This document shows, one piece after another, positions 1 to 37,215 of a stretch of DNA of 37,215 nt (position 1 is the first letter of the stretch; every line of letters starts with the position of its first letter). This DNA is from Pseudomonadota bacterium. Lineage in GTDB: Bacteria; Pseudomonadota; Gammaproteobacteria; Burkholderiales; Burkholderiaceae_C. The notes below the pieces were generated by a model, which saw only the letters and a list, made by a program, of their open reading frames with translations, did no database searches and was not told where the DNA came from. The DNA lies in the NCBI GenBank assembly GCA_030538605.1, contig JAUNTQ010000026.1:1-37215 (forward strand), given 5' to 3'. Position numbers and translations under genes: made by a program.

Positions 1-275
1 TCACGCGCGCCGGCATCCCCTGCGGCGAAGTGCTGGGCGTGCTCGATGCCTTGACCTCGCCGCGCACGCAGGCCAGCGGCGGCATCGTGCAGACCCAGCT
101 GGCCGACGGCACCCCCGCCCCCGTGCAGGCCGCGCCCTACCGCTTTGAAGGCGCACGCACCCCCATCCGCCACGCACCGCCCACCCTGGGCCAACACACC
201 GCCGACGTGCTGCGCGAGCGCCTGGGCGTGGACGACGCGCGCCTGGCCGCGCTGCGCGCCAGCGGCGTGGTTTGA
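1..275 (+). CDS. CaiB/BaiF family CoA-transferase, C-terminal part (5' truncated by window edge)
   Basis: The reading frame enters at base 3 and ends at TGA 273-275, giving about 90 residues. The start RAGIPCGEV and the ending with RHAPPTLGQHTADVLRERLG match the usual C-terminus of type III CoA-transferases, where a PxLGxHT-VL-E-LG block closes the protein. These enzymes move CoA between acyl-CoA and a free acid in the cytoplasm. The catalytic Asp lies upstream of the window and cannot be checked. A short hairpin with a T-run follows 10 bp after the stop. The Bug-type binding protein downstream is on the same strand but beyond that hairpin. Family is fairly certain; substrate is unknown. Confidence 0.8.
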   Translation, partial: TRAGIPCGEVLGVLDALTSPRTQASGGIVQTQLADGTPAPVQAAPYRFEGARTPIRHAPPTLGQHTADVLRERLGVDDARLAALRASGVV

Positions 276-285
276 AGCCTTTTGG

Positions 286-326
286 GCTGTTTGCGCACAC
301 CCAGCTTGCGCAAGCAGCTCTGTTTT
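286..326 (+). terminator. Short hairpin plus T-run after the CoA-transferase gene
   Basis: GCTGTTTGCGCA (286-297) pairs with TGCGCAAGCAGC (307-318) with one mismatch and a 9-nt loop, followed by six T at 321-326. It starts 10 bp after the stop codon. The arms are the outer end of the larger hairpin family found at 3100, 12217, 19560 and 36977, so this looks like a short member acting as a Rho-independent terminator. Confidence 0.6.
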
Positions 327-335
327 TTGAAGCGT

Positions 336-370
336 CGTAGGCTGAGTAGAGCGAAGCGAAGCCCAGCGTT
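336..370. repeat. Dispersed repeat, single arm (GGCTGRGTAGAGC family)
   Basis: This 35-bp stretch (CGTAGGCTGAGTAGAGCGAA... to CCCAGCGTT) matches, in opposite orientation, the right part of the inverted-repeat element at 3218-3294. Here only one arm is present. No coding potential is evident. Confidence 0.5.
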
Positions 371-403
371 GCCCTTACTCGGGGCACAGGCTCAATCGCC
401 CGG

Positions 404-487
404 GCAAGGTGGGTGCTTGGCTCTGACGACCTGCAGCTATCCGAACGTGCTGCCCCGTGGGTGCAAGCACCCACCCTGCGATTTTTT
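404..487 (+). promoter_or_regulatory. Terminator-like alternative hairpins in the leader of the first Bug gene
   Basis: A 16-nt arm at 404-419 (GCAAGGTGGGTGCTTG) can pair with 464-479 (one mismatch, 44-nt loop). The same right-hand sequence can instead form a tight hairpin with GTGGGTGC at 457-464 (partner 467-474, 2-nt loop). Six T follow at 482-487 and the Bug start codon is at 512. Mutually exclusive hairpins before a T-run are the layout of an attenuator, but a plain terminator for upstream transcription is equally possible. Confidence 0.4.
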
Positions 488-511
488 CTAGGCCATCAGG
501 AGACACCACCC

Positions 512-1513
512 ATGCACACCCCCAATCTTTTTCAACCCCTCCACCTCAACCGCCGCCGCGCGCTGATCGCCACCGGCGCATTGCTGGCCGCAGGCGGCGT
601 GCACGCGCAAAGCTGGCCCACCAAGCCCATCCGGCTCGTCGTGCCCTGGCCGCCGGGCGGCCCTACCGACACGGGCTCGCGCATCGTGGGCCAATACCTG
701 GGCGACCGGCTGGGCCAGCCGGTGGTGATCGAAAACCGCCCCGGCGCATCGGGTGCCATCGCCTACAGCCAGGTCATCAAGACGCGGGGCGACGGCAGCA
801 CCTTCGTCATGCTCGCCACGCCCACCATGCTCGCGCCGCACCTGTACAAAAGCGCCAGCTACCACCCGGTGAACGACCTGCTGCCCGTGGGCATGGTGTA
901 CGACCTGCCCATCGTGCTGGTCGCCAACGCCACCGCGCTGCCGCAGGTGACCGACCTCAAGGGCCTGATCGCCGAAGCCAAGGCCCGCGCCGGCAAGCTT
1001 GACTACACCAGCGCCGGCCCCGGCAGCTTTGGCCACCTGAGCATGGAGCTGCTCAAGCAGCAAGGCGGCTTTGCCGCGCAGCACATCGCCTACCGGGGCA
1101 GCGCCCCGGCCATGAACGACCTGCTGGGCGGGCAGGTGCCCGTCATGTTCAGCGACCTGGTCGCCGCGCTGCCGCACATCCAAAGCGGCAAGCTGCGCGC
1201 GCTGGCCGTCGGCTCGCCCAGGCGGGTGTCCATCGTGCCCGACGTGCCCACCGTGGCCGAGCAGGGCTTCACCGGCTTCGAGGCCGTTTCCATCGGCGCC
1301 ATGATGGCCCCCAAGGGCACGCCAGCTGCCGTCATCGACCGCATGACGACCGAGCTGAAAACCGTGCTGGCGCAAAAAGAAGTGCAAGACCGCCTGGTCG
1401 CCGCCGGCTGCTACGCGCACTACATGACGCCCGCCGAAACGGGCCGCTACGTCACGGCCGAGTTCGACAAGTGGGGCCAGGTCATCAGGGACAACAGGCT
1501 GACGGTGGAGTAA
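512..1513 (+). CDS. Bug/TctC-family periplasmic solute-binding protein
   Basis: 333 residues. An ATG at 512 is preceded by AGGAGA (497-502), which favours it over the longer frame from 413. The N-terminus has an RRR and a hydrophobic stretch ending in GGVHAQ, an export signal possibly of Tat type. The mature part opens with SWPTKPIRLVVPWPPGGPTD, the diagnostic first strand and loop of the tripartite tricarboxylate receptor (TTT/Bug) family, and continues with VIENRPGASG and DYTSAGPGSFGHL, both part of the ligand pocket. Family members bind small carboxylates in the periplasm, normally for TctA/TctB, neither of which is nearby. It is therefore an orphan Bug protein whose ligand cannot be predicted. 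The upstream hairpin and T-run may control it. Confidence 0.92.
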   Translation: MHTPNLFQPLHLNRRRALIATGALLAAGGVHAQSWPTKPIRLVVPWPPGGPTDTGSRIVGQYLGDRLGQPVVIENRPGASGAIAYSQVIKTRGDGSTFVMLATPTMLAPHLYKSASYHPVNDLLPVGMVYDLPIVLVANATALPQVTDLKGLIAEAKARAGKLDYTSAGPGSFGHLSMELLKQQGGFAAQHIAYRGSAPAMNDLLGGQVPVMFSDLVAALPHIQSGKLRALAVGSPRRVSIVPDVPTVAEQGFTGFEAVSIGAMMAPKGTPAAVIDRMTTELKTVLAQKEVQDRLVAAGCYAHYMTPAETGRYVTAEFDKWGQVIRDNRLTVE

Positions 1514-1588
1514 GGCGAGGGCGCCCCGCGAAAGCCGATAGGCGCCCATCCGGCCGGATGGGTGTCACCGTGAGCCTGTAGAGTGGTT

Positions 1589-1696
1589 CTACCCCGCCAC
1601 GCCCTCCACCAGCAGCCGCACCCGCCGCACGCCTTGCCATTCGTCGGCTTCGAGCCGAAAGGCGAGCAGCGCGCGCGCCGGCAGTGGCTCGGTGGA
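1589..1696 (-). pseudogene. Fragment resembling the 3' end of recJ
   Basis: Reading the minus strand from 1696 to TAG at 1589-1591 gives about 35 codons, including LLAFRLEADEWQGVRRVRLL and a closing VEGVAG. The pattern A-F-R-L-E-x-x-E-W-x-G-x-R-R-V-x-L is like the C-terminal OB-domain strand of single-strand exonuclease RecJ. Nothing upstream continues the gene: the frame is cut at the dispersed repeat at 1697. I read this as a stranded 3' scrap. The recJ assignment rests on a short match and is moderate. It occupies part of the gap between the Bug gene and the efflux adaptor (1514-1842). Confidence 0.45.
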
Positions 1697-1719
1697 TTAA
1701 TTGGGGTCAGATCACGATT
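1697..1719. repeat. TTAATTGGGGTCAGATCACG dispersed repeat, single copy
   Basis: The same sequence occurs at 3356-3379, and its first 13 bp recur twice more at 3326-3354. Here it directly abuts the recJ-like fragment. Similar GGGGTCAGA motifs are known around REP-associated transposases, but no transposase is in this window. Confidence 0.6.
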
Positions 1720-1842
1720 ATTTGAACGGAGCACCCCCCGTTTCTTTCTTGGTCCATTGGGTTCCGGCCCCATTCAGGCCCTGCCTTACATTGGCGTCGT
1801 TGACATTCCCTGCCGCGTGCCGCACCGTTCGCTCCCGTGCCG

Positions 1843-3072
1843 ATGAAAACTTCTACCTCGCTGTTGGCCGTGCTGGCTTTGGGGGCTGCCGTGGGGCTGG
1901 CCTGGTGGTGGCAGCGGCCTGCGCCACAGGGGGTGGAGGTGGGTGCTCAGGCAGCGCGGGCGGCAGGCGCAGCGGCGGCGGCGGTGACGGTGGAGAGCAC
2001 CCTGGTGCGCGTGGTGCCGCTGCGCGAGGACGTGGAGGCGGTGGGCAGCTTGCGCTCGCGCCAGGGGGTGGTGGTGCGGGCCGAGGCCAGCGGGCGGGTG
2101 GCGCAGGTGGGGTTTCGAGACGGGCAGGCGGTGCGGCGCGGGCAGTTGCTGGTGCAGCTGGATGACCGGCTGCCGCGCGCGCAGGTGCAGCAGGCCGATG
2201 CCGAGCTGGGCATTGCCGAGTCGAAGCACCGGCGCAACACGGAGCTGGTGAACAGGGGCTTCATCAGCCGGCAGGCGCTGGACGAGAGCGGCGCGGCGGT
2301 GCAGGTGGCGCGGGCGCGGGCCGAGCTGGCGCGCGCCACGGCGGCGCGGCTGCGGGTGCTGGCGCCGTTTGACGGGGTGGCCGGGCTGCGCCAAGTGAAT
2401 GTGGGCGACTATTTGCGCGAGGGTGACGAGGTGCTGGGCGTGCAGGACATGGCGGCGATGCATGTGGACTTCCGCCTGCCCGAGCGCTTGCAGGCGCGGG
2501 TGCGGCAGGGGCAGCCGGTGCGCGTGCAGGTGCAGGCGCTGCCGGGGCAGGCGTTTGCGGCGGTGGTGCAGGCGGTGGACCCGCTGATCGACGCCGATGG
2601 CCGGGCGCTGAGCGTGCGCGGCTGCATCGACAACCGCGCGGGGCATTTGCGCCCCGGCATGTTTGCGCGGGTGAACACGCGCTTGGGCGATGACCGGCAG
2701 GCGCTGGTGGTGCCGGAAGAGGCCATCGTGAGCCAGGGCGGCAGCCAGAGCGTGGTGCGCTTGCAGCCGCAGGCAGAAGGTGCCTGGCTGGCGCAGCGCG
2801 TGGCGGTGCAGACGGGGGTGCGCCAGGCGGGCATGGTGGAAGTGGTGCAGGGGCTGGCCAATGGCGACCGCGTGGTGACGGCGGGGCACCAGCGCATTCA
2901 GCGCGATGGGGTGCCGGTGCGGCTGGCGGATGTGGCAGGTGATGGTGCTGCGACGCCCAGCGGCGCGGCATTGGCCCCGGGCGATGCGCCGCCCACGCCT
3001 GTGTCTGATGAACTGCCGCTTGTGGCTGCGCCGCCGGGGGTCAACCCCTGCGGCGCTGTGGCGGCGCATTGA
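1843..3072 (+). CDS. RND efflux periplasmic adaptor (membrane fusion protein, HlyD/AcrA-like)
   Basis: 409 residues from ATG 1843; a GTG two codons upstream is the alternative start. Residues 4-20 form an N-terminal membrane anchor or signal (LLAVLALGAAVGLAWWW). Next come the barrel-sandwich lipoyl half (LREDVEAVGSLRSRQGVVV), an Ala/Glu/Arg-rich helical hairpin (about 115-165), the second lipoyl half (LRVLAPFDGVAGLRQVNVGD) and beta-barrel and membrane-proximal domains (GMFARVNTRLG, VVPEEAIV). Such proteins bridge an inner-membrane RND pump and an outer-membrane channel. The matching pump starts 436 bp downstream on the same strand, with repeats between. No outer-membrane factor is in the window. 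Confidence 0.9.
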   Translation: MKTSTSLLAVLALGAAVGLAWWWQRPAPQGVEVGAQAARAAGAAAAAVTVESTLVRVVPLREDVEAVGSLRSRQGVVVRAEASGRVAQVGFRDGQAVRRGQLLVQLDDRLPRAQVQQADAELGIAESKHRRNTELVNRGFISRQALDESGAAVQVARARAELARATAARLRVLAPFDGVAGLRQVNVGDYLREGDEVLGVQDMAAMHVDFRLPERLQARVRQGQPVRVQVQALPGQAFAAVVQAVDPLIDADGRALSVRGCIDNRAGHLRPGMFARVNTRLGDDRQALVVPEEAIVSQGGSQSVVRLQPQAEGAWLAQRVAVQTGVRQAGMVEVVQGLANGDRVVTAGHQRIQRDGVPVRLADVAGDGAATPSGAALAPGDAPPTPVSDELPLVAAPPGVNPCGAVAAH

Positions 3073-3099
3073 GGCAGGCATGGATATGAAGCTATTGAT

Positions 3100-3184
3100 A
3101 GCTGCTTGCGTACATTTTAAAATGATTTCATGTGCTTTTGTATATGAATTTCAATTATTACGTACGCAAGCAGCTTCTTTTTTT
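3100..3184 (+). repeat. AT-rich hairpin element (family A), degenerate copy
   Basis: AGCTGCTTGCGTA (3100-3112) and TACGCAAGCAGCT (3163-3175) are a perfect 13-bp inverted repeat. The AT-rich inner arms pair only partly. Seven T follow at 3178-3184. It lies 27 bp after the adaptor stop codon and inside the adaptor-pump pair. Compared with the other copies this is the least well paired, so any terminator activity may be weak. Confidence 0.7.
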
Positions 3185-3217
3185 GATGTTTTGTATGCGC
3201 GCGTCTGCGTCTGCGTC

Positions 3218-3294
3218 GGCTGGGTAGAGCTTGAGCGTTACCCAGCCAACCGGCTTGCGAGAACGCTGGGTTTCGCCTTCGGCTCTACCCAGCC
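3218..3294. repeat. Inverted-repeat element with GGCTGGGTAGAGC ends
   Basis: GGCTGGGTAGAGC (3218-3230) and GCTCTACCCAGCC (3282-3294) are perfect 13-bp inverted ends around 51 bp that contain a second CCCAGCC. The right part matches the single arm at 336-370. It looks like a small non-autonomous palindromic repeat; no ORF is present. Confidence 0.65.
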
Positions 3295-3325
3295 TACGCG
3301 GTGGTGGACTTCCCCCTCACCGCAA

Positions 3326-3379
3326 TTAATTGGGGTCACACTTAATTGGGGTCAATTAATTGGGGTCAGATCACGATTT
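3326..3379. repeat. Three close direct copies of TTAATTGGGGTCA
   Basis: Copies start at 3326, 3342 and 3356; the third extends through GATCACGATTT to 3379, matching the copy at 1697. The spacings are 16 and 14 bp. This resembles repeated targeting by, or slippage at, one element. It fills the gap upstream of the RND pump. Confidence 0.65.
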
Positions 3380-3399
3380 ATGCGGGCAGTGACGGAGCA

Positions 3400-3429
3400 A
3401 GCGGTGTTCGCGGCTGCCGCCGCTCCTAA
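3400..3429. repeat. REP-like half-site
   Basis: The stretch GCGGTGTTCGCGGCTGCCGC followed by CGCTCCTA matches the right half of the REP-like palindrome at 16591-16667 (TTCGCGGCTTCCGCCGCTCC). Only the half is present, 80 bp before the pump gene. Confidence 0.5.
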
Positions 3430-3508
3430 AGAGGGCGGTGGAGAGGGGGCCAAGACAGCGCCTGCCAGGCGCGTGGCCGCCGCAGTTTGTTGACGTAACG
3501 GCTTTCCC

Positions 3509-6500
3509 ATGCAACTGGCTGAAGTTTCCATTCGCCGCCCGGTGTTTGCCACTGTGCTGTCGCTGCTCATCGTGCTGGTGGGGCTGGTGAGTTATCAGCG
3601 TTTGCAGGTGCGCGAATACCCGCGCATCGACGAGCCGGTGGTCACCGTCAGCGTGCGCTATGCGGGGGCTTCTGCCGAGGTGATCGAGTCGCAGGTCACC
3701 AAGCCGCTGGAAGACTCCATCGCGGGCATCGATGCAGTGGATGTGCTGACCTCCATCAGCCGCCCCGAGCAGGCGCAGATCAGCGTGCGCTTTCGGCTGG
3801 AGAAAGACGCCGACACCGCCGCTGCCGAGGTGCGCGACCGTGTCTCGCGCGTGCGCAACCGGCTGCCGCAGCAGATCGACGAGCCGGTGATCGCCAAGGT
3901 CGAGGCCGATGCGTTTCCGGTGATGTGGCTGTCGTATTCCAGCGAGACGCGCTCGCGCCTGGAGATCAACGACCTCATCAACCGCATCGCCCGCCCGCGC
4001 CTGCAAACCGTCACCGGCGTGGCCGATGTGCGCGTGTATGGCGAGCGGCGCTACGCCATGCGCGTGTGGGTCGATGCCGACCGTCTGGCCGCCTACGGGC
4101 TGACCACGCAGGACGTGGAAGACGCCATCCGTCGCAACAACCTCGAAGTGCCCGCCGGGCGTATCGAATCGGCGCAGCGCGAGTTCAGCGTCACCTCGCA
4201 GACCGACCTGAACACGCCCGCGCAGTTTGGTGCCATCGTCATTCGCCAGGCGGGTGGCACGCCTGTGCGCCTGCGCGACGTGGCGCGGGTGGAAGAGGGC
4301 GTGGCCGACGAGCGCAGCGCCGTGCGGCTGAATGGCCGCCCGGCCGTGTCCACCGGCGTCATCCGCCAGGCCACGGCCAATCCGCTGGAGCTGTCGCGCG
4401 GCGTGCGCGCCATGCTGCCCAGCTTGCAGGCCGATCTGCCGCCCGACGTGCGCATCGACATCGCCAACGACAACTCGGTCTTCATCGACCGCGCCGTGAA
4501 AAGCGTTTACGTCACCATTGCCGAGGCGGTGCTGCTGGTGGCGCTGGTGGTGTTCGTGTTTCTGCGCACGGTGCGCGCGTCCATCATTCCCATCGTCACC
4601 ATTCCCGTCAGTTTGATCGGCGCGTTTGCGCTGATGGCGCTGGCGGGGTTTTCGATCAACACGCTCACGCTGCTGGCGCTGGTGCTGGCCATTGGCCTGG
4701 TGGTGGACGACGCCATCGTCATGCTGGAGAACATCCACCGCCACATCGAGGAAGGCATGGAGCCGTTCGCCGCTGCCATCACCGGCGCGCGCGAAATCGG
4801 CTTTGCCATCGTCGCCATGACGCTCACGCTCGTGGCCGTGTATGCGCCGCTGGCCTTCACCCCCGGGCGCACGGGGCGGCTGTTCATCGAGTTTGCGCTG
4901 GCGCTGGCAGGCGCGGTGCTGGTGTCGGGCTTTGTCGCGCTCACCCTCTCGCCCATGATGTGCAGCAAGCTGCTGCGCCACAACCCCGCGCCCAGCCGCT
5001 TCGACCGCTTCATGGAGCGGCGCCTGCGCGCGCTTGAATCGGGCTATGGCCGCGCGCTGCAAGCCGTGCTGCTGCGCGCCAAATGGGCCGTGCTGCTGGT
5101 GATGGCCGCGTGTGCCGTGGGCATTGCCTGGCTCTATCCGCAAATGCGGCAAGAGCTTTCGCCGCTGGAAGACCGCGGCGTGGTGCTGGCCAACATCAAC
5201 GCGCCCGACGGCGCCACGCTGGACTACACCGACCGCTACGCGCGCGAGATAGAGGCCATCGGCCAGAGCTACCCCGAGTTCGACCGCATCTTCGCCAACA
5301 TCGGCAACCCCACCGTCTCGCAAGGCAGCGTGGTGCTGCGCGCCGTGGACTGGAGCGAGCGCGAGCGCAGCACCTTGCAGATCGCGCGCGATCTGCAACC
5401 GCGCTTCAACCAGCTGGCGGGCGTGAGCGCCTTTCCCATCACCCCGCCCTCGCTCGGGCAGGGCTTTCGCGAGCGGCCCGTCAACTTTGTCGTGCAAACC
5501 TCGGGCAGCTACGCGCACCTGAACGACGTCATGGCCGCGCTGCTGCGCGAAGTGGCGGCCAACCCCGGCTTTCAGGCACCCGACGTCGATCTGCGCCTGT
5601 CGCGGCCCGAGCTGCGCATCGAAGTTGACCGCGAGCGCGCCGCCGACCAGGGCGTGAGCGTGGACGCCGTGGCCCGTGCCATCGAAACCATGCTGGGCGG
5701 CCGACAAGTCACCCGCTACAAGCGCGACGCCGAGCAATACGACGTCATCGTGCAAACCACCGCCAGCGGGCGCGGCACGCCGCAGGACATCGACCGCATC
5801 CAGGTGCGCGCCAACCGCGACGGACGCACCGTCATGGTGCCGCTGTCAGCGCTCGTGCGCGTGCAAGAGGGCGTGTCCCCGCGCGAGCTAAATCACTTCG
5901 GCCAGCGCCGCTCGGCCACCCTCACCGCCAACCTCGCGCCCGACTACTCGCTGGGCGAAGCCCTCGGCTTTCTCGACACCGCCGCCAGCCGCCATCTGCA
6001 ACCCGGTGACACGACCGAGCTGAACGGCATCTCGCGCGAATTCCGCGCCAGCCAGGGTGCGCTGGCCATCGTCTTCGTGCTTGCGCTGCTGTTCATCTAC
6101 CTGGTGCTGGCCGCGCAGTTCGAGAGCTTTGTCGATCCGCTCATCATCCTGTTCTCGGTGCCGCTGTCCATGATCGGCGCGCTGCTGGCGCTGCAACTGA
6201 CGGGCGGCTCCATCAACGTGTATTCGCAGATCGGCCTCATCACCCTGATCGGCCTGGTCACCAAACACGGCATCCTCATCGTCGAATTCACCAACCAGCT
6301 GCGCCAGCGCGGCCAGCCCATGCTGCAAGCCCTCATCAACGCCAGCAGTCAACGCCTGCGCCCCATCCTCATGACCACCGGCGCGATGGTGCTGGGCGCA
6401 GTGCCCCTGGCTCTGGCCAGCGGCGCGGGCGCCGAAAGCCGCCAGCAAATCGGCTGGGTCATCGTCGGCGGCATGAGCCTGGGCACACTGCTGACGGTCT

Positions 6501-6604
6501 TTGTGGTGCCCACCATGTACGCGCTGCTGGCGCGCAAGGGGGTGCCGGGGGCGATTACGGTGGCTGTCGGCGCGTCGCACGCCGAACCGGCGCACGACAG
6601 CTGA
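3509..6604 (+). CDS. RND-family multidrug efflux pump, inner-membrane permease (AcrB/HAE1-type)
   Basis: 1031 residues, the normal length for an RND pump. It starts with MQLAEVSIRRPVFATVLSLL, the classical amphipathic helix plus TM1, then a large periplasmic porter domain. TM4 carries the proton-relay pair D400-D401 in GLVVDDAIVMLENI. A second periplasmic domain and the TM7-12 bundle follow (LALLFIYLVLAAQFESFVDP, VTKHGILIVEFTNQ, TTGAMVLGAVPLAL). Such pumps export hydrophobic drugs or solvents by proton antiport with an adaptor and a TolC-like channel. The adaptor is at 1843-3072; the channel must be elsewhere. Repeats separate the two genes, so the pump may have its own promoter. Substrate is not inferable. 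Confidence 0.95.
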   Translation: MQLAEVSIRRPVFATVLSLLIVLVGLVSYQRLQVREYPRIDEPVVTVSVRYAGASAEVIESQVTKPLEDSIAGIDAVDVLTSISRPEQAQISVRFRLEKDADTAAAEVRDRVSRVRNRLPQQIDEPVIAKVEADAFPVMWLSYSSETRSRLEINDLINRIARPRLQTVTGVADVRVYGERRYAMRVWVDADRLAAYGLTTQDVEDAIRRNNLEVPAGRIESAQREFSVTSQTDLNTPAQFGAIVIRQAGGTPVRLRDVARVEEGVADERSAVRLNGRPAVSTGVIRQATANPLELSRGVRAMLPSLQADLPPDVRIDIANDNSVFIDRAVKSVYVTIAEAVLLVALVVFVFLRTVRASIIPIVTIPVSLIGAFALMALAGFSINTLTLLALVLAIGLVVDDAIVMLENIHRHIEEGMEPFAAAITGAREIGFAIVAMTLTLVAVYAPLAFTPGRTGRLFIEFALALAGAVLVSGFVALTLSPMMCSKLLRHNPAPSRFDRFMERRLRALESGYGRALQAVLLRAKWAVLLVMAACAVGIAWLYPQMRQELSPLEDRGVVLANINAPDGATLDYTDRYAREIEAIGQSYPEFDRIFANIGNPTVSQGSVVLRAVDWSERERSTLQIARDLQPRFNQLAGVSAFPITPPSLGQGFRERPVNFVVQTSGSYAHLNDVMAALLREVAANPGFQAPDVDLRLSRPELRIEVDRERAADQGVSVDAVARAIETMLGGRQVTRYKRDAEQYDVIVQTTASGRGTPQDIDRIQVRANRDGRTVMVPLSALVRVQEGVSPRELNHFGQRRSATLTANLAPDYSLGEALGFLDTAASRHLQPGDTTELNGISREFRASQGALAIVFVLALLFIYLVLAAQFESFVDPLIILFSVPLSMIGALLALQLTGGSINVYSQIGLITLIGLVTKHGILIVEFTNQLRQRGQPMLQALINASSQRLRPILMTTGAMVLGAVPLALASGAGAESRQQIGWVIVGGMSLGTLLTVFVVPTMYALLARKGVPGAITVAVGASHAEPAHDS

Positions 6605-6641
6605 ACCGGGTAGACCGCAAGCGCGTCGGTCAATTCTGCGT

Positions 6642-6670
6642 TTGCTGACGGCAAGATGGCGTGTTAAATT
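6642..6670 (+). promoter_or_regulatory. Candidate sigma-70 promoter of the AAA15/RloB-like module
   Basis: TTGCTG (6642-6647) and TAAATT (6665-6670) are 17 bp apart, and the -10 is preceded by TGT, giving an extended -10. The start codon follows 28 bp later. The local sequence turns AT-rich against a GC-rich background. This supports the two genes being their own transcription unit rather than a tail of the efflux operon. Confidence 0.5.
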
Positions 6671-6673
6671 CAA

Positions 6674-6696
6674 TTTCAAACAAAAATTTGTTGAAA
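6674..6696 (+). promoter_or_regulatory. Dyad just upstream of the ATPase start
   Basis: TTTCAA (6674-6679) with TTGAAA (6691-6696) and inner CAAA (6681-6684) with TTTG (6687-6690) form a 10-bp dyad with one bulged A and a 2-nt loop. It ends 2 bp before the ATG, where a ribosome-binding site would lie, and no clear GGAG is seen. It could be an operator or an RNA hairpin limiting translation. Confidence 0.4.
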
Positions 6697-6698
6697 TC

Positions 6699-7895
6699 AT
6701 GAATTTCATGCTGCATCGTTTTGCTTTTTCCAACTTCCAGTCCTTCCGCGAGCGCACCGAGGTCAACTGGCTGCTGGACGGCAAAGTGCCCGAGGCCGTG
6801 TGGTCGGTGACGGGCAGCGCTGGCATGCGCGCCAGCACCGTGATGGCGGTCATCGGCCCCAACGCCAGTGGCAAGACCGGCGTGTTGAGTGCGCTCGTCT
6901 TCGTCCTGTCGTTCGCTTTTCATTCGTTTGCGGCCGACCCGCAGGCGAAGATCGCGTTCTCGCCGTATGCCCTGTTCGAGGGCGAGCCATCCGAGTTCGA
7001 GATCGAATTTGAATGGGACGGCAAGCTGTGGCGCTACGTGCTTCGCTGCACGCGCGAGCGGGTGCTTCATGAGGCGCTTTACGTCAAGCGTCAGCGCATG
7101 GGCTACGTCTTTCTGCGCGACTGGGCGGCAGGCGAGTTGCGGTACGAGGTCAAGCGCCAGCCGGAGTTTGATCTGCCCATCGCTGAGGCAGCCAAGGCGC
7201 GCGCCAATGCATCGTTGATTTCAACGGGCGCGCAATATGGTGTGTCGCTTGCACAGCGAATGGTGCAGGCCAACGTGAGCACGAACCTGGATTTCCGGGG
7301 GCGCATCGGAACGGGTCCAGGTCCTCAACTTGGCGCAGCGCACTACTTTGCCCACCACCCCGATCAGCTTCAGCAGGCCATTCGCTTGATGCGGACGTGG
7401 GATTTCGGCCTCCACGCCATCGAGTTGCGGGCGCAGGAGCTTGCGCTTGAAAACGGCAAGACCGAGAGAGTGTGGATCCCTTTCGGCATCCACCGAGACC
7501 GGCGGGGCAAGCCGTTCGAGCTGCCGTTGCAGCGTGAATCCAGTGGCACGCAAAGCGTGTTCGTGCTGCTGCGCGGGCTGCTTGATGTGCTTGAGTCGGG
7601 CGGCCTGGCCATCGTCGACGAGTTCGAGAACGACTTGCACCCCCACATGCTGGAGCCGATCCTGAGCTTGTTCGCCGACAAGGCCACGAACCCGCACGGC
7701 GCGCAACTGCTTTTTACCTGCCACGCCATGGAAGTGCTGAACATCCTGCACAAATCGCAGGTGATGCTGGTCGAGAAGGACGAAGGCAGCGAAAGCACCG
7801 CCTGGCGGCTGGACAGCGTGGAGGGCATTCGCAGTGACGACAACTTCTACGCCAAGTACATGGCCGGCGCTTACGGCGCCGTGCCCCAGCTATGA
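6699..7895 (+). CDS. AAA15/OLD-type (RloA-like) ATPase of a putative two-gene defence module
   Basis: 398 residues from ATG 6699; an ATG three codons later is the alternative. The opening FAFSNFQSFRERTEVN is typical of ABC-class ATPases that begin F/N-F-x-S/C-F. Walker A is GPNASGKT (53-60), the signature region is SSGTQSVFVL, Walker B is LAIVDEFENDLHPHM (D307, E308) and the switch His is in LFTCHAMEV (H342). All catalytic parts seem intact. There is no TOPRIM domain in this chain; the next gene, overlapping by 4 bp (ATGA), supplies one. The pairing resembles RloA-RloB and, more loosely, PARIS (AriA-AriB), systems known for anti-phage or toxic nuclease activity. A defence role is inference from architecture. 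Confidence 0.85.
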   Translation: MNFMLHRFAFSNFQSFRERTEVNWLLDGKVPEAVWSVTGSAGMRASTVMAVIGPNASGKTGVLSALVFVLSFAFHSFAADPQAKIAFSPYALFEGEPSEFEIEFEWDGKLWRYVLRCTRERVLHEALYVKRQRMGYVFLRDWAAGELRYEVKRQPEFDLPIAEAAKARANASLISTGAQYGVSLAQRMVQANVSTNLDFRGRIGTGPGPQLGAAHYFAHHPDQLQQAIRLMRTWDFGLHAIELRAQELALENGKTERVWIPFGIHRDRRGKPFELPLQRESSGTQSVFVLLRGLLDVLESGGLAIVDEFENDLHPHMLEPILSLFADKATNPHGAQLLFTCHAMEVLNILHKSQVMLVEKDEGSESTAWRLDSVEGIRSDDNFYAKYMAGAYGAVPQL

Positions 7896-8419
7896 GCGGC
7901 CGCAGCCGCGCTGCCCAGCGCACCCAACTCGCCACCGTGCTGCTGGTGGGCGAGGGGCATGCCGAGGTGGCGCTGCTGCATCACCTGAAAACGCTTTACG
8001 CGCCGCGTGGCTGCGGGCTGGCCGTGACCATCAAGAACGCGCATGGCAAAGGTGCCAGCCACGTGGTGGATTACGCCATTCGCCAGGCGCGCAATGCGGC
8101 GTTCGACCACAAGCTGGCCTTGCTCGACGCAGACACCGACTGGTCTGCAAAGGTGCAAACGCAAGCCAGCCAAGGCGGCATTCACGTCGTCGCGTGTGAG
8201 CCCTGTCTGGAGGCGCTGCTGCTGTCCGTGCACGGGGCGTTGCGAGCGGGGCGCTCGCCTGCGCAACTCAAGCGCGATTTTCTTGCGCGCTTCGGGGTGC
8301 AAGCGCATGAGCGCGATCTCTACGCTGCGCAATTTCCGCGCGAGAGGCTTGAGCTGGCCCGGCACACGGTGGGCGGGCTCGATCAGCTGCTCAAGGCGTT
8401 TTCGACGCCAATGCGCTGA
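7892..8419 (+). CDS. RloB-like TOPRIM-type protein, partner of the AAA15 ATPase
   Basis: 175 residues; ATG 7892 overlaps the ATPase stop as ATGA, so translation is probably coupled. The TOPRIM-like marks are the acidic loop LLVGEGHAEVALLHHL (E21, E25) and the DxD strand LALLDADTDW (D79, D81). The segment ACEPCLEALLLSVHG (101-115) fits the RloB pattern S-x-P-C-F-E-x-W-L-L-L-H, although Trp is replaced by Ala. TOPRIM folds bind Mg and cut or rejoin nucleic acid, so this would be the effector of the pair. It is about the length of RloB (~200) and shorter than AriB of PARIS (~300). Distant similarity; the exact family needs a profile search. Confidence 0.7.
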   Translation: MSGRSRAAQRTQLATVLLVGEGHAEVALLHHLKTLYAPRGCGLAVTIKNAHGKGASHVVDYAIRQARNAAFDHKLALLDADTDWSAKVQTQASQGGIHVVACEPCLEALLLSVHGALRAGRSPAQLKRDFLARFGVQAHERDLYAAQFPRERLELARHTVGGLDQLLKAFSTPMR

Positions 8420-8446
8420 TGACCCGCGCCGCAGGGCCGCACGGCC

Positions 8447-10228
8447 TTACTCCCCATACCGCTGCATCACATACGCCCCCGGCGCAGCCCCCAGCGAGCG
8501 GCTGGCGGGGATGGGCTTGGCCTTGACGGGGTCGGACGAGTGTTCGGCCAGCCAGTGTTGCCAGGCGGGCCACCATGAGCTTTCGTATTGGGGGGCGGTT
8601 TGCAGCCATTCGCTGGCGCTGAGCCAGGGGGCGCGGTCGGGGCGCACGGCCAGGCGGTAGTGGCGGCGGGGGTGGCCGGGTTTGGAGATGATGCCGGCGT
8701 TGTGGCCGCCGCTGGTGAGCACGAAGGTGATTTCCGCGTCGGTGAGCCGGTGCAGCTTGTAGACGGAGCGCCAGGGCGAGACGTGGTCGCGTTCGGTGCC
8801 GACGGCGAAGATGGGCAGGCGCAGGTCGTTCAGCGACACGGGCCGGCCGCCGACGCGGTAGCGGCCGTTGGCGAGGGCGTTTTGCAGATAGAGCGCGACC
8901 AGGTATTCGTGGTGCATGCGCGCGGGCAGGCGGGTGGTGTCGGCGTTCCAGGCCATGAGGTCGTTGCCTTGCTCGCGCTCGCCCATGAGGTATTCGCGCA
9001 TCTGGCGCGTCCACACCAGGTCGCGCGAGTGCAGGAACTGAAAGCTGCCCGCCATTTGCTTGCCGCTCAAAAAGCCCTGACCGCGCGTGATGTGGCCGAG
9101 CAGGTTGACCTGGCCTTCGTCGATGAACAGGCCCAGCTCGCCCGGCTCGGAAAAGTCCACCTGCGCGGCCAGCAGGGTGAGGGTTTTGAGACTGGGCAGG
9201 CCCGCCTCGCCGGGCACGCCTTCGGTGCGCGACATGGCGGCGGCGGCGATGGCCAGCAGGGTGCCGCCCAGGCAGTAGCCCATCGCATGCACGCTGTCTG
9301 TGCGGGCGTCGTCGGCGGCACCGCGCAGGGCGGCCAGCACGCCCTGGTGCAGGTAGTCGTCCAGGCGCAGGTCGCGGTCTTGCTCGTCGGGGTTGCGCCA
9401 GGAGAGCATGTACACGGTGTGGCCCTGGCTGACGAGGTAGCGCACCATGGAGTTCTCGGGCGACAGGTCGAGGATGTAGTACTTCATGATCCACGAGGGC
9501 ACGATGAGCACCGGCTCGGGGTGCACGGTGTCGGTCTGCGGGGCGTAGCGGATCAGCTCGATCAGGCTGTTGCGCATGACCACTTCGCCGGGTGTGGCGG
9601 CCACGTTGCCACCGACGACGAAGCGCGCGGCGTTGGCCTCGTCTTCTGCCGTGGGCACGCCGGTCATGTCGGACACCCAGTTGGCCGCGCCTTGCAGCAG
9701 GCGGCGTCCGCCGGTTTGCAGGGTCTCTTGCAGCACCACGGGGTTGGTGAGCAGGCCGTTGGCGGGGGTGAGCATGCCCAGGTACTGGCGCGCGAAGAAG
9801 TCGATCATCTGCGTGTGGTGGCCGCTCACGCCAGGCACCTGGGCGGCTTCGCGCCAGAAGGTTTCGGCGTTGCGAAAGCCCGCGCGCCACTGGCTGAAGG
9901 GCCAGCGCGCCCATTCCTCGGCGCGAAAGCGGGGGTCGTCGTCTTGCGTGCCGGTGCCGTGGGTGGTGGCGTCCTGCATGCTGAGGGTGTCGCGCGCCAG
10001 TTGCGTGGCCAGCGCGGCCAGCTCCATCTGGCGGCCGGGCGAGGCGGCCAGGTGCCAGGCCCAGTCGGCCACGGCCAGGCCCAGGGCGATGGGCGAGAGG
10101 TTGCCCGCCAGCGGCGCGGCGGCGGTCTGCACCAGGCGGTCGAGCTTCTGGGTGGGCGTTTCCTCGGACAGGGGCAGGGCGTCAGGGCGCTGGGCGGTCT
10201 GGGCGATGGAGGGGTTGTGTCGGTCCAT
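8447..10228 (-). CDS. phaC: Class I-like polyhydroxyalkanoate synthase (PHA/PHB polymerase)
   Basis: 593 residues from ATG 10228, chosen because CCCCGGAGCCCGT precedes it; the open frame runs further only as antisense of the neighbour. The lipase-like box is MGYCLGGT with nucleophile C319. The other triad members fit as D481 in VGTERDHVSP and H509 in SGGHNAGII. The N-terminal PhaC domain includes WLIP-like VLIVPSWIMKYYILDL and the tail has WLAEHSS. The enzyme polymerises 3-hydroxyacyl-CoA on the granule surface. Length fits class I (about 590), which needs no PhaE partner. phaA, phaB and phasin genes are not adjacent. It is divergent from the PaaK-like gene, with an FNR-like box 122 bp upstream. 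Confidence 0.92.
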   Translation of the reverse strand: MDRHNPSIAQTAQRPDALPLSEETPTQKLDRLVQTAAAPLAGNLSPIALGLAVADWAWHLAASPGRQMELAALATQLARDTLSMQDATTHGTGTQDDDPRFRAEEWARWPFSQWRAGFRNAETFWREAAQVPGVSGHHTQMIDFFARQYLGMLTPANGLLTNPVVLQETLQTGGRRLLQGAANWVSDMTGVPTAEDEANAARFVVGGNVAATPGEVVMRNSLIELIRYAPQTDTVHPEPVLIVPSWIMKYYILDLSPENSMVRYLVSQGHTVYMLSWRNPDEQDRDLRLDDYLHQGVLAALRGAADDARTDSVHAMGYCLGGTLLAIAAAAMSRTEGVPGEAGLPSLKTLTLLAAQVDFSEPGELGLFIDEGQVNLLGHITRGQGFLSGKQMAGSFQFLHSRDLVWTRQMREYLMGEREQGNDLMAWNADTTRLPARMHHEYLVALYLQNALANGRYRVGGRPVSLNDLRLPIFAVGTERDHVSPWRSVYKLHRLTDAEITFVLTSGGHNAGIISKPGHPRRHYRLAVRPDRAPWLSASEWLQTAPQYESSWWPAWQHWLAEHSSDPVKAKPIPASRSLGAAPGAYVMQRYGE

Positions 10229-10349
10229 ACGGGCTCCGGGGGAGGGTGGGCGCAAACCGACCATCTTGCCGCCAGGGCGTGGCACGGGCATGACAGCGGT
10301 CCGCCATGCGCGCAAGCGCCCAACCATACCGGGGCGGGATGGTCGGGAT

Positions 10350-10363
10350 TTGATCGGGGTCAA
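10350..10363. promoter_or_regulatory. FNR/ANR-like box between phaC and the PaaK-like gene
   Basis: TTGATCGGGGTCAA fits TTGAT-N4-ATCAA with one change (G for A), a variant common in GC-rich proteobacteria. It lies in the 364-bp divergent gap (10229-10592), 122 bp from the phaC start and 230 bp from the leader ORF. Apart from this box and the ribosome-binding site of the leader ORF I see no repeat or gene in the gap. Confidence 0.45.
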
Positions 10364-10592
10364 GGCGACCGCTTCTTGCTCTGGCACCATGGGGGCACGG
10401 GGAGCCCACATTCGCTGGACAGCACGAAGGCACGCACAACATCGGGCCGTTGCCACGCGGCGGCTACGTGCCGCACGACAGACCATGTGAAACGAAGCCG
10501 CTGTGCCCCGCCCGCAGCCGCCGCCAGACAAGCCGGCCGCACAGGACACGCGGGCTTGCGCCAGACGTGCACCCACACAGGAGACACCACCC

Positions 10593-10658
10593 ATGCCAGC
10601 CCCGCACACCCAGACGGGCACGCACCGCGCGTCGGCCCCTGCCGGCATGCCGCCATGA
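10593..10658 (+). CDS. 21-codon leader ORF coupled to the PaaK-like gene
   Basis: ATG 10593 has a strong site (CAGGAGACACCACCCATG, 10577-10594 region) and encodes MPAPHTQTGTHRASAPAGMP plus one Pro. Its TGA (10656-10658) overlaps the ATG of the next gene (10655) as ATGA. The ligase start itself has no good ribosome-binding site, so the leader may load ribosomes onto it. The 18 bases around the start are identical to those before the Bug gene at 512, so it could also be the relic of a lost gene's start. No similarity to known leader peptides is seen. Confidence 0.45.
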   Translation: MPAPHTQTGTHRASAPAGMPP

Positions 10659-12082
10659 ACACCGTGTTCGACCCCCTGCACCTGCAGGCCGCCGCACTGG
10701 ACGTGGCCGCCGCCAGCCACGCCACGCCCACGCTGCTCATGCAGCGCCAGCAGCAGCGCCTGACGCGCCTGCTGGATGCCGCGCGCGAAGGCTCGGCCTT
10801 TTACCGCGAGCGCCTGGGCAGCGGGCGCATCGCGCGCCTTTCGCGCCTGCCGGCCGTCACCCGCGCCGAGCTGATGGACCGCTTTGACGCCTGGGTGACC
10901 GACCCTGCGCTGCGCCTGGACGAGCTGCGCGCCTTCACGCGCGATGCCACCCGCATCGGCCAGCCCTGGCTGGGCAAGTACATGGTGTGGGAAAGCTCGG
11001 GCACCAGCGGCATGCCCGGCGTGTTCGTGCAGGACGCGCAGGCCATGGCGGTGTATGACGCGCTGGAAGCCGTGCGCCATCGCGTGCCCGGCCGTGGCGC
11101 GGGCGGCGCCAGCGGTTTCTTCGGCCCGCTGTTCAGCTCCTTCAGCGCGCTTGAAGCCGTGGGCGCAGCCGACCGCACGGCGCTCGTCACCGCCACCGGC
11201 GGGCACTTTGCCAGCATCGTCAGCTTCGAGCGCCTGCGCCAGATCAACCCCTGGCTGGGCCACAACGCGCGCGCCTTCAGCCTGATGCAGCCCGTGGGCG
11301 AGCTGGTGGCGCAGCTCAATGCGTTTGAGCCCAGCGTGCTGGCCACCTATCCCACCATGGCCGCCGTGCTGGCCGACGAGGCCGACGCCGGGCGTCTCGT
11401 CATTCGCCCGCGCTGTGTCGTGCTGGGCGGCGAGACCCTGGGCGAAGGCATGCGCGCGCGCATCGCGCTGGCGCTGGGCGCAGCGGTGCGCTCGAGCTAC
11501 GGCGCGTCCGAGGTGCTGCCCATCGCCTGGGAATGCGCCCACGGCCACCTGCACGTGAACGAAGACTGGGTCATCCTCGAACCCGTGGACGACAAGCGCC
11601 GCCCCGTGCCCCTGGGCCAGCCCTCGCACAGCGTGCTGCTTACCAACCTGGCCAACCTGGTGCAGCCGCTCATCCGCTACGACCTGGGCGACCGCGTGCG
11701 CGCGCACCGCGGTCGCTGCGCCTGCGGCTCGCCCCTGCCCGTGATCGACGTGCAAGGCCGCTGCGACGACGTGCTGCGCGTGCCCGCCGCCGGCAAGGAA
11801 AAAAGCGACACCATCAGCCTGCTGCCCATGGCCCTGTGCACCGTGGTGGAAGAAGAGTGTGGCCTGTACGACTTCCAGCTGGAGCAGCGCAACCCCCACA
11901 CCCTGGTGCTGCGCGTGCCGCAGTCAGGCGAGCAGGCCAACGCCGCCATCGGCCGCTGCCGCACAGCCCTGCAGCGCTTCGCCGCCACCCAGGGCGCGGC
12001 CCCCATTCAGGTGCTGGGCGAAACCGGCTGCGCCACCCCGCGCGGACGCAGCGGCAAGGCGTGCCGGGTGGCGTTTGGGTGA
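10655..12082 (+). CDS. PaaK-like adenylate-forming enzyme (phenylacetate-CoA ligase family)
   Basis: 475 residues. The AMP-binding P-loop is WESSGTSGMPG (112-122). SYGASEVLPIAWEC fits the A5-type motif that contacts adenine and ATP, and RYDLGDRVR (341-349) is the A7-type hinge motif. RCACGSP and the C-terminal region with SDTISLLPMALC replace the usual PaaK lid sequence. These enzymes activate a carboxylate as acyl-AMP and then usually as a CoA thioester. No phenylacetate-pathway gene is nearby, so phenylacetate is not assured as substrate. Translation may depend on the leader ORF. A hairpin-containing palindrome follows the stop codon. Confidence 0.8.
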   Translation: MNTVFDPLHLQAAALDVAAASHATPTLLMQRQQQRLTRLLDAAREGSAFYRERLGSGRIARLSRLPAVTRAELMDRFDAWVTDPALRLDELRAFTRDATRIGQPWLGKYMVWESSGTSGMPGVFVQDAQAMAVYDALEAVRHRVPGRGAGGASGFFGPLFSSFSALEAVGAADRTALVTATGGHFASIVSFERLRQINPWLGHNARAFSLMQPVGELVAQLNAFEPSVLATYPTMAAVLADEADAGRLVIRPRCVVLGGETLGEGMRARIALALGAAVRSSYGASEVLPIAWECAHGHLHVNEDWVILEPVDDKRRPVPLGQPSHSVLLTNLANLVQPLIRYDLGDRVRAHRGRCACGSPLPVIDVQGRCDDVLRVPAAGKEKSDTISLLPMALCTVVEEECGLYDFQLEQRNPHTLVLRVPQSGEQANAAIGRCRTALQRFAATQGAAPIQVLGETGCATPRGRSGKACRVAFG

Positions 12083-12086
12083 GGGT

Positions 12087-12388
12087 GAACAGCCGGACTG
12101 CCGGACGCGAAGAACGCGAAGGGTTCGCGAAGGGCGCGAAAAAGACAGAAGATCTTTGCAGGCTGGGTTGGCCGCAGGCGTCACCCGGCAAGCGCATCAA
12201 CAAAAAAATAAAAATATAGCTGCTTGCGCACGGTATTAAACATTTTCAAATACTTTTATATCTGAAAATGTTTAATACCGTACGCAAGCAGCTACTTTTT
12301 TATCTTAACAACTGACCGCACCTCAGCCACCCATCATCTGCCTTGGCTGTTTCTTTCGCGTCCTTCGCGTCCGGCAGTCCGGCTGTTC
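12087..12388. repeat. Composite nested palindrome between convergent genes
   Basis: Outer arms at 12087-12118 and 12357-12388 are inverted copies of 32 bp with one mismatch, starting GAACAGCCGGACTGCCGGAC and running into GACGCGAAG repeats. A second hairpin (12217-12294) sits almost at the centre. The whole fills the 316-bp gap between the PaaK-like gene and the MFS gene. It carries no ORF and looks like a non-autonomous mobile element or one repeat inserted in another. Confidence 0.75.
12217..12299. terminator. AT-rich hairpin element (family A), likely bidirectional terminator
   Basis: Arms of 32 nt (12217-12248 and 12263-12294) differ at one position; the loop is 14 nt. The outer end is TAGCTGCTTGCG. 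Six T follow (12296-12301 region) and an A-rich run precedes it (12201-12215), so both strands end in U-tracts. It lies between convergent genes. Confidence 0.7.
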
Positions 12389-12398
12389 GCCTGTCCCC

Positions 12399-13613
12399 TC
12401 AAGCCGCTTGCACCCGCACCACCTTCGCCTCGCGAATCGGCAGGTTCAGCACCGCCGCCAGCAGGGCCAGGACGATGTCGGCCCACCACATCCACGTGTA
12501 GTCGCCCCACTGCGTGATCGCCAGCCCGCCCAGCCACGCGCCCAGAAAGCCGCCCACCTGGTGGCTGAACAGCGTCAGCCCGAACAGCGTGCCCAGGTAG
12601 CGCACGCCAAACAGCTTGCCGACCAGCCCCGCCGTGGGCGGCACCGTGGCCAGCCAGGTCAGCCCCAGGCCCACGGCAAACAGGTAGAACACCCACGGCT
12701 CTTTCGGCATGGACAGATACCACAGGATCAGCAGCGCGCGGCTGCCATACATCAGCGCCAGAATCATCTTGCTGCGGTAAACCCCCACCAGGTGCCCCAC
12801 CACCAGGCTGCCCACGATGTTGGCCAGGCCAATGAGCGCCAGCGACCAGCTCGCCACCGAGGGCGGCAGCCCGCACAAGTTCACCTCGGTGGGCAGGTGC
12901 GTGACCAGAAAGGCGATGTGAAACCCGCAGGTGAAAAAGCCCGCGTGCAGCAGCAGGTAGCTGCGGTCGCCCATCGCGTCCTTCACCGCCTGCCGCAGGC
13001 CGCCGCTGCCCGGCAGGGGGGCGGGCGGGGCCACCGCGTCCTTGCGCGCCACGCGGCCCACCAGCGGCAGCGCCAGCAGCGTCATCAGCGCCAGCGAATA
13101 CATGGCCCCCATCCAGCCCGTGAGCTGGATCATCTTCTGCATGATGGGCGCAAACACGAACTGCCCGAACGAGCCGCCCGCGTTGATCACGCCCGACGCA
13201 TTGCCCCGCACCGACGCCGGCATCTGCTGCGCCGCCGCGCCGATCAGCACCGAAAAGCTGCCCGCGCCCGAGCCAATGGCCGTCAGCATCCCCATCGTGA
13301 ACACCAGCCCCCACGCCCCAGGCACCAGCGGCGTGAGCGCAAAGCCCATCGCCAGCACCACGATGCCGCCCAGCAGCACCGGGCGCGCGCCCCAGCGGTC
13401 GGCCATCGCCCCCGCCACCGGCTGCGCCGCGCCCCACACGAACTGCGCCACCGCCAGCGCAAAGCTGATGGTGGCAATGCCCAGCCCCGTGGTGGTGTTG
13501 ATGGGGCCGATGAACAAGCCCATCGACTGGCGCGACCCCATGGTCACCATGAGAATCCCCGCCGCCGCCAGGGTGACGCCCAGGGCACCTGAGCCCTTCA
13601 ATGATCTGAACAT
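12399..13613 (-). CDS. Major facilitator superfamily transporter
   Basis: 404 residues from ATG 13613 (AAGAGCAAG just upstream); the frame is open to 13670 but the extension is charged and unlikely. Twelve hydrophobic segments can be counted. The loop between TM2 and TM3 is AGAMADRWGARPVLL, the MFS motif GxxxDRxGxR. The second half repeats a similar loop (GHLVGVYRSKMIL). The layout resembles the oxalate/formate and monocarboxylate antiporter branch (for example SRQSMGLFIGPINTTTGLG in TM1), so an organic acid is a plausible substrate. The thioredoxin-like gene is upstream on the same strand (69-bp gap). Confidence 0.85.
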   Translation of the reverse strand: MFRSLKGSGALGVTLAAAGILMVTMGSRQSMGLFIGPINTTTGLGIATISFALAVAQFVWGAAQPVAGAMADRWGARPVLLGGIVVLAMGFALTPLVPGAWGLVFTMGMLTAIGSGAGSFSVLIGAAAQQMPASVRGNASGVINAGGSFGQFVFAPIMQKMIQLTGWMGAMYSLALMTLLALPLVGRVARKDAVAPPAPLPGSGGLRQAVKDAMGDRSYLLLHAGFFTCGFHIAFLVTHLPTEVNLCGLPPSVASWSLALIGLANIVGSLVVGHLVGVYRSKMILALMYGSRALLILWYLSMPKEPWVFYLFAVGLGLTWLATVPPTAGLVGKLFGVRYLGTLFGLTLFSHQVGGFLGAWLGGLAITQWGDYTWMWWADIVLALLAAVLNLPIREAKVVRVQAA

Positions 13614-13682
13614 TTCTTGCTCTTCTTTTTTGCGTGTGGCTGGAGAGGGGGCTTGCGCCCGCGCTTTCACTTTCTTAGCACA

Positions 13683-14021
13683 TCAGCCGCCGATCTGCGC
13701 CAGCGCGCGCGCCACGTCATCTGCCGACGCGGGCCGCACCAGGCGCGCCTGCTCCTGCCCGTCGCGCAAGAACACCAGCGTGGGCCAGAGCTTGACGCCA
13801 AACGAGCGGCCCAACGGCCTGCCGCGCCCGTCTTCCACCTTGGTGTGCCGCACGCCGGCCCCCGCCTGCGCCAGGGCGCCTTGCACATGCGGCTGCGCCG
13901 CCTGGCAATGGCCGCACCAGTTGGTGCCGAACTCCAGCACATGCGCGCCGGGCAGGGCGTCCACGTCTGCGCGGGTGAGGGTTTCGGGGGCGAAAGTGGC
14001 TGTGTAGAGCGAGGCGGGCAT
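13683..14021 (-). CDS. Small thioredoxin-fold protein
   Basis: 112 residues with the active-site motif NWCGHC (C36, C39) and a later KLWPTLVF that supplies the cis-proline. It lacks a signal peptide, so it should be a cytoplasmic disulfide reductase-like protein. WCGHC is commoner in PDI-type proteins than the thioredoxin WCGPC, suggesting a different redox potential. It begins 148 bp from the divergent P450 gene. Physiological partner is unknown. Confidence 0.85.
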   Translation of the reverse strand: MPASLYTATFAPETLTRADVDALPGAHVLEFGTNWCGHCQAAQPHVQGALAQAGAGVRHTKVEDGRGRPLGRSFGVKLWPTLVFLRDGQEQARLVRPASADDVARALAQIGG

Positions 14022-14169
14022 GCGCGCATTGTGGCGTGTGTCGGCCCCGTGTGGCTGGCCGCCCTGTCACCGCCTTGCCACTGTTTTGCGCGGGTTATTG
14101 CGCTGGGGCCATCTCGCCTTGGCGTCGTAAATTCAGGCCCAACCCCTTTTCGCCTCTGGAGACGCCTGC

Positions 14170-16494
14170 ATGAGCGCTGCCACCCCTGCTTCCACACCCA
14201 CACCCGAAGGCGCACGCTGCCCGTTCGACCCCCAGGCCAGCGCGCGCGCCGCCGCGTTCGACCCGTTTTCCGACGGCTACCAGCAAAACCCGCCCGACTA
14301 CCTGCGCTGGGCGCGCGAGCAGGCGCCCGTGTTCTTCAGCCCGCAGCTGGGCTACTGGGTGGTTACCCGCTACGACGACGTGAAAGCCGTCTTTCGCGAC
14401 CACGGCCGCTTCAGCCCCTGCATCGCGCTCGAAAAAATCACCCCCACCGGCTGCGAAGCCAACGCCGTGCTGGCCGACTACGGCTACGCCATGAACCGCA
14501 CCCTGGTCAACGAAGACGAGCCCGCCCACATGGCCCGCCGCCGCGTGCTGATGGAGCCCTTCACCCCCGCCGCGCTGGCCCACCACGAACCCATGGTGCG
14601 CCGCCTGGCGCGCGAGTATGTCGACCGCTTCATCGACGATGGCCGTGCCGATCTGGTCGACCAGATGCTGTGGGAAGTGCCCCTCACCGTCGCGCTGCAC
14701 TTTCTGGGCGTGCCCGAAGAAGACATGGCGCAGCTGCGCCGCTACTCCATCGCCCACACCGTCAACACCTGGGGCCGCCCCCGCCCCGACGAGCAAGTGG
14801 CCGTGGCCCACGCCGTGGGCAACTTCTGGCAGCTGGCCGGGCGCATCCTGCAAAAAATGCGGCAAGACCCCGAGGGCGACGGCTGGATGAAGTTCGGCAT
14901 CCGCATGCAGCGCGAACACCCCGACGTGGTGACCGACTCCTACCTGCATTCCATGATGATGGCCGGCATCGTCGCCGCCCACGAAACCACGGCCAACGCC
15001 ACCGCCAACGCCGTCAAGCTGCTGCTTGAAAACCCCGCCGCCTGGCAGGCGCTGTGCGACGACCCCGCGCTCATCCCCGGTGCGGTGGAAGAGTGCCTGC
15101 GCCACAACGGCTCGGTCGCCGCCTGGCGCAGGCAGGCGCTGTGCGACGTGGTGGTGGGCGGCGTGCCCATTGCCAAGGGCGACAAGCTGCTCATCGTCAT
15201 GGCATCGGCCAACCACGACGAACGCCACTTTGCCGACCCCGCCACCGTCGACGTGCGCCGCGACAACGCCAGCGAACACCTCACCTTCGGCTACGGGGCG
15301 CACCAGTGCATGGGCAAGAACCTCGCGCGCATGGAGCTGCAAATCTTCCTCGAAGAACTCACCCGCCGCCTGCCCCACATGCGCCTGGCCGAGCAGCGCT
15401 TCACCTACGTGCCCAACACCTCCTTTCGCGGCCCCGAGCACCTGTGGGTGCAGTGGGATCCCGCCCTCAACCCCGAGCGCACGGCTCCTGCGCTGCTGCG
15501 CCAGCAACAGCCCGTGCGCATGGGCGAGCCCTCGCGCCACGCCGCCGCCCGCACGCTGGTGGTGCAGCACATCGAGCCGCTCGCGCCCGACGTGCTGCGC
15601 CTGCGCCTGGCAGACGAAAGCGGCCAGCCGCTGCCCCCCTGGCAGCCCGGCGCACACCTCGACGTGGAATGCGGCAGCGCCGAATGCGCGCGCCAATACT
15701 CGCTGTGCGGCGACCCGCAAGACCGCCGCACCTACAGCATCGCCGTGCTGCGCGATGCCGGCAGCCGCGGCGGCTCAAGCTGGCTACACACCGCATTGCG
15801 CCAAGGCCAGCGCCTGCGCGTGCGCGGCCCGCGCAACCACTTCCGCTTTGACGAAAGCGCCCCGCGCGCCGTGTTCATCGCCGGGGGCATCGGCATCACC
15901 CCCATCGCCGCCATGGCCCGGCGCGCGCAGGCGCTGGGCGTGGACTATCAGCTCCACTACAGCGGCCGCAGCCGCGCCCACATGGCCATGCTGCCCGAGC
16001 TGGCCGCCCTGCACGGCCAGCGCCTGCACGTCTACGCCAAGGACGAAGGCCAGCGCCTTGACCTGCCCGCGCTGCTGGCCCAGCCCGCGCCCGCCACCCG
16101 CCTCTACGCCTGCGGCCCCCAGCGCATGCTGGACGCCACGGCCGACGCCGCCGCCCACTGGCCCGAAGACGCGCTGCGCGTCGAACACTTCCAGACCGCG
16201 CCTGCCACGCTAGACCCCGCCCGCGAACACGCCTTCGAGGTCGAGCTGAAAGACAGCGGCATCACCCTGCCCGTGCGCGCCGACCAGACCGTGCTGGCCG
16301 CCCTGCGCGCAGCCAACATCGACGTGCAGAGCGACTGCGGCGAAGGCCTGTGCGGCTCCTGCGAAGTGCGCGTGCTGGGCGGCGACATCGACCACCGCGA
16401 CGTCGTCCTCACCCGCACCGAACGCGCCGCGCAAGACCGCATGATGGTCTGCTGCTCCCGCGCGCGGGCGGGCAAGCTGGTGCTGGAGTTGTAG
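14170..16494 (+). CDS. Self-sufficient cytochrome P450 fused to FMN/2Fe-2S reductase (CYP116B type)
   Basis: 774 residues, the length of CYP116B enzymes such as P450RhF. Residues 1-440 are P450: I-helix AGIVAAHETTAN (H271-E272-T273-T274), EECLR (the ExxR pair) and heme loop FGYGAHQCMG with Cys380 as ligand. Then a phthalate-dioxygenase-reductase-like part follows: RQYSLCGD binds FMN, GGIGITPI starts the NAD domain, and YACGPQRML follows. The C-terminal plant-type ferredoxin has C723, C728, C731 and C761 (CX4CX2CX29C). One chain thus moves electrons NADH or NADPH to FMN to iron-sulfur to heme and hydroxylates an organic substrate. GGAG lies 10 bp before the ATG. Substrate is unknown; relatives oxidise thiocarbamates and aromatics. 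Confidence 0.95.
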   Translation: MSAATPASTPTPEGARCPFDPQASARAAAFDPFSDGYQQNPPDYLRWAREQAPVFFSPQLGYWVVTRYDDVKAVFRDHGRFSPCIALEKITPTGCEANAVLADYGYAMNRTLVNEDEPAHMARRRVLMEPFTPAALAHHEPMVRRLAREYVDRFIDDGRADLVDQMLWEVPLTVALHFLGVPEEDMAQLRRYSIAHTVNTWGRPRPDEQVAVAHAVGNFWQLAGRILQKMRQDPEGDGWMKFGIRMQREHPDVVTDSYLHSMMMAGIVAAHETTANATANAVKLLLENPAAWQALCDDPALIPGAVEECLRHNGSVAAWRRQALCDVVVGGVPIAKGDKLLIVMASANHDERHFADPATVDVRRDNASEHLTFGYGAHQCMGKNLARMELQIFLEELTRRLPHMRLAEQRFTYVPNTSFRGPEHLWVQWDPALNPERTAPALLRQQQPVRMGEPSRHAAARTLVVQHIEPLAPDVLRLRLADESGQPLPPWQPGAHLDVECGSAECARQYSLCGDPQDRRTYSIAVLRDAGSRGGSSWLHTALRQGQRLRVRGPRNHFRFDESAPRAVFIAGGIGITPIAAMARRAQALGVDYQLHYSGRSRAHMAMLPELAALHGQRLHVYAKDEGQRLDLPALLAQPAPATRLYACGPQRMLDATADAAAHWPEDALRVEHFQTAPATLDPAREHAFEVELKDSGITLPVRADQTVLAALRAANIDVQSDCGEGLCGSCEVRVLGGDIDHRDVVLTRTERAAQDRMMVCCSRARAGKLVLEL

Positions 16495-16500
16495 GGGTGG

Positions 16501-16575
16501 GCAGCCGAACAGCCGAACTTCCTCATGCTGCGGACGCAAAGGATGCGCGAAGGACGCGAAAGAACAGCCTCAGGG
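16501..16575. repeat. GGACGCRAAG-type repeat, single arm
   Basis: GCCGAACAGCCGAAC then CTCATGC, GGACGCAAAGGATGCGCGAA and GGACGCGAAAGAACAGCC. In inverted orientation the same order of blocks occurs at 34731-34786. Related arms bound the palindrome at 12087-12388. No partner arm is seen here. Confidence 0.6.
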
Positions 16576-16590
16576 CTTACGCAACATTTC

Positions 16591-16667
16591 TGTAGGAGCT
16601 TTGGTCAGCCGCGAATAACGTTTGCGCCCCAACCACCGTTGCTTTCGCGGCTTCCGCCGCTCCTACA
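16591..16667. repeat. REP-like palindrome with TGTAGGAGC ends
   Basis: TGTAGGAGC (16591-16599) and GCTCCTACA (16659-16667) are inverted ends. Inner parts (GTCAGCCGCGAATAACG and GTTGCTTTCGCGGCTTC) also pair partially. Such palindromes are known as REP or BIME repeats in Pseudomonas and relatives. A half copy is at 3400-3429. Confidence 0.7.
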
Positions 16668-16727
16668 GATGCCGTCGGATTGTTTCTGGGAGTGGCTATA
16701 AAAGATGTGAGGCCAAAAATTCTCCCT

Positions 16728-16801
16728 GTCATTCCCGCGAAGGCGGGAATCCAGCCTCAGCATCTGCGCCACCGCTGGATTCCCGCCTTCGCGGGAATGA
16801 C
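16728..16801. repeat. 28-bp perfect inverted repeat (ATTCCCGC...GCGGGAAT type)
   Basis: Arms 16728-16755 and 16774-16801 are perfect inverted copies around an 18-bp loop; each arm itself contains ATTCCCGC-GAAG-GCGGGAAT. A half copy (GCGCAGGCGGGAATCCAG) lies at 16866-16883. This is a widespread proteobacterial repeat. Together with the two repeats before it, it accounts for most of the 462-bp gap 16495-16956. Confidence 0.75.
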
Positions 16802-16956
16802 GGAGAAATTGAGGCAATGACGAGGTTGAATCAGGGCGCATGCTTTTTGGGGTTGGCGCTTATGCGCGCAGGCGGGAATCCAGTCTCGCAGGGTGATTGC
16901 TTGGCAACCCACGCGGTTGATACCGCCCGCGTTCACATGAGAGCCGAGCACCCAGC

Positions 16957-18090
16957 CTACGGTTTGCTGTCTGCTGGCGGCAGTGTTACCACCACATGGT
17001 TCCGGCGCACCTTCAAGCGCAGCACCGGCTGGTCAAACCCGCTGGCCAGCACGGCGACGGTGCGCGGGGCATGGCGCGCTGGCGGCGCTTGCAGCGCAAA
17101 GTGCACCTGCCTGTGGTCATCGGGCGCTGGCGCGCTCAACTCGCACGGCTGCGGCCCTTCGTGAACGAGCGCGCGCAGCGCCAACCAGCGCGGCGGCTGC
17201 CCGCTTGCCATGTCGGCCAGGTGGTACAGCGCGCCTTCGCCGTGACCCCAGCGACCAAGCTGCACGCCGCGCACCACCAGCACGCGGCCATCGGGGCTTT
17301 CGCACGCGTCTTGCAAATCCCGCACATGGCAGGGCGTGGCCTGGCCGTCCACCCACAGTTGGTGGGGTGCGGGGCCGATCCACTGCGCGGGGTTGCGCGC
17401 GCCGCGCACGTCGTCGGGCAGCAGGCTGCGCGCTTGCAGCCGGCGGCCACTGGGCAGGCGCAGCGTGGTCGGCCCGTGTGTCTGGGCGCGGCTGGCCTGC
17501 GCGGCGCTCACCCACAGCCCGCGCAGCGGCACCAGCGCTTCGGCCTCTTGCGCGTGCGCGGCCATGCACGCGCGCCATGCCGCTGCGCGCTCGGCGGTGC
17601 CCAGGCCGCGCCAATGCTCGAACACCGACGCGGGCGGGAGCCGCGACGCACGCAGGTGATAGCGCGTGTGCGTGGCCAGGTCGGCAAGGGTGATCCAACC
17701 GCCAGCCGGGCCACGGCAGAGCGCGGCGCGGCACGGCCCCTGCGCGTCGTGGGCGGCCAGCACGGCCGTGTCCCGCGCCACCGCGTCCAGCAGCATGCCG
17801 CCTGCCAGCATCACCGTGCCCACCTCGGGGCCACCCATGCCGATCTCGTGCAGCGTGTCGTCCAGCAGGCGGTCGTGGTCGACGGCATGGCCGGTGAACA
17901 GCGCGGCATCCGGCGTGTGCGAATGCGCTTGCCAGGGCGCGTGTGGCTGCCAGTCAAGCCCCAGCCGCTTCAGGATTTGATGCACCCCCACGGCCACGCA
18001 CAGCCCCAGCGCCACGCCCCACGGCGAGCGCCACACCAGCACGGTGGCGAGCAGCGCAAGGGGCGGCAGCCAGCGCAGCCACCGCCGCAC
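16957..18090 (-). CDS. Unknown membrane-anchored protein following the Lrp gene
   Basis: 377 residues from GTG 18090, 4 bp after the regulator's stop; the longer frame to 18183 would overlap the regulator heavily. Residues 5-45 contain two hydrophobic segments (WLPPLALLATVLVW and GVALGLCVAVGVH), the rest is soluble. A mid part has MLAGGMLLDAVARD and the C-terminal half is rich in short beta-like stretches (VLVVRGVQLGRWG, VLRLKVRRNHVVVTL). I recognise no known domain. Its position suggests co-transcription with the regulator. GC-rich complementary frames make the antisense frame long too, but this strand has the membrane start and spacing of a gene. Confidence 0.6.
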   Translation of the reverse strand: MRRWLRWLPPLALLATVLVWRSPWGVALGLCVAVGVHQILKRLGLDWQPHAPWQAHSHTPDAALFTGHAVDHDRLLDDTLHEIGMGGPEVGTVMLAGGMLLDAVARDTAVLAAHDAQGPCRAALCRGPAGGWITLADLATHTRYHLRASRLPPASVFEHWRGLGTAERAAAWRACMAAHAQEAEALVPLRGLWVSAAQASRAQTHGPTTLRLPSGRRLQARSLLPDDVRGARNPAQWIGPAPHQLWVDGQATPCHVRDLQDACESPDGRVLVVRGVQLGRWGHGEGALYHLADMASGQPPRWLALRALVHEGPQPCELSAPAPDDHRQVHFALQAPPARHAPRTVAVLASGFDQPVLRLKVRRNHVVVTLPPADSKP

Positions 18091-18094
18091 GGCC

Positions 18095-18577
18095 CTACAC
18101 CGGCAGCGGCACATGCAGGCCCACCTTGAGGCAGTCGAGCGCGACCGAGGTGCGAAAGCGGCGCACGTTGTCGTCGCCGCCAAACAGGCGCTTGGCGAGC
18201 TGCTGGTAATCGGCCATGGTGGCCGCGGTGACGACGAGCAGGTAGTCCGCCTCGCCCGTGATGGCGTAGCACTGCTGCACCGCCGGCTCGGCCGCCACGC
18301 GCGCGTGCAGGCCGGCCACGCGCAGCGGGTGTTCGTCGTGGATGTGCACTTCCACCAGCAGCGTCAGCGGCTGGCCCACGCGGCTGGCGTCCAGCACGGC
18401 CACTTCGGCGCGGATGACACCGCTTTCGCGCAAACGCCGGATGCGCCGCTGCACGGCAGGTGCCGACAGGTGCACGGCCTGCGCGATGTCGCGCTGGGGC
18501 AGGGTGGCGTCGCGTTGCAGCAGGTCGAGGATGGCGAGGTCGAAGGCGTCAAGGGCGACGGATGCGTTGGCGGGCAT
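18095..18577 (-). CDS. Lrp/AsnC-family transcriptional regulator
   Basis: 160 residues. The N-terminal half is the HTH: LDAFDLAILDLLQRDATLPQ then DIAQAVHLSAPAVQRRIRRL with LRESGVIRAEVAVLD, the standard AsnC-type layout. The C-terminal RAM domain includes VEVHIHDEHP, QQCYAITGEADYLLVVTA and DNVRRFRTSVALD. Lrp-type regulators sense amino acids and often control an adjacent transporter. The divergent gene 75 bp away is an RhtA-like amino-acid exporter, so it probably regulates that gene and itself. No clear Shine-Dalgarno precedes ATG 18577. Confidence 0.9.
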   Translation of the reverse strand: MPANASVALDAFDLAILDLLQRDATLPQRDIAQAVHLSAPAVQRRIRRLRESGVIRAEVAVLDASRVGQPLTLLVEVHIHDEHPLRVAGLHARVAAEPAVQQCYAITGEADYLLVVTAATMADYQQLAKRLFGGDDNVRRFRTSVALDCLKVGLHVPLPV

Positions 18578-18604
18578 GATCGAGAGCGAAAGTTGCGCAG
18601 CAGT

Positions 18605-18618
18605 GCTTGAAATCAAGC
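18605..18618. promoter_or_regulatory. Candidate operator between the Lrp-type regulator and the exporter
   Basis: GCTTGAAATCAAGC is a 6-bp perfect dyad with a 2-bp centre inside the 75-bp divergent gap. Its position suits control of both genes by the regulator. No second copy is seen in the gap. Confidence 0.4.
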
Positions 18619-18652
18619 CAAAACAGCAGGCCGGGCGCAATAGAGTTGCGGC

Positions 18653-19543
18653 ATGACCGATTCTCGCTGGGCTTTTCTGCTGCCGCCGCTGGCCATTCTG
18701 GGCGCTGTCACTTTTCTGGGGCTGGGCACCTCGTGGGCCAAGCACAGCCTGTTTCCGCTGGTGGACGCGCAGGGCACCACGGCGGTGCGGGTGGGCTTTG
18801 CGGCGCTGGTGCTGCTGCTGCTGTGGCGACCGTGGCGCTGGCGCCTGACGCGGGCCGACGCGCGCACCATCGCGGCTTATGGCGCGGCGCTGGGGGCGAT
18901 GAACCTGTGCTTTTACCTCTCGCTGCGCACGCTGCCGTTTGGCGTGGCGGTGGCGATCGAGTTTTCGGGGCCATTGGCGGTGGCGCTGTTGTCGTCGCGC
19001 CGCGCCTTCGACTTCGTGTGGGTGGCGCTGGCGGTGGCGGGGCTGGCGCTGCTGCTGCCGCTGGGGCATGCGGTGAGCGGGCTGGACCCGGTGGGCGTGC
19101 TGTATGCGCTGGCGGCGGCGGTGTTCTGGGCCACCTACATCCTGTTCGGCAAGCGCGTGGGGCACCTGCCCACGCGGCAAACGGTGCCGCTGGGGCTGAC
19201 GGTGGCCGCGCTGGTGGTGGCACCCGTGGGCGTGGCACACGCGGGCAGTGCGCTGCTGGCACCGGGGGTGTTGCTGGTGGGGCTGGGGGTGGCGGTGGTG
19301 TCCAGCGCCTTGCCGATTTCGCTTGAGATGGTGGCCCTGAAGCGGCTGCCCAAGCAGGCCTTCGGCATCATGATCAGCATGGAGCCTGCGGTGGCCGCGC
19401 TGTTGGCGCTGGCCTTGCTGGACGAGCGCCTGAGCGCCACGCAGTGGCTGGCCATCGGGCTGATCATGGCGGCGTCGATGGGCAGCGCGGCGGGGTCGAG
19501 GCCCGCACGGCCAAAGGGGGCAGCGGCGGTGGCTGTGGCTTAG
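18653..19543 (+). CDS. EamA/DMT-family exporter, RhtA-like (threonine/homoserine type)
   Basis: 296 residues with ten predicted membrane segments arranged as two EamA repeats. TM1 contains GAVTFLGLGTSWAKHSLFPL. RVGFAALVLLLLWRP, NLCFYLSLRTLPFGVAVAIE and FSGPLAVALLSSRR are close to RhtA, as are FWATYILFGKRVG, SLEMVALKRLPKQAFGIMIS and MEPAVAALLALALLDERLS. RhtA exports threonine and homoserine. Context with a divergent Lrp-type regulator supports amino-acid efflux. A hairpin with T-run follows the stop codon directly. Confidence 0.88.
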   Translation: MTDSRWAFLLPPLAILGAVTFLGLGTSWAKHSLFPLVDAQGTTAVRVGFAALVLLLLWRPWRWRLTRADARTIAAYGAALGAMNLCFYLSLRTLPFGVAVAIEFSGPLAVALLSSRRAFDFVWVALAVAGLALLLPLGHAVSGLDPVGVLYALAAAVFWATYILFGKRVGHLPTRQTVPLGLTVAALVVAPVGVAHAGSALLAPGVLLVGLGVAVVSSALPISLEMVALKRLPKQAFGIMISMEPAVAALLALALLDERLSATQWLAIGLIMAASMGSAAGSRPARPKGAAAVAVA

Positions 19544-19559
19544 AGATGGATATAAAAAG

Positions 19560-19646
19560 ATAGCTGCTTGCGTAAGTTATTAAACATTTTCATATAAAAA
19601 CATATATAAAAATGGTTAATAACTTACGCAAACAGCTATGATTATT
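19560..19646 (+). terminator. AT-rich hairpin element (family A) after the exporter gene
   Basis: Arms 19560-19590 and 19609-19639 (31 nt) differ at two positions; the loop is 18 nt. The outer end is ATAGCTGCTTGCGTAAG. A T-rich stretch follows from 19642. It begins 16 bp after the exporter stop, as a Rho-independent terminator would. Confidence 0.7.
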
Positions 19647-19728
19647 TTTTGATCTCCATCGCGGCACTGACGCCACCCGCTTCGGCACGCCCGCGCCCGT
19701 TGGGGCAAATCCCGAGGGGGTGGTCGCA

Positions 19729-19757
19729 CCATCGTCAGTACGATGGCCCGGTTTTTT
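19729..19757 (+). promoter_or_regulatory. Terminator-like hairpin in the leader of the second Bug gene
   Basis: CCATCGT (19729-19735) pairs with ACGATGG (19740-19746) and six T follow at 19752-19757. The ribosome-binding site GGAGA is 2 bp further and the ATG is at 19774. The same order (hairpin, T6, GGAGACACC, ATG) occurs before the Bug gene at 512. Confidence 0.45.
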
Positions 19758-19773
19758 CCGGAGACACCATCCC

Positions 19774-20760
19774 ATGCAACGACGCTCGCTCATCGCCCTG
19801 GCCGCGCAGGCCACGCTCACCGTGCTGGCCTTTGGCGCGGCCTCTGCCGCCGTGGCGCAAACCTGGCCCGCCAAGCCCATCCGCTGGCTGGTGCCTTACC
19901 CGGCGGGCGGCGGTGCCGACTTTCTGACGCGCACCATCGGCCAGGCGCTGGCCGAGCAAACGGGCCAGCCCGTGGTGGTCGACAACAAGCCCGGCGCGGC
20001 CACCGCCATTGCCGCCGCCGACGTGGCGCGCGCCGCCCCCGATGGCTACACCATCATGTCCGCCGACAACGGCACCATGGTGTTCAACCCCGCGCTCTAC
20101 AGCAGGCTCAGCTACAACCCCGGCAAGGATCTGGCCCCCATCACCCTCATGGCCCGCTTTCCCATGATCCTCGTGGTGGGCCCCGGCTCGGACGCGAAAG
20201 ACGCGCGCGCCTTCATCGCCAGCGCCAAGGCTCAGCCCGGCAAGCTCGACTACGCCTCGGCCGGCGCAGGCAGCCCGCACCACCTGGCGATGGAGCTGCT
20301 GAAAGTCAACGCCGGCCTGCACATGGCGCACATCCCCTACCGCGGCGCGGCCCCCGCGCTGGCCGATCTGGCCGCCGGCCAGGTGCCCGCCATGATGGTC
20401 GACATGGCCGCTGGCGCGGGCTTCATCAAGTCCGGCAAGATCCGCCCGCTGGCCGTCGCCAACGACAAGCGCCTGCCCCAGCTGCCCGACGTGCCCACCT
20501 TTGCCGAGCTGGGCTTCAAGGGCGTGGAAGCATCGGCCCAAGTCGGCCTGGTCGCCCCGGCCAACCTGCCGCCCGAGGTGAAAGCCGCGCTGCAAAAGCA
20601 GGTGGCCGCCGCCGTGCAGCAGCCCGGCGTGCGGCAAAAGCTGATCGAGTTCGGCGTCGAGCCCGTGGGCAGCAGCGCCGAGGCCTATGCCGACCTCATC
20701 CGCAGCGAAACCGCCCGCTGGCACAAGCTCATCAAGGAGCAGGGCATCAAGCTCGACTGA
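19774..20760 (+). CDS. Bug/TctC-family periplasmic solute-binding protein
   Basis: 328 residues starting MQRRSLIALAAQATL with a signal cleaved after AAVAQ. The mature start TWPAKPIRWLVPYPAGGGAD is diagnostic for the family. VVVDNKPGAATAIAAADVAR, YASAGAGSPHHLAMELLK and HIPYRGAAPALADLAAGQV carry the ligand-pocket loops. It binds a small carboxylate in the periplasm; no TctA/TctB membrane genes are near. About as similar to the gene at 512 as two paralogues of this large family usually are. GGAGACACC precedes the start. Confidence 0.93.
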   Translation: MQRRSLIALAAQATLTVLAFGAASAAVAQTWPAKPIRWLVPYPAGGGADFLTRTIGQALAEQTGQPVVVDNKPGAATAIAAADVARAAPDGYTIMSADNGTMVFNPALYSRLSYNPGKDLAPITLMARFPMILVVGPGSDAKDARAFIASAKAQPGKLDYASAGAGSPHHLAMELLKVNAGLHMAHIPYRGAAPALADLAAGQVPAMMVDMAAGAGFIKSGKIRPLAVANDKRLPQLPDVPTFAELGFKGVEASAQVGLVAPANLPPEVKAALQKQVAAAVQQPGVRQKLIEFGVEPVGSSAEAYADLIRSETARWHKLIKEQGIKLD

Positions 20761-20775
20761 GCCAGGCGCAGGGCA

Positions 20776-21423
20776 TCAGCGCCGCACCAGCGTCATGCGG
20801 CTGCCCTCGCGCTGCATGCTGAAGCGGTTCAAGAAGCTGTTGCCCAGCAGCGCCGCGGGCATGTCGGCGGGCGTGACGACGGCGTCCACGCTGTAGGCCG
20901 TCACATCGCCCACGCGCACGCTGTGCAGCTTGATCAGCCAGCCGGGCACGGGGCCGTTGGCCGTGTTCACGCGCACCGGCTGCCCTTCGCGGTAAGGCAG
21001 CCGCAGGCGGTCAGCCTCGGCCTGGCTGATGGCTACCGCCGAAGCGCCCGTGTCCACCATGAAGCGCACGGGCCGGTTGTTGATGTTGCCTTCGGCATAG
21101 AAATGGCCGCTCCCGTCGGCGGTGAGCACCACGCGGTCGCTGCCGCTGTCGGGCTTGCCGCCCACGCTCACCGGCGTCTGCCCCACGCGCAGCGTGAGCC
21201 GCTCGCCGTCCACCAGCACCACCGCCTGGTCGCCCTGCGTGGACACCACCCGCACCCCGCCCGCCGACTGCCCCGGCCCCAGCGCGCGCGGCGCGCCACC
21301 ATCAATGATGAACAAGCCCTTGCCGCCCAGCATGCCCTGCAGCGAGACGGACTGCGCCAGCGCCGCGTGCGACAGCGCCAGCAGACCAAGGGCAACGAGC
21401 GATGGGCGCATGTGCAAGCGCAT
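20776..21423 (-). CDS. Retropepsin-like aspartic protease (TIGR02281-type), exported
   Basis: 215 residues from ATG 21423; ATG 21411 (MRPSLVA) is also possible and neither has a clear ribosome-binding site. The signal peptide is LVALGLLALSHAALAQ. The catalytic motif is FMVDTGASAVAIS (D124-T-G-A), followed by NTANG and the ALLGNSFLNRF motif of the clan AA single-lobe proteases. Such proteins act as homodimers in the periplasm; their substrates are mostly unknown. It is convergent with the Bug gene (15 bp between) and upstream of nothing else on its strand except yajQ, whose stop lies 14 bp from its start, so they may be co-transcribed. Confidence 0.85.
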   Translation of the reverse strand: MRLHMRPSLVALGLLALSHAALAQSVSLQGMLGGKGLFIIDGGAPRALGPGQSAGGVRVVSTQGDQAVVLVDGERLTLRVGQTPVSVGGKPDSGSDRVVLTADGSGHFYAEGNINNRPVRFMVDTGASAVAISQAEADRLRLPYREGQPVRVNTANGPVPGWLIKLHSVRVGDVTAYSVDAVVTPADMPAALLGNSFLNRFSMQREGSRMTLVRR

Positions 21424-21437
21424 CAGGGGCGGGCCAT

Positions 21438-21923
21438 TCAGTCCCTGAAGTTGTCGAACGACAGCGGCAGCTCGGCCATGTCCTTGCGCAGCAGCGCCAT
21501 CACGGCTTGCAGGTCGTCGCGCTTGGCGCCGGTCACGCGCACGCTGTCGCCCTGGATGGCGGCCTGCACTTTCAGCTTGCTTTCCTTGATGAGCTTCTGG
21601 ATCTTCTTGCCGTCTTCGCCAGCGATGCCGCTCTTGACGGTGATGACCTGCTTGACCTTGTCGCCGCCCACTTTCTCGACCTTGCCCTTGTCGAGAAAGC
21701 GCACGTCCACGCCGCGCTTGGTCAGCTTGCCGCGCAGGATGTCTTCGACCTGTTGCAGCTGAAAGTCGGCATCGCCCAGCAGCGTGATGTCCTTGTCTTT
21801 CAGCTCGATGGCGGCGCTGGTGCCCTTGAAGTCGAAGCGCGTGCCGATTTCCTTGGCGGCGTTTTCCACCGCGTTTTTCACCTCCACCATGTCGGGGTCG
21901 CAAACGGTGTCGAATGAGGGCAT
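21438..21923 (-). CDS. yajQ: YajQ/DUF520 nucleotide-binding protein
   Basis: 161 residues, the normal length. It begins [20 protein letters not shown] and contains [39 protein letters not shown] and [20 protein letters not shown], all hallmark segments of the two-ferredoxin-fold YajQ family. Members bind nucleotides, in some species cyclic di-GMP. AGGAGATGAACCC gives a good ribosome-binding site. It is divergent from murB with a 42-bp gap. Confidence 0.95.
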
Positions 21924-21965
21924 GGGTTCATCTCCTGCGGGTAACTCGAATGCGAGAATTGTCCC

Positions 21966-23018
21966 ATGTTCATCGAGCGCAACGTCCCCCTGCAAGCCCT
22001 CAACACCTTCGGCATTGCCGCGCGCGCCGACACGCTGGTGCACGTGCGCGATGAGGGCGACGTGCGCCATTTGCTGCGCCACGCGCTGCTCGATCAGGCA
22101 CCCAAACTCATCCTGGGCGGCGGCAGCAACGTGGTGCTGACGGGCGACGTGAAGGGCGTGGTGCTGAAGGTCGAGGTGCCGGGCCGCCGTGTGGTGCGCG
22201 AGACCGATCGCCACGTCATCGTCGAAGCCGGTGCGGGCGAAAACTGGCACGACTTCGTGCGCTGGACGCTCGATCAACACCTGCCCGGGCTGGAAAACCT
22301 GGCGCTCATTCCCGGCACCGTGGGTGCTGCGCCCGTGCAGAACATCGGCGCTTACGGGCTTGAGCTGCAAGACCGCTTCGACTCGCTGGACGCCATCGAC
22401 TTCAAGACCGGCGAAGTCTTCAGCCTGAACGCCGCGCAGTGCGGCTTTGGCTACCGCGACTCGGTGTTCAAGCACCCGGCGGCGCAGGTGGGCGACTTCG
22501 GGCTGGCGGGCCGATCGCTGATCTTGCGCGTGCGCTTTGCGCTGCCCAAGGCGTGGCAGCCGGTGCTGGGCTATCTGGACATCGAGCGCAAGATGGCCGA
22601 GGAGGGCGTGGCGCAGCCCACCGCGCGCCAGATGTACGACTGGATCGTGGCGATTCGCCGCGCCAAGCTGCCCGACCCGGCGGTCATCGGCAACGCGGGC
22701 AGCTTTTTCAAGAACCCCACCGTCACCCCCGAGCAGTGCCAGGACATCATTGGCCGCGACCCGAAAGTGGTGCATTACACCATGCCCGACGGCAGCGTGA
22801 AGCTGGCCGCCGGCTGGCTGATCGACGCTTGCGGCTGGAAGGGCAAGCGCGTGGGCAACGCGGCGGTGTACGAGCGGCAGGCGCTGGTGCTGGTCAACGC
22901 CGGCGGCGCCGCGCAGCCGGCCACCGGCGGCGAGGTGATGACGCTGGCCAAGGCCATCCAGACCAGCGTGTACGAGCGCTTCGGCATCCGGCTGGAGCCC
23001 GAGCCGGTGGTGGTCTGA
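21966..23018 (+). CDS. murB: UDP-N-acetylenolpyruvoylglucosamine reductase
   Basis: 350 residues. The FAD-binding part is [15 protein letters not shown] and [20 protein letters not shown]; then [15 protein letters not shown] and [18 protein letters not shown], where the second holds the classic MurB GTVGAAPxQNIGAYG sequence. [10 protein letters not shown] and [12 protein letters not shown] carry the proton-donor Ser. It reduces enolpyruvyl-UDP-GlcNAc to UDP-MurNAc with NADPH in the cytoplasm, an essential peptidoglycan step. Type I length with the YRDSVFK insertion. Confidence 0.97.
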
Positions 23019-23041
23019 CCGCACCCGCTACCGCCGCGCCC

Positions 23042-23506
23042 ATGCGCGCCATCGAGCTGTTTCACCTGCGCCGCGTGCGCGACAAGCCGCGCGCGCTGGC
23101 CCTCATCACCCGCTATGCCGGGCTGCCCGCGCCGCAAGCGCAGGCCGTGCTGCACGCGGCCATTGGCGGCGGCAAGCCCCGCGTGCATCTGCCGGGCGAC
23201 AAAGCCGCATGCGCCTGCATCGCCGCGCTGGCACCCACGGGCTTCATTGCGCGCTTTGCGCCGGCAGATGACTTCGACGCGCCGCAGCGCGCGCAGGCGG
23301 CCTTGCTGGCTGTGCGTGATCGCTTGCCCGTGACCATCAGCGACGCCGTGGGCACGCTGCTGCTGGTGGGCGACTGGCCTGCGGCGCTTGACCACGCGCT
23401 GCAACACCTGCGCATGCATGTATCACCCGATGACGCCGCTCGCGTCCTGCTGGCGCGCACCGCGCTTGAAACCGGCCTGGTGTGCGGCGTGCCGGGAAGG
23501 GGGTGA
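23042..23506 (+). CDS. Small protein of unknown function, possibly with an L7/L12-like C-terminal fold
   Basis: 154 residues, ATG 23042, 23 bp after murB. The N-terminal part MRAIELFHLRRVRDKPRALA then LITRYAGLPAPQAQAVLHAA and ACIAALAPTGFIARFAP has the alpha-beta-alpha spacing of ribosomal L7/L12 C-terminal domains (I-x-x-x-x-G-L-x-x-x-x-A-K-x-x-V ... L-x-x-x-G). The second half (RAQAALLAVRDRLPVTISDA, LEHA-like ALDHALQHLRMH) is helical. Resemblance is by eye only. Gene order suggests a murB operon. No signal or membrane segment. Confidence 0.55.
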   Translation: MRAIELFHLRRVRDKPRALALITRYAGLPAPQAQAVLHAAIGGGKPRVHLPGDKAACACIAALAPTGFIARFAPADDFDAPQRAQAALLAVRDRLPVTISDAVGTLLLVGDWPAALDHALQHLRMHVSPDDAARVLLARTALETGLVCGVPGRG

Positions 23507-23561
23507 AGGGTGCGCCGCCCGCTACGGTGGCGCCAGGCAATTGAACGAAAAAGAGGGCGAC

Positions 23562-23607
23562 ATGCGTTTGTCCACCGTGATGGCCGTGCTGCTGATCGGC
23601 GCGGCCA
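23562..23607 (+). pseudogene. Possible truncated 5' end of a lost gene
   Basis: ATG 23562 is preceded by GAGGGCGAC and reads MRLSTVMAVLLIGAA, a signal-like start. Two bases after this the sequence becomes the 3' end of the convergent Bug gene (TGA at 23609). A signal peptide that leads nowhere suggests that a gene was cut when the cassette 23.6-29.7 kb arrived. It could be chance, since the frame stays open to 23675. Confidence 0.3.
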
Positions 23608-23608
23608 A

Positions 23609-24592
23609 TCAGTCCAACTTGATGCCCGTGGACTTGACCACGTCAGCCCAGCGAGTCAATTCTTTGTTGACATAGGCACCGTATTCTTCTGCGGTGGATC
23701 CCAACGGCTCTGCACCTTGCAGCGCCAGCCTTGCGCGCACGTCGGCGCTTTGCAGGGCCTTGTTGACCTCGGCGTTCAGGCGCTGTATGACGGCAGGGGG
23801 CGTGCTGGCGGGCACCATCAGGCCTTGCCAGGCACCGGCCTCAAAGCCGGGCATGACCGTCTCGGCGAGCGTGGGCGTCTCGGGGAAAAGAGACATGCGT
23901 TTGGATGTGGTGACGGCCAACAGCTTCATGCGGTTGTCCTTCACGAAGGACATGACGGAGTTGATGGTGTCGGTCATGAACTGGATTTGACCCGCCGCCA
24001 GATCCACGTTGGCGGGCGCGCTGCCGCGATAGGGCGCGTGTGCGGCATCAATGCCCAGAGCTTTCACAAGCTGAAAGGCTGCCAAGTGCGTGACGTTGCC
24101 ATTGCCTGCCGAGCCATAGGTGAGCTTGTCGGGATGGGCCTTGGCGTAGGCCACAAACTCGTGCACGTTGTTGACGGGAACGGTTGGGTTGACGACCAGC
24201 GCCAGCGGTACCACGGCCGTGAGCGCCACCGGTGCCAGGTCGCGTTGCACGTCATAGGTCAGGCCTTTGTAGAGCGCGGGGCTCAATGTGATGGACGACG
24301 TGTTGTAGAGCAGTGTGTAGCCATCGCCTACGGCCCGACTGACCTGTGTGGCCGCGATGTTGCCGTTGGCGCCGGGCCTGTTGTCGATCACCACGGGTTG
24401 CCCCATTTGCTCGCCCATTTTCTGGGCAATGACGCGGGCCACCAGGTCGGTGGGCCCGCCTGGCGGGAAGGGCACAACCATCGTGATGGGCTTGACTGGA
24501 TAGTTCTGTGCCTGCGCAATGCTCCAGGGTGCAATGCATGCGAGGGCAGCCGTGCACAGCGTGGCACGGCGAAGGTTTGAAAGGGGTTTCAT
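23609..24592 (-). CDS. Bug/TctC-family periplasmic solute-binding protein of the catabolic operon
   Basis: 327 residues. The signal is LRRATLCTAALACIAPWSIA with the mature NYPVKPITMVVPFPPGGPTD. VVIDNRPGANGNIAATQVSR and YGSAGNGNVTHLAAFQLVK are the pocket loops. AAGGAGACAAGC precedes the ATG. It is last in a five-gene operon with CoA-transferase, MaoC-like and two acyl-CoA dehydrogenase genes, so it probably binds the organic acid that the operon degrades, either for transport or for sensing. Confidence 0.93.
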   Translation of the reverse strand: MKPLSNLRRATLCTAALACIAPWSIAQAQNYPVKPITMVVPFPPGGPTDLVARVIAQKMGEQMGQPVVIDNRPGANGNIAATQVSRAVGDGYTLLYNTSSITLSPALYKGLTYDVQRDLAPVALTAVVPLALVVNPTVPVNNVHEFVAYAKAHPDKLTYGSAGNGNVTHLAAFQLVKALGIDAAHAPYRGSAPANVDLAAGQIQFMTDTINSVMSFVKDNRMKLLAVTTSKRMSLFPETPTLAETVMPGFEAGAWQGLMVPASTPPAVIQRLNAEVNKALQSADVRARLALQGAEPLGSTAEEYGAYVNKELTRWADVVKSTGIKLD

Positions 24593-24624
24593 GCTTGTCT
24601 CCTTGTTGTGTGTGGGGAAAGGGA

Positions 24625-25086
24625 TTAGCCACGTCCGGCCAGCAGGCGCGTGGCGGTGTAGGTCATCACCATGGCCTGGTGCTGGTTGAACACGTCAATG
24701 CGCGAGGTGACAACGGCGCGCCCGTTGCGCGAGGTGGGGCGGATGGCGGTGACTTCGACGGTCGCTTCGACGGTGTCGCCTGCCGTGACCGGCGCAAGAA
24801 TCTTCTGGTGCAGTTCCAGCATCGCGAGGCCTGTGCCCTGAATCATGGTCTGCAGGATGAAGCCTTCGATGAGCGCGTAGGTAAGTGCGCCCGGCACGGG
24901 GCGGCCCTTCATGGCACCGCCTTCGTAACCGTCTTCGATGAAGATGGCTTCGAGCATGCCGGTGACGCTGATGAAGTTGACGAGGTCGGTCTCGGTGACC
25001 GTGCGAGCGAACGTGCGAAAGCGCTGGCCTACCGACAAGTCTTGCCAATGAAAGCCCTGGCCGAGACGGGGAAGGGAATGTGGCAT
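24625..25086 (-). CDS. MaoC-like hotdog protein lacking the usual hydratase dyad
   Basis: 153 residues. The hotdog pattern is clear: LSVGQRFRTFARTVTETDLV then FISVTG, PVPGALTYALIEGFILQTM and the beta strands VTAGDTVEATVEVTAIRPTS and VVTSRIDVFNQHQAMVMTYT. Hydratase-type MaoC proteins have G-D-x-N-P-L-H after FxxxTG; here the same place reads GMLEAIF, so both the Asp and His are missing. It may therefore bind acyl-CoA or act as a thioesterase or an altered hydratase. It lies 32 bp before the Bug gene and 18 bp after the CoA-transferase gene, on the same strand. AGGAG precedes the ATG. Confidence 0.85.
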   Translation of the reverse strand: MPHSLPRLGQGFHWQDLSVGQRFRTFARTVTETDLVNFISVTGMLEAIFIEDGYEGGAMKGRPVPGALTYALIEGFILQTMIQGTGLAMLELHQKILAPVTAGDTVEATVEVTAIRPTSRNGRAVVTSRIDVFNQHQAMVMTYTATRLLAGRG

Positions 25087-25104
25087 GGGCTCCTCTTGGG
25101 TTGG

Positions 25105-26295
25105 TTAATGGGGTGAGATGGCTGCACCCTGGTCGATCAGGGTTTGGATGCGATCGCTGCTGAGTCCTGCCTGCGCAAGCAGCTCCCGCGTGTGTTGACC
25201 CAGTCGGGGTGGCATGGCGACGGGCGCGCGCTGGCCGTCGAAGCGCACCGGCACGCCGGGAAAGCGCACGGGGCCGATGGCGGGGTCGTCAACCGTTTCA
25301 AAGAAACCGGTGACGGCTAGATGGGGGTCCTGCGGCAGGTCATCGAGTCGCGCCACAGGTGCCGCCGGAATTTCCAGGCGCTCGCAGGTCACCAGCCAGT
25401 GGGCTGTGGGGTGCCGTACGACAAAGCCCGACGCCAGCTCCAGCAGTTCGGCAATGTGCTGCGTGCGGCGGGCGATGTTGGCAAAGCGCGGGTCGGCAGC
25501 CAACTGGGGTGCGTCCACTTCCAAAAAAAAGCGGTGCCAGTGCAGATCGGTGTACGGCATCATGGCCACATAACCGTCGGCCGTGCGGTAGGGTCTGCGC
25601 CAAGAGGCCAGCACACGTGGGTAGCCGGGGGCAGACAAAGGCGGGTCGAAATGCTGACCGTAGAAATGCTCCACGAGGTTGAAGCCCACCATGGACTCGA
25701 ACATCGGTATTTCCACGAATGCACCTTGTCCGGTGCGCTCACGCTGAATCAGCGCGGCCAGAATGGCGTGTGCCGCCATGTGGGCACAGGCCTTGTCCGC
25801 CGCGATGGTGGGCAGATAGCGCGCTTCGCCTGTTTGGCGAGCCATGAGGTCAGCCAAGCCCGACATGCCTTGGATGACATCGTCGTAAGCGGGCCGCCCC
25901 GCGTAAGGGCCGGGCAAAAAGCCGAGCAAGCTGGCATACACAAGGCGCGAATGCCGCGCGCGCAGCGTTGATGGGTCAAGCCCCAGCGTCGCCAGCTTTT
26001 GCGGACGCATGCTGTGCATGAGCACGTCGGCATTCGGCAGCAACGCTTGCAGCGCTTCTTGTGCTGCGGGCTGCTTGAGGTCAAGCACCACGCTTTTTTT
26101 GCTGCGGTTGGCACCCAGAAACATCGCGGCCATACCGGGTTCGATGGTGGGGCCGGTGTAGCGCGTGGAGTCGCCCCCGGGGGGCTCGATCTTGATGACT
26201 TCGGCACCATAGTCGGCCAGGATCTGGCTGGCGAGCGGGCCGAAGATGACGCTGGACAAGTCCAGCACGCGCAGTCCTGCAAGCGGTTTCGTCAT
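25105..26295 (-). CDS. CaiB/BaiF (type III) CoA-transferase
   Basis: 396 residues from ATG 26295. It begins LAGLRVLDLSSVIFGPLASQ with ADYGAEVIKIEPPGGD, then ANRSKKSVVLDLK, YDDVIQGMSGL and LPTIAADKACAHMAAHAILA; the Asp of AADK is at the position of the catalytic Asp of the family. It ends with PPRLGQHTRELL. It should activate an organic acid with CoA from succinyl-CoA or a similar donor. It is the third gene in the operon, 116 bp downstream of the dehydrogenase gene, a gap that could hold a further promoter. Substrate not inferable. Confidence 0.92.
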   Translation of the reverse strand: MTKPLAGLRVLDLSSVIFGPLASQILADYGAEVIKIEPPGGDSTRYTGPTIEPGMAAMFLGANRSKKSVVLDLKQPAAQEALQALLPNADVLMHSMRPQKLATLGLDPSTLRARHSRLVYASLLGFLPGPYAGRPAYDDVIQGMSGLADLMARQTGEARYLPTIAADKACAHMAAHAILAALIQRERTGQGAFVEIPMFESMVGFNLVEHFYGQHFDPPLSAPGYPRVLASWRRPYRTADGYVAMMPYTDLHWHRFFLEVDAPQLAADPRFANIARRTQHIAELLELASGFVVRHPTAHWLVTCERLEIPAAPVARLDDLPQDPHLAVTGFFETVDDPAIGPVRFPGVPVRFDGQRAPVAMPPRLGQHTRELLAQAGLSSDRIQTLIDQGAAISPH

Positions 26296-26411
26296 GGTGT
26301 GCGCGCGAAGCTTGGCGAGTGCGTTGTGCGGCTGCCGTGGCGTTCGAGAAAGAGAAGGGTCATTGCAGGGATTGCGTTTGGAAGGCAAAAAAGTGCAAGA
26401 AGCACTGCGCG

Positions 26412-27419
26412 TCAAAACGCGGCCTCCGTGTCAGAGGCCTGGCGCAAGGCGTCCAGCGTTGGGCCTGCGTAGGCCAACAGGGCTTCGCCTGCCACGCTGT
26501 GCCAGTACGACTCGCTGCCGGCCGTCTGGCGCCAGGCGTGCAGGCGGCGCGTGAAAAGCTGCAGGTCGTGCTCTTGGGTGAAGCCAACGGCACCGTGGAT
26601 GGCGTGGGCCGCCTCGGCCACTGCGAGCGCGGCCTGACTGCAGCGCGCCTTGGCCACGGCCACGCGCAGTCGGTCGGGCCAGATACCGTTGCCTGCGCAG
26701 CCCAGTTGCGAGGCCATGCGCGCTGCAAACACGTGTTCGCTCATTACCGCGAGTTGATGCTGAATGGCCTGGAACTTGCCTATGGGGCGGCCGAACTGCT
26801 GGCGCTCGTTGGCGTGCTGGAGCGTGCGTTGAAATACGCTCATCAGTGCACCCGCAAGTTGAGCTGCCACGAGACTGGCCTGTAGCAGGCGGACATTCAT
26901 GCCCTCGGGCAACGCGATGGCGATACACGATGAAGTGGCCCAGCGCATGCTGGTGTCGAGCACGAATGGGCCAGCCTGCACATCTGCCTGCGCTGCGGAC
27001 AACAGGCTCCAGCCATGCGCGTGCTGTGCGAGCACATGGCTGGCGACACGGCCCATGGGGACGTTGGCACAGCGCAGGCTGCCGCCGTCATCCAGGTGGC
27101 CTTCGGCCAGCGTGATAGAGCCGTCTGGTTGATCCCCTCCTGTGTGGGCCAGCAGGGCGCGTGCCACCATGGTCTCGGCCAGCGGCACGGGCATGGCATG
27201 TGCGCCGCACAGCATCCACACGCTGAATACCTGTGCGAGTTTGAGTCCTGCGCCGCCAGCGTCTTCGGTTACCAGGGCGTCGGCAAAGCCAGCACCCTCC
27301 AATGACTGCCAAAGCGCCTGGGGTGAGCCTCCCGCTTCTATGGCGCGCACCACCTGCGGGGAGCACTTGTCACGCAGCAGCTGACGTGCGGCATTGGCAA
27401 ACAGATCGTCTTCTTGCAT
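26412..27419 (-). CDS. Acyl-CoA dehydrogenase-like subunit (shorter paralogue)
   Basis: 335 residues, shorter than the usual 380. N-terminal helical part LFANAARQLLRDKCSP, then WQSLEGAGFADALVTEDAGG, and the C-terminal helical domain RQQFGRPIGKFQAIQHQLAV with AIHGAVGFTQEHDLQLFTRR. The middle beta domain is reduced (SMRWATSSCIAIALPEGMN). Paired short and long dehydrogenases encoded together often form heterotetramers in steroid and alicyclic acid degradation; that is a known pattern and a fair guess here. It starts 13 bp after the other dehydrogenase stops. Confidence 0.88.
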   Translation of the reverse strand: MQEDDLFANAARQLLRDKCSPQVVRAIEAGGSPQALWQSLEGAGFADALVTEDAGGAGLKLAQVFSVWMLCGAHAMPVPLAETMVARALLAHTGGDQPDGSITLAEGHLDDGGSLRCANVPMGRVASHVLAQHAHGWSLLSAAQADVQAGPFVLDTSMRWATSSCIAIALPEGMNVRLLQASLVAAQLAGALMSVFQRTLQHANERQQFGRPIGKFQAIQHQLAVMSEHVFAARMASQLGCAGNGIWPDRLRVAVAKARCSQAALAVAEAAHAIHGAVGFTQEHDLQLFTRRLHAWRQTAGSESYWHSVAGEALLAYAGPTLDALRQASDTEAAF

Positions 27420-27432
27420 GTGTGCCGCTCTT

Positions 27433-28590
27433 TCAGCGCAGGCCCAGGCCGCGCGCGATCATTCCGCGCAGGATGTCGCGCGTGCCACCGCGCAGCGAAA
27501 AAGAAGGCGCGGTGCCTGTCACGTAGCTGAGGGTGCACAGCAGCTCCAACGGCACGGCGCTGGCATCGCGCGCAAACAGGTCGTCTGCGATCGCGGCGGG
27601 AATAAATTGCTCCAGCGTGGTTCCCAGCTCCTTGACCAGCGCGGCCTCCACGATGGGGCTGGCACCGCACACAAGCTTGCTCTGTATGGCAACCGACATG
27701 GCGCGCAGCGGTGCCAGTTCGGTGAATACGCGGCCCGCAAGGCGCGTGGCGCTCTCGCTGTGGCCTTGTGGCGTGCGCACCCAGGCCAGCCATTCGTCGA
27801 ACAGCACGATGCTGGAAAGCAGCCGCTCTGGTCCGCTTCGCTCTAAGGCGAGCTCGGCCGTCACCTGCTCCCAGCCTTGGCCCTCCTGGCCGACGAGCGC
27901 ATCTGGCGCAAGTTGGACATTGTTGAAAAACACCTCGCAGAAGTGGCTATCTCCGGCCAGATCGGCAATGGGGCGCACGGTGATGCCCGGCAGTGACATG
28001 TCCACGATCACCTGCGACAGGCCCTTGTGCCGGTCTTCGCTGCTGCCCGACGTGCGCGCCAGCGTGATCATGTAGTGGCAGTGGTGGGCGTTGGTGGTCC
28101 AGACCTTCTGGCCGTTGAGTAGAAAGCCTGCCGCGTTCGGTGTCGCGCGCGTCCTGACGCTGGCGAGATCAGAGCCTGCATTGGGCTCGCTCATGCCAAT
28201 GCAAAAGAACGCTTCACCTCGGCATACCCGGGGAATGTAGAAGCGCTTTTGTGCGTCGGTGCCGTACTTCAGGATCAGCGGTGCGCTCTGGCGGTCGGCG
28301 ATCCAGTGCGAGCCGACGGGCGCGCCGCAGGCGAGAAACTCCTCGGCCAGCACGTAGCGCGTGAAGGCGCTGCGCCCGCCGCCGCCGTATTCGCGAGGCA
28401 GCGCAACGCCGATCCAGCCCTTGGCACCCAATTGGCGGCTCAGTTCAGCGCTGTAGCCGCCCCAGGAGCGGGCGCGCACGTGCGGCGGCAGCTTGCCAAT
28501 GGTTTCGGCAAGAAAAGCGCGCACCGCGACGCGCAGGGCATCGTCCTCGGGTGGAATGCGAGTAGGAGACAGAGAGTCCAGAACGCTCAT
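27433..28590 (-). CDS. Acyl-CoA dehydrogenase (first gene of the catabolic operon)
   Basis: 385 residues. WIGVALPREYGGGGRSAFTR and FCIGMSEPNAGSDLASVRTR are the classical signatures (FAD/substrate contact), followed by NGQKVWTTNAHHCHYMITLA and GDSHFCEVFFNNVQLAPDAL. The C-terminus has SLRGGTRDILRGMIARGLGL. It oxidises an acyl-CoA to the enoyl-CoA with FAD and passes electrons to ETF in the cytoplasm. Position at the promoter end, next to the divergent LysR gene, makes this the first step after CoA activation in the predicted pathway. Confidence 0.93.
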   Translation of the reverse strand: MSVLDSLSPTRIPPEDDALRVAVRAFLAETIGKLPPHVRARSWGGYSAELSRQLGAKGWIGVALPREYGGGGRSAFTRYVLAEEFLACGAPVGSHWIADRQSAPLILKYGTDAQKRFYIPRVCRGEAFFCIGMSEPNAGSDLASVRTRATPNAAGFLLNGQKVWTTNAHHCHYMITLARTSGSSEDRHKGLSQVIVDMSLPGITVRPIADLAGDSHFCEVFFNNVQLAPDALVGQEGQGWEQVTAELALERSGPERLLSSIVLFDEWLAWVRTPQGHSESATRLAGRVFTELAPLRAMSVAIQSKLVCGASPIVEAALVKELGTTLEQFIPAAIADDLFARDASAVPLELLCTLSYVTGTAPSFSLRGGTRDILRGMIARGLGLR

Positions 28591-28702
28591 GGCGTGCGCG
28601 TCATGAGCAGGGCATCAGGCCCCGGTTTATGGCGATGCATGGGCGTTGTCTCCTAGCGTGTTTACAAGCCCTGTGCCGGGCCTGAGTGCCACTTTATTCA
28701 GC

Positions 28703-28719
28703 AGACATGTGTTCTGTCT
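28703..28719. promoter_or_regulatory. Candidate LysR operator between the catabolic operon and its regulator
   Basis: AGACA (28703-28707) and TGTCT (28715-28719) form an interrupted dyad of 17 bp with a 7-bp centre, followed by an AT-rich run (TAATATTAAAAATTC). It lies in the 170-bp gap between the divergent genes. T-N11-A boxes typical for LysR proteins fit. Confidence 0.45.
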
Positions 28720-28760
28720 AATATTAAAAATTCTGAAATTGATATGAATTGAGTATCGTG

Positions 28761-29663
28761 ATGAACCTGCGTCAACTACGCCAATTCGTTACCCTGGCCG
28801 AGACAGGCAACTTTCACCGTGCCGCTGAACAGCTGTGCATGGCCCAGCCACCCTTGTCTGTGTCAATACGCAAACTGGAGGAGGAGCTGGGCTGCCCCTT
28901 GTTCGAGCGTCTTTCCACCGGTGTGCGGCTGGCACCCGAGGGGCAGGCGATGCTGGCTGATGCGCGGCTTGCGCTTTTCCATGCAGAGCGCTGCCGCCAA
29001 TCCGTGGCTGATGCACGTGAGGGCCTGGGCGGCGTGCTGCGCCTGGGCATCATCGGCTCGGCTACCTACGCCCTGTTGCCCGAGCTGATTCCATCGGTGC
29101 GTGCGCGTTATCCGCAGATGGAACTGGAGTTGACCGAGGCTACGTCGGTTGAAATTCTGGACGGGCTGCTTTCTCGCCGCTTCGATGTGGGTTTTGTGCG
29201 CTACCCGGTGCTGCACCCTGAGTCTTTCGAGCTGCTGCCTTTGGACCGTGATGATTTCGTGCTGGCCGTGTCTGAGCACAGCCCGCTGGCAGCGCACGAT
29301 GCAGTCTCGCTCGCCGATGCTGCGCACGAACCATTCATCATGTACCCGCAGGACAAAGTGCCCGGCCTCTCAGCTCTGGCGCTGCTGCGTTGTCAGCTCT
29401 CGGGTTTTTCGCCGCGTGTGGCGCAGGAAGCTATGCAAGTGCAAACCATCATGAGCCTCGTGGCTTCGGGCTTGGGTGTGGGGCTGGTGGCAGGCGTGGC
29501 ACAGCTGGTGGTGCCACGTGGGGTGAAGTGTCTGCCGCTCACCGATAACCCGCCAGGATTTCATGTATGCATTGCACTGGCACGCCTCAGGGGGAAGCCA
29601 AGTCGGCTGGTCGAGCGCTTTACCGAACATGTGCAGACGTTTTCGAATGTCTCGGATGGCTAG
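28761..29663 (+). CDS. LysR-family transcriptional regulator
   Basis: 300 residues from ATG 28761; a TTG four codons earlier is possible. The winged HTH is MNLRQLRQFVTLAETGNFHR with AAEQLCMAQPPLSVSIRKLE and FERLSTGVRLAPEGQAML. The effector domain contains LRLGIIGSATYALLPELIPS and GVGLVAGVAQLVVPRGVKCL. LysR regulators commonly control the divergent operon using a pathway metabolite as co-inducer. The neighbouring operon starts 170 bp away. Codon usage looks less GC-biased than in housekeeping neighbours. Confidence 0.93.
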   Translation: MNLRQLRQFVTLAETGNFHRAAEQLCMAQPPLSVSIRKLEEELGCPLFERLSTGVRLAPEGQAMLADARLALFHAERCRQSVADAREGLGGVLRLGIIGSATYALLPELIPSVRARYPQMELELTEATSVEILDGLLSRRFDVGFVRYPVLHPESFELLPLDRDDFVLAVSEHSPLAAHDAVSLADAAHEPFIMYPQDKVPGLSALALLRCQLSGFSPRVAQEAMQVQTIMSLVASGLGVGLVAGVAQLVVPRGVKCLPLTDNPPGFHVCIALARLRGKPSRLVERFTEHVQTFSNVSDG

Positions 29664-29680
29664 CCACAGGTTGGCCGTGC

Positions 29681-30686
29681 TCACCCTGCCGCCAGCCGCT
29701 GCACCGGCCCGCGCGTGCGCCAGTACAGCCAGCCGGCGATGCCGAGGTTGAGCAGGTTCCAGCCGATGCCGTCGATGAAGGCGGCGCGGTAGCTGTCTGT
29801 CATGTCAAACACCCAGCCGCTCATTCATCCGCCCAGCGCCATGCCCAGCAGCGTGGCCATGATGACGGCGCCGGTGCGCGCACCGGCTTCGCGCGCGGCA
29901 AAGTGTTCGCGCACGATGATGGCGTAAGACGGCACGATGCCGCCCTGAAACAGCCCGAACAGCGCCGACACCACATACAGCGGCACCAGCCCGTCCACGG
30001 GCAGAAACATCAGCAGCGCCACGCCCTGCAGCGCCGAGCCCAGCAGCAGCGTGCGGATGTACGCCGATGTGGTCGTAAATCCAGCCCGACACCAGGCGGC
30101 TGACGATGCCGCTGAACAACGTCAGCGACAGCATCTCGGTGCCGCGCGCCGTGCCAAAACTCAGGTCGGTGCAATACGCCACGATGTGCACCTGCGGCAT
30201 CGCCATGGCCACGCAGCAGGCCACCCCGGCCACGCACAGCAGTCATTGGGCCTGCGCAGGGGCCAGACCAAAGAGCCGGTCGGCGGGCCACGGCGTGGCG
30301 CGCGGTGCGGGTGCGGTGCCCGCCGCTGGCAAGGCCAGCGCGGGCGGGCGCTGGCGCATGTAAAACGCCAGCAGCGCCATGCCCACGCCGCACACCAGCC
30401 CCAGCACCACGTAGGTGGGCCGCCAGCCGTAACGCGCAATGCCCCAGCGGTCGGCCCAGCGGCCCGTCCACAGCCCGCCCAGGCCCAGGCAGACCATCAT
30501 GAAGGTGTACGGCAGCGAGGCATTGGCGCGGCTGATGCCGAACTCGGCCTACACCGCCGGCAGCACGACAGACACCACGTACATCGCGCTGTTGCCCAGC
30601 GTGAGCAGCAGCACCGTCACCAGCAAGCGCCAGGCGGCGGTGGGCGAGTCGATCAGGCGGGCATCGGCCGGTGCGGCGGCGGTCAA
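29681..30686 (-). pseudogene. Decayed MFS transporter gene
   Basis: Conceptual translation gives LLVTVLLLTLGNSAMYVVSV, FMMVCLGLGGLWTGRWADRW, VHIVAYCTDLSFGTARGTEM and VSALFGLFQGGIVPSYAIIV, an MFS protein. It is broken by in-frame stops at 30549-30551 (TAG), 30243-30245 (TGA) and 29825-29827 (TGA) and by one frameshift near 30050-30075. The stops sit where Gln and Trp are expected (TAG from CAG, TGA from TGG), consistent with transition mutations. A TTG at 30686 overlapping the GNAT stop may have been the start. It is not functional. Confidence 0.85.
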
Positions 30687-31177
30687 AACTCAAGTTCCCA
30701 GTGCTCGCCGACCAGCTCGTGCCCGTAGCCGTGATACGGCTCGCTGGCGATCAGCGTGAACCCGCGCCTGGCATAGATGGCGCGCGCCGCCAGCAGATTG
30801 GCGTTGGTCCACAGCACCAGCTTGGCGTAGCCCTTGTCGCGCGCGAAGGCGATGCATTCGTCCGTCAGCCGCCCGCCCAGCCCCAGTCCGCGCGCGGCGG
30901 GCGTGAGGATGAGCAGGCGCAGCTGCGCCTCCGTCTTACTCTTGCGCACGACGAACACGGCGCCCACGCGCTCGCCATCCAGTTCGGCGATCCAGCCGCG
31001 CTCCCATGCAGGGTCGTGCGAGCGAATCGTCTGCGCGGCGATCTCGGCCACCAGCGCCTCGAAGTCGCTGCTCCAGCCGAATTCGTCCCAGTACAGCGCG
31101 CCATGCTGCTGCACCACCCAGCCCATGTCGCCGGGACGCGGATCGCGCAGCCGCACGTTGTGGACGCGGTCGTTCAT
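30683..31177 (-). CDS. GNAT-family N-acetyltransferase
   Basis: 164 residues from ATG 31177. It contains VRLRDPRPGDMGWVVQQHGA, then AELDGERVGAVFVVRKS, AQLRLLILTPAARGLGLGGR (acetyl-CoA loop LxxxPxxRGxGxG) and ANLLAARAIYARRGF, typical for GNAT motifs A and B. Substrate unknown. The decayed MFS gene follows immediately. ppnP stops 5 bp upstream, so the two are probably co-transcribed. Confidence 0.88.
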   Translation of the reverse strand: MNDRVHNVRLRDPRPGDMGWVVQQHGALYWDEFGWSSDFEALVAEIAAQTIRSHDPAWERGWIAELDGERVGAVFVVRKSKTEAQLRLLILTPAARGLGLGGRLTDECIAFARDKGYAKLVLWTNANLLAARAIYARRGFTLIASEPYHGYGHELVGEHWELEF

Positions 31178-31182
31178 CGTGG

Positions 31183-31500
31183 TCAACCGAAGTGGCAAAT
31201 GTAGTGATACGCCTCGGCCACGCGGATGTCGAACGACGAGTTGGCCGGGATGCTGAACTGCTCGCCCGGGCCGGATTTTTTCCACTCGTCGCTGCCCGCC
31301 AGCTTGTATTCGCAGCTGCCGCCCACGCATTCCATCACCTCGGCCGCGCCGGTGTTGAAGGTCAGCGTGGCGGGCAGCACCACGCCCACGCTTTTCTTGG
31401 TGCCATCGGCCAGCGTGAAGCCGTGCGAGACGCATTGGCCGCCAAAGTACACATTGGCTTGCGTGGTGAGGGTGACGTTGGGGATGGTGGCGGTGGTCAT
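31183..31500 (-). CDS. ppnP: Pyrimidine/purine nucleoside phosphorylase (DUF1255)
   Basis: 105 residues. PNVTLTTQANVYFGGQCVSH, FTLADGTKKSVGVVLPATLT and FNTGAAEVMECVGGSCEYKL match the short cupin-like PpnP family, followed by FSIPANSSFDIRVAEAYHYI. It splits nucleosides with phosphate to base and pentose-1-phosphate. Length is normal. It is divergent from trmJ with 64 bp between. Confidence 0.93.
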   Translation of the reverse strand: MTTATIPNVTLTTQANVYFGGQCVSHGFTLADGTKKSVGVVLPATLTFNTGAAEVMECVGGSCEYKLAGSDEWKKSGPGEQFSIPANSSFDIRVAEAYHYICHFG

Positions 31501-31564
31501 GACAAAAACAAAGGCTGGTGTTGGAACAGCGGGCGATGTTAGCCGCGCGGCGACAATCGCCCGC

Positions 31565-32347
31565 ATGCCCATGCCCCGCACCCGCTTCATCCTCATCGAC
31601 ACAAGCCACGCCGGCAACGTGGGCGCGGTGGCGCGCGCCATGAAGGTGATGGGCTTTGACGACCTGGTGCTGGTCAACCCGCGCTGGCCCGACGTGCTTC
31701 AGCGCCCCGAAGCCATCGAGCGTGCCAGCGGTGCCACCGACGTGCTGGCGCGCGCCCGCAGCGTGCCCACGCTGGACGAGGCGCTGCACGGCATGACCCA
31801 CCTGTGCGCCACGGCCATGACGCCGCGCGACTTCGGCCCGCCCACGCGCAGTCCGCGGGCGCACTTTGATGTGCTATTGAAAAAAGAGCTTTCAGCGCTT
31901 GATGGACAAGCGCTGGAGGCTGATTTGGCTCCAAACCCACCCGAAGGCATCGCCTTTCTTTTCGGCAGCGAACGCTACGGCATGAAGAACGACGACGTAT
32001 ACCGTTGCCACGTCGCCCTCAGCATTCCCACGCACCCCGACTACGGCTCGCTCAACATCGCCGCCGCCGTGCAACTGATCGCCTACGACTGGCGGCAGGC
32101 CTTGGGTGGCTTCGATGCAAGCCCCGCAACCGACGCACCCGCGCTGGCCGACGCCGCCCAAGTCGCGGGCATGCTGGCGCACTGGCAGCAGGCGCTGATC
32201 GACGTCGGCTTTCTCGACCCCGCCGCCCCCAAAAAACTCATGCCGCGCCTGCAACAGCTTTTCAACCGCGCGCAGCCGACGCCCGAGGAAATCCACATCC
32301 TGCGCGGCATTGCGAAGGCGATGCAGGGTGTGCGACATGACAAATGA
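31565..32347 (+). CDS. trmJ: tRNA (cytidine/uridine-2'-O)-methyltransferase TrmJ (SpoU family)
   Basis: 260 residues from ATG 31565; an ATG at 31571 is equally possible. SPOUT motifs: FILIDTSHAGNVGAVARAMK (motif 1), IAFLFGSERYGMKNDDVYRC (motif 2) and SLNIAAAVQLIAYDWRQAL (motif 3). It methylates the ribose at position 32 of tRNAs using SAM. Between motif 1 and 2 lies DVLLKKELSALDGQALEADL, encoded by a palindromic repeat read in frame (about residues 108-118). The catalytic parts are intact. cysE follows on the same strand with about 130 bp between. Confidence 0.92.
   Translation: MPMPRTRFILIDTSHAGNVGAVARAMKVMGFDDLVLVNPRWPDVLQRPEAIERASGATDVLARARSVPTLDEALHGMTHLCATAMTPRDFGPPTRSPRAHFDVLLKKELSALDGQALEADLAPNPPEGIAFLFGSERYGMKNDDVYRCHVALSIPTHPDYGSLNIAAAVQLIAYDWRQALGGFDASPATDAPALADAAQVAGMLAHWQQALIDVGFLDPAAPKKLMPRLQQLFNRAQPTPEEIHILRGIAKAMQGVRHDK
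31893..31915. repeat. Palindromic repeat inside trmJ
   Basis: CAGCGCTTG-ATGGA-CAAGCGCTG, a 9-bp perfect dyad with 5-bp centre. It encodes part of a linker in TrmJ in frame. The flanks (GCTATTGAAAAAAGAGC and GGAGGCTGATTTGGC) are AT-richer than the gene and recall the dispersed hairpin elements elsewhere in the window. Confidence 0.55.
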
Positions 32348-32396
32348 CAAAATGACTGGCGCTGGCGCGCCATGACGAAATGATCGGCGCGGCGTC

Positions 32397-32437
32397 CGGT
32401 CATTGGTCATGTGCCGTCAGGCGCGGTCATTGGTCAT
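32397..32437. repeat. 14-bp direct repeat upstream of cysE
   Basis: CGGTCATTGGTCAT occurs at 32397-32410 and 32424-32437. The upstream stretch (from 32340) also repeats ATGACAAAATGAC-like runs. Function unknown; could be regulatory or simple repetition. Confidence 0.4.
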
Positions 32438-32476
32438 TCGCCGCGCACCCGTCTTGAACGCCGAATTTCCCCATCC

Positions 32477-33247
32477 ATGCTGAAACGCATCCGCTCCTAC
32501 ACCCAGGCCATCCTCGAACGCGACCCCGCCGCGCGCAGCGTGTGGGATGTGGTGTTTTCCTACCCCGGTTTTCATGCGCTGGTGCTGCACCGCGTCGCGC
32601 ATGCGCTGTGGCGGCGCGGCTGGCTGTGGCTGGCGCGCTGGATCTCGCACTGGGGGCGCTTCCTGACGGGCATCGAAATCCACCCCGGCGCGACGATTGG
32701 CGAGCGCGTGTTCATCGACCACGGCATGGGCGTGGTGATTGGCGAGACGGCCGAAATCGGCGACGACTGCACCATCTACCAGGGCGTGACGCTGGGCGGC
32801 ACCTCATTGACCAAAGGCAGCAAGCGCCACCCCACGCTGGGCAAGGGCGTCATCGTGGGCGCCAACAGCCAGGTGCTGGGCGGCTTCACGGTGGGCGACG
32901 GGGCCAAGATCGGTTCATCCGCCGTGGTCACCAAGCCGGTGCCCGCAGGTGCCACGGCGGTGGGCAACCCGGCGCGCATCATCCAGCAGGACGACGCCGC
33001 CAAGCGTGAAGCCACCGCCGCCAAGCTGGGCTTTTCGGCCTACGGCATCACGCAAAGCGACGACCCGGTGAGCCAGGCGCTGCGCGGCCTGATCGACGGC
33101 ACGGCCAGCCAGGAGCACCAGATCGCGCTGCTGTGGCAGGCGGTTGAAAAGCTGGCCTGCAAGCTTGATCCGGACTGCGTGCCGAAAGACGCTGCGAAGG
33201 AAGAAAGCTTCGAGGCGGACAAGTGGAACGAGGTGGTGGGCAAGTGA
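32477..33247 (+). CDS. cysE: Serine O-acetyltransferase
   Basis: 256 residues, the shorter CysE type. The N-terminal helices ([20 protein letters not shown]) precede a left-handed beta-helix built of hexapeptides: [60 protein letters not shown]. Catalytic pair D81-H82 (FIDHG) and the GGTSL and KRHPTLG (H118) loops are present. It makes O-acetylserine from serine and acetyl-CoA, the first step to cysteine. A long C-terminal tail ends in NEVVGK. Not adjacent to iscR, unlike many orthologues. Confidence 0.94.
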
Positions 33248-33260
33248 CCGACGGCTGTCG

Positions 33261-33683
33261 TCAAACCGGCAGCAACGTCAGCCGCTCTGCCGGCAGCAGC
33301 TTGACGAAATCGCGGTCGAACGTGACCAGCGTCAGCCCACGCGCCAGTACCTGCGCGGCGATCCAGGCATCGGGCAGGTCGTTGGCACGCAACTGGTGGC
33401 GCTGGCACAAGTCTTTCAGTTGGGGCCACTCGTCGCATGTACGGCTGCCTGCCGGTGAGGCCGCTGGCCTGAGCGCTTCGACAAACGCCAGCGCGGCGTC
33501 GATGGGCGTCGGTTCAGCGAATACCTTGGGGTGCGTGACCAGGCGCAGAAAGCTGGCCACCACGGTCGGCAGCAACGTCAGGCTTTGGCTGGACACGACC
33601 GATTGAAGCCACGCATGGGCAGCGGTGTGGTGCGGATGGTCTGTGCGTGAGGCCGCCACCAGCACGTTGACGTCGGGCGTCAC
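33261..33683 (-). CDS. vapC: PIN-domain ribonuclease toxin, VapC type
   Basis: 140 residues. PIN acidic residues are D4 (TPDVNVLVAA), D105 (NDLPDAWIAA) and D123/D125 (VTFDRDF). The usual Glu of the second motif is not present; the place reads VVASFLRLVTHPKVF, which is the SFLR-VTHP pattern of the MT3492-like VapC branch. It would cut RNA or tRNA when the antitoxin is degraded. Its ATG overlaps the antitoxin stop by 4 bp (33680-33683). Convergent with cysE. Confidence 0.88.
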   Translation of the reverse strand: MTPDVNVLVAASRTDHPHHTAAHAWLQSVVSSQSLTLLPTVVASFLRLVTHPKVFAEPTPIDAALAFVEALRPAASPAGSRTCDEWPQLKDLCQRHQLRANDLPDAWIAAQVLARGLTLVTFDRDFVKLLPAERLTLLPV

Positions 33684-33937
33684 GTGTTGTCTTCCGCCGC
33701 AGCCATCAGAGACTTGTTGCTCAACGGATCAAGCCCCGGCATCAGTCCCTGACGACCTGCAAACACGGGCAGGTGCACCGCACGGGGTGGCGTGCTGTCG
33801 GCTGCATCCGCTTCGCCGCGTGCGTAACGCGCCAGAAACTCCCGCACCTTGGCGCTGACCGAGGTGCCTTCTTCAATCGCACGCAGGCGGGCCTTGCGGA
33901 CAGTGTTCTCGTCAAGGGAGATGGTCAAATTGGTCAT
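33680..33937 (-). CDS. vapB: Antitoxin of the VapBC pair
   Basis: 85 residues. The N-terminal MTNLTISLDENTVRKARLRA and IEEGTSVSAKVREFLARYAR fit a ribbon-helix-helix DNA-binding fold, followed by a flexible tail that should wrap the toxin. The gene precedes and overlaps vapC. It probably autoregulates through the nested dyad just upstream (33944-33978). No strong Shine-Dalgarno is seen. Confidence 0.85.
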   Translation of the reverse strand: MTNLTISLDENTVRKARLRAIEEGTSVSAKVREFLARYARGEADAADSTPPRAVHLPVFAGRQGLMPGLDPLSNKSLMAAAEDNT

Positions 33938-33943
33938 GATGGG

Positions 33944-33978
33944 TTCACGAAGTTACGTGTGGCACGTATTTTCGTGAA
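33944..33978. promoter_or_regulatory. Nested palindrome operator of vapBC
   Basis: TTCACGAA (33944-33951) pairs with TTCGTGAA (33971-33978), and inside it TACGTG (33954-33959) pairs with CACGTA (33963-33968); the centre is TGG. All arms are perfect. It ends 7 bp before the antitoxin start, where RHH antitoxins usually bind their own promoter. Confidence 0.65.
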
Positions 33979-33992
33979 TCATGGCCACCGGG

Positions 33993-34586
33993 TCAAGCCG
34001 AAGCCTGCCGCACCGCGCTCTTGGGCCGAAACGCCTTGCACACCGCGTCATCCGTTTCCAGATACGGCCCGCCGATCAGGTCGATGCAGTAGGGCACGGC
34101 GGCGAAGATGCCGTGGACTTTCTGTGCGCCGCTGGCGTCTTTCAATCCCTCCAGCGTCTCGGCAATCGCCTTGGGCTGCCCGGGCAGGTTGATGATGAGG
34201 CTCTGGCCGCGAATCACGGCGACTTGGCGCGACAAGATAGCCGTGGGCACGAAGGCCAGGCTGATCTGGCGCATTTGCTCGCCAAAGCCGGGCATCACCT
34301 TGTCGGCCACGGCCAGCGTGGCTTCGGGCGTGACGTCGCGCACGGCGGGGCCGGTGCCGCCGGTGGTCAGCACCAGGGCGCAGCCGGCATCGACCAGCTC
34401 GACGAGCGTGCGGCTGATGGTGGCTTGCTCGTCGGGGATCAGGCGCGGGGCGAAGGTGATCGGGTTTTTCAGCGCCTTGGTCAGCCAGTCTTGCAGCGCG
34501 GGCAGGCCCTTGTCTTCATACGCACCTTGAGAAGCGCGGTCGCTGATGGAGACGATGCCGATGGTGACGGGGTCGTGGGCGTTCAT
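33993..34586 (-). CDS. mogA: Molybdopterin adenylyltransferase
   Basis: 197 residues. VTIGIVSISDRASQGAYEDK opens the MoaB/Mog fold; ALVLTTGGTGPAVRDVTPEA carries the TTGGTG-x3-RDxTPEA signature; SLIINLPGQPKAIAETLE contains the LPG loop. It adenylates molybdopterin before Mo insertion. Length is normal for MogA. A partial hairpin repeat lies just upstream of its start. The gap to vapB holds only the vapBC operator. Confidence 0.94.
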   Translation of the reverse strand: MNAHDPVTIGIVSISDRASQGAYEDKGLPALQDWLTKALKNPITFAPRLIPDEQATISRTLVELVDAGCALVLTTGGTGPAVRDVTPEATLAVADKVMPGFGEQMRQISLAFVPTAILSRQVAVIRGQSLIINLPGQPKAIAETLEGLKDASGAQKVHGIFAAVPYCIDLIGGPYLETDDAVCKAFRPKSAVRQASA

Positions 34587-34588
34587 TT

Positions 34589-34620
34589 GAAGCTACTATT
34601 TAAATGATAGCTGGTTACGC
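34589..34620. repeat. Partial copy of a family-A hairpin leader
   Basis: GAAGCTACTATTTAAATGAT then AGCTGGTTACGC. The beginning of the hairpin element at 3089 reads GAAGCTATTGATAGCTGCTT. AGCTA and TAGCT within it form a small dyad. It begins 3 bp upstream of the mogA start and may contribute to its promoter or leader. Confidence 0.4.
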
Positions 34621-34674
34621 TTTGTGGGTGGGCGCTGGCGGCGATATGGACATGAAAACGAAAACCGGACGCAG

Positions 34675-34786
34675 AGGACGCAAAGGATTCGCAGAAGACG
34701 CAAAAAAGAAAACGAAATTTTGGCTGTTTCTTTTGCGTCCTCTGCGTAATCTTTGCGTCCTTGGCATGAGGCTGTTCGGCTGTTTG
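34675..34786. repeat. GGACGCAAAG-type inverted repeat element
   Basis: AGGACGCAAAGGATTCGCAG (34675-34694, continuing to 34705) is inverted imperfectly at 34731-34762. The right flank GGCATGAGGCTGTTCGGCTG (34763-34782) matches, inverted, the block at 16504-16528. It fills the gap between mogA and darP. No ORF. Confidence 0.6.
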
Positions 34787-34812
34787 AAATGGTGCGCCGC
34801 CACCGATGGTGT

Positions 34813-35490
34813 TCAGGCGCGGCTGTCGCCGTCGCCATTCACCGGCTGCGCCTGCGGCGCGTCCGCTTCGGCCTCGGCCAGCGCGGCCATCACCAGTTGA
34901 AACAGCTCGCGGTAGGCGCGGCTTTGGCGCGGGGCTTGGCCGGTGGCTTCAGCCACGCGGGCTTCGGCGGCGGCGGGGGCGTCTTTGCGGGCCTGGCGCA
35001 CCAGGGCGCGCAGCTGCTGCACGTCGGTGGCCGGAAACTGCGTGACCCAGTCGCTGGCGGCGGTGTCGTCGGCGATCAGGCGCTCGCGCCAGTTTTCGGC
35101 GGTGTGCAGGCGCAGCGTGTCGGCGGCAGAGCCTTTGCGCTGCACGTCCAGCGCGGCGCGGATGGCGGCGGTTTGCTCGTCATCGAGCTGGCGCATGAGC
35201 TTGCCCACGAGCTGGCTCTGGCGGCGGCGGCCTTCGAAGTGGGTGATGCGCTTGAGCTCGGCCAGCGCGTCGATGAGCTTGGTGGGCAGATCGAGCGGCT
35301 CGAACAAATCGCGCCGCAGCGTCAGCAGCTGCTCGCCCAGCGCTTGCAGCTCGGCGCTTTGCGCTTTCAGCTCGGTCTTGCTGGGGGCGTCGCCGCCTTT
35401 GAGTTCGCGCTTGAGCTCCAGGTCCAGCTCGCTGCCTTCGGCAACGAAGTGGCCGCGCACGAAGTAGCCTTTCTTGGGTTTGCGGGACAT
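34813..35490 (-). CDS. darP: Ribosome-associated protein DarP (YjgA, DUF615)
   Basis: 225 residues from ATG 35490 (MSRKPKKGYFVRG), preferred because the family begins with a basic run; an upstream start at 35547 would overlap pmbA. SKTELKAQSAELQALGEQLL, LIDALAELKRITHFEGRRRQ and SQLVGKLMRQLDDEQTAAIR are the conserved core. It assists late assembly of the 50S subunit. A Comamonadaceae-typical divergent pair with pmbA, only 40 bp apart. Confidence 0.92.
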   Translation of the reverse strand: MSRKPKKGYFVRGHFVAEGSELDLELKRELKGGDAPSKTELKAQSAELQALGEQLLTLRRDLFEPLDLPTKLIDALAELKRITHFEGRRRQSQLVGKLMRQLDDEQTAAIRAALDVQRKGSAADTLRLHTAENWRERLIADDTAASDWVTQFPATDVQQLRALVRQARKDAPAAAEARVAEATGQAPRQSRAYRELFQLVMAALAEAEADAPQAQPVNGDGDSRA

Positions 35491-35530
35491 GCTTGGGTAC
35501 AAAAAAGTGGACAAGTATGATGCCATCACT

Positions 35531-36904
35531 ATGCAAGACACATCCAAAGCCCAGCCGGGCTTTTCTTATTCCCGCTCATTTTTTGAGAGCTTGGTGGACC
35601 ACGCGCTGGCCCATGCCAAAAAGCTGGGCGCCACCGATGCGGGGGCCGAGGCGTCCGAAGGCGCGGGCCTCTCCGTCAGCGTGCGCATGGGCGAGCTGGA
35701 GACGGTGGAGCGCAACCGCGACAAGTCGCTGGGCGTGACGGTGTATGTGGGCCAGCGGCGCGGCAACGCAAGCACGTCGGACTTCTCGCCCGCGGCCATC
35801 GAGCAGACCGTGCAGGCGGCCTACGACATTGCGCGCTTCACCGCCGAAGACCCGGTGGCGGGCCTGCCCGATGCCGCCGACATTGCGCAGCCGCACGAGC
35901 AGCGCGACCTGGACTTGTTCCACCCCTGGCCCATCACCAGCGCGCAGGTCGCCGAGATGGCGCTGGCCTGCGAGGCGGCGGCGTTTGGCGCAGACAAGCG
36001 CATCACCAACAGCGAAGGCGCGGGCGTGTCGGCGCAGCAAAGCCACTTTTTCAGCGCGCACACGCGCGGCTTTCGCGGCGGCTATGCCAGCTCGCGCCAC
36101 AGCCTGTCGGTGGCACCCATTGCCGGAAAAGGCAATGACATGCAGCGCGATTACTGGTACAGCTCAGAGCGCAATGCGTGCGAGCTGGCCGACCCGCAAG
36201 CGGTGGGCCGCTACGCCGCCGAGCGCGCGCTCAGCCGACTGAAGAGCCGCAAGATCGGCACGCGCCAGTGCCCGGTGCTGTTCGAGTCGCCCCTGGCCGC
36301 GGGCCTGCTGGGCGGCTTCACGCAGGCCGTGAGCGGCGGCGCGCTGTACCGCAAGACGACGTTCTTGCTTGATTCGCTGGGCAAGAAGGTGTTGCCCAGC
36401 CACATCGACATCCATGAAGACCCCTTCATCGTCGGCGGCAAAGGCTCATCGCCGTTCGACGAAGAAGGTGTGCGCGTGCAGCCGCGCAAGGTGGTCGATG
36501 CGGGGCGGGTGGAGGGCTATTTCCTCAGCACCTACTCGGCGCGCAAGCTGGGCATGAAGACCACGGGCAACGCGGGCGGCTCGCACAACCTGATGCTGAC
36601 GTCGCGCCGCACGCGCGCAGGCGACGACCTGGACGAGATGCTGAAAAAGCTGGGCACGGGCCTGTTCGTGATCGAGCTGATGGGCCAGGGCGTGAACTAC
36701 GTGACGGGCGACTATTCGCGCGGGGCCAGCGGCTTCTGGGTGGAAAACGGCCGCATCGCCTATCCGGTGCAAGAAATCACCATCGCCGGCAACCTGCGCC
36801 AGATGCTGGCCGGCATCCAGGCCGTGGGGGCCGATGCGTATACCTATGGCGCGAAGACGGTGGGCTCGGTGCTGATCGACAGGATGATGGTGGCGGGGAG
36901 CTGA
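35531..36904 (+). CDS. pmbA: Metalloprotease PmbA (TldE)
   Basis: 457 residues from ATG 35531. GATDAGAEASEGAGLSVSVR and VERNRDKSLGVTVYVGQRRG are the typical N-terminal half; ITNSEGAGVSAQQSHFFSAH, CPVLFESPLAAGLLGGFTQA and EDPFIVGGKGSSPFDEEGVR follow, then GVNYVTGDYSRGASGFWVEN near the C-terminus. It works with TldD (metal subunit) in peptide maturation and CcdA antitoxin degradation; tldD is not in the window. A GGCGC-T5-GCGCC hairpin follows the stop at 36906-36920. Confidence 0.95.
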   Translation: MQDTSKAQPGFSYSRSFFESLVDHALAHAKKLGATDAGAEASEGAGLSVSVRMGELETVERNRDKSLGVTVYVGQRRGNASTSDFSPAAIEQTVQAAYDIARFTAEDPVAGLPDAADIAQPHEQRDLDLFHPWPITSAQVAEMALACEAAAFGADKRITNSEGAGVSAQQSHFFSAHTRGFRGGYASSRHSLSVAPIAGKGNDMQRDYWYSSERNACELADPQAVGRYAAERALSRLKSRKIGTRQCPVLFESPLAAGLLGGFTQAVSGGALYRKTTFLLDSLGKKVLPSHIDIHEDPFIVGGKGSSPFDEEGVRVQPRKVVDAGRVEGYFLSTYSARKLGMKTTGNAGGSHNLMLTSRRTRAGDDLDEMLKKLGTGLFVIELMGQGVNYVTGDYSRGASGFWVENGRIAYPVQEITIAGNLRQMLAGIQAVGADAYTYGAKTVGSVLIDRMMVAGS

Positions 36905-36976
36905 AGGCGCTTTTTGCGCCATCGCCGATGGCCGGGCGGCGCTTGGTCAGGCACTGATTTGGTAGTATTAAAAAAG

Positions 36977-37061
36977 GAGCTGCTTGCGTACGTTTTAAAA
37001 CGTTTTCAGGTATGAAGGTATCTGAAACTGCTTTAAAACGTACGCAAGCAACTCACTTTTT
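36977..37061. terminator. AT-rich hairpin element (family A) downstream of pmbA
   Basis: Arms of 33 nt at 36977-37009 and 37022-37054 with four mismatches and a 12-nt loop; outer end GAGCTGCTTGCGTACG. T-run 37057-37062 after it and A-run 36970-36975 before it. It follows the small hairpin after pmbA. Confidence 0.65.
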
Positions 37062-37107
37062 TATTACAGCCAACTCCGTAAGTAAGCCGATAGGCGCTTT
37101 GGCTGTT

Positions 37108-37212
37108 GGCCCCTTCCCCCGTTGGGGGAAGGCTGGGATGGGGGCTGACCACCTTTGATAAATCCACCGTGGTTGGCCCCCACCCCAACCCTCCCCCAGC
37201 GGGGGAGGGAGC
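37108..37212. repeat. GC-rich inverted repeat at the window end
   Basis: GGCCCCTTCCCCCGTTGGGG (37108 onward) and the inverted block CCAACCCTCCCCCAGCGGGG to 37212 face each other around about 29 bp. Each arm also folds on itself. This is a common type of dispersed repeat in Burkholderiales. It and the hairpin before it account for the gene-free 311 bp at the end. Confidence 0.55.
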
Positions 37213-37215
37213 AAG

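Follow-up and report, generated by a model that had tools for sequence, protein, structure and literature searches.

What do two overlapping genes, the first for an ATPase and the second for a small Toprim protein, do in the bacterium that carries them, and by what means might their expression be controlled? In the window (i.e., the whole 37,215-nt stretch of DNA analyzed), ORF1 (6699..7895, + strand) encodes an AbiLi-like ABC-type ATPase (AAA_21) of 398 residues when read from the ATG at 6699, and ORF2 (7892..8419, + strand) an AbiLii/RloB-like compact Toprim protein of 175 aa. Since ORF1 relatives begin at M4 (MLHRYAF...), the ATG at 6708, which gives a protein of 395 aa, is the likelier start. 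The two genes share a stop/start ATGA overlap (7892..7895, + strand), as noticed in a first-pass annotation of this DNA, and the same overlap recurs at several relatives' ORF1/ORF2 junctions.

Profile searches, which had been proposed in that annotation, matched ORF1 to the PADLOC model of AbiLi (PDLC02335, E 3.5e-72, 241 bits) and ORF2, the next gene on the same strand, to AbiLii (PDLC02338, E 6.9e-14, spanning residues 47–168 of 175). ORF1 also matched Pfam AAA_21 (5.4e-27) and, in PADLOC, AriA (1.7e-31), the latter being outscored by AbiLi. For ORF2, the Pfam RloB score (PF13707, 20.9 bits) was under the gathering cut-off of 31.5, a GajA model in PADLOC matched weakly (1.1e-5), and neither Pfam nor PADLOC yielded a match to AriB/DUF4435 at E ≤ 1. 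Across 28 aligned partners, the AbiLii model matched all 28 at E ≤ 0.001 and Pfam RloB 22 at E ≤ 0.01.

The ATPase carries the motifs named in the first-pass annotation, namely a Walker A (GPNASGKT, 6855–6878, residues G53, N55, G58, and K59), a Walker B (D307/E308 in AIVDEFE, 7617–7622), and a histidine after Walker B (H342, 7722–7724), all on the + strand. Residues G53, N55, G58, K59, D307, and H342 are invariant in 27 aligned ATPases, window included. The AlphaFold2 model of ORF1 (pLDDT 89.6) has PtuA and Rad50 as its nearest structures (E about 1e-12).

For ORF2, the AlphaFold2 model (pLDDT 91.6, pTM 0.86) confidently predicts a Toprim topology with a complete active site. The available text of PMC6755086 defines the Toprim fold by three motifs, E, G, and DxD, and these are placed accordingly in the predicted order of four strand-helix units: E21 (7952–7954) just after strand 1, G52 (8045–8047) after strand 2, and D79 and D81 of the DxD (8126–8128 and 8132–8134) at the end of strand 3, all on the + strand. 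The same text gives E400, E404, D455, D457, E508, and K562 as the metal ligands and lysine of the Burkholderia OLD protein, a set which ORF2 reproduces in order and type (sequence order, not superposed coordinates) with E21, E25 (7964–7966), D79, D81, E107 (8210–8212), and K127 (8270–8272), again on the + strand. E21, G52, D79, D81, E107, and K127 are invariant in 28/28 aligned partners, window included, and at position 25 all but one of the 28 have an acidic residue (E or D). One exception among the 17 genome members, L023 (genome G030), lacks E21 and D81; its locus (L147) also carries CBASS cyclase, HORMA, and TRIP13 genes.

Structure comparisons of the ORF2 model returned an RloB-like protein as best match among predicted viral structures (E 1.7e-6, TM 0.70). 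Against the PDB, the Toprim region of OLD appeared at ranks 2, 4, 6, 10, and 20 with weak E-values (0.006–0.016), no fold match was below E 0.001, and sequence searches of the PDB with ORF2 provided no convincing relative. The first-pass annotation had left room for a second protein folding without a Toprim core, and the predicted topology speaks against this. Its placement of an alanine at the usual RloB tryptophan position was off by one: as read by eye in longer partners, this tryptophan aligns with L109, not A108, and since W109 occurs in 3 of the 17 genome members, residue 109 represents ordinary variation. The N-terminal tail (before T15) is net positive in 27/28 ORF2 members, which would fit nucleic-acid binding.

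The distribution of the pair is patchy. Among 299 genomes of the family, ORF2 was found in 17 and ORF1 in 18 (E ≤ 1e-30), and ORF1 was detected in 2/29 genomes of the genus, 4/369 of the class sample, and 9/398 of the phylum sample. Every ORF2 copy in the family adjoins ORF1 (17/17 genomes), and the two genes are therefore paired more than expected by chance. The seven genome-contig loci are all paired, the partner frame being cut in three. On viral contigs, 35 loci carry the ATPase, three of which end too early to read the partner; in the 32 readable ones, an RloB-like frame comes next in 29 (one cut short) and another frame in three. These viral-contig partners were read by eye, and 23 of the 29 RloB-like frames entered the alignment. 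The prospect, raised in the first-pass annotation, that the two genes might rarely occur together is thus contradicted by all three collections. The pair is also carried by a Stenotrophomonas phage, by a Vibrio plasmid, where it sits beside filamentous-phage-type genes, and by a 5.3-kb Photobacterium plasmid, and in all three the second gene is annotated as an RloB domain-containing protein.

In the window, ORF1 is preceded by a gene (3509–6604) which we take, by eye, to be an RND-type efflux pump, and ORF2 is faced by an opposite-strand gene ending at 8447 which, by eye, is presumably a polyhydroxyalkanoate synthase. Three congeneric genomes (G299, G015, and G313) have the same two neighbors around 1.5–1.8 kb of other DNA, with no pair, and the site is therefore variable. 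The interval between the pump-like and synthase-like genes (6605–8446 in the window) thus contains different cargo in other genomes of the genus, as seen at loci L118, L119, and L120.

The gene-neighborhood survey suggested in the first-pass annotation was conducted at 12 of the 17 paired genomes (those with long contigs), with 112 flank proteins scanned by PADLOC at 1e-20 and 134 control proteins taken ~137–200 kb away on the same contigs. Flank proteins matched 93 PADLOC families, and the 25 listed include type I, IIG, and III restriction as well as CBASS; control proteins matched 28 families, and the 25 listed include RtcR, reverse-transcriptase, mad3, and DpdF models and no restriction or CBASS gene. 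Direct scans located restriction or CBASS systems beside the pair in 4/12 loci (L138, L146, L147, and L148), and in L146 the pair sits between HsdS-like (specificity) and HsdR-like (restriction) genes of a type I restriction-modification (R-M) locus. The flanks of the window, inspected by eye, look ordinary and show no restriction or CBASS neighbors. In six loci (L003, L007, L008, L019, L024, and L043), the partner frame is broken by frame changes or stops and the ATPase frame is open, which may reflect either assembly errors or the loss of a costly effector.

ATPases at 24–38% identity are paired with other partners. In L042 (1001–1501, − strand) and L075 (1149–1643, + strand), the Toprim protein is replaced by a partner of 164–166 aa with no Pfam match, 46% identical between the two loci and, for L075, with no PADLOC match, which is possibly an RNase-type toxin. 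By eye, L176 and L177 have similar frames after the ATPase. In L077, a DUF3990 protein (3884–4066, + strand, 2.6e-14) comes after an ATPase relative at 24% identity, a possible further exchange, and in L178–L180 the ATPase is accompanied by longer RloB-like partners (frames of 214–293 aa as read by eye). The available portion of PMC10440598 describes partner exchange of this kind at a single AAA node, one of the partners being a toxin of mRNA-interferase fold. Loci with the short partner differ from those with longer RloB-like or unrelated partners, in agreement with the divergent subtype proposed in the first-pass annotation.

Taken together, we infer an anti-phage function, and the pair is probably a compact AbiL-like guarded Toprim defense unit with RNA a likelier target than DNA. 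The roles of the ATPase as sensor and guard and of the Toprim protein as effector are assigned by analogy with PARIS, in which an AriA hexamer holds AriB and frees it on a phage trigger, upon which AriB cuts tRNA (PMC12409363, available text). The ATPase would oligomerize like PtuA and AriA, act as phage sensor, and keep the small Toprim protein inactive; upon infection, it would free or activate this partner, which would use two metal ions to cut nucleic acid (host RNA, e.g., tRNA, being the likeliest target), and growth would stop before the phage multiplies. Meanwhile, the operon would be kept low by a protein bound to a mirror-symmetric operator over the promoter. The ATPase does not inhibit its partner in every case, however, since in the accessible text of PMC3985639 the AbiLii of F. 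nucleatum was toxic in E. coli and was not neutralized by its AbiLi, and the AbiLii of L. lactis was not toxic in E. coli. For a TOPRIM:AAA pair of C. algidicarnis (RloB-like node D44, AAA node D29), by contrast, the toxin–antitoxin relation was validated by toxicity-neutralization assays in E. coli, according to the part of PMC10440598 available.

Alternatively, the Toprim partner may cut invading (or all) DNA, making the pair a restriction-like or DNA-damaging unit, which we consider rather unlikely. This reading is consistent with the active-site set shared with OLD, a DNA cutter (OLD and Gabija both cut DNA in the descriptions available), with the weak GajA match of ORF2, and with the position of the L146 relative between HsdS-like and HsdR-like genes; however, the acidic residues of RNase M5 form a similar set, as far as the available descriptions go, and the stand-alone Toprim partner of PARIS, AriB, is a tRNase (PMC12409363, available text). 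Finally, a housekeeping or repair pair, i.e., a RecF/Rad50-type ATPase with a Toprim helper, would fit the Rad50-like fold of ORF1 and the ordinary look (by eye) of the window neighbors but is very improbable given the patchy occurrence (17/299 for ORF2, 2/29 of the genus for ORF1), the carriage by phage, plasmids, and viral contigs, and the swapping of the partner in relatives.

How expression might be controlled is suggested by the 94 bases between the pump-like gene and ORF1 (6605–6698), whose GC content is 0.447 vs 0.670 for the window. The first-pass annotation had read an AT-rich promoter here; the AT-rich gap stands, but a sigma-70 consensus scan of 6605–6698 detected no promoter at its threshold, and a weak candidate consists of a −35 TTGCTG (6642–6647), a 17-nt spacer, and a −10 TAAATT (6665–6670) (6642..6670, + strand, 7/12 matches). 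Over this region lies a dyad (6661..6710, no strand assigned) with the core ACA-N6-TGT at 6680–6691, inner arms at 6673–6679 and 6691–6697, and outer arms at 6655–6672 and 6700–6717, the left arm carrying an extra A. On its own, the window palindrome is unremarkable (p about 0.39, ungapped, 60 shuffles).

Across loci, the core (ACA-N6-TGT with at most one mismatch and an AT-rich middle, ≤70 nt from the start) was found in 38 of 57 different ATPase upstreams, compared to 7/681 control genes and 4/154 AT-matched controls; 20 loci with no core by this rule or too short an upstream are outside the 38. These 38 anchored copies were picked by core only, not by arms, and the 31 that are <70% alike align gap-free over 50 columns. 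Inner arms pair in 116/186 cells vs 83 ± 6 when partners are shuffled (0/2000 as high), and outer arms, 10–17 nt out, in 124/248 cells vs 86 ± 8 (0/1000), an excess which kinship can contribute to; in a sliding control that retains the relatedness, the pairing of both arms drops, with the outer arms still at a z of 2.3 (vs 4.8) when slid by one column. An independent counter estimated covariation at 0.332 vs 0.195 ± 0.018 (0/500), slid versions ranging from 0.13 to 0.22. Since arm pairing and covariation both exceed the shuffles, symmetry is kept while the letters of the arms change. Mutual information over all column pairs did not place a mirrored pair first, and the second-best pair (−13/25) is one column off the mirror.

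Inner pairing reaches 60% in the seven control core hits, a level equal to that of the ATPase set. Of these hits, three are the pair's own dyads reached via a divergent neighbor (L143 and L004, which coincide, and L147), another two correspond to a single L152 site approached from either side, and three independent places remain. Loci L045–L049 have the dyad core twice, the second copy being 61 bp farther upstream and about 91 nt ahead of the ATPase start.

It is the extended dyad, not the short core, that is specific. A covariance model of the dyad (R1), run with Infernal's stricter filters on the 299 genomes, gave nine matches at E ≤ 0.05, each immediately upstream of the ATPase; these nine (9/17 paired genomes) are all training members, and this search therefore evaluates specificity only. 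On 660 kb of loci from 56 sources, 84 of 85 R1 matches (E up to 10) were ≤110 nt upstream of the ATPase, in 44 sources, and the remaining one (E 5.4) was 200 nt upstream in L147. R1 identified 4/7 held-out compact pairs (L006, L030, L174, and L175), and 0/6 held-out loci whose ATPase has another partner; where the partner is a longer RloB-like protein (three loci, 214–293 aa), R1 finds nothing. The own genome (92% complete) includes one dyad copy within three mismatches.

Three other accounts of the element were rejected. The short core is not a specific marker by itself, as TTCAACAAANNTTTGTTGAA, searched for without mismatches in viral contigs, occurred at six places, five with no adjoining ATPase and one upstream of an ATPase on a contig already in the set. 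A host regulon site does not agree with the single copy in the own genome, and a mobile-element end repeat was discarded as the exact core was found ≤150 nt downstream of ORF2 in 0/18 loci.

What, then, would bind or form this dyad? We favor a DNA operator over an RNA hairpin, as there is no clear preference for wobble, a consensus RNA structure is not obtained, and the −10 sits inside the left arm in 10 of 17 copies with a scored promoter. Whose operator it is can be viewed in several ways. It may be read by a host or phage regulator rather than by the pair's own proteins, a possibility of real weight even if we do not expect it to hold: Pfam provides no DNA-binding regulator domain in ORF1 or ORF2, and the arms vary between hosts, yet neither the one own-genome copy nor the R1 search of 299 genomes, in which every match at E ≤ 0.05 belonged to the pair, resembles a regulon.

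More tentatively, and in our view improbably, the ATPase–Toprim complex itself may read the palindrome, recognizing mirror-symmetric AT-rich DNA around ACA-N6-TGT, and repress (or nick) its own promoter there, phage take-over then removing or titrating the complex. If so, a single DNA-reading act would couple self-control to phage sensing, and the changing arms would be a record of specificity evolving with the proteins.

An RNA hairpin in the 5′ leader, serving translation control or as an antitoxin-like RNA, is doubtful. The covariation of the arms and the extra A in the left arm of the window would suit it, as would a single-strand fold of 6640–6725 matched by 4/200 shuffles. Mismatch counts are divided, with G-T 19 vs A-C 16 over 12 arm positions in 24 copies picked for good arms but 7 vs 14 when the inner arms are counted in the 31 copies anchored by core alone, so that wobble cannot be said to be clearly preferred. 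RNAalifold yields no consensus structure, and Rfam 0 matches. A −35/−10 pair scoring ≥8 is present in 17/31 dyad copies, and in 10 of these 17 the −10 falls within the left arm, at −8/−9 or −14/−15 relative to the core, so that this arm would be untranscribed. The literature searched contained no account of an operator for AbiL and no description of this element, and the promoter dyad of compact AbiL-like pairs is, to that extent, new here.

AbiL-type pairs pose three questions, namely the target of the Toprim protein, the trigger of the ATPase, and the silencing of the operon. To these, this clade brings an effector of 175 residues whose predicted active site is complete, partners that have been exchanged in nature next to one type of ATPase, and a defined site at the promoter, through which autoregulation could be tested directly.

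AbiL (AbiLi/AbiLii) is an abortive-infection system of Lactococcus plasmids. Judged by profile matches, it is the nearest named system, rather than PARIS or RloAB: the order is the same, an ATPase followed by an RloB/Toprim protein, and among PADLOC models those of AbiL score highest for ORF1 and ORF2 alike. The pair analyzed here differs in occurring in Betaproteobacteria, phages, and plasmids, and in its promoter dyad, none having been found described for AbiL; the likeness is one to profile models, not to Lactococcus sequences, and the Lactococcus prototype was absent among the plasmid records listed (40 of 99). RloA-RloB, linked to type I R-M, likewise combines an ATPase with an RloB-like protein, and the L146 relative is inside a type I R-M locus, but ORF2 falls short of the Pfam RloB cut-off and the loci with longer partners have no detected dyad. 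PARIS (AriA/AriB) shares the ABC ATPase, reflected in the AriA match of ORF1, and the stand-alone Toprim nuclease, whereas AbiLi outscores AriA and ORF2 has no AriB match in PADLOC. OLD, GajA of Gabija, and PtuA of Septu and retrons belong to the same ATPase superfamily as ORF1, and ORF2 carries OLD-type Toprim active-site residues; according to the available descriptions, however, the nuclease is fused to the ATPase in OLD and GajA, unlike the two separate, overlapping genes here, and the nuclease partner of PtuA is the HNH protein PtuB. The AAA-neutralized toxin pairs in the accessible text of PMC10440598 include a clostridial one in which the RloB-like node D44 is joined to AAA node D29, a likeness to the window pair that is one of description only.
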